Assembly: GCA_947458265.1 (NCBI GenBank)
Contig: CANGYF010000025.1
Location: forward strand, 1 to 48,900
Source: Betaproteobacteria bacterium
GTDB lineage: Bacteria > Pseudomonadota > Gammaproteobacteria > Burkholderiales > CAIKXV01
Reading direction: 5' to 3'
Length of the DNA stretch: 48,900 nt
Every line of letters begins with the position of its first letter. The stretch's first letter is position 1. The notes under the pieces were generated by a model that saw nothing but the letters and a program-made list of their open reading frames with translations, searched no databases and was not told the DNA's origin. Below, in pieces: positions 1 to 48,900 of the stretch. The position numbers and the translations under genes are program-made.

Positions 1-590
1 CCGGGGTAGCGCTCGAGCCATTCCTCGAGCCAGACGATCGCGTCGAGGTCGAGGTGGTTGGTCGGTTCGTCCAGCAGCATCAGGTCGGACGGGGACATCA
101 GCGTCTGCGCCAGCGCCAGGCGCATCTTCCAGCCGCCGGAGAAGCTCGATACCGGGTTGTCGAGCTGTGCCGGCTTGAAGCCCAGACCCAGCAGCAGCGA
201 TTCCGCGCGCGAGCGCGCAGTGTAGGCATCATGGTCGGCCAGCTTGGCATGCAGTTCGCCGGCGGCATGCCCGTCGTGCGCCGCCTCGGCCTTCTCGAGT
301 TCGGCCTCGAGCCGGCGCAGTTCGTGGTCGCCGTCGATCACGAACTCGGTGGCTGCGCGTTCGCTGTGCGGGGCGTGCTGCGCCACGTGCGCGACGCGCC
401 AGTGCGCCGGGATGAAGACGTCGCCGGCATCGGGCAGCAGTTCGCCGAGCAGTAGCGAGACGAGGGACGACTTGCCACTGCCATTGTCGCCGACCAGCCC
501 TACATGCTCGCCGGGGGCGATCTGGACGGTTGCATCGGAGATGAGGAGCTTGGCGCCGCGGCGGAGGGCGAGGTTCTGGAGGCGGATCAT
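1..590 (-). CDS. ABC-F family ATP-binding protein (YheS-like), N-terminal part, cut by window edge
   Basis: Partial gene whose 3' part lies beyond base 1. The translation begins MIRLQNLALRRGAKLLI at 590 and carries a Walker A (GDNGSGKSS, about residues 34-42). Near the window edge a Walker B block reads LMLLDEPTNHLDLDAIVWLE, the ABC-F hallmark of EPTNHLD directly after Walker B. ABC-F proteins are soluble tandem-ATPase proteins that act on the ribosome rather than as transporters; the YheS/Uup branch fits the early sequence. Only the first ATPase domain is present here. It is divergent from the epimerase gene, with about 95 bases between starts. Family assignment is firm; the exact subfamily is inferred. 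Confidence 0.88.
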   Translation of the reverse strand, partial: MIRLQNLALRRGAKLLISDATVQIAPGEHVGLVGDNGSGKSSLVSLLLGELLPDAGDVFIPAHWRVAHVAQHAPHSERAATEFVIDGDHELRRLEAELEKAEAAHDGHAAGELHAKLADHDAYTARSRAESLLLGLGFKPAQLDNPVSSFSGGWKMRLALAQTLMSPSDLMLLDEPTNHLDLDAIVWLEEWLERYP

Positions 591-684
591 GTGCCGATTA
601 TCGCCCGCCGCGCGGGTAACATCGATGCTCGATCGCGCCGGCGTGCGAAGAAGCGCCGGCGCGGCAGGCAACGGGAGGATGGCG

Positions 685-1698
685 ATGGCGATACTGGTGA
701 CTGGTGGCAGCGGCTATGTCGGGCTCAACGTGGTGGAGGCGCTGGCGCGGGCCGGGCGCGAGGTGGTGACGTTCGACCGTATCCTCCCGCCGCCGGTGGC
801 GGCGGCGGAACTGTCGGCGCTGCCGGGCAGGATCCATGCCGTCGATGGCGACCTGATGGACGCCGGCGCGCTCGACCGGGCGTTCCATGCCGCGCCGATC
901 GAGGCGGTGATCCATACCGCGGCGGTGACCTCAGGTCCGGCGCGCGAGGCGTCCGAACCGCAGCGCGTGTTTCAGGTGAACGTGCTTGGCACCATCGGTC
1001 TGCTGGAGGCGGCCCGGCGTGCGTCGGTACGGCGGGTGGTGGTTACCAGTTCCGGCGCCGCCTACGGCGAATCGCTGTACCGGCCCGGACTGATGCAGGA
1101 AGACGCCACGCCGGTGCTGCCCACCACGCTCTATGCGACCACCAAGTACGCGGCCGAGCGCACCGCGCGCCGGCTGGCCGAACTGTGGCAGATGGAGGTG
1201 GCCTGCACCCGGCTGGGCACGCTGATCGGCCCCTGGGAGCGCGATGGGTCCTCCCATGCGCAGGGCGTGCGTGACAACTTCGGTCCGCACTCCCAGCTCG
1301 CGCGCATCGCGGTCGCCGGTGGCGAAGCGGTGCTGCCGGCCGACGAATGCACGCGCGACTGGGTCTACAGCCCGGACGTCGGCCGCGCGCTGGTGATGCT
1401 CGCCGACGCGCCGGCGCTGCCGCACTTCGTCTACAACCTCAGCGCCGGCATCGACTGGAGCGGCGACATCGCCGCCTGGTGCGAGGTGCTGGCGGCGCGC
1501 TTCCCCGGGTTCCGGCATCGCATCGCGCGCGCAGGCGAGACGCCGAACGTGCACTACACCGATCGCGCACGCAGCCTGATGGCGGTGCAGCGCTTCGAGG
1601 CGGACCATGGCTTCGTGGCCACGCGCGACCGGGCGGCGATCCACTGCGCGTTCGCCGACTGGGTCGAGCGGGTCGGCCGCGCCTGGCACGCCGGCTGA
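685..1698 (+). CDS. NAD(P)-dependent epimerase/dehydratase (extended SDR)
   Basis: An extended short-chain dehydrogenase of 337 residues, close to the usual size for UDP-sugar epimerase-like enzymes. The N-terminal Rossmann motif TGGSGYVG lies at residues 6-13, and the catalytic YxxxK pair is Tyr150/Lys154 (YATTK). I chose ATG 685 because GGGAGG at 673-678 sits six bases upstream; an in-frame ATG at 679 would overlap the ribosome binding site. The substrate cannot be read from sequence. It converges on the TctCBA operon, and SDRs of this type are often found beside such carboxylate transporters, so an organic-acid or sugar-acid dehydrogenase is as likely as a nucleotide-sugar epimerase. Confidence 0.85.
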   Translation: MAILVTGGSGYVGLNVVEALARAGREVVTFDRILPPPVAAAELSALPGRIHAVDGDLMDAGALDRAFHAAPIEAVIHTAAVTSGPAREASEPQRVFQVNVLGTIGLLEAARRASVRRVVVTSSGAAYGESLYRPGLMQEDATPVLPTTLYATTKYAAERTARRLAELWQMEVACTRLGTLIGPWERDGSSHAQGVRDNFGPHSQLARIAVAGGEAVLPADECTRDWVYSPDVGRALVMLADAPALPHFVYNLSAGIDWSGDIAAWCEVLAARFPGFRHRIARAGETPNVHYTDRARSLMAVQRFEADHGFVATRDRAAIHCAFADWVERVGRAWHAG

Positions 1699-1771
1699 GC
1701 TGGGCTGCCATCGATGCGCGTCAGCGCGACCGGGAACAGCGCGGCGCGCTTCTCCGTGACCGGCCGTCGTG

Positions 1772-3277
1772 TCAGGCCGCGACCCGTGCTGCGGCGAACC
1801 GGCGAAGCAGCGGCGCGATGAACGGGATCGAAAGGGCGATCGTGCTGGCCGCCAGCAACGCGATGCAGATCGGGCTGCGCACGAACACGCCGGGATCCGC
1901 GCCCGAGATCGTCATCGCCTGCCGGAACGACTGTTCCATCATGCCACCGAGCACCAGCGACAGCACGAGCGGGGCGACCGGGATCGCCATCTTGCGGAAT
2001 ACATAGCCGATCACCCCGAAGCCCAGCGCCATGTAGAGCTCGAAGATGTTGCCGTTGACCGCGAAGATGCCGATCGCGGAGATCGAGACCACCATCGGCA
2101 GCAGCAGGCCGATCGGGATGTAGAGCAGGCGCACGAATACGCCGACCAGTGGCAGGTTCAGTATCAGCAGCACCAGGTTGCCGATGTACATGCTGGCGAT
2201 CAGGCCCCAGACCAGGTCCGGACGCTTCTCGAACAGCAGCGGCCCCGGCTGCAGCCCGTACATGATGAACGCCGCGAGCAGCACGGCGGTGGAACCCGAG
2301 CCCGGCACGCCCAGCGTGAGCAGTGGCACCATCGCGCCGCCGGTGGAGGCATTGTTCGCCGCCTCCGGCCCCGCCACGCCTTCGATCATGCCGGTGCCGA
2401 ACTTCGCCTTGTCGCGCGAGAGCATGCGCTCGACGCTGTAGGAAAGGATGGTGGCGATGGTCGCGCCGGCGCCGGGCAGCACGCCCTTGAAGAAGCCGAT
2501 GCCGGTGCCGCGCAGGATCGGCATTACCGAGCGCCGCCATTCGTCGCGGGTGAGCCACAGGCTGCCGGACATGCGGATGATCTCCGATCGTCCCTTGAGC
2601 AGGTTTTCCAGGCCTGAGAACACCTCGGCGATCGCGAACAGGCCGACCACCACCACGATGAAGCCGATGCCGTCCTGCAGTTCGGGCAGGTCGAAGGTGA
2701 AGCGCTGCTGTCCGCTCTGCAGGTCGATGCCGATGGTGGCGAACATCAGCCCGAGGAACATCGACAGCAGGCCCTTGGCCAGCGACGGCCCGGTGAGTGC
2801 GGCGACCGAGGTCATCGCGAACAGCATCAGCGTGAAGTACTCGGCCGGGCCGAACTTGAGCGCAAAACCGGCCAGCGGGACCGCGAGCAGCGACAGCAGC
2901 ACCACCGATATCGTGCCCGCGACGAACGAGGCGATCGCCGAGATCGCGAGCGCCGCGCCGGCGCGGCCGCTGCGCGCCATCGCGTAGCCGTCAAGCGCGG
3001 TCATCACCGACGAGGACTCGCCCGGGGTGTTGATCAGGATCGAGGTGGTCGAGCCGCCATACATCGCGCCGTAGTAGATGCCGCACAGCATGATCAGCGA
3101 GGAGGTCGGCTCGATGCCGTAGGTGATCGGCAGCAGCAGCGCGATCGCGGCGGCGGGGCCGATGCCGGGCAGCACCCCGATCACCGTGCCTAGCAGGCAA
3201 CCGAGGAAGACATAGGCGAGGTTGAGCGGCTGGGCCGCTACCGAGAAGCCGTGCAGCAGGTGGCCGAAGGCGTCCAA
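1772..3277 (-). CDS. tctA: Tripartite tricarboxylate transporter, large membrane subunit TctA
   Basis: A protein of 501 residues, the normal size for TctA, with about ten to twelve hydrophobic segments throughout. Family motifs are clear: GVLPGIGP at residues 34-41 and the Gly/Ser/Thr-rich stretch YGGSTTSILINTPG at 73-86. TctA is the large inner-membrane permease subunit of the TTT secondary transporters, which import di- and tricarboxylates delivered by a periplasmic Bug/TctC protein. It is the last gene of a minus-strand operon (binding protein, tctB, tctA) with 19 bases between tctB and tctA. The C-terminal half is also intact, with no frameshift. The substrate is unknown. Confidence 0.95.
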   Translation of the reverse strand: MDAFGHLLHGFSVAAQPLNLAYVFLGCLLGTVIGVLPGIGPAAAIALLLPITYGIEPTSSLIMLCGIYYGAMYGGSTTSILINTPGESSSVMTALDGYAMARSGRAGAALAISAIASFVAGTISVVLLSLLAVPLAGFALKFGPAEYFTLMLFAMTSVAALTGPSLAKGLLSMFLGLMFATIGIDLQSGQQRFTFDLPELQDGIGFIVVVVGLFAIAEVFSGLENLLKGRSEIIRMSGSLWLTRDEWRRSVMPILRGTGIGFFKGVLPGAGATIATILSYSVERMLSRDKAKFGTGMIEGVAGPEAANNASTGGAMVPLLTLGVPGSGSTAVLLAAFIMYGLQPGPLLFEKRPDLVWGLIASMYIGNLVLLILNLPLVGVFVRLLYIPIGLLLPMVVSISAIGIFAVNGNIFELYMALGFGVIGYVFRKMAIPVAPLVLSLVLGGMMEQSFRQAMTISGADPGVFVRSPICIALLAASTIALSIPFIAPLLRRFAAARVAA

Positions 3278-3296
3278 GGGTGGCGTCGTTCCCGCG

Positions 3297-3815
3297 TCAG
3301 AAGGGCATGATGCCCTGTGGCAGCCGCACCGAGAGCACGCGCGTGAACAGCACCCATGCGCCGATGGTGAAGCCGGCTGCCGTGCACAGGTTGGCGACCC
3401 TGTGGCCGGCGTTGAACACGGACATCAGGCCGGCCAGGAATACGGCGGTGGAGGGCACGAACCCGGCCCGCTCGAACATGAAGAAGTACAGCGCAGTCCA
3501 TGCCGTGATGCCTGCCACCATCAGCGTGGAGCGCAGGTCGAACGGCTCGTTGCCCTCCAGCAGCACCGGTACCCTGCCGTCGCGCGTGCGCCAGAGGTCG
3601 ACCACCATCAGCAGCGCACACAGGAAAAGTCCACCGCTGACCAGGATCGGGAAGATCTTCGGCCCCAGCGGGTCAGCCAGTTCCGGGTACGGCAGCGCCA
3701 GCGTGGCGCGCAGGTAGGCCGCCGCGGTCGCCAGCGTGGCGACCAGCAGCAGCACTACGGGCATGCGGCGCGGCGCCGGGGCCGGCGCCGCGGGTTGCGC
3801 GGAGGATGCGTTCAA
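3297..3815 (-). CDS. tctB: Tripartite tricarboxylate transporter, small membrane subunit TctB
   Basis: A protein of 172 residues with four predicted membrane segments: near residues 18-36, 55-75, 95-115 and 120-155 (the last region may hold two). It has an Ala/Pro-rich N-terminus before the first helix. Size, topology and position between the binding protein and tctA identify it as TctB, the poorly conserved small subunit of TTT transporters. It begins 10 bases after the binding-protein stop and ends 19 bases before the tctA start, so the three are very likely co-transcribed. Its identity rests more on context and topology than on sequence motifs. Confidence 0.88.
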   Translation of the reverse strand: MNASSAQPAAPAPAPRRMPVVLLLVATLATAAAYLRATLALPYPELADPLGPKIFPILVSGGLFLCALLMVVDLWRTRDGRVPVLLEGNEPFDLRSTLMVAGITAWTALYFFMFERAGFVPSTAVFLAGLMSVFNAGHRVANLCTAAGFTIGAWVLFTRVLSVRLPQGIMPF

Positions 3816-3825
3816 CGGAGGTTCA

Positions 3826-4839
3826 TCACTGTCCGGCCTTCAATGCGCCGAGGTCCGACATGATGCTGCGCGCTTCCTCGTGCTCCTTCTTCATGAACGC
3901 GGCGGTGTCGCGCGCGTTCATGAAGCCGTACTCCCAGCCGTTCTCGGCGACGAACTTCTTCCACTCGGGCGTCTTCATGGTGCGCGCGAACACGTCGTCC
4001 CAGAAGTCGATCTGCGCCTGGGTCATGCCGCGCGGTCCGACGAACATGTACCAGCTGTCCTGGATCACGTCGAAGCCCATCTCGCGGAAGGTCGGCACGT
4101 CTGGCAGGCTGGCCACGCGCTTGGGCGAGGCGATGCCGAGGATGCGCATCCTGCCCGACTGCATGTGCGGCACGGCGTTGTTGGAGGCATTGACCATCGC
4201 GTCGATGTGGCCGCCCAGCACGTTGGTGGCCGCCTCGGCGCCGCCGCCGAAGGTGACCATGCGCAGCTTGCGCGGGTCGGAGCCGACCGCGCGCGCAAGC
4301 AGTGCGACCACGAAATGGTTGGTGCTGGCCAGCGTGCTGCCGGGCGAGATGGTGAGCGAGGCCGGATCCTTGCGCAGACGGTCGGCGAAGTCCTTGAGCG
4401 TCTTGATCGGTGACTCGGTGCGTACCGACAGCGACACAGGCTCGGTGCCGATGTACGGCAGCACGGTCATGTCGTTGTAGGTGAGCGTGGTACGCCCGGC
4501 GAGCTGGTTGGTGAGGATGCCCGCCTGGGCGATCGCGATGTAGTGGCCGTCACCGGTCTTCTGGCTAACGTAGGTGTAGGCGAGCGTGCCGCCGCCGCCT
4601 ACGCGGTTGGCGACGACGGCATCGACGATCTTGTTGTCGGCCCAGATCTTCTGCAGTGCGCGTGCCGCCTTGTCGTTGCCACCGCCAGGCGAGGCGAACA
4701 CCACCAGTTCGACGGTGCGGCTCGGTTTCCAGGGCTGGGCCTGGAGCGGCATCGCGAGCAGGGCCAGCGCGGCGACCGCTGCGACCTGGCGGAATGGAAG
4801 GACGCGGGACAGGGCTTGACTGATGGATGACTTGAGCAT
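3826..4839 (-). CDS. Bug-family (TctC) periplasmic tricarboxylate-binding protein
   Basis: A binding protein of 337 residues. The start at 4839 (MLKSSISQALSRV) gives a normal secretion signal with a hydrophobic core and AQPW after the likely cleavage site. An upstream in-frame ATG at 4896 would add 19 hydrophilic residues and is less likely. The mature part begins RTVELVVFASPGGGNDK, typical of the Bug fold, in which two backbone-binding loops hold a carboxylate. It is the first gene of the TctCBA operon. Betaproteobacteria carry many Bug paralogues, so the ligand cannot be named. No strong ribosome binding site is visible upstream of the start. Confidence 0.93.
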   Translation of the reverse strand: MLKSSISQALSRVLPFRQVAAVAALALLAMPLQAQPWKPSRTVELVVFASPGGGNDKAARALQKIWADNKIVDAVVANRVGGGGTLAYTYVSQKTGDGHYIAIAQAGILTNQLAGRTTLTYNDMTVLPYIGTEPVSLSVRTESPIKTLKDFADRLRKDPASLTISPGSTLASTNHFVVALLARAVGSDPRKLRMVTFGGGAEAATNVLGGHIDAMVNASNNAVPHMQSGRMRILGIASPKRVASLPDVPTFREMGFDVIQDSWYMFVGPRGMTQAQIDFWDDVFARTMKTPEWKKFVAENGWEYGFMNARDTAAFMKKEHEEARSIMSDLGALKAGQ

Positions 4840-4998
4840 GGGCTGACTCGACTGTTTCTGTTGGTTGGGATGGTGGCATTGAAAAGCAATCCACATGCCA
4901 ATCGTAGACCTGATGAATCATCTCATGACGGCGCCCCGACCTCCATCAGGCATGACCGCGCCTGCCGCAGGCAGCGCTGGTCCTCCGGTCCTGATCGA

Positions 4999-5724
<726 letters not shown>

Positions 5725-5732
5725 GCGCGCGC

Positions 5733-6959
5733 TCACATCCGTATCGCCTGCGCCGGGTCCAGGCGCGAGGCGCGGCGTGCCGGCAGCGCCGCGGCGATCA
5801 CGCCGAGAAGGATCGCGCCGACGGTCGTGTACAGGTAGAGCGGCAGGTCGACATGCGCGGTGAACAGCCGCGCGCCGTCGGCCGAAGTGAGCACCCCGCT
5901 CATGAACCGCGCCAGTGCATAGCCGAGGGCGCAGCCGAGCACCGAGCCGATCAGCCCGATGATCGCGCCCTGCAGCAGGAACACCCGCAGCACGCGTCCG
6001 CGGGTGGTGCCCATCGCGCGCAGGATGCCGATCTCGCGCGTCTTCTGCACCACCGCGACCATCAGCACGCTGGCCACGCCGATGGCCACCACCAGGCCGA
6101 AGCACATGCGGATCATCCGGGTCATCAGCGTCTGGTTCGACAGCGCGACCATCAGCTGGCGGTTGGTGCGTATCCAGCTCTCGACCAGGTGCGGGATGGT
6201 GCGCGCCAGGTCGGTCGCGACGCGCTCCGCATCCCAGAGATCGTCCACCGTGACCTCGATGCTGGTGACGCCGCCAGGCAGGGCATGCAGGGCCTGTGCG
6301 GTAGCCAGCCCGACGTAGGCATAGAGCTGGTTCAGGTTCTTTGCGCCGAGGTCGAAGATGCCGCGCACCCGGTAGGTGTCGCCGCTGGAACTCGGCGTGG
6401 ACAGCCGCACGGTGTCGCCGATGCCGACACCGAGGTCCTCGGCGAGGTCGCGGCCGAGCAGTACGTCGCCGGGATCGACCTGCAGCCGGCCTTCGACCAG
6501 CTTCTGGTCGAGGCGGGTGACCGCGGCATACGGTTCGGCGACGATGCCCACGATGGTCAGCGACTTGTTCGAGTCGCCACGGGTGACCAGCCCCGGCCCT
6601 GCAGCCAGTGGCGAGATTGCGCGCACGTCGCCGTTCTCCCGCAGCTGGGCAACCGTTGCCTGCCACTGGTCGATCGAGCGCAGCCGCTGGCCGCGCGGCT
6701 GCACGTCGGACAACACCAGCGGCGCATCGCCCTGCGCACGCTCGGGGCGCAGCGGGCGCGCGACTTCCTCGAGCGGCTTGATCGTCACGTGCGGTTGCAC
6801 GCCGAGCGTACGCTGCACGATGTCGCGCTGAAGCTCGCCCAGGAAGCCGGTGATGAACACGATGAACGAGATGCCCAGCGCGGCACCGACCACGATCAGC
6901 GCGGTCTGCAGGCCGCCTTCGCGCAGGAAGCGCAAGGCGACGATCCATTCGAAGCGCAT
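5733..6959 (-). CDS. ABC transporter permease, FtsX/MacB_PCD family
   Basis: A permease of 408 residues with the four-helix FtsX topology: a first helix near residues 18-42, a long periplasmic domain to about 280, then three helices, the last two near residues 330-350 and 375-395. The C-terminus reads LPARRASRLDPAQAIR, the usual ending of MacB/LolC/DevC permeases. It starts 22 bases after the adaptor stop and ends overlapping or abutting the ATPase start. With the adaptor and LolD-like ATPase it should form an envelope-spanning exporter or lipid/lipoprotein-handling complex. The substrate is not evident. Confidence 0.93.
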   Translation of the reverse strand: MRFEWIVALRFLREGGLQTALIVVGAALGISFIVFITGFLGELQRDIVQRTLGVQPHVTIKPLEEVARPLRPERAQGDAPLVLSDVQPRGQRLRSIDQWQATVAQLRENGDVRAISPLAAGPGLVTRGDSNKSLTIVGIVAEPYAAVTRLDQKLVEGRLQVDPGDVLLGRDLAEDLGVGIGDTVRLSTPSSSGDTYRVRGIFDLGAKNLNQLYAYVGLATAQALHALPGGVTSIEVTVDDLWDAERVATDLARTIPHLVESWIRTNRQLMVALSNQTLMTRMIRMCFGLVVAIGVASVLMVAVVQKTREIGILRAMGTTRGRVLRVFLLQGAIIGLIGSVLGCALGYALARFMSGVLTSADGARLFTAHVDLPLYLYTTVGAILLGVIAAALPARRASRLDPAQAIRM

Positions 6960-6981
6960 CAGCAGTGGCCCTGGTCGCCGC

Positions 6982-8184
6982 TCACCGGACGCGTACCCGC
7001 GAGCCGTCCTTCAGGCCGCGGGTGAGCACTACCGTGTCGCCGGCTTCGAGCCCGGACAGCACCTCGACCTTCGCGCCGCCGCGGATGCCGAGGGTGACAG
7101 GCACCGTCGCCAGGCGGCCGCCGTCCAGGCGCTGCACCGTCGCACCGCCTTCGGCTTCGCGCACCGCCGCGGCCGGGATCACGCGCGCGCGGTCCTTGCG
7201 CGCGACCTCGATGTCGATCGAAACGGTCATGTCGGCACGCAGGTAGGGTGGCGGTGAATCGACCCGGAAGCGCGCCTCTACCGAGCCGCGCGAGGTGTCC
7301 ACGCCCGGGCTGACGTAGTACAGCACCGCGTCGAACTTCTCTCCTGGGAAGGCATCGCTGGAAGCGATGGCGCGGCTGCCTTCGCGCAGCCACGGCAGGT
7401 TCTTCTCATCGATTTGTGCGGTCAGGCGGGTCTCGCCACGCGAGGCGACCACCAGCAGCCGCCTGGCGGAGGTCACGATGTCGCCCGGCTCGACGCTGCG
7501 CACCAGCACCGTGCCCGGCACCGACGCCCGGATCACGGTCTGCGCCAGCTTCGCCTCTGCCAGTTCGCGCGCCGCGACCGCCTCGCGCAGTCGCACGGTG
7601 GCTTCGCGCGCCGCCACGCCACCGGCACCCTGGGCGCGTCGCTGCGTCCGTGCGGACTCGACCTGGCTGCGCGCCAGCGCGACCAGGCGTTCCGAATCGT
7701 CCAGGCGGGCATCGCTGATGAAGCCCTTGTCGCGCAGCGCGCGCTGGCGCTGGACATCGGCTTCCGCGAAGCGCAGCTGCGCCTCGGCCTGGGCCAGTGC
7801 ATCGGTCGACTGCGGCAGCGCCAGTTCGCCGACGCTGGCCACGCGGGTGCGCGCGGTCGATTCGGCCGCCTGTGCCTGGGCCACGCCGGCGCGCAGCTCC
7901 TGCGCATCGAGATCGATCAGCGGCTGGCCGGCCTCGACCCTGTCACCTTCGACGACACGCACGCCGACCACGCGCCCGGTGATCACCGATCCGATCTCGA
8001 TCCGGTTCGGCGCCTGTACCCGCCCGCTGACCACGATCGCATGGACGATCGGCGCTTCCTCCGCCCGCGCGACCTCGACGGCCGGGCCGCGCCATTGCAT
8101 CCAGCCGACGACTGCGCCAGCCACAAGCAGCAGCAGGCCGGCGACCACGCTGCTGCGGCCGATCCCCCGCCCCGTGCTGGTCAT
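6982..8184 (-). CDS. HlyD/MacA-like periplasmic adaptor subunit
   Basis: A protein of 400 residues with an N-terminal signal anchor (residues 10-30), then the lipoyl/barrel-sandwich half-motif ENRIEIGS-like region (PNRIEIGSVITGRV) and GDRVEAGQPLIDLD. A long Ala/Arg/Glu-rich coiled-coil hairpin runs from about 105 to 205, followed by the second lipoyl half and beta-barrel domains. Adaptors of this family bridge an inner-membrane transporter to an outer-membrane TolC-type channel. No tolC-like gene is in the window. It starts 13 bases downstream of the MidA-like methyltransferase gene, so all four genes may be one transcript. Confidence 0.92.
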   Translation of the reverse strand: MTSTGRGIGRSSVVAGLLLLVAGAVVGWMQWRGPAVEVARAEEAPIVHAIVVSGRVQAPNRIEIGSVITGRVVGVRVVEGDRVEAGQPLIDLDAQELRAGVAQAQAAESTARTRVASVGELALPQSTDALAQAEAQLRFAEADVQRQRALRDKGFISDARLDDSERLVALARSQVESARTQRRAQGAGGVAAREATVRLREAVAARELAEAKLAQTVIRASVPGTVLVRSVEPGDIVTSARRLLVVASRGETRLTAQIDEKNLPWLREGSRAIASSDAFPGEKFDAVLYYVSPGVDTSRGSVEARFRVDSPPPYLRADMTVSIDIEVARKDRARVIPAAAVREAEGGATVQRLDGGRLATVPVTLGIRGGAKVEVLSGLEAGDTVVLTRGLKDGSRVRVR

Positions 8185-8197
8185 CGCCGGGCCCGCC

Positions 8198-9427
8198 TCA
8201 CAACAGCCGCGACAGGTCGCGGGCCCCGAGCCCGGGCAGCGCGAGGTCGCAGTCGCGGGCGATCGTCATCACCTTGAACAGCTCGCCCATCTCGGCCGGC
8301 GAAAGCAGTCGCTGCGCAGCGGCCGCCTGAGGCAGGTAACGGCCCGGCTGGTCGGCCGGTGTCCGGCCAAGAAGCCCGGCAAGGCCCGCATCCAGGAGGA
8401 AATGCGCCTGGGTGGTGTAGCCGGCAAGCCGGCCTCCAGCGTCGACGGCGGCTTCTGCGATCGCGGTGAAATCCACATGGGCAGTGATGTCCTGCAGGCC
8501 TGGCAGGAAGAAGGGATCGGTGTGGGCATGTTGCCGATAGTGGCACATCAGCGTGCCTTGCCGCCGCTGCGGATGGTAGTACTCGCCTCGGCCGAAACCG
8601 TAGTCGATGAACAGCGCGATGCCGCGCTGCAGCCGCTCGACCAGCGATGCGGCCAGGGCGGCTGCGGCCGGCGCCACTTCGGACACGTACCCGTCGGCCG
8701 TGCGCGGCACCGGCAGCCGTTCGATCGCCGCCGCCAGGGCCTGGTCTGCGATCGGCCTGTCCGTCCACGCGAATGCCGCACACCGTGCGGCGTCCGGCGC
8801 GAGGGAGGGCGGCGTGCCGGGGCCTGCCGCCGGCACGGTGACGCAGCGTTCCTTCGGACCGTCCGGCGTCCAGTGCACCAGGTGCACCGGTACCACGTCG
8901 AGCACCTCGTTGGCGACGATCGCGCCGTGCACCGAGGGCGGCAGCGCGTCGAGCCAGCGTACCCGCGCCATCAGGCCCGGGTGCCGTGCCGCGATCGCTT
9001 CGTGCTGCCGGACGCGCAGCTCGCCGCTCAGCTCGAGGATCGAATAGTGCGCCGGCAGGGCATCGAGTTCCTGCAGCGCGTCGAGCAGGTCGCAGGCCAG
9101 GCGGCCGGTGCCGGCGCCGAGTTCAACCAGCTCGCTGCCGGGCTCGCGCAGCACCGGGGCCAGCGTGCGGGCGAGCGTCTGGCCGAACAGCGGCGTCAGT
9201 TCCGGTGCGGTGGTGAAATCGCCGTCCGCGCCGAACTTGCGCGCGCCGCCGGTGTAGTAGCCCAGGCCGGGTGCGTACAACGCCAGTTCCATGTAGCGCG
9301 AGAAATCGATCGCACCGCCGGCCGCCACGATCGCGCCTTCGATCTCCCCGGCGAGGGCGCGGCTGGCAGCGAGCGCCTCCGGTGCCGGTTCCGGCAGGGT
9401 CGAGAGCGGGCGCAGGGTGGATTGCAT
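8198..9427 (-). CDS. SAM-dependent methyltransferase, MidA/NDUFAF7 family (COG1565)
   Basis: A protein of 409 residues, in the normal range for COG1565. The N-terminal block has SRYMELALYAPGLGYYTGG (family motif around residues 43-61) and DGDFTTAPELTPLFGQ (69-83). The SAM-binding motif is ELGAGTG (102-108), followed by IVANEVLDVVPV. Eukaryotic NDUFAF7 methylates an arginine in complex I; the role of bacterial members is not settled. The gene is divergent from the pteridine reductase, with only about 14-44 bases between starts depending on the start chosen there. It is followed closely by the ABC exporter operon, which may simply share the transcript. Confidence 0.92.
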   Translation of the reverse strand: MQSTLRPLSTLPEPAPEALAASRALAGEIEGAIVAAGGAIDFSRYMELALYAPGLGYYTGGARKFGADGDFTTAPELTPLFGQTLARTLAPVLREPGSELVELGAGTGRLACDLLDALQELDALPAHYSILELSGELRVRQHEAIAARHPGLMARVRWLDALPPSVHGAIVANEVLDVVPVHLVHWTPDGPKERCVTVPAAGPGTPPSLAPDAARCAAFAWTDRPIADQALAAAIERLPVPRTADGYVSEVAPAAAALAASLVERLQRGIALFIDYGFGRGEYYHPQRRQGTLMCHYRQHAHTDPFFLPGLQDITAHVDFTAIAEAAVDAGGRLAGYTTQAHFLLDAGLAGLLGRTPADQPGRYLPQAAAAQRLLSPAEMGELFKVMTIARDCDLALPGLGARDLSRLL

Positions 9428-9471
9428 GGGCGCGAGGTAATATGTGGTTCGGACTACGGGAGCGTGCAGCG

Positions 9472-10212
9472 GTGCAGGGACAGGTCGTTCTGATCACGGG
9501 CGGAGCCAAGCGTGTGGGAGCCGCCATCTGCCGCTCGCTGCACGCCGCCGGCGCGAACCTGATGGTGCACTATCGCAGTTCCTCGACGGAAGCGCACGCG
9601 CTTCAGGACGAGCTGAACGCGATCCGGGCCGATTCCGTCGCGCTCACGCGCGCCGACATCCTGAAACTGTCGAGCCTGCCGTCGCTGGTGAACGACACGG
9701 TCGAACGCTTCGGCCGCCTCGACGTGCTGGTCAACAATGCGTCGAGCTTCTATGCCACCCCGGTCGGCGAGGTCACCGAACAGGCCTGGGATGACCTGAT
9801 GGGCACGAACCTGAAGGCCCCGCTGTTCCTGTCGCAGGCCGCGGCGCCGCACCTGCGGCGGTCGCACGGCTGCATCGTCAATATCGTCGACATCCATGCC
9901 GAGCGGCCGTTGAAGAATTACCTGGTCTACAACGCGGCCAAGGGCGGACTGGTCACGCTGACCCGATCGCTGGCGCGCGAGCTCGGGCCCGACGTCCGGG
10001 TCAACGCGGTCGCGCCAGGGGCGATCATGTGGCCGGAGGACGGCGAGTGGCAGGACGAGGTGTCGCGCCAGCGCATCATCAGCTCCAGCCTGCTCAAGCG
10101 GGTGGGCGAGCCGGAGGACATCGCGCGCGCGGTGAACTTCCTGGTGAACGATGCGCCGTACATCACCGGCCAGATCCTTGCGGTCGATGGCGGCCGCAAC
10201 GTGCACATCTGA
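9472..10212 (+). CDS. Pteridine reductase (SDR family)
   Basis: A classic short-chain dehydrogenase of 246 residues. The cofactor motif TGGAKRVG is at residues 9-16, with NNASSFYATPVGE marking the pteridine-reductase group, and the catalytic YNAAK is Tyr153/Lys157. These enzymes reduce dihydrobiopterin or dihydrofolate with NADPH. I chose GTG 9472 because GGGAG at 9458-9462 lies about nine bases upstream and homologues usually begin close to the glycine-rich motif. ATG 9442 would add ten residues (MWFGLRERAA). The next gene, a small cupin, starts five bases downstream, and ttcA follows, so the three likely form one transcript. Confidence 0.87.
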   Translation: MQGQVVLITGGAKRVGAAICRSLHAAGANLMVHYRSSSTEAHALQDELNAIRADSVALTRADILKLSSLPSLVNDTVERFGRLDVLVNNASSFYATPVGEVTEQAWDDLMGTNLKAPLFLSQAAAPHLRRSHGCIVNIVDIHAERPLKNYLVYNAAKGGLVTLTRSLARELGPDVRVNAVAPGAIMWPEDGEWQDEVSRQRIISSSLLKRVGEPEDIARAVNFLVNDAPYITGQILAVDGGRNVHI

Positions 10213-10216
10213 AGCC

Positions 10217-10546
10217 ATGGAAATGTCCGGTATCCCGTTCGGCACCACCGACTGGAACAAGGTCGAGCGCACCGAGCACGACGGCACGACCGGCACCGCC
10301 TACTGGCGCACCCGCGAGTTCGGCGGCATCCGGGTGCGGGTGGTCGAGTACTCTCCCGGCTACATGGCCGACCACTGGTGCCGCAAGGGACACATCCTGT
10401 TCTGTATCGCCGGCCAGCTCGACACCGAACTGCAGGATGGCCGCACGTTCACGCTGACCCCGGGCATGAGCTACCACGTGGCCGATCGCGCCGAGGCCCA
10501 TCGCTCGTCGACCGATGTCGGGGCGACTCTTTACATCGTCGACTGA
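10217..10546 (+). CDS. DHCW-motif cupin-fold protein
   Basis: A small single-domain cupin of 109 residues. The region DHWCRKGHI at residues 52-60 contains the characteristic Asp-His-Trp-Cys cluster, and the C-terminal half keeps the second cupin strand pattern (LTPGMSYHV). The family is widespread in proteobacteria; the function is not established. It lies five bases after the pteridine reductase stop and one base before the ttcA start, so it is embedded in a tight operon. A second in-frame ATG at 10223 is possible. Confidence 0.85.
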
Positions 10547-10547
10547 C

Positions 10548-11537
10548 ATGAATGCACCCGACCCGAAGCTGCTTGAGCGCCAGCGGCGCGAATCGATCAA
10601 GCTCGAGAAGCGCCTGTGCCGGTTGACCGGCCAGGCGATCGGCGACTTCGGGATGATCGAGGCCGGCGACCGGGTGATGGTCTGCCTGTCCGGCGGCAAG
10701 GACAGCTACGGCCTGCTCGACATCCTGATGAAGCTGCGCGAGCGCGCGCCGATCGATTTCGAGATCGTCGCGGTCAACCTCGACCAGCGTCACCCCGGCT
10801 TCCCGGAGCACATCCTGCCGGACTACCTGACCACGCTCGGCATACCGTTCCGGATCGAGGTGCAGGACACCTATTCCATCGTCAAGCGGGTGATCCCCGA
10901 GGGCAAGACGATGTGCTCGCTCTGCTCGCGCCTGCGCCGGGGCGTGCTGTACCGGGTTGCCTCGGAACTGGGCGCCACGAAGATCGCGCTTGGCCACCAT
11001 CGCGACGACATCCTCGAGACGTTCTTCCTGAACCTGTTCTTCGGCGGCAAGCTGAAGTCGATGCCGCCCAAGCTGGTATCCGATGACGGGAAGCACGTGG
11101 TCATCCGGCCGCTCGCCTACGCGGCCGAGGACGACCTCGAAGCCTATGCGCAGTTGCGCGAGTTCCCGATCATTCCGTGCGACCTGTGCGGGTCGCAGGA
11201 AACGCTGCAGCGCAAGCAGGTGAAGGCGATGCTGCGCGAATGGGACAAGCGCAACCCCGGGCGGGTCGAGACCATCTTCCGCAGCCTGATGAACGTGGTG
11301 CCGTCGCACCTGCTCGACCGGGCGTTGTTCGACTTCGCGGCGGTGGCGGCGACCGGTGAGGCGCCCGATTCAGGCGACCAGGCGTTCGACGTCGACAGCG
11401 AACTCGAGCGGGCGATCGACTCGTCGGTGCAGCAGGATGCCGCACCGTCATTCGCACGGTTCCCGATTGCCGTGGCGGCGGAGGAGCGGGCCGAGAGGGA
11501 CTATCCCGGACGCCGTCGAGCCGCAAAGATGAAGTAG
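10548..11537 (+). CDS. ttcA: tRNA 2-thiocytidine biosynthesis protein TtcA
   Basis: A protein of 329 residues. TtcA thiolates cytidine 32 of tRNA in an ATP- and iron-sulfur-dependent reaction. The PP-loop SGGKDS is at residues 48-53. The Fe-S ligands are visible as CSLC (Cys123/Cys126) and CDLC (Cys211/Cys214, the latter matching the third ligand of characterised TtcA), and GHHRDD follows. The C-terminal tail beyond about residue 265 is longer than the conserved core and ends in Arg/Lys-rich sequence. Its last 37 bases overlap the convergent methyltransferase gene. ATG 10548 follows the cupin stop by one base. Confidence 0.96.
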
Positions 11538-12232
11538 TGCAGCGGCACCCCGAAGCCGTCCCAGTGCAGTTCCGACACCTGGACCGGTTCGAACATCGGT
11601 GCTAGTGCGCGCTCGACTTCAGCCGGATCCCGGAATAGGTGGTAGATCGTGCCCTTCTGCAGGCCGCCGCCCCAGTTGGCGTTGACCGCGGGTTCCAGGC
11701 GCACGCGGGACCCCCCCAGCGGGTGGGCGCCCAATACGGAATAGCACCGGGGTCCGGGCACACTGCAGATGAACCAGCCTCCCGGTTGCAGCACCCGCGC
11801 GACCTCGCCGAGCGCTCGGTCGATGGTGTCCGATTCGTCATCCAGGTAATAGACCGCGTTCCAGGAGATGACGAAGTCGAAGCGCGCGCTGTCGAAGGGC
11901 ACCGTGGCATTGGTGCCGGTGCGCAACCGATCGCGCGCCAGGTCGATGCCCGAGTTCTCGAGGTTGCGCTGCACGCTGTCGCAGATTTCGTCTGAAATCT
12001 CGGTGGCGCTGATGTCGAAACCGAGCTTGTGCAGCAGGACGATGTTGCGTCCGTCGCCACAGGACATGTCGAGCACGCGACGTCCGCGGAACGCCGTACG
12101 CCAGGACGCGTCGCCGATAAGGTCGACCTTGCCTGCGTAGCGGCCTAGCAACATCTTCAGCAGGTACTCGTTCGGCGCCATCAGTGAGTCGAGGCGTGAG
12201 TAGTAATCAGTCCATTTCGCGGCTTCATTCAT
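11501..12232 (-). CDS. Class I SAM-dependent methyltransferase, substrate unknown
   Basis: A protein of 243 residues with a standard class I fold: motif [12 protein letters not shown] (53-63), an acidic strand-2 end (ATEISDE) and a [15 protein letters not shown] post-I block. The N-terminus ([31 protein letters not shown] has this family's WxxYY look) resembles small-molecule or glycan methyltransferases, but I cannot name a substrate. It is transcribed toward ttcA and the 3' ends overlap by 37 bases. Its start is divergent from the HTH-aminotransferase unit, 134 bases away, so the two may share a regulated intergenic region. Confidence 0.82.
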
Positions 12233-12331
12233 CGCCGGTAACCCTTTGGAGACGGTGTGGTCGTCATCATAGCCAAGCGAGCAGGACGCGCAGTCAGCAA
12301 TGCGGACGCGGACCGTTCATGACTATCGATG

Positions 12332-12360
12332 TTGTCAAAATCAGTTTGACGAGCTACGAT
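12332..12360 (+). promoter_or_regulatory. Promoter with embedded palindrome before the HTH-aminotransferase unit
   Basis: A -35-like TTGTCA (12332-12337), a 17-base spacer and a -10-like TACGAT (12355-12360). A perfect inverted repeat GTCAAA / TTTGAC (12334-12339 and 12345-12350, five-base spacer) overlaps the -35 and the spacer, a position suited to a repressor site. The ATG at 12367 begins seven bases past the -10, so transcription would start at or next to the start codon (leaderless). Promoter function is inferred from spacing and box quality only. Confidence 0.55.
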
Positions 12361-12366
12361 TGCGGC

Positions 12367-13938
12367 ATGTCAATCGAAACCCAGCCGGAAAACTGCGCGT
12401 CGCGCCTGGTTGCCCTGTTCGGCACCCAGGCCGAAGTGGCGCGCCGGCTCCAGCTCGATCGTGCCGTGGTCAGTCACTGGATCAAGGTGGGATACGTCCC
12501 CGCCCGCTGGGGCACCGAGATCGAACTGGCGACCAACGGTCGCATCACCGCATCCGAGGTTGTGGCTGAAGCGAGCAGCCGCAAGCCGATCAAGCTCAAA
12601 TCTCGCCCCGACGGCGAAGGTCCGTTCGGGTCCACCCTCCAAGGGAGTGACACGATGAGTCTCCAGTACGCACCGTCCAAGCGCATCACTTCGTTCCATC
12701 CGCCGCAGCGCACGCTGATGGGGCCTGGCCCGACCGAGATCCACCCGCGCGTGCTGACCACCATGAGCCAGCCGGCGATCGGCTACCTCGACCCGGTGTT
12801 CATCGAGATGATGGAGGAGCTGAAGTCGCTGCTGCGCTACGTCTACCAGACGAAGAATGCGCTGACCTTCCCCGCCTCCGGCCCGGGTTCGGTCGGAATG
12901 GAGTACTGCTTCGTGAACATGGTCGCCCCTGGCGACAAGGTGATCGTCTGCCGCAACGGTGTGTTCGGCGGCCGGATGGTCGAGAACGTCGAGCGCTGCG
13001 GCGGCATCCCGGTCGTCATCGACGACGCCTGGGGCGAGCCGGTCGACCCGCAGAAGCTCGAGGACGCGCTGAAGGCCAACCCCGACACCAAGGTCGTCGC
13101 GTTCGTGCATGCCGAGACCTCCACCGGCGCGCGCTCCGACGCGAAGACCCTGGTCGAGATCGCCCACAAGTACGGCGCGCTGACCATCGTCGACGCGGTG
13201 ACCTCGCTCGCCGGCGTCCCGGTACTGGTCGACGAGTGGGGCATCGACGCCATCTACTCGGGCAGCCAGAAGTGCCTGTCCTGCACGCCCGGCCTGTCGC
13301 CGGTGTCGTTCAACGAGCGCGTGGTCGAGCACGTGAAGAAGCGCAAGGACAAGATCCACAGCTGGTTCATGGACATGAACCTGCTGCACAGCTACTGGAA
13401 CGGCGGCGGCGGTGGCACCAGCACCGCGCCGGTACGTACCTACCACCACACCGCCCCGACCAACGCACTGTTCGCGCTGCACGAGGCGCTGGTCCTGATC
13501 CGCGAGGAAGGCCTGGAGAACAGCTGGGCCCGCGCCACGCGCCACCACCTTGCCCTGAAGGCGGGGCTGGAGTCGATGGGCCTGCACTTCCTCGTCAAGC
13601 CCGAGTACCAGCTTCCGCAGATGAATGCGGTGCTGTGCCCGGAAGGCATCGACGAGGCGAAGGTACGCCGCGACCTGCTGAACGAGTACAACCTCGAGAT
13701 CGGCGCTGGTCTTGGTCCGCTGGCTGGCAAGATCTGGCGCATCGGCCTGATGGGTTATTCGTGCCGCACCGAGAACGTGATGCTGTGCCTGTCGGCGCTG
13801 GATCAGGCGATGTCCGACCAGGGCGCGAAGATCCATGTCGGCGAGGCACAGGGTGCGGCCCATGCTGCTTACGCCACGCTGCACGCCAGCATTGCGCAGC
13901 AGAAGAAGGACCGCGCCAAGGTCGTCCGCGCCGCCTGA
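12367..13938 (+). CDS. Long form: Cro/YdaS-like HTH domain reading in frame into the aminotransferase
   Basis: From ATG 12367 an open frame of 523 codons runs without a stop through the aminotransferase. The first 96 residues are unlike aminotransferases. They contain a helix-turn-helix (FGTQAEVARRLQLDRAVVSHW, about residues 19-39, written here only to locate it by its core EVARRLQLDRAVVSHW), followed by IKVGYVPARWGTEIELATNG as in small Cro/YdaS-type repressors. There is no Shine-Dalgarno before 12367, but a promoter is placed for a leaderless start. Whether a fused 523-residue protein, a read-through product or two products are made cannot be decided from sequence. The internal start at 12655 has a strong ribosome binding site. 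Confidence 0.45.
   Translation: MSIETQPENCASRLVALFGTQAEVARRLQLDRAVVSHWIKVGYVPARWGTEIELATNGRITASEVVAEASSRKPIKLKSRPDGEGPFGSTLQGSDTMSLQYAPSKRITSFHPPQRTLMGPGPTEIHPRVLTTMSQPAIGYLDPVFIEMMEELKSLLRYVYQTKNALTFPASGPGSVGMEYCFVNMVAPGDKVIVCRNGVFGGRMVENVERCGGIPVVIDDAWGEPVDPQKLEDALKANPDTKVVAFVHAETSTGARSDAKTLVEIAHKYGALTIVDAVTSLAGVPVLVDEWGIDAIYSGSQKCLSCTPGLSPVSFNERVVEHVKKRKDKIHSWFMDMNLLHSYWNGGGGGTSTAPVRTYHHTAPTNALFALHEALVLIREEGLENSWARATRHHLALKAGLESMGLHFLVKPEYQLPQMNAVLCPEGIDEAKVRRDLLNEYNLEIGAGLGPLAGKIWRIGLMGYSCRTENVMLCLSALDQAMSDQGAKIHVGEAQGAAHAAYATLHASIAQQKKDRAKVVRAA
12655..13938 (+). CDS. Alanine/serine-glyoxylate aminotransferase family (class V PLP enzyme)
   Basis: The 427-residue form starting at ATG 12655, preceded by AAGGGAG at 12641-12647 with a seven-base gap. 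It begins like family members, with LMGPGPTEIHPRV near residue 20. The PLP lysine lies in SGSQKCLSC (about residue 205 in this numbering), preceded by the cofactor Asp in TIVDAVTS. These enzymes transfer amino groups from alanine or serine to glyoxylate, in glycine/serine and one-carbon metabolism. The C-terminal 30 residues (after SALDQAMS) form a Lys/Ala-rich tail not needed by the fold. A clear hairpin terminator follows. The donor (Ala or Ser) is not resolved. Confidence 0.9.
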   Translation: MSLQYAPSKRITSFHPPQRTLMGPGPTEIHPRVLTTMSQPAIGYLDPVFIEMMEELKSLLRYVYQTKNALTFPASGPGSVGMEYCFVNMVAPGDKVIVCRNGVFGGRMVENVERCGGIPVVIDDAWGEPVDPQKLEDALKANPDTKVVAFVHAETSTGARSDAKTLVEIAHKYGALTIVDAVTSLAGVPVLVDEWGIDAIYSGSQKCLSCTPGLSPVSFNERVVEHVKKRKDKIHSWFMDMNLLHSYWNGGGGGTSTAPVRTYHHTAPTNALFALHEALVLIREEGLENSWARATRHHLALKAGLESMGLHFLVKPEYQLPQMNAVLCPEGIDEAKVRRDLLNEYNLEIGAGLGPLAGKIWRIGLMGYSCRTENVMLCLSALDQAMSDQGAKIHVGEAQGAAHAAYATLHASIAQQKKDRAKVVRAA

Positions 13939-13957
13939 CCGAGGCTGGATCTGCACC

Positions 13958-13993
13958 ACACAGGGGCTCACCGACGGTGGGCCCTTTGTGTTT
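13958..13993 (+). terminator. Rho-independent terminator after the aminotransferase
   Basis: Stem GGGCTCACC (13964-13972) pairs with GGTGGGCCC (13976-13984), nine pairs with one G-U wobble, loop GAC. It is extended outward by ACACA/TGTGT-type pairs with one bulge and merges into TTTGTGTTT. It starts 20 bases after the stop codon. Confidence 0.8.
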
Positions 13994-14051
13994 CGGGCAC
14001 GCGCATGTACCGGCCATGGTCCCGGGGACTACCCGCCGGGCCCTGACGGCG

Positions 14052-14131
14052 CTACTCTTGGGGGGGTAGTTCCTGATCGCCTTTCCCGACCCGGCAACCC
14101 GGGCTCGCATGGGGTGTCGCCAGCAGGCGAC
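14052..14131 (+). other. Three consecutive small hairpins upstream of the cyclase-FHA gene
   Basis: CTACTC/GGGTAG (14052-14057 with 14064-14069), CCCGG/CCGGG (14090-14094 with 14099-14103) and GTCGCC/GGCGAC (14116-14121 with 14126-14131, loop AGCA). They follow one another in the 163 bases between the upstream terminator and the GTG start. This could be a structured leader or only GC-rich chance pairing. It matches no riboswitch class I know. Confidence 0.3.
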
Positions 14132-14156
14132 TCCGCCCTAGGACGCGTGCAACGAC

Positions 14157-15104
14157 GTGAACGACGATTCCATCCAGCCCCGAGATCCAGGTCCGCCGGC
14201 CATCCTGTTCGCCGATGTCGCCGGCAGCACGCGACTGTACGAACTGTTCGGTGACCAGGCGGCGAAGAAGCTGATCGACGCCTGCCTGCTCTGCATGCGC
14301 GAGGCGGCCGTCGACTCGCGCGGGCGTGTGGTGAAGATCATCGGCGACGAGATCATGTGCGTGTTCCCGGATGCGGAGCATGCCTATCTTGCGGCCACCG
14401 AGATGCAGATCCGGGTGAGCGAGTTGTCCAGCGAGCCGGTGCCCGATTCCCAGATCCAGCCCAGTGCCCATTCGCGTGCGATCCGGGTCGGCTTCCATGC
14501 AGGTGCCGTGATCGAGGAGAATGGGGACCTGTTCGGCGATACGGTCAACGTCGCCTCGCGCATGACCCAGATCGCCAAGGCCAACCAGATCATGACGACC
14601 GGCGCGACGGTCGCCCGGCTGCCCGACCTGCTGCGCCTCTCCACCCGCGAGATTGCGGCGCTGGCGGTGAAGGGCAAGGGCGAGGCGATCTCCGTGTTCG
14701 AGGTGATCTGGCAGGCGAGCGAAGACCTGACCATGGCGATCACGATGCAGACGAACACGCCGAGCATCTCGATGATCATGCCCCGCTCGCTGCGCCTGGA
14801 GCGCGGCGAGTTCGCACTGGTCCTGGACCTCGCGCATCCCGGCGTGGTGCTCGGACGCGATCCACGCTGTGCGATCGTGGTCGCCGACCGTAAGGCGTCG
14901 CGCCAGCATGCCCGAATCGAGCGCCGCCGCGACAAGTTCTTCCTGATCGACCAGAGCACCAACGGCACCTTCATCACCTTCGACGGTGAGCCCGAGATCG
15001 TGCTGCTGCGCGAAGAAGTGATGCTGCGTAGCCGCGGCCGTATCTCGTTCGGGCATTCGTCGCTGGAGAGCGAGGAGACAGTGCGCTTCTCGATGGTGCG
15101 CTGA
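14157..15104 (+). CDS. Class III adenylate/guanylate cyclase with C-terminal FHA domain
   Basis: A protein of 315 residues without membrane segments. The N-terminal cyclase homology domain (about 15-185) has both metal-binding aspartates, ILFADVAGST (Asp20) and KIIGDEIM (Asp64), and the transition-state block GDTVNVASRM. The C-terminal FHA domain (about 225-310) has VLGRDP, SRQHARI and STNGTFI, the phosphothreonine-binding core. Cyclase-FHA fusions probably couple nucleotide signalling to Ser/Thr-kinase signals; no kinase gene is in this window. It starts with GTG 14157; AGGA at 14140-14143 is rather far upstream, so the start is tentative. It is transcribed alone and converges on metF. Confidence 0.9.
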   Translation: MNDDSIQPRDPGPPAILFADVAGSTRLYELFGDQAAKKLIDACLLCMREAAVDSRGRVVKIIGDEIMCVFPDAEHAYLAATEMQIRVSELSSEPVPDSQIQPSAHSRAIRVGFHAGAVIEENGDLFGDTVNVASRMTQIAKANQIMTTGATVARLPDLLRLSTREIAALAVKGKGEAISVFEVIWQASEDLTMAITMQTNTPSISMIMPRSLRLERGEFALVLDLAHPGVVLGRDPRCAIVVADRKASRQHARIERRRDKFFLIDQSTNGTFITFDGEPEIVLLREEVMLRSRGRISFGHSSLESEETVRFSMVR

Positions 15105-15157
15105 CCAGGGATCAGCCGCCGATCCGCACCGGATCGCGCGGCCTGAACCGGGGGGGG

Positions 15158-16003
15158 CTACAACCCGAGACGCTGCCAGATGGTGGTCGTCAGTCCGGCC
15201 TGGTTGAGCGAGTAGAAGTGCAGCCCGGGCGCGCCGGCCTGCAGCAGCCGGTCGCACATGTCGGTGATCACGTCCAGCCCGAATGCGCGGATCGACGCCT
15301 TGTCGTCGCCGAACTCCTGCAGCCGCAGCCGCATCCAGCGCGGGATGTCGGCACCGCACATCTCCGAGAAGCGGGCGAGCTGGGTGTAGTTGCCGATCGG
15401 CATGATGCCCGGCACGATCGGGATCTTCACGCCGGCGGCCTCGCAGCGATCGACGAAGTCGAAATAGGCGTCGTTGTTGAAGAAGTACTGGGTGATCGCA
15501 GAGTTCGCGCCGGCGTCGACCTTGCGCTTGAAGTTGTCGAGATCGTCCTTCGGCGAACGGGCCTGCGGATGCGTCTCGGGATAGGCTGCCACTTCGATAT
15601 GGAACCAGTCGCCGGTCTGCTGGCGGATGAACGCGACCAGTTCGTTCGCATAGCGGAACTCGCCGGCATCAACGGTGCCCGACGGCAGGTCGCCGCGCAG
15701 CGCGACGATGTGGCGGATGCCGTTGGCCTTGTATTGCTCGAGGATCGCGGTGATGTTCTCGCGCGTCGATCCGATGCAGGACAGATGGGGAGCCGCCTCG
15801 TTACCGGAGGACTGGATCTCGACCACCGTCTCGAGCGTCCGGTCGCGGGTCGAACCACCGGCGCCGAAGGTCACCGAGAAGAACTTCGGCTTGAGCTGGG
15901 CGAGCTGTTCGCGCGTCGCGCGCAGCTTGGCCACGCCCTCGGGCGTCTTGGGGGGGAAGAATTCGAAGCTGAACGTCCGATCGAATGTGCGCTGGTTCTG
16001 CAT
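15158..16003 (-). CDS. metF: Methylenetetrahydrofolate reductase
   Basis: A protein of 281 residues, the normal bacterial size. It reduces 5,10-methylene-THF to 5-methyl-THF with FAD, feeding methionine synthesis. Motifs are intact: FSFEFFPPKT (catalytic Glu near residue 14), SVTFGAGGSTR, HIVALRGDLP and ITQYFFNND. AAGGA precedes the ATG by six bases. It is downstream of ahcY on the same strand, separated by 121 bases that contain a perfect 12-pair hairpin, and probably shares the ahcY transcript and its SAH riboswitch. This gives joint control of methyl-group supply and SAH removal. Confidence 0.97.
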   Translation of the reverse strand: MQNQRTFDRTFSFEFFPPKTPEGVAKLRATREQLAQLKPKFFSVTFGAGGSTRDRTLETVVEIQSSGNEAAPHLSCIGSTRENITAILEQYKANGIRHIVALRGDLPSGTVDAGEFRYANELVAFIRQQTGDWFHIEVAAYPETHPQARSPKDDLDNFKRKVDAGANSAITQYFFNNDAYFDFVDRCEAAGVKIPIVPGIMPIGNYTQLARFSEMCGADIPRWMRLRLQEFGDDKASIRAFGLDVITDMCDRLLQAGAPGLHFYSLNQAGLTTTIWQRLGL

Positions 16004-16086
16004 GTGTGGTCCTTCAACCGGCCGTGGTGGTGGCCTGCCGCAGCGGATCCGTCGGTCCGGGTGCCCGGCACGCAGGATGGCGGAAT

Positions 16087-16117
16087 CACCGCCCCGGCAC
16101 GGCAGGCCGGGGCGGTG
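16087..16117 (-). other. Perfect 12-bp hairpin between ahcY and metF
   Basis: CACCGCCCCGGC (16087-16098) pairs perfectly with GCCGGGGCGGTG (16106-16117) around a seven-base loop. It lies eight bases past the ahcY stop on the transcript. No T-run follows, so it is not a typical intrinsic terminator. It may set the metF/ahcY ratio by partial termination, RNA processing or 3' protection. Confidence 0.6.
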
Positions 16118-16124
16118 GCCGCGA

Positions 16125-17543
<1,419 letters not shown>

Positions 17544-17578
17544 CTCGCGCCCCCCTTTCTTTTCAGAAAAAAGTTTGC

Positions 17579-17682
17579 GAGCGCCGTTGCAGGAACCAGA
17601 CCGCCTCGAGCCTGGCAAACACGTCCGGCGCGGGTCCATGTGACCCGCCGGCAGGCGATTGCTGCAGCGCTCCTCGAAGCGG
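17579..17682 (-). promoter_or_regulatory. SAH riboswitch in the ahcY leader
   Basis: On the minus strand the leader contains, in order, the conserved SAH-riboswitch blocks GAGGAGCGCUGC (complement of 17664-17675), CCAGGCUCGAGG (17604-17615) and AACGGCGCUC (17579-17588), with the variable hairpin CUGCCGGCGGGUC...GACCCGCGCCGG between the first two. The third block can pair with the GAGCGC loop segment to make the pseudoknot of this class. The element ends 35 bases before the ahcY start. A U-run and an A/G-rich segment containing the ribosome binding site follow. In known cases SAH binding turns ahcY on. Confidence 0.93.
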
Positions 17683-17686
17683 GCGG

Positions 17687-17692
17687 AGTGTA
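17687..17692 (-). promoter_or_regulatory. Candidate -10 of the ahcY promoter
   Basis: TACACT on the minus strand, placed so that a transcript starting about seven bases downstream (near 17680) would begin exactly at the riboswitch. I see no convincing -35. Confidence 0.4.
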
Positions 17693-17769
17693 ACCCAGCT
17701 CCGCCGCCGCCTGCAGGCATTTCTTCCTGACCGTGCGCCAGGCGTTTCGCACACCGGCGAGGTGGGCGG

Positions 17770-19035
17770 TCAGGCCGCCTTCGTGCGCGGCAAGGTGCCG
17801 GTATCGCTCGCCCAGATCGTGTCGAGGTCGCGGAAACTCCACCGTTCCGCATCCTCCCGACCGACGATACGGTCGGTCTCGCTCGGGCGAGACAGGTCGA
17901 TGACCTCGGGCGGGATACGCGCATCGGCGCGGGTGGAGAAGAACAGCTTCACCCGCGGGCTGACCAGCGTCGACTCGTTCTGCTCGACCACCACGCCCAG
18001 CCTGCCGGATGCCATGCGCACCAGCGATCCGACCGGGTAGATGCCGATGCTCTTCACGAATGCATGGAAAACGCGCTCGTCGAAATGCCCGTTGGCCCAT
18101 TCCGCCATCCGGCGGATCGACTCGGCCGGGTTCCATCCCGCCTTGTACGGTCGGTTCGAGGTGATCGCATCGTAGACGTCGCACACCGCGCCCATCTTCG
18201 CGTGCAGGCTGATCGCATCGCCGTTCAGGCGGTGCGGATAGCCGGTGCCGTCGACCTTCTCGTGGTGGTGCAGGCAGACGTCGAGCGCCATCGCACCGAC
18301 CGTCCCCGACTCCAGCAGCAGCCCGTGGCCGAGCTCAGGGTGTTTCTTCACGATCGCGAACTCGCTGTCCGTCAGCTTGCCGGGCTTGTTCAGGACTTCG
18401 ACCGGAACCAGGGCCTTGCCCATGTCGTGCAACAGGCCCGCGAATCCGGCCTCCCGCAGCTGCTGTGCGTCGAGCCCGAGCTGGCGCCCGAGCGAGATCA
18501 TCAGCCCGCAGACGGCGACCGAATGCAGGTAGGTGTAATCGTCTGCCGTCTTCAGCCGGGCGAGGCTGACCAGCGCGCCCGGGTTGCGCTCGACCGATGC
18601 GCTGATCTCGTCCACCAGTTCCAGCGCGCCTTCGGCGTCGATCGCCCGCCCCATCCGCGCCTCGGAGAACATCGAGATCACCGCGCCCTTGGCGGTATCG
18701 CAGATGCGCGCAGCACGTTCAAGCTCGGCCGCCATCGACGTGCGCGCCGGGATGCGCGCCTCTGCTGCGCGCGCCAGATCGCGGTCGATCTGCAGGTCGA
18801 CCTCCTCCCGCGTCAGGACCGGCTGCGGAGCGTCTGCCGCCTGTTGCTCCAGGTCGGCGCCCTTCGATACGTCGATCCAGACCTCCCGGACACCACCTTC
18901 GACGATCTTCTCGAGGTCGCTGGCCTTCTTCACCAGGAAACTCGTGCGCCAGAAGGGATGGTCAAACCAGGAACCGCACAATTCATGCACGTGCATGCCT
19001 ATGCGCAGTTGGCTGACCGGGATTCGTTTCAGCAT
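17770..19035 (-). CDS. HD-GYP domain cyclic-di-GMP phosphodiesterase
   Basis: A protein of 421 residues without membrane segments. An N-terminal DUF3391-like region (residues 1-70; [13 protein letters not shown]) precedes an HD-GYP domain (about 150-330). Metal-binding residues are present: His171, His203-Asp204 (LLHDMGK), His232, the HHH of CLHHHEK (256-258) and GTGYP at 263-267. A full HD and GYP signature predicts active c-di-GMP hydrolysis. A short C-terminal domain (about 340-400) follows. The gene stands alone, divergent from apt with about 94 bases between starts, and upstream of the ahcY riboswitch on the same strand. Confidence 0.95.
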
Positions 19036-19129
19036 CGTTCAGATGAAAAAGAGGTCAGCGATATCCTTGGGGTTACGGCCGGCGCGGCGGATTCTTGAGC
19101 GAGCCGGCGTTGTTTCAGGAGCGATGACG

Positions 19130-19657
19130 ATGGCAGGTGTGCATGATGAACTCTTGGCGCTGGTACGGACCGTGCCGGATTTCCCGATCCCTGGCGTGAC
19201 CTTCCGTGACCTCACGCCGCTGATGGCCGATGTGGCCGCGCTGCAGCGGGCCGCTTCGGGGCTGGCCGACCCGTTCCGCCGCGCCGGTATCGCGAGGGTC
19301 GCGGGTATCGAGGCGCGCGGCTTCATCTTCGGTGCGCTGGTGGCCCGTGAACTGTCGGCCGGGTTCGTGCCGCTGCGCAAGCCGGGGAAGCTCCCGGCAG
19401 GCGTCGAATCGGTCAGCTACGCGCTGGAATACGGTACCGCAGCGCTGGAGATCCATCGTGACGCCCTGCCCCCGGGCATGCGCGTGCTGCTGGTCGATGA
19501 CGTGCTGGCGACCGGAGGCACCGCTGCGGCGGCGGTCGAACTGTTGCAGCGGCTGGGTGCGCAGGTCGCGGGCGCAGCCTTCCTGCTGGAACTGCGAGCG
19601 CTCGGCGGACGGGCGCGGCTCGACCGCTGCCCGGTGCATGCGGTGCTGGAAGCCTGA
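19130..19657 (+). CDS. apt: Adenine phosphoribosyltransferase
   Basis: A protein of 175 residues, the normal size. It condenses adenine with PRPP to AMP in purine salvage. The PRPP-binding loop VLLVDDVLATGGT lies at about residues 119-131, and the N-terminal FPIPGVTFRDLTPLM and GIEARGFIFG blocks are typical. ATG 19130 is preferred because AGGAG at 19117-19121 lies eight bases upstream; ATG 19124 would be too close to it. It converges on metK across a shared bidirectional terminator. Confidence 0.95.
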   Translation: MAGVHDELLALVRTVPDFPIPGVTFRDLTPLMADVAALQRAASGLADPFRRAGIARVAGIEARGFIFGALVARELSAGFVPLRKPGKLPAGVESVSYALEYGTAALEIHRDALPPGMRVLLVDDVLATGGTAAAAVELLQRLGAQVAGAAFLLELRALGGRARLDRCPVHAVLEA

Positions 19658-19673
19658 ACAGGGCGCGCCAAAC

Positions 19674-19701
19674 AACAACGCCCCGCAAGCGGGGCGTTGT
19701 T
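19674..19701. terminator. Bidirectional terminator between apt and metK
   Basis: A perfect 11-bp stem AACAACGCCCC / GGGGCGTTGTT (19674-19684, 19691-19701) with loop GCAAGC. Flanking TTGTTT on each strand supports termination of both convergent genes. Confidence 0.85.
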
Positions 19702-19723
19702 TCCTCCCAAAGGACGGCGCAGG

Positions 19724-20884
19724 TCAGATACCGGCGTCGGCCTTCAGTGCGGCGGCCTTGTCGGTCTTCTCCCACGTGAACTCGGGCTCGTTGCGGCCGA
19801 AGTGGCCGTAGGCGGCCGTCTTCTCGTAGATCGGGCGCAGCAGGTCGAGGCTGTGGATGATGCCTTTCGGGCGCAGGTCGAAGTGCTGCTCGACCAGCTT
19901 GGCGATCTTCTCGTCGGCGATCTTGCCGGTGCCGAAGGTCTCGACCAGCACGCTGACCGGCTTGGCGACGCCGATCGCGTAGGCGACCTGCACTTCGCAC
20001 TTGCTGGCCAGGCCCGCCGCGACGATGTTCTTCGCCACATAGCGACCGGCGTAAGCGGCCGAGCGGTCGACCTTCGACGGATCCTTGCCCGAGAACGCGC
20101 CGCCACCGTGGCGCGAGTAGCCGCCGTAGGTGTCGACGATGATCTTGCGACCGGTCAGGCCGGTGTCGCCCTGGGGGCCGCCGATGACGAAGCGGCCGGT
20201 CGGGTTGATCAGGTAGCGTGCGCCCTTGAGCAGCTCGGCGGGGATCACCGGCTTGACGATCTCCTCGATCACCGCCTCGGTCAACGGCTCGTGCGAGATG
20301 TCCGGGGTGTGCTGGGTCGAGATGACGACCGTGTCGATGCCGACCGGGCGACCATCGACATACTTGATGGTGACCTGCGACTTCGCATCCGGACGCAGCC
20401 ACGGCAGCTTGCCGTTGCGGCGCATCTCGGCCTGGCGCTCCATGAGCCGGTGCGAGTAGTGGATCGGCATCGGCATCAGTTCCGGCGTCTCGTCGCAGGC
20501 AAAGCCGTACATCAGGCCCTGGTCGCCGGCGCCCTGGTCGAGATCCAGACCCTTGCCTTCATCGACGCCGGCGGCGATGTCCACCGACTGCTGGTCGTAG
20601 CACACCAGCACGCCGCAGCTCTTGAAGTCGAAGCCGATGTCCGAATCGGTGTAGCCGATGCGCTGCACGACCTTGCGTGCGACCTGGGCGTAGTCGACCT
20701 GCGCGCTGGTGGTCACCTGACCTGCCATCACCACCAGGCCGGTGTGCACCAGCGTCTCGGCGGCCACCCGTCCGTGCTTGTCCTGGGCCAGGATCGCATC
20801 GAGGGCTGCGTCCGAGATCGCGTCCGCGACCTTGTCCGGATGGCCTTCCGATACCGATTCAGAGGTAAACAGAAATTCGCTCAT
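19724..20884 (-). CDS. metK: S-adenosylmethionine synthetase
   Basis: A protein of 386 residues that makes SAM from methionine and ATP. Motifs are EGHPDK at residues 13-18, GAGDQG near 118-123, and the P-loop-like [16 protein letters not shown]. No deviation from the family is seen. It has an unusually long region upstream (about 200 bases to the lpxL-like gene) with a candidate extended -10 at 21044-21052, implying a leader of about 150 bases. I recognise no SAM riboswitch class in it. With ahcY and metF it completes most of the activated-methyl cycle in 6 kb. Confidence 0.98.
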
Positions 20885-21043
20885 TGGGAAACCCGTCTGC
20901 TGTAGAGGAAAGGATGCCGGAGCGCGAGGAGCGCGCCGTTCTTGGCGGAATGGAACCTGCGGAACACGAAAACGGTCTGCGACCCGGCACTCCGCACGAG
21001 GCTGACGCGATCGCGAACCCGGGATGCAAGCAAAAAGGGCGCT

Positions 21044-21068
21044 AGGATAGCAGAGTCGCTCCCGACTC
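21044..21068 (-). promoter_or_regulatory. Candidate extended -10 of metK with adjacent perfect palindrome
   Basis: On the minus strand TGCTATCCT (21044-21052) fits an extended -10. Just upstream is a perfect inverted repeat GAGTCG/CGACTC with a four-base spacer (21053-21068), and a consensus TTGACA lies at 21072-21077. The TTGACA-to-TATCCT spacing of 22 bases is too long for a normal pair, so the assignment is tentative. The palindrome could be an operator for metK, or a hairpin in the leader of the divergent acyltransferase gene. Confidence 0.35.
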
Positions 21069-21087
21069 CGATGTCAAGAAATCCATT

Positions 21088-21954
21088 TTGCTCTTCCTGA
21101 TCCAACTGCTCGGCCGACTGCCGCTGCGCGTGCTGCACTGGCTGGGCACTGCGCTTGGCTGGGTCGCCTACGCAGTCGACCGCCGTTACAGGCATCGCCT
21201 GCGCGAAAACCTGGCCCGTGCCGGGATCGCCGAGGGCGCTGAACTGGCCCGCATCCGGCGCGCCGCGATCGCAGGGGCCGGCCGCACCATCGCCGAACTG
21301 CCCTGCTTCTGGTTGCGGCCGCAATCGACGCTCGCCCGATGGGCGCGGGTCACCGAAGGCCAGCACTTGCTGGACCAGGCCCATGCCCGCGGCCGGGGGA
21401 TCCTGTTCCTGACGCCCCATCTCGGTGCATTCGAGATCACCGCGCAGTGGTACGGGATGGCGCGGCCGATCACCGTCATGTACCGGCGCCCGAAGCTGGC
21501 CTGGCTCGACCCGATCGTGCGCGCCGGTCGCGGCCGCGGCCATGTGGGGCTGGTCGGCGCCGACCTCGGGGGCGTGCGGGCGATGCTGCGCGCGCTGCGT
21601 GCCGGCCAGGCCGTCGGATTGCTGCCTGACCAGGCGCCCGGCGTCGGCGAAGGCGTCTGGGCGACCTTCTTCGGCCGACCTGCCTACACGATCACGCTGG
21701 CCGCGCGCCTGGCGCGATCGACCGGCGCGACCGTGCTGATGGCGGTGGGTCGCCGGCTGCCCGCCGCCCGTGGCTACGAACTGGAATTCCATCCACTGCC
21801 CGATCCACTGCCCGACGACCCGGCGCTGGCAGCGCGTGCCATCAATGCTGCGGTCGAGGCGGTGGTCACGCGCGATCCCGGCCAGTACCTGTGGAGCTAC
21901 AACCGGTACAAGCAGCCTGCCGGGGCGCCGCCCCCTCCGGACGGGGCCGCCTGA
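21088..21954 (+). CDS. LpxL/HtrB-family lipid A acyltransferase, first copy
   Basis: A protein of 288 residues of the lysophospholipid acyltransferase family that adds secondary acyl chains to lipid A. An N-terminal membrane helix (LIQLLGRLPLRVLHWLG) comes first. The HX4E catalytic motif is His111/Glu116 in TPHLGAFE, and a LLPDQAP block follows. No ATG exists in frame near the expected start; TTG 21088 gives an N-terminus LFLIQLLGRLPLRV that matches relatives. The frame is open upstream only to 21046. A nine-codon ORF from ATG 21071 overlaps the start out of frame. The stop overlaps the next gene's ATG as TGATG. Confidence 0.88.
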   Translation: MLFLIQLLGRLPLRVLHWLGTALGWVAYAVDRRYRHRLRENLARAGIAEGAELARIRRAAIAGAGRTIAELPCFWLRPQSTLARWARVTEGQHLLDQAHARGRGILFLTPHLGAFEITAQWYGMARPITVMYRRPKLAWLDPIVRAGRGRGHVGLVGADLGGVRAMLRALRAGQAVGLLPDQAPGVGEGVWATFFGRPAYTITLAARLARSTGATVLMAVGRRLPAARGYELEFHPLPDPLPDDPALAARAINAAVEAVVTRDPGQYLWSYNRYKQPAGAPPPPDGAA

Positions 21955-22832
21955 TGGGTACGCGCTTCGCGCTGCTGGTGGTCTGGCTGCTGCACCTGCT
22001 GCCGTTCCGGCTGCTGGCGCTGGTCGGGCACGGGCTAGGCGTGATGCTGTTCCTCCTGCCCACGGAACGGCGGCGGGTGGCATTGACGAACCTTGCCCTT
22101 TGCTTCCCGGCGCTGTCGGCGGACGAGCGGCGGCGGCTGGCGCGCGCGCATTTCGCCGCCTTCACCCGCAGCGTGCTCGACCGCGGCATCGCCTGGTGGT
22201 CGAGCCGCGAGCGGCTGATGCGCATCGTGCAGGTGGAAGGCTGGGAGCACCTCGACCGGTGCGCCGGCCGTCCGGTCGTGCTGCTTGCGCCGCATCTCGT
22301 CGGGCTCGACATCGGGGCACAGCGGATGGCCGCCGAGCGCCCCGCGATCTCCTTCTACAGCCTGCAGAAGGATCCCGTGTTCGATGCCTTCCTGCGTGCG
22401 AAACGCAACCGCTTCGGGTTGGTGACGATGGTGTCGCGGCAGCAGGGGCTGCGCCCTGTGCTGCGCGCGATGCGTACCGGCTTGCCGCTCTACTACCTTC
22501 CCGACCTGGACCTCGGCGCGCGCGATTCGGTGTTCGTGCCGTTCTTCGGTGTCCAGGCAGCGACTGTGCCGGCGCTGTCGCGCATCGTGCGTCTGACCGG
22601 CGCGGTGGTGCTGCCATGCGTGACCGAAATGCTGCCACGTGGCGCCGGCTACCGGGTGCGCATACTGCCGCCGTGGACCGGTGCCTCCGGCCAGGGCGAG
22701 ACCGACGAAGCCGCCGATGCGCGGGCGATGAATGCACTGATCGAAGACCTGGTCGCCGGCATGCCGGCGCAGTACCACTGGCTGCACAAGCGGTTCAAGA
22801 CCCGTCCGCCGGGCGAACCGTCGCCCTATTGA
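21954..22832 (+). CDS. LpxL/HtrB-family lipid A acyltransferase, second copy
   Basis: A protein of 292 residues of the same family as its upstream neighbour but clearly diverged. It has an N-terminal helix (residues 5-35), the catalytic HX4D as His114/Asp119 (APHLVGLD), and [20 protein letters not shown], a typical LpxL/LpxM block. ATG 21954 shares its A with the preceding TGA, so translation is probably coupled. Two adjacent acyltransferases would let the cell add the two secondary acyl chains of hexa-acyl lipid A; which copy does which cannot be told from sequence. Confidence 0.9.
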
Positions 22833-22843
22833 GGAGGCATGGC

Positions 22844-23269
22844 ATGTTCAGCAATCCCGATGTCGACCGCCTGCGGGCGCTGCTGCGCGAAACCCGAACC
22901 ATCGCCGTGGTCGGCCTGTCACCGAAGCCGGACCGGCCAAGCCATGGCGTCTCGAAATCGATGCAGTCGTTCGGCTATCGCATCGTGCCGGTGAACCCTG
23001 GCCAGCCGTCGATCCTGGGCGAGACCTGCTATCCGACGCTGCGCGACATCCCGGCACAGGTGCTGGCGGACATCGACCTGGTCGATGTGTTCCGGCAGTC
23101 CGACGCGGTCGCCGGCATCGTCGACGACTGCATCGCACTCGGCCTGAAGCGCCTGTGGCTGCAGGACGGCGTGGTCGACGAGGCGGCGGCGCGGCGCGCG
23201 CAGGACGCCGGCATCGAGGTGGTCATGGATCGCTGCGTGTACCGGGACTATGTAGACTTGATGCGATGA
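22844..23269 (+). CDS. CoA-binding domain protein (YccU-like)
   Basis: A protein of 141 residues formed by one Rossmann-like CoA-binding domain. The N-terminal [18 protein letters not shown] and the conserved YPTLRDIP segment identify the YccU group, whose function is unknown. GGAGG at 22833-22837 is six bases before the ATG. The stop overlaps the dapF start as ATGA, so it is probably co-translated with dapF in the acyltransferase-dapF-xerC transcript. Confidence 0.92.
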
Positions 23270-24096
23270 AACTGGCCTTCACCAAGATGCATGGCGCCGG
23301 GAACGACTTCGTCGTCATCGACGCCACCCGCGAGCCGCTGGCCTTCGATCCGCCGCTCTGGCGGCGCATTGCCGATCGCCACCTGGGCGTCGGTTGCGAC
23401 CAGATCCTGGTGGTCGAGCGACCGCGCCTGGATGGCACCGACTTCCACTACCGGATATTCAACGCCGACGGCGGCGAGGTCGAGCAGTGCGGCAACGGCG
23501 CGCGCTGCTTCGTGCGCTTCGTGCGCGAGAAGGGGCTGACCGACAAGCGCGAGATCCGGGTCGGCACGATGGCCGGCATCATCTCGCCGCGGATGGAGGA
23601 TGACGGCCGGGTCACGGTCGACATGGGCGCACCGCGCCTCGAGCCGGCCGAGATCCCGTTCGTGGCGCCGGCGCGCGCCGACGTCTACCTGCTCGACCTT
23701 GAGGGCGGGGCGGTGGAGGTGTCTGCGGTGTCGATGGGCAATCCCCATGCCGTGCAGGTGGTGGCCGATGTCGATGTCGCCCCCGTGCTGGAGCAGGGGG
23801 CACGCATCGAATCCCACCCGCGGTTCCCGAAGCGGGTCAATGCCGGCTTCATGCAGGTGCTCGACCGGCGCACGGTCCGCCTGCGGGTGTTCGAGCGCGG
23901 GGCGGGCGAGACGCTCGCCTGCGGCACCGGCGCGTGCGCGGCGGTGGTCGCCGGCAACCTGCGCGGGCTGCTCGATGCCCAGGTCGATGTGCACACCCGG
24001 GGCGGCGTGCTCACCATCGCCTGGGCCGGCGAAGGCAGGCCGGTGCGCATGACCGGGCCGGCAGTCACCGTGTTTGAAGGTACGATCGACACCTGA
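23266..24096 (+). CDS. dapF: Diaminopimelate epimerase
   Basis: A protein of 276 residues that converts LL- to meso-diaminopimelate for lysine and peptidoglycan synthesis. The two catalytic cysteines are Cys75 (QCGNGARC) and Cys219 (ACGTGACA), and the N-terminal [12 protein letters not shown] is intact. It overlaps the upstream gene by four bases (ATGA). Downstream are DUF484 and xerC, the order usual in proteobacteria. Confidence 0.97.
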
Positions 24097-24122
24097 ACGA
24101 ACGAGACGGGATGGGGGAAGGT

Positions 24123-24797
24123 ATGGAAGAAGAGATCAAGCCGGAGCAGGTCGCGGCCTACCTGCAGGAGCATCCGGAGTTCTTCGAGCTCTACTCGAAC
24201 CTGATGGAGAACCTGTTCGTCCCGCATCCGCACGGTGGCCGGGCGATCCCCATCTCCGAGCGCCAGGTGCTGACCCTGCGCGACAAGAACAAGCTGCTCG
24301 AGACGAAGCTGGCGGAGCTGATCCGCTTCGGCGAGCAGAACGATTCGATCAGCGAGAAGCTGCACCGACTCACCGTGGCGCTGGTCGCCTCGGCGGACGC
24401 TCCGGTGGCGATCCATGCGACGCGCTACCACCTGGTGGAGGATTTCGCCGTGCCGCACGTCGAACTGCGGCTGTGGTCCGCAGGTGGCGTCGCGCCTGAA
24501 GGCGAGACCTCGGTCGAGTATTCGCCGATCAGCGAAGAGGCGCGCGTGTTCGCCGACAGCCTGACCCAGCCCTACATCAGCGCCCGGGCCATGTTCGACA
24601 GCGCGTCCTGGTTCGGCGCCGATGGTGAGCGGCTGCGTTCCTTCGCCTACATCCCCTTGCGTGGCCAGCAGGCGTTCGGCCTGCTGACGCTGGCGAGCGA
24701 GGATCCGCAGCGGTTCTATCCCGAGATGGGCACGATGTACCTGAAGAGGCTGGGCGACAGCGTCTCGGCCGCCCTGGGACGGAGCCTTGCCGGCTGA
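24123..24797 (+). CDS. DUF484 family protein (GAF-like)
   Basis: A protein of 224 residues, nearly always found between dapF and xerC. It begins with the family motif PEQVAAYLQEHPEFF, followed by a short helical stretch (VLTLRDKNKLLETKLAELIRF shows heptad spacing; positions about 46-66) and a GAF-like C-terminal domain. No catalytic function is known. ATG 24123 has GGGGG at 24113-24117 upstream; ATG 24111 would add MGEG and is also possible. Its end overlaps the xerC frame by 11 bases. Confidence 0.9.
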   Translation: MEEEIKPEQVAAYLQEHPEFFELYSNLMENLFVPHPHGGRAIPISERQVLTLRDKNKLLETKLAELIRFGEQNDSISEKLHRLTVALVASADAPVAIHATRYHLVEDFAVPHVELRLWSAGGVAPEGETSVEYSPISEEARVFADSLTQPYISARAMFDSASWFGADGERLRSFAYIPLRGQQAFGLLTLASEDPQRFYPEMGTMYLKRLGDSVSAALGRSLAG

Positions 24798-25755
24798 CGC
24801 GATCGATGTCGTGCCGCCCGGCGCGCCGGCCGACCCGCCGGACTCGCTGTCGGCGGCGTCGCAGGCGCTGCTGGCGCGCTTCGTCGACTACCTGGCGACC
24901 GAACGCCGGCTGGCGGTGACGTCTGTCGAAGCCTACGAATACGACGTGCTGCGCCTGCTGCGGCTGGCAGGGGATGCGCCGCTGGCGGGCCTGACCGCGC
25001 AGGAGATCCGCCGCTTCGCCGGCCGGTTGCACGGCCAGGGCCTCGATGGCCGCTCGATCGCCCGGCTGCTGTCGGCCTGGCGGTCTTTCTACCGATGGCT
25101 GGTGCGCGAACGGCTGTCGGCTGCCAACCCGGCGCTCGGCGTGAAGCCGCCCAGGTCGGGCAAGCGCCTGCCGAAGGTGCTGTCGCCGGACGAAGCCTCG
25201 CAACTGCTGGATGCGATCCCGGAATCCCCGGCCGAGGTGCGCGACCTGGCCATGCTCGAGCTGCTCTATTCGTCCGGGCTGCGCCGCGCGGAACTGGTCG
25301 GCCTGGACCTGGGCGACGTGCGCAGCGCCGATGCGCTGGTGCGGGTGACCGGCAAGGGCAGCCGCACCCGGGAAGTCCCGGTCGGCCGGCAGGCATTGCA
25401 GGCGATCGATGCCTGGCTACAGGTGCGTCCGCTGCTGGCGAAGCCGGACTGCGATGCACTGTTCGTGGGCGCGCGCGGCGAACGCATCTCCGACCGCGTG
25501 GTGGCGACCCGTGTCGAGCAGTGGGCCCGCCGGCGCGGCCTGGTCCAGCACCTGCATCCGCACATGCTGCGCCATTCGTTCGCCTCCCACGTGCTGCAGT
25601 CGAGCGGCGACCTGCGTGCGGTCCAGGAAATGCTGGGCCATGCGAGCATCGCGACCACGCAGATCTACACCCACCTCGACTTCCAGTACCTGGCGAAGGC
25701 GTACGACGCGGCGCACCCGCGGGCGCGCATCGGCAAGCTGCCGAAGCAGGGCTGA
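24787..25755 (+). CDS. xerC: Tyrosine recombinase XerC
   Basis: A protein of 322 residues. With XerD it resolves chromosome dimers at dif. It has an N-terminal SAM-like core-binding domain (about 25-115) and a catalytic domain with the full set: Arg166 (SGLRRAEL), Lys190 (GKGSR), His259 and Arg262 (HMLRH), His285 (GHAS) and the nucleophile Tyr294 (IYTH). The first in-frame start is TTG 24787, overlapping DUF484 by 11 bases; GTG 24811 is an alternative that removes eight residues of a variable tail. Context with dapF-DUF484 favours XerC over XerD. Confidence 0.93.
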   Translation: MPADAIDVVPPGAPADPPDSLSAASQALLARFVDYLATERRLAVTSVEAYEYDVLRLLRLAGDAPLAGLTAQEIRRFAGRLHGQGLDGRSIARLLSAWRSFYRWLVRERLSAANPALGVKPPRSGKRLPKVLSPDEASQLLDAIPESPAEVRDLAMLELLYSSGLRRAELVGLDLGDVRSADALVRVTGKGSRTREVPVGRQALQAIDAWLQVRPLLAKPDCDALFVGARGERISDRVVATRVEQWARRRGLVQHLHPHMLRHSFASHVLQSSGDLRAVQEMLGHASIATTQIYTHLDFQYLAKAYDAAHPRARIGKLPKQG

Positions 25756-25888
25756 GTTCAGCCCAGTGCGACGGCCCCTGCAGGTCGCAGTGGCCGGCAT
25801 GCGGGTCGCGCACGTGCTCGTCCGCCACTTGATGGAAGACATGCTTCGCCTCGCGCCGCCGTGCGACTGCCCTGGCCGACCGATCAAA

Positions 25889-25917
25889 TGCAACTGAGTA
25901 GCGCAAATGGGTTGCAT
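25889..25917 (+). promoter_or_regulatory. Candidate Zur operator(s) upstream of the DUF1826 gene
   Basis: CGCAA-N5-TTGCA at 25902-25916 has perfect GCAA/TTGC arms. A second, imperfect copy TGCAA-N5-TAGCG (25889-25903) overlaps it. The arrangement matches other copies at 29.2, 32.3 and 38.1 kb. The strong ribosome binding site of the leader ORF begins at the next base. The operator role is inferred from recurrence and gene content. Confidence 0.6.
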
Positions 25918-25935
25918 AAAGGAGGTGGCCGGTGC

Positions 25936-25971
25936 ATGCTCGGGCATCCCGTTGAAACACTTCCGACATGA
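25936..25971 (+). CDS. Eleven-codon leader ORF coupled to the DUF1826 gene
   Basis: ATG 25936 opens an 11-codon frame, MLGHPVETLPT, preceded by AAAGGAGGTG (25918-25927), close to a perfect Shine-Dalgarno, at eight bases. Its TGA overlaps the ATG of the DUF1826 gene as ATGA (25968-25971). The DUF1826 start has no ribosome binding site of its own, so translation of the leader probably delivers ribosomes to it. No run of regulatory codons is obvious. Its existence is inferred from signals alone. Confidence 0.5.
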   Translation: MLGHPVETLPT

Positions 25972-26684
25972 CGCAGGCACTCTACGGTCGATTCGCGGTC
26001 GCCAGCCGCGGCAACGATGGCGCGCAGGTGATGCGCACGGTTTCCAGCGACGATCCTTCGTCGCTGATGCGTATCCACGAGCCTTCGGTGAACCTCGCCG
26101 TCTGGCGGCGGACGCCGGATGATTCCGTGCTCGCGGCATGGCGCGACGCCTGCGCGACCGGCTCGACGGTGGTGGATGCCATCGTTCGCCCGGGCGCGCT
26201 GCACGAGGCAGACGAGACGGCCTGCGCGTCGTCCGTGGGCGAGCGGTTCGGCGTGTTCGCCCAGGACGTGCTCGTGCTGTCCCGCTGGATGGCCTGCATC
26301 GCCGGCTGCGTCGAGGTGCGTGCCCGGCTTGTGTCGATCGACGACGACCAGTGCAGGCTGTTCCATGTGGACGAGCAGGCACTGCGCATCCTCTCGACCT
26401 ATGTCGGCCCCGGTACGCAGTGGGTCGAGGAGGGCGGCGCTCGGCGCGAGCGCCTTGGCATGGGCGGCCTGCCCGCAGACGCATTCAACCGCGCGTTGCT
26501 GCTTCCGGGCGCCGCCGTGCACCAGGCACGCGCCGGCTGGGTCTGCCTGCAGAAGGGCGATGCCTATCCCGGCAACCGCGGCCGAGCGATCGTCCATCGA
26601 TCGCCGCCGATCGAAGGCAGCGGCCTGCGCCGCCTGCGGTTGACGCTCGAGCCGTCGGGCTATTGTCGATACGGACCCCCATGA
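25968..26684 (+). CDS. DUF1826 family protein, zinc-response associated
   Basis: A protein of 238 residues. I recognise DUF1826 by its central block CRLFHVDEQALRILSTYVGPGTQWVE (about residues 125-150; key residues Cys, His, Asp, then Tyr-x-Gly-Pro-Gly-Thr) and the later GDAYPGN and HRSPP. The Cys/His/Asp cluster could bind metal. The family has no proven function; I recall it near zinc-responsive genes, which fits the operator upstream and the znu cluster downstream. No signal peptide is seen, so it is cytoplasmic. It is probably translated by coupling from an upstream leader ORF. It converges on the lipoprotein gene. Confidence 0.8.
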   Translation: MTQALYGRFAVASRGNDGAQVMRTVSSDDPSSLMRIHEPSVNLAVWRRTPDDSVLAAWRDACATGSTVVDAIVRPGALHEADETACASSVGERFGVFAQDVLVLSRWMACIAGCVEVRARLVSIDDDQCRLFHVDEQALRILSTYVGPGTQWVEEGGARRERLGMGGLPADAFNRALLLPGAAVHQARAGWVCLQKGDAYPGNRGRAIVHRSPPIEGSGLRRLRLTLEPSGYCRYGPP

Positions 26685-26798
26685 ACCCCGGCGGGCGGTC
26701 CCTGCCGCTGCCACCGCCGCCTCGCGCTAAACTCCGGGCCACGCCTCGCACCACGCGACCGCCCGCGGGCTGCGGCAGGCTGCACGCAGTCCCTCCGG

Positions 26799-27218
26799 TC
26801 AGAAGCGACGCGGGTATGGCCGGAACGGGTCCCGCCAGCCATGTACCGGTCCCCAGGGACCCCAGCCCGGGCCGTAGAAGCTGCGCGCCCGCACCGATTC
26901 CTCGAACCGCACGACATCCAGATGCACGCGTTGCATGTAATCGATCACCGCGTCAGGTACGCCCTGCTCCCGCAGCTTCGCGAGTTCGCTCGCAGGCAGC
27001 CGGTAGACGGCGTGGCTGCGCTGCATGCGCTCGATGATCTGCTGTGGCGACTGTCCTGCCTTGGCCGACGCGACGATCTCGGCCAGCGAGGGCGGCGGTG
27101 GTGCCGGTTCGCCGGAGGTGGCGCAACCGGCCAGCATAAACAGCAGCACCGCCACCACTGCTGCGCGCACGAGCGTGGCGTGGCTGCGGCCAGGACGGGT
27201 ACTGATCTCGATTGCCAT
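26799..27218 (-). CDS. Small lipoprotein, function unknown
   Basis: A 139-residue precursor. From ATG 27218 (preceded by GGAGAG at five bases) there is a basic N-terminus, a hydrophobic segment and a lipobox LAGC, so Cys at about residue 31 is lipidated. The mature protein has a Pro linker (EPAPPPPS), then a conserved-looking helical region with IIERMQRSHAVYRLPASEL and REQGVPDAVIDYMQ, and ends in a Gly/Trp/Pro/Arg-rich tail (GPGWGPWGPVHGW). It lacks His- or Cys-rich metal sites. It is divergent from tonB with about 70 bases between starts; whether it belongs to the zinc island is open. Confidence 0.82.
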   Translation of the reverse strand: MAIEISTRPGRSHATLVRAAVVAVLLFMLAGCATSGEPAPPPPSLAEIVASAKAGQSPQQIIERMQRSHAVYRLPASELAKLREQGVPDAVIDYMQRVHLDVVRFEESVRARSFYGPGWGPWGPVHGWRDPFRPYPRRF

Positions 27219-27286
27219 GCATTCTCTCCGGTGCGCTGCGCGTGGCCGTGCGGCAAGCGATCGCTGGCGGGCGACAGACCCCGCGC

Positions 27287-28012
27287 ATGACAGCCGTGCG
27301 CGAGATGCCATTCGATGCTCGCCAGCGCCGGCTTGCGCTGGGGTTCACGGCCATCTTGCACGTCTTGGTGCTGGGCTGCATCTTCCTGCTCCACGTTCAG
27401 GCACCGCGTCCCGCACCCGAGCGGCCGCCGCTCGAAGTCGTGATGATCACCCCACCTGCGCCGTTGCCGGAACCCGTGCGTCCACCGGAGCCGCCCCGGA
27501 TCGCGGTGCCGCCGCCGGTCGCACGGCCGGCTCCGCCTGTACCAGCGACCCTCCCGCCACGGCCGGCCCCAGCCACACCGCCGCCGGCAGAGGTGGCACC
27601 GGCGCCCGCCGTGGCTCCCGCGCCGGTGCCCCAGGCGCTCGCGCCGGCGCTCGATGCCACGCCGCGCCCTGCCGCGCCGTCGGTTTCGGCGGCGGCGCCC
27701 GCTGCGCCTGCTGCCCGCCCCGCCGCGCTGGTGCCGCCGTCGTTCGATGCCGACTACCTGCACAATCCGACGCCGCGCTATCCGCCGGCGGCCGCACGCC
27801 TGCGCGAGACCGGGCGGGTGCTGCTGGCGGTCAGCGTCAGCGCGGCCGGGCTGCCGGAGCGGGTCGAGATCGCCGCAAGCAGCGGTTCGCCCCGCCTCGA
27901 CCAGGCGGCCCTCGAGACCGTGAAGCGCTGGCGGTTCGTGCCGGCGCGCCAGGGTGACAAGCCGGTCGCGGCTTCGGTCACCGTTCCCCTCGTGTTCAGA
28001 CTCGACGAGTAG
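27287..28012 (+). CDS. tonB: Energy transducer TonB
   Basis: A protein of 241 residues. A membrane anchor (about 17-37) is followed by a long Pro/Ala-rich periplasmic spacer (about 40-160) and a C-terminal TonB domain from about 170 with NPTPRYPPAAARLRETGRV and the closing VKRWRFVPARQGDKPV. It transmits proton-motive force to outer-membrane receptors. ATG 27287 is chosen; ATG 27305 is possible, and an upstream ATG at 27212 would overlap the divergent lipoprotein start. exbB follows five bases after the stop. The matching receptor is probably the one at 38.2-40.3 kb. Confidence 0.9.
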   Translation: MTAVREMPFDARQRRLALGFTAILHVLVLGCIFLLHVQAPRPAPERPPLEVVMITPPAPLPEPVRPPEPPRIAVPPPVARPAPPVPATLPPRPAPATPPPAEVAPAPAVAPAPVPQALAPALDATPRPAAPSVSAAAPAAPAARPAALVPPSFDADYLHNPTPRYPPAAARLRETGRVLLAVSVSAAGLPERVEIAASSGSPRLDQAALETVKRWRFVPARQGDKPVAASVTVPLVFRLDE

Positions 28013-28017
28013 ATGCC

Positions 28018-28788
28018 ATGAATGAAACCTTGAACCCGGCCGCCGCTGGCAATCCCGGTAGCAATCCCTACGGAATCAGTGCGATGCTGGCGCAGACCGA
28101 CGCCGTCGGCCTCGCGGTGATCGTGCTGCTGGTCGCGATGTCCGTCGCAAGCTGGTACTTCATCGCAGCCAAGTCGCTCGAGCAGCTGGCGCTGCGCCGG
28201 GCCGCGCGGCAGACGCCGGATGCCTTCTGGGGCGCTGCCGACCTCGCCGCCGCGGAACGCGAAGTCCGCGGCCGGGCGGGCGATCCGTTCGCCGCGCTGG
28301 CGCTGGCCGGCGTCGAGGCCTCGCGCGCCCATGAGGCCAGCACGCGCACGCTGGGCGCCGCCTGCGACCTGTCCGACTTCGTCACCCGTGCGTTGCGCCA
28401 GTCGATGGTGGCCACCACCGCCCGGCTCGAGGCCGGCCAGACCGTGCTCGCCTCGGTCGGCAGCACCGCGCCCTTCGTCGGCCTGTTCGGGACGGTCTGG
28501 GGCATCTACCATGCGCTGGTCGCGATCAGCCTGTCGGGCCAGGGCACGCTCGACAAGGTCGCCGGTCCGGTGGGCGAGGCGCTGATCATGACCGCCGCCG
28601 GGCTGGCGGTGGCGATACCGGCGGTGCTCGCCTACAACACGTTCGTGCGGGCCAACCGGCTGCTGCTGGCCCAGCTCGACGGCTTCGCGCACGACCTGCA
28701 CGCGGCACTGGCGGTCGGGCCGCGTGCGCCTTCGGCCGGCGCGTCGATCGCGGCGGCCGCGGCGCAGTCTGCGGCAAGGGGGGCATGA
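28018..28788 (+). CDS. exbB: ExbB/MotA/TolQ-family proton channel protein
   Basis: A protein of 256 residues with three membrane segments (about 28-50, 150-172 and 185-208) and the family signature from VGSTAPFVGLFGTVWGIYHA to GEALIMTAAGLAVAIPAV. With ExbD it forms the proton-driven motor that energises TonB. It overlaps exbD by four bases at the ATGA junction. Its position directly after tonB makes ExbB more likely than TolQ. Confidence 0.93.
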   Translation: MNETLNPAAAGNPGSNPYGISAMLAQTDAVGLAVIVLLVAMSVASWYFIAAKSLEQLALRRAARQTPDAFWGAADLAAAEREVRGRAGDPFAALALAGVEASRAHEASTRTLGAACDLSDFVTRALRQSMVATTARLEAGQTVLASVGSTAPFVGLFGTVWGIYHALVAISLSGQGTLDKVAGPVGEALIMTAAGLAVAIPAVLAYNTFVRANRLLLAQLDGFAHDLHAALAVGPRAPSAGASIAAAAAQSAARGA

Positions 28789-29222
28789 TGGCCTTCGGAG
28801 GATTCCAGGGGTCGTCGGAATCGCAGCCGATGGCGGAGATCAACACCACGCCGCTGGTGGACGTGATGCTGGTGCTGCTGATCATCTTCATCATCACCGC
28901 GCCGCTGCTCACCCATGCGATCCGGATCGACCTGCCGCAGGCGCGCAGCCAGGCCAGCCCGGAGAAGCCGCAGACGATCACGCTCGCAATCGACGGGCGC
29001 GGTGCGATGTTCTGGGAAGGCGAGGCGGTCGCGGCCGAGGCACTGGCTGCACGGCTCGCGGAGGCGGCGGCGCGCAAGCCGCAGCCGGAACTGCACCTGC
29101 GTGCCGACCGGGAGACGCGCTACCAGGTGCTGGCCGAAGTGATGGCGCAGGCGCGGGTCGCCGGCATGGCACGCATCGGCTTCGTCACCGACCCGTCTGC
29201 GCCAGCGGCAAAGCGCAACTGA
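28785..29222 (+). CDS. exbD: ExbD/TolR-family biopolymer transport protein
   Basis: A protein of 145 residues with one N-terminal membrane helix (about 24-46). The proton-carrying Asp lies in NTTPLVDVMLVLLIIF, and the periplasmic domain is of the ExbD/TolR type. AAGGGGGG precedes ATG 28785. The last codons lie inside a perfect 21-base palindrome (29211-29231), the candidate Zur operator of the following znu unit, so the znu promoter region begins within this gene. Confidence 0.94.
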   Translation: MMAFGGFQGSSESQPMAEINTTPLVDVMLVLLIIFIITAPLLTHAIRIDLPQARSQASPEKPQTITLAIDGRGAMFWEGEAVAAEALAARLAEAAARKPQPELHLRADRETRYQVLAEVMAQARVAGMARIGFVTDPSAPAAKRN

Positions 29223-29231
29223 ATTGCGCTT
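29211..29231 (+). promoter_or_regulatory. Candidate Zur operator before the znu operon
   Basis: Perfect eight-base arms AAGCGCAA (29211-29218) and TTGCGCTT (29224-29231) around a five-base spacer. The core is GCAA-N5-TTGC. It overlaps the exbD stop codon and lies 52 bases upstream of the small His-rich gene. This is the most symmetric copy in the window. Confidence 0.68.
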
Positions 29232-29283
29232 CCGGGCGCAACGTGGTTTCATCCGCCTCCCAGCGGGGCCAACGGAGAGAACG

Positions 29284-29481
29284 ATGCAGCGCCCTTCGGA
29301 TCCCCACGCGCATGCGCATCCGGATCACCACTCACACCCGAACCCGAACCCCGCTGCCGGCGCCCGCGCCGGCACGCCGCACGCAGCCTCCCTGTTCCTG
29401 GCGGGCAGCCGCGAGCGCCTGATGGTGGCATCCGGCGTGGTCGCCGTGCTCTGGTGCCTGGTCTGGTGGGCGCTCGACTGA
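29284..29481 (+). CDS. Small His-rich single-pass membrane protein, undescribed
   Basis: A 65-residue protein that I do not recognise as a named family. ATG 29284 is preceded by GGAGAG at five bases. The N-terminus is His-rich (six His between residues 8 and 18: His 8, 10, 12, 15, 16, 18, with Asp14), followed by a Pro/Asn/Ala linker. One C-terminal membrane helix (about 46-64) has Cys58 and three Trp. Basic residues just before the helix (SRER) predict a cytoplasmic N-terminus. It is the first gene after the operator and is followed 44 bases later by znuC. A zinc-binding accessory subunit of the Znu transporter is an inference. Confidence 0.7.
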   Translation: MQRPSDPHAHAHPDHHSHPNPNPAAGARAGTPHAASLFLAGSRERLMVASGVVAVLWCLVWWALD

Positions 29482-29525
29482 CCCTGCCGCGGCCCGGCCG
29501 GCCCTTCCCGGAATTCCCTACCGCC

Positions 29526-30284
29526 ATGCGCGCCCCGAACGCCTCCATCCGCATCGACAACCTCACGGTGGCCTACGACCGGCATCCGGCCGTGCACCAC
29601 CTGTGCGGTGCGTTCGAGGCCGGTTCGATGACCGCGATCGTCGGTCCGAACGGGGCCGGCAAGAGCAGCCTGCTGAAGGCGATCGTCGGGCTCCTGCGTC
29701 CCTCGGAGGGCACGGTGGACCTCACCGGCGCTTTGCCGCACGACATCGCCTACCTGCCGCAGCAGGCGGAGATCGACCGGCAGTTCCCGATCCCGGTGCT
29801 GGACACGGTGGCGATGGGCTTCTGGCGGCGCTGCGGCGCGTTCGGCGCGATCGACGGCGCGATGCGCGCCATCGCGCTCGACGCGCTGGCTGCGGTCGGC
29901 CTGCGCGGGTTCGAGTCGCGGCCGATCGGCACGCTGTCGGTCGGGCAGTTCCAGCGCGTGCTGTTCGCACGGGTGATGGTGCAGGACGCACCGGTGATCC
30001 TGCTCGACGAGCCGTTCAATGCGATCGACACCCGCACCACCGACGACCTGCTCGACCTGGTGCGCCGCTGGAGCGGCGAGCGGCGCACGATCATCGCGGT
30101 GCTGCACGACCTCGACCAGGTGCGCCGCAACTTCCCCGAGACGCTGCTGATCTCCCGCGAGCGCATCGGCTGGGGCACCACCGCCGAGACGCTCACCGCG
30201 GAAAACCTGATGCGGGCGCGCCAGATGTCGGAAGCCTGGGACGAGGGCGCGCCGCTGTGCGACGTGCATCCGGGACGGTCCTGA
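29526..30284 (+). CDS. znuC: Zinc ABC transporter, ATP-binding protein ZnuC
   Basis: A protein of 252 residues with Walker A GPNGAGKSS (40-48), signature LSVGQFQRVLFAR (137-149; Val replaces the usual Gly in LSGGQ) and Walker B VILLDEPFNAID (157-168). QFQRVLFAR and EPFNAID are typical of the metal-uptake ZnuC/MntB group. ATG 29526 is chosen from the start of similarity. znuB starts four bases after the stop. Metal specificity (zinc rather than manganese) is inferred from the His-rich ZnuA, the Zur-like gene and the COG0523 neighbours. Confidence 0.94.
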   Translation: MRAPNASIRIDNLTVAYDRHPAVHHLCGAFEAGSMTAIVGPNGAGKSSLLKAIVGLLRPSEGTVDLTGALPHDIAYLPQQAEIDRQFPIPVLDTVAMGFWRRCGAFGAIDGAMRAIALDALAAVGLRGFESRPIGTLSVGQFQRVLFARVMVQDAPVILLDEPFNAIDTRTTDDLLDLVRRWSGERRTIIAVLHDLDQVRRNFPETLLISRERIGWGTTAETLTAENLMRARQMSEAWDEGAPLCDVHPGRS

Positions 30285-30288
30285 ATCC

Positions 30289-31164
30289 ATGCCCGGACCC
30301 TACGAACTCCTGCTGCTGCCGTTCGTCGAATACGGCTTCATGCGCCGCGCGCTGGTCGCCTGCTTCGGGCTGGCGATCGGCTGCGGGCCGATCGGCGTGT
30401 TCCTGATCCTGCGCCGGATGAGCCTGGTCGGCGACGCGATGTCGCATGCGGTCCTGCCCGGCGCGGCGATCGCCTTCCTGATGTTCGGCTTCTCGCTCAC
30501 CGCGATGACCATCGGCGGCTTCCTGGTCGGGCTGGCGGTGGCCCTGCTCGCCGGCTCGGTCACCCGCCTCACGCCGTTGCGCGAGGACGCGAGCTTCGCC
30601 GCGCTGTTCCTGATCTCGCTGGCGCTGGGCGTCACCCTGGTTTCTTCGCAGGGCTCCAGCGTCGACCTGATGCACCTGCTGTTCGGCGCCATCCTGGCGG
30701 TGGACAACCCGGCGCTGCTGCTGATCGCCTCGATCGCCTCGGTGAGCGTGCTGACGCTCGCGGTCATCTTCCGCGCGCTGGTGATCGAATGCCTGGACCC
30801 CGGCTTCCTGCGCTCGGTGCAGGGCGGCGGCGCGCGCTTCCACTTCCTGTTCCTGGTGCTGGTGGTGCTCAACCTCGTGGCGGGTTTCCAGTCCCTGGGC
30901 ACCCTGATGACCGTCGGCCTGATGATGCTGCCGGCCGCCAGCGCCCGCTTCTGGACGGCGGGCATCGGCCCGATGCTGGTGTTCTCGGCGTGCGCGGCCT
31001 TCGCCTGCGGCTATGTCGGGCTGCTGGTGTCCTACCACGCGAACCTGCCTTCGGGCCCTTCGATCATCCTCACGGCCGGCGTGCTGTACGTGCTGTCGGT
31101 GGCGTTCGGACGCCATGGCGGCCTGGTCGCGAACTACCTGCGCGCGCCGCACTTCCAGCGCTGA
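30289..31164 (+). CDS. znuB: Zinc ABC transporter, membrane protein ZnuB
   Basis: A protein of 291 residues with eight or nine hydrophobic helices and the ABC-3 family blocks GPIGVFLILRRMSLVGDAMSHAVLPG and GTLMTVGLMMLPAASAR. It is the inner-membrane channel for zinc delivered by ZnuA. It lies four bases after znuC and 48 before znuA, so the three are one transcript. A His in the second block (SHAVLPG) is conserved in the family. Confidence 0.95.
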   Translation: MPGPYELLLLPFVEYGFMRRALVACFGLAIGCGPIGVFLILRRMSLVGDAMSHAVLPGAAIAFLMFGFSLTAMTIGGFLVGLAVALLAGSVTRLTPLREDASFAALFLISLALGVTLVSSQGSSVDLMHLLFGAILAVDNPALLLIASIASVSVLTLAVIFRALVIECLDPGFLRSVQGGGARFHFLFLVLVVLNLVAGFQSLGTLMTVGLMMLPAASARFWTAGIGPMLVFSACAAFACGYVGLLVSYHANLPSGPSIILTAGVLYVLSVAFGRHGGLVANYLRAPHFQR

Positions 31165-31212
31165 CGCGGCGCCTGCCGCGGGCTTTCGTATTCCATCCGG
31201 AGCGTCGTCACC

Positions 31213-32244
31213 ATGGTCCATCCGTCCGTCCCGCCACCTTGCTCCCGGCGCCGAGGCCTGGTCGCAGGGCTTGCCGGCCTGCTGCTGCTCGCCGGCTGCG
31301 GGCCCGCCGGCGATGCCGGGCGCCCGGGCGATGGGGCGGGCAAGCCGGCGGCCGCGGCTGCGCCTACCGCGCCGCCGAAACTGCCGGTGGTCGTCACCTT
31401 CACCATCCTCGCCGACATGGTGGCGACCGTCGGCGGCGACCGCGTCGAGGTCGCGACCCTGGTCGGGCCGGACAGCGACGCCCATGTGTTCTCCCCGACG
31501 CCCGCGGCCGCGAAGACGATCGCCGCCGCGAAGGTGGTGTTCGTCAACGGGCTGGGGTTCGAGGGGTGGATGGACAAGCTGATCGCCGCGTCGGGCTACA
31601 AGGGGCCGCTGGTGGTGGCGACCGACGGCGTGGAGGTGCTCAAGGTCAAGCCGCAGCCGCATTCGCACCGGCATGGACACTCGCACGGGCACGACCATGG
31701 GGAAGTCGATCCGCATGCATGGCAGAGCCTGTCCAATGCCCGGCGCTACGTGGCGAACATCGCCGACGCGCTGTCGGCCGCCGATCCCGCCCACGAGGCA
31801 GGTTACCGCGCGCGGGCGAAGGCGTACGACGAGCGGCTCGCGCAACTCGACGAGAAGGCCCGTGCACGCCTCGGCGCCATACCGGCGAGCGAGCGGCGGG
31901 TGATCGTCGGGCACGACGCGTTCGGCTATTTCGCGCGCGCCTACGGACTGACCTTCCTGTCCCCGCGCGGGGTCAGCACCGATTCCGAGGCGAGCGCGAA
32001 GGACGTGGCGCAGCTGGCACGCCAGATCCGCGCGCAGCGCATCCGCGCGGTGTTCGTCGAGAACATCAGCGACCCGCGCCTGGTCGAGCAGCTGGCGCGG
32101 GAGTCCGGTGCCCGCGTCGGCGGCACGCTCTTCTCGGACGCACTGTCGGCGAAGGACAAGCGGGCGCTGACTTACCTCGACATGATGAGTCACAATATCG
32201 AGGAGGTGGCGAAGGCGCTCGCGCCGTCGGGTCCCGGCAACTGA
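31213..32244 (+). CDS. znuA: Zinc ABC transporter, substrate-binding lipoprotein ZnuA
   Basis: A protein of 343 residues. A lipobox LAGC places the lipidated Cys at 29, followed by a Gly/Pro/Ala linker. Metal ligands expected for cluster A-I proteins are present: His91 (SDAHVFSP), His168 (DPHAW), His234 (GHDAF) and Asp309 (FSDALS). Between the first two is a mobile His-rich loop with seven His between 150 and 162, the mark of zinc-specific ZnuA. Being a lipoprotein rather than soluble is common in some lineages. It ends 58 bases before the operator of the Fur-family gene. Confidence 0.96.
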   Translation: MVHPSVPPPCSRRRGLVAGLAGLLLLAGCGPAGDAGRPGDGAGKPAAAAAPTAPPKLPVVVTFTILADMVATVGGDRVEVATLVGPDSDAHVFSPTPAAAKTIAAAKVVFVNGLGFEGWMDKLIAASGYKGPLVVATDGVEVLKVKPQPHSHRHGHSHGHDHGEVDPHAWQSLSNARRYVANIADALSAADPAHEAGYRARAKAYDERLAQLDEKARARLGAIPASERRVIVGHDAFGYFARAYGLTFLSPRGVSTDSEASAKDVAQLARQIRAQRIRAVFVENISDPRLVEQLARESGARVGGTLFSDALSAKDKRALTYLDMMSHNIEEVAKALAPSGPGN

Positions 32245-32302
32245 CTGCATGGGTGCCTTCGCGGCCAGGACCCGCCGCGGGGCATGGCCGCGGGCGAACA
32301 GA

Positions 32303-32317
32303 CGCAACTCGATTGCA
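32303..32317 (+). promoter_or_regulatory. Candidate Zur operator overlapping the zur promoter
   Basis: CGCAA-N5-TTGCA (32303-32317). The right arm forms a -35-like TTGCAC (32313-32318), followed 17 bases later by a -10-like TAACCT. A repressor bound here would block RNA polymerase, implying autoregulation of the zur gene. Confidence 0.6.
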
Positions 32318-32358
32318 CAAGAATTTCCTCGGTGCTAACCTGCATTCCGGAGGCAGAC

Positions 32359-32838
32359 ATGCGCGCAGCAAGCAGTGAATCCCGCCGTAGCTCCACCGCC
32401 GCCGGTGCCATGTCCGCGGCCGAACAGCTGATCCGCGCCACCGGCGCACGGGTCACGCAGGGCCGCATCCTGGTGCTCGAGGTGCTGCAGGCGGCCGGCC
32501 GGGCGCTGACGCACCACGAAATCGAGGCGGCGGTCGCCGGGCCGCTCGACCGGGTCACGGTCTACCGCGTCCTCGACTGGCTCACCCGCGAGCAGATCGC
32601 GCACAAGATCCCGGGGGACGACCGGGTCTGGCGCTTCACCATCGCCGGGCAGAAGCAGGCGCACCACCATGCGCATTTCCAGTGCACCGACTGCAGCCAG
32701 GTGATCTGCCTGGACGACGTGCCCAACACGCTGCGTCCCCGGTTGCCTGCGGGATATCGCTCGGTGGGCGTCGAGGTCACCGTCAAGGGGCAGTGCAAGT
32801 CCTGCGTGCGGCCTGCGCCGCGCCGCAGTCGGCGCTAG
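32359..32838 (+). CDS. zur: Fur-family transcriptional regulator, probably Zur
   Basis: A protein of 159 residues. The winged helix (about 25-85) includes RVTQGRILVLEVLQ and DRVTVYRVLDWL. The dimerisation domain starts at the HHHAHFQC run and holds two CxxC pairs, Cys109/Cys112 and Cys146/Cys149, the structural zinc site of the family. GGAGG at 32349-32353 supports ATG 32359. Fur, Zur, Mur and PerR cannot be told apart by motifs alone; zinc is inferred from the flanking znuCBA and COG0523 genes. A copy of the shared palindrome sits over its own promoter. Confidence 0.9.
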   Translation: MRAASSESRRSSTAAGAMSAAEQLIRATGARVTQGRILVLEVLQAAGRALTHHEIEAAVAGPLDRVTVYRVLDWLTREQIAHKIPGDDRVWRFTIAGQKQAHHHAHFQCTDCSQVICLDDVPNTLRPRLPAGYRSVGVEVTVKGQCKSCVRPAPRRSRR

Positions 32839-32841
32839 CGA

Positions 32842-32898
32842 GGCATCCGGGCTGGCGGATGGCCGCGGGGCGGCCGTCCTGCCCGTCGACCGGATGCC
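32842..32898 (+). other. Long-range stem in the zur-COG0523 gap
   Basis: GGCATCCGG (32842-32850) is the exact complement of CCGGATGCC (32890-32898). Between them lies a second hairpin GGCCG/CGGCC (32861-32865 with 32871-32875). It begins three bases after the zur stop and has no T-run. It may be a terminator-like or RNA-stabilising structure. Confidence 0.4.
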
Positions 32899-32955
32899 GC
32901 ATGCGCGTGCCGCTTCCCGCGTACACAGCATCGAGTCGACAATGAAGGGTGTCCG

Positions 32956-33984
<1,029 letters not shown>

Positions 33985-33994
33985 GGCGCAGGCG

Positions 33995-35269
<1,275 letters not shown>

Positions 35270-35349
35270 CGGCCGGGGCAGGTCGTACGGCCGATGCACG
35301 GCGGCCGCGACCCGTGACGCGCATCGCGAGGCGCGATAACCTCCGCCCC

Positions 35350-36006
35350 ATGACCGTCCTCGAAGTCAACGCCCTGTCCCACCGCTACGGCAATGCCACC
35401 GTGGTGGAAATGCCTGCCTGGTCGGTCGCGGCGGGCGAGCCGTGGCTGCTGCTGGGCGCATCGGGCAGCGGCAAGACCACGCTGCTGCACTGCCTCGCCG
35501 GCATCCTCGCGCCGACGCAGGGCTCGGTGAAGGTCGGCGGGACCGACCTCGCGACGCTGCACGGCTCGGCGCTGGACCGCTTCCGCGGCCGCCACATCGG
35601 GCTGCTGCCGCAGCGCCTGCACCTGATCGACTGCCTGAGCGTGCTCGACAACCTGTTGCTGGCGCAATATGCCGCGGGCCTGCCGCGCGACGCCGCGGCT
35701 GCGCGCGGCGCGCTGGAGGCCCTCGGCCTGGCCGGGCGTGCGCACGAACGTCCGCACCGCCTGTCGTTCGGGCAGCAGCAGCGCGTGGCGCTCGCGCGTG
35801 CGCTGATCAACCGGCCGACGCTGGTGCTGGCCGACGAGCCCACCTCCAACCTCGATGACGGCAACTGCGCGGCGGCGCTCGACCTGCTGCTCGACCAGGC
35901 CGGCCGCAGCGGTGCTGCGCTGGTGATCGCGACGCACGACCAGCGCGTCAAGGGGCGCATCGAGCGGCGGGTGGAACTCACTGGCGGAATGGCGGTGCCG
36001 GCATGA
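35350..36006 (+). CDS. ABC transporter ATPase of a zinc-responsive FtsX-type system
   Basis: A protein of 218 residues with Walker A GASGSGKTT (36-44), signature LSFGQ (138-142; Phe replaces Gly) and Walker B LVLADEPTSN (158-167). It belongs to the LolD/FtsE-like group. ATG 35350 comes 80 bases after the second COG0523 gene. The permease overlaps its stop as ATGA. With the DUF3299 gene downstream this order matches, from memory, the zinc-limitation-induced P. aeruginosa locus PA4064-PA4066. Confidence 0.92.
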   Translation: MTVLEVNALSHRYGNATVVEMPAWSVAAGEPWLLLGASGSGKTTLLHCLAGILAPTQGSVKVGGTDLATLHGSALDRFRGRHIGLLPQRLHLIDCLSVLDNLLLAQYAAGLPRDAAAARGALEALGLAGRAHERPHRLSFGQQQRVALARALINRPTLVLADEPTSNLDDGNCAAALDLLLDQAGRSGAALVIATHDQRVKGRIERRVELTGGMAVPA

Positions 36007-37445
36007 ACCTGTTCACCCTGGCCCTCGCCTACCTGCGCTCGCGCCTGCTCGCGTCGGTGCTGCAGGTCCTGCTGCTCGCCATCGGGCTGGCTGCGATCGT
36101 GGTCATGCTGCTGGTCAGCACGCAGCTGGCCGATCGGGTCGAGCGCGACACCCGGGGCATCGACCTGGTGGTCGGTGCCAAGGGCAGTCCGCTGCAGCTG
36201 GTCCTGTCGTCGGTGTTCCATGTCGACTCGCCGACCGGCAACATCCCGTATGCCGAGGCGATGAAGCTGAGCCGGCATCCGCTCGTCAAGAAGGCGATCC
36301 CGCTGGCGCTGGGCGACACCTGGCGCGGGTATCGCATCGTCGGCACCGAGCACGCGCTGGTCGAGCACTATGGCGCGTCGCTCGCGTCCGGCAAGCTGTG
36401 GTCGGGCGAGATGCAGGCGGTGGTCGGGGCCGAAGCCGCGCGCGCCGGCGGGGCCGGCGGTGGGCCGATCAAGCTCGGCGACACCATCATCGGCTCGCAT
36501 GGCCTGGTCGATGGCGGCGCGGCGCACGACGAACATCCCTATGAAGTGGTCGGCATCCTGGCGCCGACCGGCGGCGTGATCGACCGGCTCGTCCTGGTGA
36601 GCGTCGAGACGGTCTGGGACGTGCATCCGCTGCCGCCGGGCGCGGCGGCGGCGGCGGCAGCCGGCCCACCGGCCGCCGCCGGGGCTGCCCCGACGCCTGC
36701 CCCGAAGGCCGCCGCCGCGCCGGCGCGAGACGACGGCCATGGCCACGCCGGCCATTCCCACGCGCGGCCTGCTGCGAAAGCCGGCGCGAAGCCGCACGCC
36801 CACGCGCATGCGCACGACCACCCGCATGACGATGCGCCCGCAGCGAGCCGCCCCGGCGGCGACGCCGCCGGGCCCGGTGGCAGTGCGAAGCCGGCTCCCG
36901 GACGCGAACTGACGGCGCTGCTCATCCAGTATTCCTCGCCGATGGCGGCTGCCCAGTTGCCGCGCCTGGTCAACTCGGCCACCGCGATGCAGGCGGCTTC
37001 GCCGGCCGCCGAGAGCGTCCGCCTGAACCGCCTGGTCGGGGTCGGCGTCGAGACGCTGCGCGTTTTCGCCTGGGTGCTGCTGGTCGCCGCCGGGCTGGCG
37101 CTGTTCATCAGCCTGTATGGCGCGCTGTCCGAGCGCAGCCGCGACCTGGCGATGCTGCGGGTGCTCGGCGCCCGCCGGGGATCCCTGCTGCTGCTGCTGC
37201 TGCTGGAGGGGTTGCTGCTGTGCGCAGCCGGCGGGGCGATCGGGTTGCTGGCGGGCCATGCCCTGACCGAATGGCTGGGGCGCAGCGTGCCGGCGCTGTC
37301 GCAGTGGGCGCTGACCGGGTGGACCCTCGCGCCCGGAGAGGGCTGGCTGGTCGCCCTGGCGCTGCTGATCGGGGCGTTTGCCTCGATGCTGCCTGCGGTG
37401 CTAGCCTACCGGACCGACATCGCGAAGGTGCTCGCCCGGGGCTGA
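36003..37445 (+). CDS. FtsX-type ABC permease with His-rich periplasmic loop
   Basis: A permease of 480 residues. Helix 1 (about 14-40), a large periplasmic domain (about 45-340) and three C-terminal helices (about 348-370, 395-420 and 448-470) give FtsX topology. Inside the periplasmic domain an Ala/Pro/Gly-rich linker (from about 215) leads to a His-rich stretch at about 244-277 with ten His (GHGHAGHSH then PHAHAHAHDHPHDD). This is unlike lipoprotein-releasing LolC/E and suggests metal sensing or binding. It overlaps the ATPase gene by four bases. Its partner is the DUF3299 protein downstream. Confidence 0.92.
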   Translation: MNLFTLALAYLRSRLLASVLQVLLLAIGLAAIVVMLLVSTQLADRVERDTRGIDLVVGAKGSPLQLVLSSVFHVDSPTGNIPYAEAMKLSRHPLVKKAIPLALGDTWRGYRIVGTEHALVEHYGASLASGKLWSGEMQAVVGAEAARAGGAGGGPIKLGDTIIGSHGLVDGGAAHDEHPYEVVGILAPTGGVIDRLVLVSVETVWDVHPLPPGAAAAAAAGPPAAAGAAPTPAPKAAAAPARDDGHGHAGHSHARPAAKAGAKPHAHAHAHDHPHDDAPAASRPGGDAAGPGGSAKPAPGRELTALLIQYSSPMAAAQLPRLVNSATAMQAASPAAESVRLNRLVGVGVETLRVFAWVLLVAAGLALFISLYGALSERSRDLAMLRVLGARRGSLLLLLLLEGLLLCAAGGAIGLLAGHALTEWLGRSVPALSQWALTGWTLAPGEGWLVALALLIGAFASMLPAVLAYRTDIAKVLARG

Positions 37446-37485
37446 CGCCGTGTTTGCGCGCCGTGCCCGGGCCGCCGAGAACATC

Positions 37486-37995
37486 ATGTCAATTGCAAAA
37501 TGGTTGCCCTGGGTCGTGCTGGTCGCGCTTGCCGCGCCCGCTGCACTGGCCTTCAAGACCCCGTCGCGCGACGAGGCCGTGTTCGCGTCCCCGATTCCGC
37601 CGCAGTTCCAGCAGAAGGCGGTCGACGAGAAGAACGGCACGCTGTCCTGGCGCACGCTGGCGCAGGTCGCCACCGTCAAGCAGCGCGACAAGTTCGTGCC
37701 GCAGTTCAGCGAGGCGGTGCTCGCCTTCGACAACCGCCAGGTCCGGCTGCAGGGCTTCATGATGCCGCTCACCACCGGCGAGCAGCACAAGACCTTCCTG
37801 TTGAGCGCGCAATCGCCCAGTTGCCCGTTCTGCCTGCCCGGCGGCCCCGATTCCCTGGTCGAGGTTCAGGCGCGCGCGCCGATGCGCTTCGGCGAGGAGC
37901 CGGTCATTTTGGCCGGCCGGCTGCAACTGCTGCGCAACGATCCGGGCGGTCTCTACTACCGGCTGGTGGATGCGACGCCGGTGGCGGCGAAGTAG
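37486..37995 (+). CDS. DUF3299 family exported protein
   Basis: A 169-residue precursor. From ATG 37486 there is a signal peptide (MSIAKWLPWVVLVALAAPA, then ALAF). The mature part contains VRLQGFMMPL and a CxxC (SPSCPFCLPGG), both DUF3299 features. An alternative GTG at 37450 would lengthen the N-terminus. The function is unknown. Its place after a LolD-like ATPase and an FtsX permease recurs in zinc-responsive operons as far as I recall. A copy of the GCAA-N5-TTGC core (37495-37507) falls inside its first codons. A strong terminator follows. Confidence 0.87.
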   Translation: MSIAKWLPWVVLVALAAPAALAFKTPSRDEAVFASPIPPQFQQKAVDEKNGTLSWRTLAQVATVKQRDKFVPQFSEAVLAFDNRQVRLQGFMMPLTTGEQHKTFLLSAQSPSCPFCLPGGPDSLVEVQARAPMRFGEEPVILAGRLQLLRNDPGGLYYRLVDATPVAAK

Positions 37996-38034
37996 CGGCG
38001 GCCCGGGCCTCGCGACAGCGGGGCAGGAGCAGGG

Positions 38035-38060
38035 AAGGGGAGCGTGCAGCTCCCCTTTTT
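38035..38060 (+). terminator. Rho-independent terminator after the DUF3299 gene
   Basis: AAGGGGAGC / GCTCCCCTT (38035-38043 and 38049-38057), nine perfect pairs, loop GTGCA, followed by TTT. It closes the unit that starts upstream of the ABC genes and isolates the TonB receptor gene. Confidence 0.88.
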
Positions 38061-38107
38061 CATTCTGGCGCCCCACGCGGAGCGTGAGGCGGATGCCGTG
38101 TTGCATC

Positions 38108-38163
38108 TGCAATCCAGTTGCGTTATCGTTCGCGCCAACATGAACATGCAACTGATTTGCATG
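38108..38163 (+). promoter_or_regulatory. Two candidate Zur operators upstream of the TonB-dependent receptor
   Basis: Site 1 is TGCAA-N5-TTGCG at 38108-38122. Site 2 is CATGCAA-N5-TTGCATG at 38145-38163 with perfect seven-base arms. Their centres are about 39 bases apart. They lie 56-111 bases upstream of the receptor ATG. Tandem sites suggest tight repression of the receptor when metal is plentiful. Confidence 0.65.
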
Positions 38164-38218
38164 GACGAAGAACGCGGTGCGCCCTGAGACGGGGAGAGGC
38201 GTGCCCAGGGAGAAGCAG

Positions 38219-40261
38219 ATGCACGAGTGTTCGAAGCTCGCCGCGATGGTCGCCGGCGCATTCATCGGTGGCACCGCCTTCGGGCAATCGACGCAGGGCC
38301 AGGGCGCGCCGCGTTCGGTGGTCGAGCTGCCGCCGGTCGTGGTCACTGGCAATCCGCTGGGCAGCGCGCTGTTCGACCTTGCCGCGCCGATCACCGTGCT
38401 GCAGGGCGAGGCGTTGCGGCAGCGCATCGCGCCCTCGCTCGGGGAAACGCTCAACGGCGAGCCCGGCATCTCTTCCAGCTACTTCGGGCCCGGCGCCAGC
38501 CGTCCGGTGATCCGCGGGCTCGATGGCGAGCGCATCCGCATCCTGTCCAATGGCGTGGCGAACCTCGATGCGTCGGGCACCAGCGTCGACCACGCGGTGT
38601 CCATCGAGCCCTTGCTGGTCGACCGCATCGAAGTCGTGCGTGGCCCGGCGGCCATCCTGTACGGCGGTTCCGCGGTCGGCGGCGTGGTCAACGTCGTCGA
38701 CAGCCGCATCGCGACCGAGAACAACCCGCGCGGCGTCTCGGGTGCGGTCGATACCCGCTTCGGGTCGAACGACCGCGAGAAGGCGGTGGTGGGCCGGGTC
38801 GACTTCGGACTCGAAGGCGGCCTCAACCTGCACTTCGATGCGTTCCGGCGCGACACCGACGACCTGCGCATCCCCGGCTTCGCGCGTTCCGCCCGCCTGC
38901 GTGCCACCACGCCGCCGGCCAATGGCGTCGAGGCCAGCGGCACGCTGGTGAACAGCTCGACCCGGTCTGACGGTGGCGCGGCAGGTGCGTCCTATGTCTG
39001 GGCGCAAGGCTACTTCGGCGGCAGCATCTCCACCCTGAACTCGACCTACGGCACGGTGCAGGAGCCGGAAGTGTCGATCAAGCTCGACCAGACCCGCATC
39101 GACCTCGCCGGCGAGCGCCGCGACATCGCCGCGTTCGAGGCAGTGCGCTTCAAGTTCGGGCGCAGCAGCTACCGCCATGCGGAGATCGATGCCGGTACCG
39201 TGGGCACCGTGTTCCGCAACCAGGGCTTCGACATGCGGGTCGAGGCGGTGCACAAGCCGATCGGCCCCTTCCGAGGTACCGTGGGCTTCCAGTCGACCCG
39301 TTTCGAGTTCGAGGCAGTGGGCGACGAGGCCTTCCTGCCCCGGACTTCGAACCGCACCAACGGCCTGTTCCTGTTCGAGGAAGTGAAGATCGACGCCCTG
39401 ACGCTGCAGGCGGGCGGTCGTCTCGAGCGGAACAGCGTCGGCGCGCTGGACGACCCGAACTTCGGCCCGGCGGAGACGCGCAACTTCACCGCGAAGAGCG
39501 GATCGATCGGCGGCGTGTACAGCCTGAACCGGGCGTATGCGGTCGCGCTCAACCTGTCGCGCACCGAGCGTGCGCCCAACTACCAGGAACTGTTCGCCAA
39601 CGGCCCGCACATCGCGACCAACGCGTTCGAGATCGGCAACCGCTCGTTCGGGCTGGAAGTGTCGAATGCGGTCGATCTGTCGCTGCGCAAGCGCGAAGGG
39701 CGCGTGACCGGCAGTGCCGGCGTGTTCTACAACCGATTCTCCAACTTCATCGCGCTGGTGTCGGACGCGACCTTCGTCGACCCTGATCCGGTGCGCAACC
39801 TGCCTGGCCTGCGCTACACCGGCGTGCCCGCGGAGTTCAAGGGCGCGGAGGCCTCCGCCCGCATGCTGCTGGTCGATCGCCCGTACCGTGTCGCGCTCGA
39901 CGTGAAGGGCGACATCACCCGTGCCGAGAACACGGATACCGGCGAGCCCCTGCCGCGCATCTCGCCGATGCGTTTCGGTGGCGGGCTGTCGTTCGAGCAG
40001 GGCCCGCTGACCGCGCGCATCGATGCGATGCGGGTGCGTGGACAGGACCGGGTATCCGCGGGCGAGTTGCCGACCGATGGCTACACGATGGTCAACGCGA
40101 GCGTCGGCTACCGGATGAACGTGCCCATGGCGAAGCTCGACCTGTTCCTGCGCGGGGTGAACCTGCTCAACCAGGAAGCCCGCAACCATGTGTCGTTCAT
40201 CAAGGATCTCGCGCCCTACGGGCGGCGCGGCGTCGTCGCCGGGCTGCGCGCGACCTTCTGA
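38219..40261 (+). CDS. TonB-dependent outer-membrane receptor, probably zinc (ZnuD-like)
   Basis: A receptor of 680 residues. A signal peptide (residues 1-22, ending GTAFG) and a TonB-box-like VVVTGNP lead into a plug domain (about 40-155) with SRPVIRGLDGERIRIL and the closing block RGPAAILYGGSAVGGVVNV. The barrel ends in an aromatic C-terminal residue (LRATF). AGGGAGA supports ATG 38219. Context and operators suggest zinc import like ZnuD. However, I see no His-rich extracellular loop, so heme, a metallophore or another chelate remains possible. The TonB motor is encoded 9 kb upstream. Confidence 0.9.
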   Translation: MHECSKLAAMVAGAFIGGTAFGQSTQGQGAPRSVVELPPVVVTGNPLGSALFDLAAPITVLQGEALRQRIAPSLGETLNGEPGISSSYFGPGASRPVIRGLDGERIRILSNGVANLDASGTSVDHAVSIEPLLVDRIEVVRGPAAILYGGSAVGGVVNVVDSRIATENNPRGVSGAVDTRFGSNDREKAVVGRVDFGLEGGLNLHFDAFRRDTDDLRIPGFARSARLRATTPPANGVEASGTLVNSSTRSDGGAAGASYVWAQGYFGGSISTLNSTYGTVQEPEVSIKLDQTRIDLAGERRDIAAFEAVRFKFGRSSYRHAEIDAGTVGTVFRNQGFDMRVEAVHKPIGPFRGTVGFQSTRFEFEAVGDEAFLPRTSNRTNGLFLFEEVKIDALTLQAGGRLERNSVGALDDPNFGPAETRNFTAKSGSIGGVYSLNRAYAVALNLSRTERAPNYQELFANGPHIATNAFEIGNRSFGLEVSNAVDLSLRKREGRVTGSAGVFYNRFSNFIALVSDATFVDPDPVRNLPGLRYTGVPAEFKGAEASARMLLVDRPYRVALDVKGDITRAENTDTGEPLPRISPMRFGGGLSFEQGPLTARIDAMRVRGQDRVSAGELPTDGYTMVNASVGYRMNVPMAKLDLFLRGVNLLNQEARNHVSFIKDLAPYGRRGVVAGLRATF

Positions 40262-40276
40262 CCCTGGCGGGCTGCG

Positions 40277-40282
40277 TATAAT
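40277..40282 (+). promoter_or_regulatory. -10 hexamer of the hslVU promoter
   Basis: A consensus TATAAT 29 bases before the hslV ATG. No consensus -35 lies 17 bases upstream (TTCTGA with a 15-base gap is the nearest), and no heat-shock sigma-32 boxes are obvious. Confidence 0.5.
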
Positions 40283-40311
40283 CGGGGGCCAGACCCGTCC
40301 GGCCCAGCCCC

Positions 40312-40872
40312 ATGCAGCAGTTCGAAGGCACGACCATCCTGTCAGTCCGCCGTGGCCCGGTCGTCGCGCTCGGCGGCGACGGTCAGGTCACGCTCGGCAA
40401 CATCGTGATCAAGTCCACGGCACGCAAGGTGCGGCGCCTCTACCACGAGAAGATCCTCGCGGGTTTCGCCGGCGGCACCGCCGATGCCTTCACGTTGTTC
40501 GAACGGTTCGAGGCGAAGCTGGAGAAGCATCAGGGCCATCTCCTGCGTTCCGCGGTCGAACTGGCGAAGGACTGGCGCACCGACCGCGTGCTGCGCCGCC
40601 TGGAGGCGATGCTGGCGGTCGCCGACCGCGAGCATTCGCTGGTGATCACCGGCGCCGGTGACGTGCTGGAACCCGAGCACGGCATCGTCGCCATCGGCAG
40701 CGGGGGCGCCTATGCGCAGGCAGCGGCCCGCGCGCTGCTGCAGTCGACCGACCTGCCGCCGGCCGAGGTCGTCAAGCGTTCGCTGTCCATCGCGGGCGAG
40801 ATCTGCATCTACACCAACCAGAACCACGTGATCGAAGAACTGCCTGCACCCGACGCAGCAACCCTCCCATGA
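40312..40872 (+). CDS. hslV: ATP-dependent protease subunit HslV
   Basis: A protein of 186 residues, the proteolytic subunit of the HslUV (ClpQY) complex. The N-terminal Thr nucleophile is Thr7 in [10 protein letters not shown], so a six-residue propeptide (MQQFEG) must be removed, as is usual in betaproteobacteria. [10 protein letters not shown] and TKV-equivalent STARKVRRL follow. It overlaps hslU by four bases (ATGA). Confidence 0.97.
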
Positions 40873-42200
40873 GCGCCATGACCCCGCAGGAAATCGTCCA
40901 TGAGCTCGACAAGCACATCGTCGGGCAGCAGGCGGCCAAGCGTGCCGTGGCCATCGCGTTGCGCAACCGCTGGCGCCGGGCGCAGGTCGACGATGGCCTG
41001 CGCCAGGAGATCACGCCCAAGAACATCCTGATGATCGGGCCCACCGGCGTCGGCAAGACCGAGATCGCGCGCCGCCTCGCGCGCCTGGCCGATGCACCGT
41101 TCATCAAGGTCGAGGCGACCAAGTTCACCGAGGTCGGCTATGTGGGCCGCGACGTCGACACGATCATCCGCGACCTGGCCGAGTCGGCGATCAAGCAGGG
41201 GCGCGAGGCCGAGATGCGCCGGATGCGGCACCGCGCCTCCGATGCCGCCGAGGAGCGGGTGCTCGATGCGCTGCTGCCATCGGCGCGCGACATCGGCTTC
41301 CAGTCCGACGACGCGGAGCGCAACTCGGGCACGCGCCAGAAGTTCCGCAAGAAGCTGCGCGAAGGCGAGCTCGACGACAAGGAGATCGAGATCGATGTCT
41401 CGATGCCCAACCCGCAGATGGAGTTCATGGCCCCGCCCGGGATGGAAGAGCTGACCTCCCAGATCCAGGGCATGTTCCAGAACATGGGCGGCGGGCGGCG
41501 CAAGACGCGCAAGCTGCGCATCCGCGAGGCGATGCAGCTGCTGACCGACGAGGAAGCCTCGAAGCTGGTCAACGACGACGAGCTGAAGCAGCGTGCGCTG
41601 GCCAATGTCGAGCAGAACGGCATCGTGTTCATCGACGAGTTCGACAAGATCGCGGCGCGTGGCGAGGGCAGTGGCGTCGACGTCTCGCGCCAGGGCGTGC
41701 AGCGGGACCTGCTGCCGCTGGTGGAAGGCACCTCGGTCACGACCAAGTACGGGCTGATCCGTACCGACCACATCCTGTTCATCGCCAGCGGCGCCTTCCA
41801 CCTCACCAGGCCGTCCGACCTGATTCCCGAGATGCAGGGCCGGTTCCCGATCCGCGTCGAACTCGACTCGCTGACCGTCGGTGACTTCGAGCAGATCCTC
41901 ACCGCGACCGATGCATGCCTGACCCGCCAGTACGAGGCGCTGATGCGTACGGAAGGGGTGGGCCTGGAGTTCCGCCCGGATGGCGTGCGCCGCCTGGCCG
42001 AGGTCGCCTGGCAAGTGAACGAACGGGTAGAGAACATCGGCGCGCGCCGGCTCTACACCGTGATGGAGCGGCTGCTGGAAGAACTTTCCTTCAACGCCCC
42101 GAAGCAGTCCGGTACCAGCGTCGTCATCGACGCCGCCTATGTCGATGCACGGCTGAAGGAACTCGCCGGCAGCGAGGACCTCGCCCGCTACGTGCTCTAG
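40869..42200 (+). CDS. hslU: ATP-dependent protease ATPase subunit HslU
   Basis: An AAA+ unfoldase of 443 residues with Walker A GPTGVGKT (57-64), an intermediate I domain (about 110-240), Walker [11 protein letters not shown] (Asp256/Glu257) and a C-terminal DLARYVL tail that inserts into HslV. All motifs are intact. The P-type ATPase gene begins one base after its stop, so it may be on the same transcript. Confidence 0.97.
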
Positions 42201-42201
42201 C

Positions 42202-44763
42202 GTGTCCCGGGCCGAGCCGGCAGGGCTGGATGCCGCCGAGGCCGCCAGCCGGCTCGCCCTGCACGGCCCGAACGAGCTTGCCAGCCGCGACCGCAGCGGC
42301 TGGCTGACCCTGGTCGCGGGCGTGGTCCGCGAGCCGATGTTCATGCTGCTGATCGGCGCAAGCGCGGTGTACTTCCTGCTCGGTGACCTCGAGGAAGCGA
42401 TCGTCCTCGGCGCGTCGATCGGCGTGGTGGTGCTCATCACGCTCTACCAGGAGCGCAAGAGCGAGCGGGCGCTGGAAGCGCTGCGCGACCTGTCGAGTCC
42501 GCGGGCGCTGGTGGTCCGGGACGGCATGCAGGTGCGTATCGCCGGGCGTGAGGTCGTGCCCGGGGACATCGTGCTGCTGCGCGAAGGAGACCGGGTGCCC
42601 GCCGATGCGCGCGTGCTCGAGGCGAGCGACCTCACGGTCGACGAGTCGCTGCTGACTGGCGAGTCGGTGCCGGTGCGCAAACGCGCGGCGGCCAGGGATG
42701 AGACCGGGCCGTTCGCGCCCGGGGGTGACGACCTGCCCTTCGTCTTTTCGGGTGCGCTTGTATCTGCGGGCCATGCGACCGTCGAGGTGGTCTCGACCGG
42801 CGCACGGACACAGCTGGGCCTGATTGGCGGCGCGCTGCAGGGCGTCGCCGCCGCACCCACGCCGCTGCAGCAGGAGACCGCGCGCTTCGTGCGCCAGTTC
42901 GCGCTGCTCGGTGCGGGGTTGTGCGCGATCGTCGTGCTGCTCTCGGCGCTGACGCGCGGTGGCTGGCTGGAAGGCCTGCTGTCCGGCCTCACGCTTGCGA
43001 TGGCGGTGCTGCCCGAGGAGTTCCCGGTGGTGCTGACTGTATTCCTCGCGCTCGGCGCCTGGCGCATCTCGCGCTCGGGCGTGCTCACCCGGCACATGCC
43101 TGCGATCGAGACCCTCGGCGCGGCGAGCGTGCTGTGCGTCGACAAGACCGGCACCCTGACACAGAACCGGATGCAGCTCGCGCGGCTGGCCGCTTCGGAC
43201 GGAACGCTGGTCACGGTGGAGGCTGCAGCCAGCGCGCTGCCGGCGACGGTGCACGAGGTTCTGGAGTTCGCTGCGCTGGCGAGCGAGCCCGATCCGTTCG
43301 ACCCGATGGACCGGGCGATCCGCGACGTGGCGGATGCCGCGCTGGAGCGCACCGGCCAGTTGCATCGCGACTGGAGCCTGGTGCACGAGTATTCGCTGTC
43401 GAGCGACCTGCTGTCGCACAGCCATGGCTGGCGTACGCCGGATTCAGGGCGCTTCGTGGTGGCGGCCAAGGGCGCGCCGGAGGCGATCGCCGAACTGTGC
43501 CGGCTGCCCGCGGCCGCGCGCGACGCGATGCTCGCGCAGGTCGGCACGCTCGGCGCGGAGGGACTGCGCGTGTTGGGCGTGGCCGGCGCACGGCATGAAG
43601 GCGAAGCCTGGCCGGAGAGCCAGCGCGGCTTCCAATTCAACTACCTCGGCCTGGTGGCGATGGTCGATCCGCTGCGCCCGACCGTCGGCCGTGCGATCGC
43701 CGAATGCACCTCCGCCGGCATCCGGGTGGTGATGATCACCGGCGACTATCCCGTCACCGCATCGGCGATCGCGCGTGCGGCCGGGCTGCCGAACGCCGGT
43801 GACGTGGTCACCGGCCCGCAGCTTGCGGCCATGAGCGACGCCGAACTGGCGGCGCGCCTGCCATCGGCGACCGTGTTCGCGCGCATGGTCCCGGCCCAGA
43901 AGCTGCGCCTGGTGCAGGCGCTCTCCGCGTCGGGCGAGGTGGTCGCCATGACCGGCGACGGCGTCAACGATGCGCCGGCGCTGAAGGCGTCGCAGATCGG
44001 TATCGCCATGGGCCTGCGGGGCACCGATGTGGCGCGCGAGGCGGCCGACCTGGTGCTGCTGGAAGACGACTTCGACTCCATCGTGAAGACCGTGCGCCTC
44101 GGGCGCAGGATCTACGACAACATCGAGAATGCCACCGGTTACCTGGTCGCGGTGCACATCCCCACCGCCGGCATGGCCGTGCTGCCGCTGCTGGCCGGCT
44201 GGCCGATGATGTTCTTCCCGGTGCACATCGTGTTCATCGAGTTCGTGATCGACCCGGCCTGCTCCATCGCCTTCGAGGCCGAGCAGGCGGACGATGGCGT
44301 GATGCGTCGGCCGCCGCGCTCGCGGGCACGCCGGTTGTTCGACCGACGTTCGCTGGGCATCGCGGCGGTTCAGGGGCTTTCGGTGCTGGCTGCCACTGCC
44401 GGCATCTATGGTGGGCTGCTGGCGCTGGAGCAGCCAGCCGACGCCGCGCGGGCTGCCGCATTCGCGTGCATCGTGTTCGGAAACCTCGGGCTGATCCTGT
44501 GCAATCGCTCCCGCACCGAGTCGGTCCTGCGTACCTGGCGCCGACCCAACCGTGCGATGGGATGGGTGTTCGGTTGCACGCTGGCGGGGCTTGCCGCGGT
44601 GCTCACGGTGCCTGCCATGCAGCGCCTGTTCCAGTTCGCGCCGATCGGTGCCACCGAGGTCGCGGCCGCGCTGGCGGCAGCGACCTCGGCGGTCGTCCTG
44701 AGCGAGGGCGTGAAGGCCGCTACCGCGCGCCGAAGCCGCGCGCAGTCCCGGAGGACGGCCTAG
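42202..44763 (+). CDS. P-type cation-transporting ATPase
   Basis: A protein of 853 residues. Phosphorylation motif DKTGTLT (Asp314), actuator TGES (152-155) and hinge GDGVND (585-590) are all present. Membrane helix 4 carries PEEFP (271-275) instead of the PEGLP of SERCA-type calcium pumps, and M6 has VIDPACS near 683-688. No N-terminal CxxC or His metal-binding domain is present, which argues against a copper or zinc exporter. It belongs to a P2-like group; the ion (Ca, Mg or other) is unresolved. It starts with GTG 42202, one base after hslU, and its stop overlaps that of convergent rlpA in CTAG. Confidence 0.9.
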   Translation: MSRAEPAGLDAAEAASRLALHGPNELASRDRSGWLTLVAGVVREPMFMLLIGASAVYFLLGDLEEAIVLGASIGVVVLITLYQERKSERALEALRDLSSPRALVVRDGMQVRIAGREVVPGDIVLLREGDRVPADARVLEASDLTVDESLLTGESVPVRKRAAARDETGPFAPGGDDLPFVFSGALVSAGHATVEVVSTGARTQLGLIGGALQGVAAAPTPLQQETARFVRQFALLGAGLCAIVVLLSALTRGGWLEGLLSGLTLAMAVLPEEFPVVLTVFLALGAWRISRSGVLTRHMPAIETLGAASVLCVDKTGTLTQNRMQLARLAASDGTLVTVEAAASALPATVHEVLEFAALASEPDPFDPMDRAIRDVADAALERTGQLHRDWSLVHEYSLSSDLLSHSHGWRTPDSGRFVVAAKGAPEAIAELCRLPAAARDAMLAQVGTLGAEGLRVLGVAGARHEGEAWPESQRGFQFNYLGLVAMVDPLRPTVGRAIAECTSAGIRVVMITGDYPVTASAIARAAGLPNAGDVVTGPQLAAMSDAELAARLPSATVFARMVPAQKLRLVQALSASGEVVAMTGDGVNDAPALKASQIGIAMGLRGTDVAREAADLVLLEDDFDSIVKTVRLGRRIYDNIENATGYLVAVHIPTAGMAVLPLLAGWPMMFFPVHIVFIEFVIDPACSIAFEAEQADDGVMRRPPRSRARRLFDRRSLGIAAVQGLSVLAATAGIYGGLLALEQPADAARAAAFACIVFGNLGLILCNRSRTESVLRTWRRPNRAMGWVFGCTLAGLAAVLTVPAMQRLFQFAPIGATEVAAALAAATSAVVLSEGVKAATARRSRAQSRRTA

Positions 44764-45863
44764 CGGACGGCCAGCACCGGCTTGATGTTGAGCCTGCGCA
44801 TCAGCGTGTCGACCGCTGCACGCGCCTCGCGCTCGCCGGCGTAAGGTCCTACATGGACGCGGTGCAGTCCGCGCGACTGGTACACATGGGCGAGCTTCGC
44901 TGCTTCGCCGAGTTCCAGGCGAATACGCCCCAGGAAGGTCTCGGCGTTGTTGCGGTCGCCGAAGGCACCCAGTTGCAGGAACACGCCACCGGCTTCGCTC
45001 GCCAGCGGCAGCGTACCGCTGCGTGCTGGCAGGTCTGCCGATCCTGCGATGGCCGTTGCGGCTGGGGCAGGCGGGCCGGATGTGGCGGCAGCGATCGCGA
45101 CAGGGCCTGCCGGCGACGGCGACGACGGCGACAACGGCGACGACGGCGGGCGTGCAGCCAGGGTACGGGAGTCCGCCGGCCAGTTGATGCCGGGGATCAG
45201 CTTCTCGACCTCGACCGTCGCGCTCCCGGCCTCGACATAGCCGAGCCGGAACGCCGCCGCATAGGACAGGTCGATCAGCCGGTCGCCGATGAACGGCCCC
45301 CGGTCGTTGATGCGTACGATCACCTGTCGGCCGTTGGCGACATTGGTCACGCGCACGTAGCTGGGGATCGGCAGCGTCGGGTGGGCACCGGTCATCTCGT
45401 ACATGTCGTAGACCTCGCCCGACGAGGTCTTCTGCGAGTGGTAGCGCTTGCCGTACCAGGTCGCGACGCCGCGTGCGCGGTAGGGGATGCGTTCGGTCAT
45501 CGGCGTGTAGCCGCGACCGAAAACCACGTATGGCCGGTTTGCGAAGCGGTGCAGCGGCTCCCTGCGCGGCTCGGCGTCCGGGATGCTGTCGAGGTTGGGC
45601 GGTGGATTGTCGCCCGGGCCATCGTCAAGATAGAAGGCACCGCCGCGCCGGGCGGTGGTCTTCGCCGGAGGCCGGACGGCACCGGGCGCAGGCCGTGCCG
45701 TCCCCTCGTCGGCTACCGGGGGCGGAGCTGGTACTGAGGCCGGCGTCGGTCCGGTGGACGCGCAACCGGCCGCCGACAGCGCGGCCGCCACCGACAGCGC
45801 CAGCACGCAAGGGTGGCCCACCCTTGCGGACGAAGGCCAGCGGGTGCACGGTGCCCGGGTCAT
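44760..45863 (-). CDS. rlpA: RlpA septal-ring lytic transglycosylase with SPOR domain
   Basis: A 367-residue precursor. A signal peptide ends in a lipobox (SAAGC), so it is an outer-membrane lipoprotein. A Pro-rich linker precedes the double-psi beta-barrel domain with GVATWYGKRYH, SSGEVYDMYEMTGAH and VRINDRGPF. An Ala/Ser/Pro linker leads to a C-terminal SPOR domain (about 290-360, GVFLQLGAFGDRNNAE), which binds denuded peptidoglycan at the septum. ATG 45863 overlaps the rodA stop (ATGA). The order mrdA-rodA-rlpA is conserved in proteobacteria. Confidence 0.95.
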   Translation of the reverse strand: MTRAPCTRWPSSARVGHPCVLALSVAAALSAAGCASTGPTPASVPAPPPVADEGTARPAPGAVRPPAKTTARRGGAFYLDDGPGDNPPPNLDSIPDAEPRREPLHRFANRPYVVFGRGYTPMTERIPYRARGVATWYGKRYHSQKTSSGEVYDMYEMTGAHPTLPIPSYVRVTNVANGRQVIVRINDRGPFIGDRLIDLSYAAAFRLGYVEAGSATVEVEKLIPGINWPADSRTLAARPPSSPLSPSSPSPAGPVAIAAATSGPPAPAATAIAGSADLPARSGTLPLASEAGGVFLQLGAFGDRNNAETFLGRIRLELGEAAKLAHVYQSRGLHRVHVGPYAGEREARAAVDTLMRRLNIKPVLAVR

Positions 45864-46963
45864 GACTTGATCAGTCTGCGGTGGGTCGAGATGCTCATCA
45901 GCAGTCCGAAGCCGAAGAAGGCGCTCACCAGCGCGGTGCCACCGTAGCTGATCAGGGGCAACGGCACGCCGACGACCGGAAGGATACCCGACACCATGCC
46001 CATGTTGACGAATGCATAGGTGGCAAAGGTCATGGTGACCGAACCTGCGACCAGCCGGGTGAACACCGATGGCGCGTTGACCGTGATCATCAGGCCGCGG
46101 CCGATCACCAGCAGGAAAAGCAGGAGCAGGATCACGTTGCCGAGCAGGCCGAACTCCTCGGAGTAGACCGCGAAGATGAAGTCGGTCGTGCGCTCCGGCA
46201 GGAAATCGAGGTGGGTCTGGGTGCCTTCCAGCCATCCCTTGCCGAACCAGCCGCCGGAGCCGACGGCGATGGTTGACTGGATCGTGTGGTAGCCAGCGCC
46301 CAGCGGATCCTGGCTTGGGTCGAGCAGGATCATCACCCGGGTTCGCTGGTAGTCGTGCATCAGCGACCAGGCCAGCGGCATTCCCGCGATCGCCAACGCG
46401 CCCAGCGCGAAGATGACCTTCCACGGCAGCCCGGCGAGGAACAGCACATAGCAGCCGGAGGAGGCGATCAGCAGCGCCGTCCCGAGGTCCGGCTGGCGCA
46501 GGATCAGCAGCACCGGCAGCACGAACAGCGCGGCGGCGATCGCGAAGTTGCGCAGCCTGAGGGTCGATTCGTAACGGTCGAAATACCAGGCAAGCGCCAG
46601 GGGCAGTGCGATTCGCATCAGCTCCGAGGGCTGGATGCTGATCACGCCCAGGTCGAGCCAGCGCCGCGCGCCGTTGCGCACGTCGCCGACCAGTGCCACC
46701 GCGACCAGCAGCGCGAGCGCGACCAGGTAGGCCGGCATCGCGAGGCGGAGCATCTGGGTGACCGGCGTGTTCGCGACCAGCCACATGACTGCGAACGCCA
46801 CCCCGATGTTGAACAGCTTGTTTTCCATCCGGTCGAAGCTCTGGTTGGACGCGCTGTACAGCGTGACCATCCCGACCGCGAGCAGCAGGCAGATCGCGAG
46901 CAGCAGCGGCGGGTCGACATGCGCCGTCCCCTTCCGCCAGAGTGTCTCAATCACGTTCCGCAC
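45860..46963 (-). CDS. rodA: Peptidoglycan polymerase RodA (SEDS family)
   Basis: A protein of 367 residues with about ten membrane helices. SEDS motifs are present: GARRWLDLGVISIQPSELMR, LRQPDLGTAL, LPERTTDFIFAVYSEEFG (with the extracellular catalytic Asp region) and the C-terminal GVPLPLISYGGTALV. It polymerises glycan strands with PBP2 in cell elongation. It overlaps mrdA by 17 bases and rlpA by four. Confidence 0.97.
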   Translation of the reverse strand: MRNVIETLWRKGTAHVDPPLLLAICLLLAVGMVTLYSASNQSFDRMENKLFNIGVAFAVMWLVANTPVTQMLRLAMPAYLVALALLVAVALVGDVRNGARRWLDLGVISIQPSELMRIALPLALAWYFDRYESTLRLRNFAIAAALFVLPVLLILRQPDLGTALLIASSGCYVLFLAGLPWKVIFALGALAIAGMPLAWSLMHDYQRTRVMILLDPSQDPLGAGYHTIQSTIAVGSGGWFGKGWLEGTQTHLDFLPERTTDFIFAVYSEEFGLLGNVILLLLFLLVIGRGLMITVNAPSVFTRLVAGSVTMTFATYAFVNMGMVSGILPVVGVPLPLISYGGTALVSAFFGFGLLMSISTHRRLIKS

Positions 46964-48860
46964 GGGCCCCTCCGTTACCCGGTGTCCCCGGCACGTCGAT
47001 CGGCGTCACTGGCTTGCCCAACAGGAAGAAGTCGATCACGGTACGCGCGAGCGGCGCAGCATGGGCACCGCCGCCGCCGGCGTTCTCGACCAGCACCGCG
47101 AGCGCGATCGTCGGGTTTTCTGCCGGGGCATAGGCGGTGAACAGCGCGTGGTCGCGGTGCCGCTCGTCGAGCCGGCTCGCGTCGTAGCGCTGTCCCTGCT
47201 TGATCGCCACCACCTGCGAGGTGCCGGTCTTGCCGCCGACGATGTACTTGGCATCGGCGAACGCCCGGTGGCCGGTGCCGCCGGGGCTGTTGACCCCGAC
47301 CATCGCTGCCTGCACCACTGCCCAGTTCTCCGGCTTGAAATCGATCCGGCGCAGCGGCTCTGCCAGTACCGCGCGCTGCGCGCGGCTGGTCGCGTCCTGG
47401 ATCGTGTTGACCAGATGCGGCCGCCATACCGTGCCCCTGTTGGCGATGATCGCGGTGGCATTGGCCAGCTGCAGCAGCGTCGTCACGTTGTAGCCCTGCC
47501 CGATGCCGATGGAGATGGTGTCGCCGACGTACCACTTCTGCCGGAACCGGCGCTGCTTCCATTCCTGGGACGGGTTGATGCCGATCGATTCACCTACCAG
47601 GTCGATGCCGGTACGCGCGCCGAAGCCGAACTGGCGCATGAAGTTGCTGATCGTATCGATGCCCAGGTCGAACGCGAGCTGGTAGTAGTAGGTGTCGCAG
47701 GAGATCACGATCGACTGGTGCAGGTTCACCGAGCCGTGGCCACCGACCTTCCAGTCGCGGTACTGGTGCGAATTGCCGGGCAGCGTGAAGAAGCCCGCGT
47801 CGTTGATCGAATACTGCGGCGTGCGCTTGCCCAGTTCGAGTGCCGCCAGCGCCATGAACGGCTTGTACGTCGATCCCGGTGGATACTGCCCGGAGAGCGC
47901 GCGGTTGACCATCGGCCGGTCGGGGTGGGTGTTCAGTTCGTTCCAGGTCGGCGGGTCGATGCCGTCGATGAACAGGTTGGGGTCGAATCCGGGCCTGCTC
48001 ACGAACGCCAGCACCCCGCCGGTGTTCGGATCGATCGCCACCAGCGCACCGCGCCGGCCGCCGAACGCGATCTCCGCGGCCTCCTGCAGCCGCAGGTCGA
48101 GGTGGAGCTGCAGGTTGTTGCCCGACACCGGCGCCGTGCGCGCGAGCGTGCGCACGGCGCGACCGCCGGAATCGACCTCGACCTGCTCCAGGCCGGTGGT
48201 GCCGTGCAGTTCGCGCTCGTACATCTGTTCGAGGCCGGTCTTGCCGATGTGTTCCGATCCGCGGTAGTTGGACAGGCGGCCGTCTGCCTCCAGGGTCTCC
48301 ATGTCCTTCTGGTTGATGCGCCCGATGTAGCCGACGACGTGCGAGGCCAGCGTGCCGTTCGGATAGCGCCTGAACAGCCGTGCATTGATCTCGACGCCGG
48401 GAAAGCGATAGCGGTTGGCGGCGAAGCGGGCGATCTCGTCCTCGGACAGCCGGGTGCGGATCGGGATCGCACCGAGCTTGCGCGACTCGTCCATCAGGCG
48501 CTTGAACCGACGCCGGTCCTTCGGCGCGATCTCGATCAGCTGCGACAGCGATTCGATGGTCGCGTCGAGGTCACGTACCACCCTCGGGTTGATCTCGAGC
48601 GTGTAGGCGGTGAAGTTGTGGGCGAGCACGGTGCCGTGCCGGTCGAGGATCAGGCCACGGTTGGGCACGATCGGCACCAGGGAGATGCGGTTCGCCTCGG
48701 CCTGGGTGTAGTAGTACTCGTGCTTCATCACCTGCAGGAAGATGAAGCGCGCGAGCAGCAGCGTGAACAGCAGGAGCACGAACAACCCGGCAATGGCCGC
48801 CCGCCGCCTGAATTCGGAGCGTTCGCTTTCCAGGTTCTTCAGTTCGACGAATTGCGGCAT
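46947..48860 (-). CDS. mrdA: Penicillin-binding protein 2 (elongation transpeptidase)
   Basis: A class B PBP of 637 residues. A cytoplasmic tail and single helix (about 21-43) are followed by the pedestal domain (about 60-240) and the transpeptidase domain. The active-site Ser330 lies in GSTYK (Lys333). SCD is the second motif (VISCDTYYYQ) and KTGTS the third. It cross-links side-wall peptidoglycan with RodA. The C-terminus is a short Pro/Gly-rich tail. The likely mreD end lies just upstream, eight bases before its ATG. Confidence 0.97.
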   Translation of the reverse strand: MPQFVELKNLESERSEFRRRAAIAGLFVLLLFTLLLARFIFLQVMKHEYYYTQAEANRISLVPIVPNRGLILDRHGTVLAHNFTAYTLEINPRVVRDLDATIESLSQLIEIAPKDRRRFKRLMDESRKLGAIPIRTRLSEDEIARFAANRYRFPGVEINARLFRRYPNGTLASHVVGYIGRINQKDMETLEADGRLSNYRGSEHIGKTGLEQMYERELHGTTGLEQVEVDSGGRAVRTLARTAPVSGNNLQLHLDLRLQEAAEIAFGGRRGALVAIDPNTGGVLAFVSRPGFDPNLFIDGIDPPTWNELNTHPDRPMVNRALSGQYPPGSTYKPFMALAALELGKRTPQYSINDAGFFTLPGNSHQYRDWKVGGHGSVNLHQSIVISCDTYYYQLAFDLGIDTISNFMRQFGFGARTGIDLVGESIGINPSQEWKQRRFRQKWYVGDTISIGIGQGYNVTTLLQLANATAIIANRGTVWRPHLVNTIQDATSRAQRAVLAEPLRRIDFKPENWAVVQAAMVGVNSPGGTGHRAFADAKYIVGGKTGTSQVVAIKQGQRYDASRLDERHRDHALFTAYAPAENPTIALAVLVENAGGGGAHAAPLARTVIDFFLLGKPVTPIDVPGTPGNGGARAERD

Positions 48861-48868
48861 CCGGGCGA

Positions 48869-48900
48869 TCAGATGGGGTGTTCGGGATCGATGCGCGGAC
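48869..48900 (-). CDS. Probable C-terminal end of MreD, cut by window edge
   Basis: Only the last ten codons are visible. The minus strand reads PRIDPEHPI and then TGA, ending eight bases before the mrdA start. MreD commonly ends in a short Pro/Asp-rich tail of this kind and precedes mrdA. The assignment rests mainly on gene order. Confidence 0.4.
   Translation of the reverse strand, partial: PRIDPEHPI

What the first reader, a model, noticed from the sequence alone, without database searches (positions are those of the whole stretch)
25889..40261. A single 14-kb zinc-acquisition and zinc-economy island with outer-membrane, inner-membrane and cytosolic parts
DUF1826, tonB-exbB-exbD, a His-rich small protein, znuCBA, a Zur-like regulator, two COG0523 GTPases, an FtsX-type ABC pair with His-rich loop, DUF3299 and a TonB-dependent receptor lie in one co-directional block (only the small lipoprotein is opposed). 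Established: ZnuABC, COG0523 and Zur act in zinc starvation. Inferred: the whole block is one regulon forming a complete route from outside the cell to apo-enzymes. Having the dedicated TonB motor inside the same block is unusual and suggests a private energising system for the zinc receptor.
Basis: partly seen in the sequence, partly recalled or inferred. Interest (0 to 1): 0.75.

Follow-up and report, generated by a model that had tools for sequence, protein, structure and literature searches.

The report
Zinc-starvation gene island, betaproteobacterial variant
A cluster of genes that probably lets an uncultured betaproteobacterium scavenge zinc when it is scarce is real, and four of its start points carry a shared switch-like sequence; nearly all of its parts are known from other bacteria, but their combination, and a transporter with a built-in histidine-rich loop, make it a variant worth testing.

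Summary
In detail: every named gene family is there, in order, co-directional except one lipoprotein, between xerC and hslVU. A 17-bp palindrome, tested with sites from zur loci outside the genus, marks four promoters in the block (DUF1826; His-rich ORF plus ABC importer; zur; receptor). No box precedes tonB-exbB-exbD, so 'one regulon' is not shown for the motor. The genome has a second TonB and another ExbBD locus; the island TonB is more like two zinc-island TonBs of other loci (40 and 47%) than like the genome's own second TonB (26%). A Zur-linked TonB motor is already published for Acinetobacter baumannii. Corrections: 'znuCBA' scores as AztABC-like; the second COG0523 is ZigA; the receptor is ZnuD-like; FtsX/DUF3299 is a PA4064-4066/Zrg-like MacB-type unit. 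New here: the xerC-hslVU zinc hub recurs outside the genus with a ZIP importer where this genus has an Azt-type ABC, and the MacB-type permease carries a His-rich loop. In 47 permease loci that loop never coexists with a small secreted His/Cys protein encoded beside it: suggestive, not significant after correction for kinship. New variant of a known kind.

The parts
25888..25917 (.). two overlapping Zur-box-like sites (25888-25904, 25901-25917) before DUF1826
   Evidence: PWM scores 17.1 and 20.1; identical in L142 and L144, one site at score 8 or more in L179
25968..26684 (+). DUF1826 gene
   Evidence: PF08856 E 8.1e-47; a DUF1826 gene of Francisella novicida is Zur-regulated (PMC5786701)
26799..27218 (-). 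small lipoprotein, opposed
   Evidence: ORF with VLLFMLAGC, lipobox-like by recall; a 126-aa ORF lies at the same place in L142. The 'lipo' query was in a wrong frame and shows DNA similarity only
27287..28012 (+). tonB (start uncertain: TTG 27212 or ATG 27287)
   Evidence: PF03544 E 2.5e-22; 40 and 47% identical to TonBs of L074 and L099, 26% to the genome's other TonB
28018..28788 (+). exbB
   Evidence: PF01618 E 3e-31
28785..29222 (+). exbD
   Evidence: PF02472 E 1.2e-33
29213..29229 (.). Zur-box-like site before the His-rich ORF and ABC genes
   Evidence: PWM 17.1; same site in L062, L064, L142, L144, L145; a related site before the ABC genes in L069
29284..29481 (+). 65-aa ORF: His-rich N-tail plus one hydrophobic stretch that reads as a membrane helix
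   Evidence: C-terminal stretch kept in L062, L142, L069; no His tail in L069 (by eye); no convincing Pfam match
29526..30284 (+). ABC ATPase, AztA-like
   Evidence: NCBIfam AztA 211.5 bits (cut-off 220)
30289..31164 (+). ABC permease, AztB-like
   Evidence: AztB 262.7 bits (cut-off 280) against ZnuB 72.5
31213..32244 (+). substrate-binding lipoprotein with His-rich stretch, AztC-like
   Evidence: PF01297; AztC 323.6 bits (cut-off 350) against ZnuA 77.5
32302..32318 (.). Zur-box-like site before zur
   Evidence: PWM 22.2; of 9 congener zur loci L033-L041: same offset in 5 (L033-L037), other offset in L040, none in L041, no upstream sequence in L038 and L039
32359..32838 (+). zur
   Evidence: PF01475; profile matches E. 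coli Zur 4mtd E 4.6e-14, a Fur (9ire) slightly better
32956..33984 (+). COG0523 GTPase, YjiA-like
   Evidence: PF02492 + PF07683; PRK11537 305 bits, below its cut-off 361
33995..35269 (+). COG0523 GTPase ZigA
   Evidence: NCBIfam ZigA 661 bits, over the cut-off 600
35350..36006 (+). ABC ATPase of the MacB/FtsE/LolD class
   Evidence: PF00005; LolD, FtsE and MacB models all below cut-off
36003..37445 (+). MacB/FtsX-type permease
   Evidence: PF02687 + PF12704; an ABC permease and MacB chains in PDB; four long helices in a low-confidence model
36624..36902 (+). stretch of the permease gene that holds the His-rich insertion in the domain between helices 1 and 2
   Evidence: 61 residues plus a shorter piece absent from seven orthologues outside the genus; slot of 107 residues with 11 His here against 22-51 residues in 34 of 47 permeases
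37486..37995 (+). DUF3299 protein (PA4066/ZrgE-like)
   Evidence: PF11736 weak; profile to 4hsp E 0.003
38032..38060 (+). terminator-like hairpin
   Evidence: -25.2 kcal/mol for 38020-38068, z -3.31
38107..38162 (.). two Zur-box-like sites 39 bp apart (38107-38123, 38146-38162) before the receptor
   Evidence: PWM 17.9 and 30.1; 38-39 bp spacing recurs
38177..40261 (+). TonB-dependent receptor, ZnuD-like
   Evidence: best PDB match ZnuD 4rdr E 1.7e-66; NCBIfam ZnuD 318 bits, far below its cut-off 950

Best explanation
A Zur-controlled zinc-starvation island. When zinc is scarce, Zur leaves its boxes and four promoters open: DUF1826; the His-rich ORF with an Azt-type ABC importer; zur itself, read on through two COG0523 GTPases, the MacB-type ABC unit and DUF3299 to the hairpin at 38032-38060; and the ZnuD-like receptor. 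The receptor brings zinc across the outer membrane, driven by the adjacent TonB-ExbB-ExbD, whose TonB resembles those of zinc islands elsewhere but which is probably not itself directly Zur-controlled. The AztC-like lipoprotein collects zinc and AztAB imports it; the GTPases hand it to enzymes. The MacB-type unit with its His-rich loop manages periplasmic zinc or a metal complex. Shown: gene content, order, conserved boxes, a distinct TonB. Inferred: operon extents, Zur binding, every transport step, the direction of the MacB-type unit.
For: Family matches. Symmetrical box 21 times in 72 zur loci outside the genus (1.25 Mb), mean 0.3 for 300 permuted palindromes (highest 10, a close variant). 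A PWM from 17 distinct sites outside the genus finds 6 sites of score 8 or more in the 48.9-kb window, all in the block; 60 shuffles: mean 0.85, most 3. All 4 exact matches of the pattern in the 4.01-Mb genome lie in the block. Congeners mostly keep boxes before the same genes. Second TonB, an exbBD at lpxK, TolR in tolQRAB; island TonB closer to two other islands' TonBs.
Against: The consensus was first read by eye in the window, so the exact genome matches are partly circular. No expression or binding data. No box before tonB, ftsE or DUF3299. With two mismatches the pattern matches 120 times in the genome against 62 for its control, so weak sites mean little; three one-mismatch sites lie elsewhere, scoring 13.0, 10.1 and 7.9. 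Congener L041/L069 has no box before zur. The importer's AztABC scores are just under the curated cut-offs, and a Mn importer model comes next (MntC 258 bits), so zinc specificity is inferred. In 10 of 14 DUF1826 loci scanned (15 found) no box of score 8 lies within the stretch fetched, about 1.5 kb.
Confidence: 0.8

Rival explanations
1. The TonB-ExbB-ExbD genes are a general motor that merely sits in the island and serves all five TonB-dependent receptors found in the genome; only the flanking genes are the zinc regulon.
For: No box before tonB in the window or the congeners that hold it; opposed gene between it and the DUF1826 promoter; L069 keeps tonB without exbB or exbD matches. Five plug-domain receptors in the genome.
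Against: A second TonB and an exbBD at lpxK exist. Island TonB is 40 and 47% identical to TonBs of two other zinc islands and 26% to the genome's other TonB (pairwise only, no tree). In L080 and L103 the order is box, DUF4198, receptor, tonB, exbB, exbD, zur (the L103 box scores 10.8); L092 is alike but without a tonB match; L093 has sites before tonB-exbB-exbD-receptor.
Confidence: 0.35
2. The MacB-type unit (35350-37995) exports a metallophore or metal complex, as proposed for PA4063-PA4066 with pyochelin and cobalt, instead of handling zinc itself.
For: MacB-class permease; functional study in P. aeruginosa (PMC11481552, passages read).
Against: His-rich loop in the permease of this genus and in members of three other families; V. 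cholerae ZrgA is needed for normal growth in zinc-poor conditions when znuA is deleted (PMC9820375). A metallophore cluster was not looked for, so this is weak.
Confidence: 0.35
3. The ABC importer is a manganese or mixed-metal importer related to AztABC.
For: MntC (Deinococcus model) 258 bits, second after AztC 324.
Against: AztA, AztB and AztC are the best models for the three proteins; Zur-box-like promoter; His-rich stretch; position beside zur and a ZnuD-like receptor.
Confidence: 0.12

Closest known systems
Acinetobacter baumannii Zur regulon (PMC3516566, passages read)
   Same: znu genes with zur, ZnuD-type receptors, a metal-chaperone gene, and tonB1-exbB1-exbD1 with a Zur site, suggested to be dedicated to zinc
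   Different: Far-apart locus tags there; here physically joined, and the motor lacks its own box
Pseudomonas aeruginosa PA4063-PA4066 and Vibrio cholerae ZrgABCDE (PMC11481552, PMC8561739, PMC9820375, passages read)
   Same: MacB-type ATPase and permease with a PA4066-type protein, Zur-controlled there
   Different: No ZrgA/PA4063-like gene recognised in the block; the permease carries its own His-rich loop
Paracoccus denitrificans AztABCD (PMC7731109, passages read)
   Same: Best-scoring models for all three importer proteins
   Different: Scores slightly below curated cut-offs; AztD was not searched for
Cupriavidus metallidurans and Burkholderia cenocepacia zinc-starvation responses (PMC10882993, PMC6103462, PMC10563805, passages read)
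   Same: Betaproteobacterial Zur with COG0523 proteins and receptors
   Different: C. metallidurans imports by ZupT and has its cobW1 operon apart. The Burkholderia box logo is a figure that I could not see, so the motif was not compared and may be the same
ZnuD of Neisseria (PDB 4rdr)
   Same: Closest solved receptor by sequence, E 1.7e-66
   Different: Far below NCBIfam's ZnuD cut-off

Membership tests
Zur regulator (Fur superfamily) | Fur-family sequence with two Cys pairs and relation to a solved Zur | tested here: met
   Invariant C109, C112, C146, C149 in 15 sequences; 4mtd E 4.6e-14, though a Fur (9ire) scores slightly better, so sequence alone does not separate Zur from Fur
Zur regulator (Fur superfamily) | zinc-dependent binding to the boxes | not testable with these tools
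   needs purified protein; the box is common next to zur in relatives
ZnuABC | ZnuA/ZnuB equivalog scores over cut-off | tested here: not met
   ZnuA 77.5 against 268, ZnuB 72.5 against 284
AztABC | equivalog scores over cut-off | tested here: inconclusive
   best models, but 211.5/220, 262.7/280, 323.6/350
ZigA COG0523 GTPase | NCBIfam ZigA cut-off 600 | tested here: met
   661 bits
ZnuD receptor | NCBIfam 'zinc piracy ZnuD' cut-off 950 | tested here: not met
   318 bits; nevertheless best match in NCBIfam and PDB
PA4063-PA4066 / Zrg system | MacB-type ATPase and permease beside a DUF3299/PA4066-type protein | tested here: met
   helix count from a low-confidence model
PA4063-PA4066 / Zrg system | ZrgA/PA4063 periplasmic protein | tested here: inconclusive
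   no such gene seen among the block's ORFs; neither sequence was used as a query and the genome was not searched
Dedicated (private) TonB system | another TonB and ExbBD in the genome | tested here: met
Dedicated (private) TonB system | co-regulation with the zinc receptor | tested here: inconclusive
   no box before tonB, which speaks against it; expression not testable

The most novel reading that the evidence does not exclude
The MacB-type unit is a periplasmic zinc-handling machine with an interchangeable metal-binding module. In some lineages the module is a separate small secreted His/Cys protein (one of two unlike types) encoded between permease and DUF3299; in others, including this genus, a His-rich loop inserted at one place in the permease does the job. 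The unit would pass zinc from the ZnuD-type receptor towards the Azt importer and not export a metallophore.
Probability: 0.2. Interest if true: 0.6.

Novelty: new variant of a known kind. Interest (0 to 1): 0.42.

Why it matters
It gives a testable Zur-box map for an uncultured betaproteobacterial lineage, shows that a xerC-hslVU zinc hub recurs outside the genus while its inner-membrane importer differs (ZIP or Azt-type ABC), and offers a natural comparison, loop against separate His/Cys protein, for the disputed function of the PA4063-4066/Zrg transporter class.

Tried and rejected
E. coli-type Zur box GTTATANNATAAC: 6 matches with up to 3 mismatches, 5.8 expected. sigma-70 consensus scan: 0 found, 0.7 expected, uninformative. 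The terminator scan did not list the 38032 hairpin; folding did.

AlphaFold of DUF1826 (4 sequences): pLDDT 35, discarded; permease (8 sequences): pLDDT 50, only the helix count is used. I had wondered whether DUF1826 is a metal-dependent oxygenase from its conserved FHVD and VHRS stretches; untested, not claimed. Fold searches were not run because the models were poor. The DUF1826 alignment printed contains at least one wrong frame (L170) and is not used.

Loop against separate small protein: of 47 loci 13 have a loop (slot of 65-109 residues, 6 to 12 His in 40), 34 have a short slot (22-51 residues, at most 5 His in 40, which repeats on an alignment what one search did by ORF starts and could not assess for L194 and L202, and only in part for L196 and L221-L223). 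16 have small protein type A (tblastn), 6 type B (by eye; Pfam confirmed the 3 scanned), 12 neither, 0 loop plus small protein. The cut-off was set after seeing the data. Fisher p 4e-5 by locus, 0.07 by family; on the tree (quick method, with long branches) only 3 independent pairs, no power. So suggestive only. Twelve loci with neither weaken the idea of an obligatory module; in two of them (L218, L220) DUF3299 is not next to the permease. The 47 are the hits with E below 1e-115 of a search in which 119 of 399 genomes matched; the weaker hits were dropped, among them three contig-cut fragments of the own genus.

Paper searches: Zur + betaproteobacteria + hslV + cobW, none; MacB + histidine-rich + Zur + permease + zinc, 3 papers, 2 listed, of which I read passages of PMC8561739 only. 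These cover only the open library.
Full report
What is there. The block lies on a contig of a 4.01-Mb assembly in 33 contigs; the nearest named records are uncultured, mostly labelled Betaproteobacteria or Burkholderiales. NCBIfam sharpens them: the ABC importer is best matched by AztA, AztB and AztC, each just under its cut-off, and by ZnuA and ZnuB only far below theirs; the second COG0523 protein is ZigA over its cut-off; the first is YjiA-like; the receptor is ZnuD-like (PDB 4rdr E 1.7e-66). The DUF3299 protein matches PA4066 (4hsp) by profile, E 0.003, after a single-sequence search found nothing. The permease belongs with MacB/FtsX proteins.

Regulation. No E. coli-type Zur box stands out. 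Reading the promoter regions showed a 17-bp palindrome, RYGCAACYNRWTTGCRY. With up to 3 mismatches it is not clearly above chance in the window as a whole (25 matches, 19 expected); only the close matches count. Because it was read in the window, I tested it outside. In 72 zur loci outside the genus (the best 80 of 532 relatives, minus 8 congeners) the symmetrical form occurs 21 times in 1.25 Mb, against a mean of 0.3 for 300 permuted palindromes, the highest being 10 for a close variant; some of these loci are near copies of each other. A weight matrix from the 17 distinct outside sites gives 6 sites of score 8 or more in the window, all in the block, against a shuffle mean of 0.85 and maximum of 3 in 60. 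They mark four promoters: DUF1826, the His-rich ORF with the ABC genes, zur, and the receptor. Congeners mostly have boxes before the same genes where their contigs hold them; exceptions are L041/L069, without a box before zur, and L040, with one at another offset. In the whole genome all 4 exact matches are in the block, and 1 of 4 one-mismatch matches. Sites 38 or 39 bp apart make up 18 of 40 close pairs in all loci held, though that count includes the same places more than once. Two weak sites (7.5 and 10.3) 39 bp apart lie before a DUF4198-receptor pair elsewhere in the genome (contig C4); another site of score 11.0 lies in the same 12-kb stretch, so neither would stand alone. That receptor is 72% identical to the one some relatives carry inside the hub.

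What has no box: tonB-exbB-exbD, ftsE and DUF3299. The genes from zur to DUF3299 are close enough to be one transcript (gaps of 117 bp or less), ending at a hairpin with a T-run; this is inferred. The motor is separated from the DUF1826 promoter by an opposed gene.

Is the motor private? The genome has one other TonB_C protein (beside what reads as a ribonuclease gene and aroE), another exbB-exbD beside what reads as lpxK, and a tolQRAB-like cluster (neighbours named by reading, not searched), and five plug-domain receptors. The island TonB is 40 and 47% identical to TonBs in the zinc hubs of L074 and L099, and 26% to the genome's other TonB (pairwise, two hub TonBs compared). Of 10 outside loci that reach from zur to hslV on one strand, 7 hold a tonB; 4 of all 72 hold exbB and exbD. 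In L080 and L103 the order is box, DUF4198, receptor, tonB, exbB, exbD, zur. So a TonB in this hub is not peculiar to the genus. The idea of a zinc-dedicated motor was published for A. baumannii (PMC3516566).

The hub. Of the 72 outside loci, 16 have xerC or hslV on the strand of zur, 15 have both the permease and DUF3299, 15 have a ZIP importer, none has a match to the Azt-type ATPase on that strand, 2 have DUF1826 (many loci are cut by contig ends, and matches are tblastn hits to a few queries). In the congeners no ZIP match was found and the Azt-type ABC is there instead where the contig reaches. Other outside loci, such as those of Nitrosospira and Duganella, have different arrangements, so the hub is not universal.

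The permease loop. Compared with seven orthologues of 402-407 residues the window permease (480) has a long insertion rich in His between the conserved VW.VH and TALLIQY stretches. Among 47 strong permease loci from a search of 399 genomes, 13 have such a loop, in four families, and 34 a short slot. 16 have a small secreted-looking His/Cys protein between permease and DUF3299, 6 a PepSY_2-type His/Cys protein in the same place, 12 neither, and none both a loop and a small protein. The loop state changes 5 times on the tree, at least 3 forced by well supported branches; but only 3 independent pairs exist and the sign test has no power. A precedent for such compensation, a His-stretch in UreG where UreE is missing, is reported in PMC2770081 (passage read).

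Relation to known systems. A DUF1826 gene was shown to be Zur-regulated in F. novicida (PMC5786701), and DUF1826 is named in a figure legend on Zur-linked COG0523 clusters (PMC2770081). The MacB-type unit is disputed: zinc import through ZrgABC (PMC9820375) or export of a pyochelin-cobalt complex (PMC11481552). Nothing here decides it. B. cenocepacia induces a ZnuABC, Zur, two receptors and a COG0523 protein under zinc starvation (PMC10563805).

Verdict. Observation right; interpretation partly right. A new variant of a known kind of zinc island, with a predicted regulon map and one testable oddity in the permease.

Noticed in passing
L160:4423-7605 (own genome, contig C4 about 258.4-261.6 kb): A DUF4198-receptor pair with two weak Zur-box-like sites 39 bp apart; related to the pair inside the hub of L078, L080, L081, L092 and L103.
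   Followed up: partly
window 29284-29481: 65-aa ORF with a His-rich tail and a conserved hydrophobic stretch, first after a Zur-box-like site; in L069 the hydrophobic stretch is kept but the His tail is not there.
   Followed up: partly
L203:2800-3063, L205:1157-1429, L215:4330-4590: PepSY_2-type small His/Cys protein between permease and DUF3299, in two families.
   Followed up: partly
L118:16751-17116: 121-aa His-containing protein without Pfam match between DUF3299 and the receptor; matches in L078, L080, L081, L101, L114.
   Followed up: no
own genome C6:68171 and C18:59104: Two further CobW_C proteins outside the block.
   Followed up: no
G003, G006, G010: Each of these congeners has a second DUF1826 copy elsewhere, without a box of score 8 in the stretch fetched.
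   Followed up: partly
L066: Record title says MAG Bordetella parapertussis, yet its zur is 96% identical to the window's; probably a mislabelled MAG (inference).
   Followed up: no
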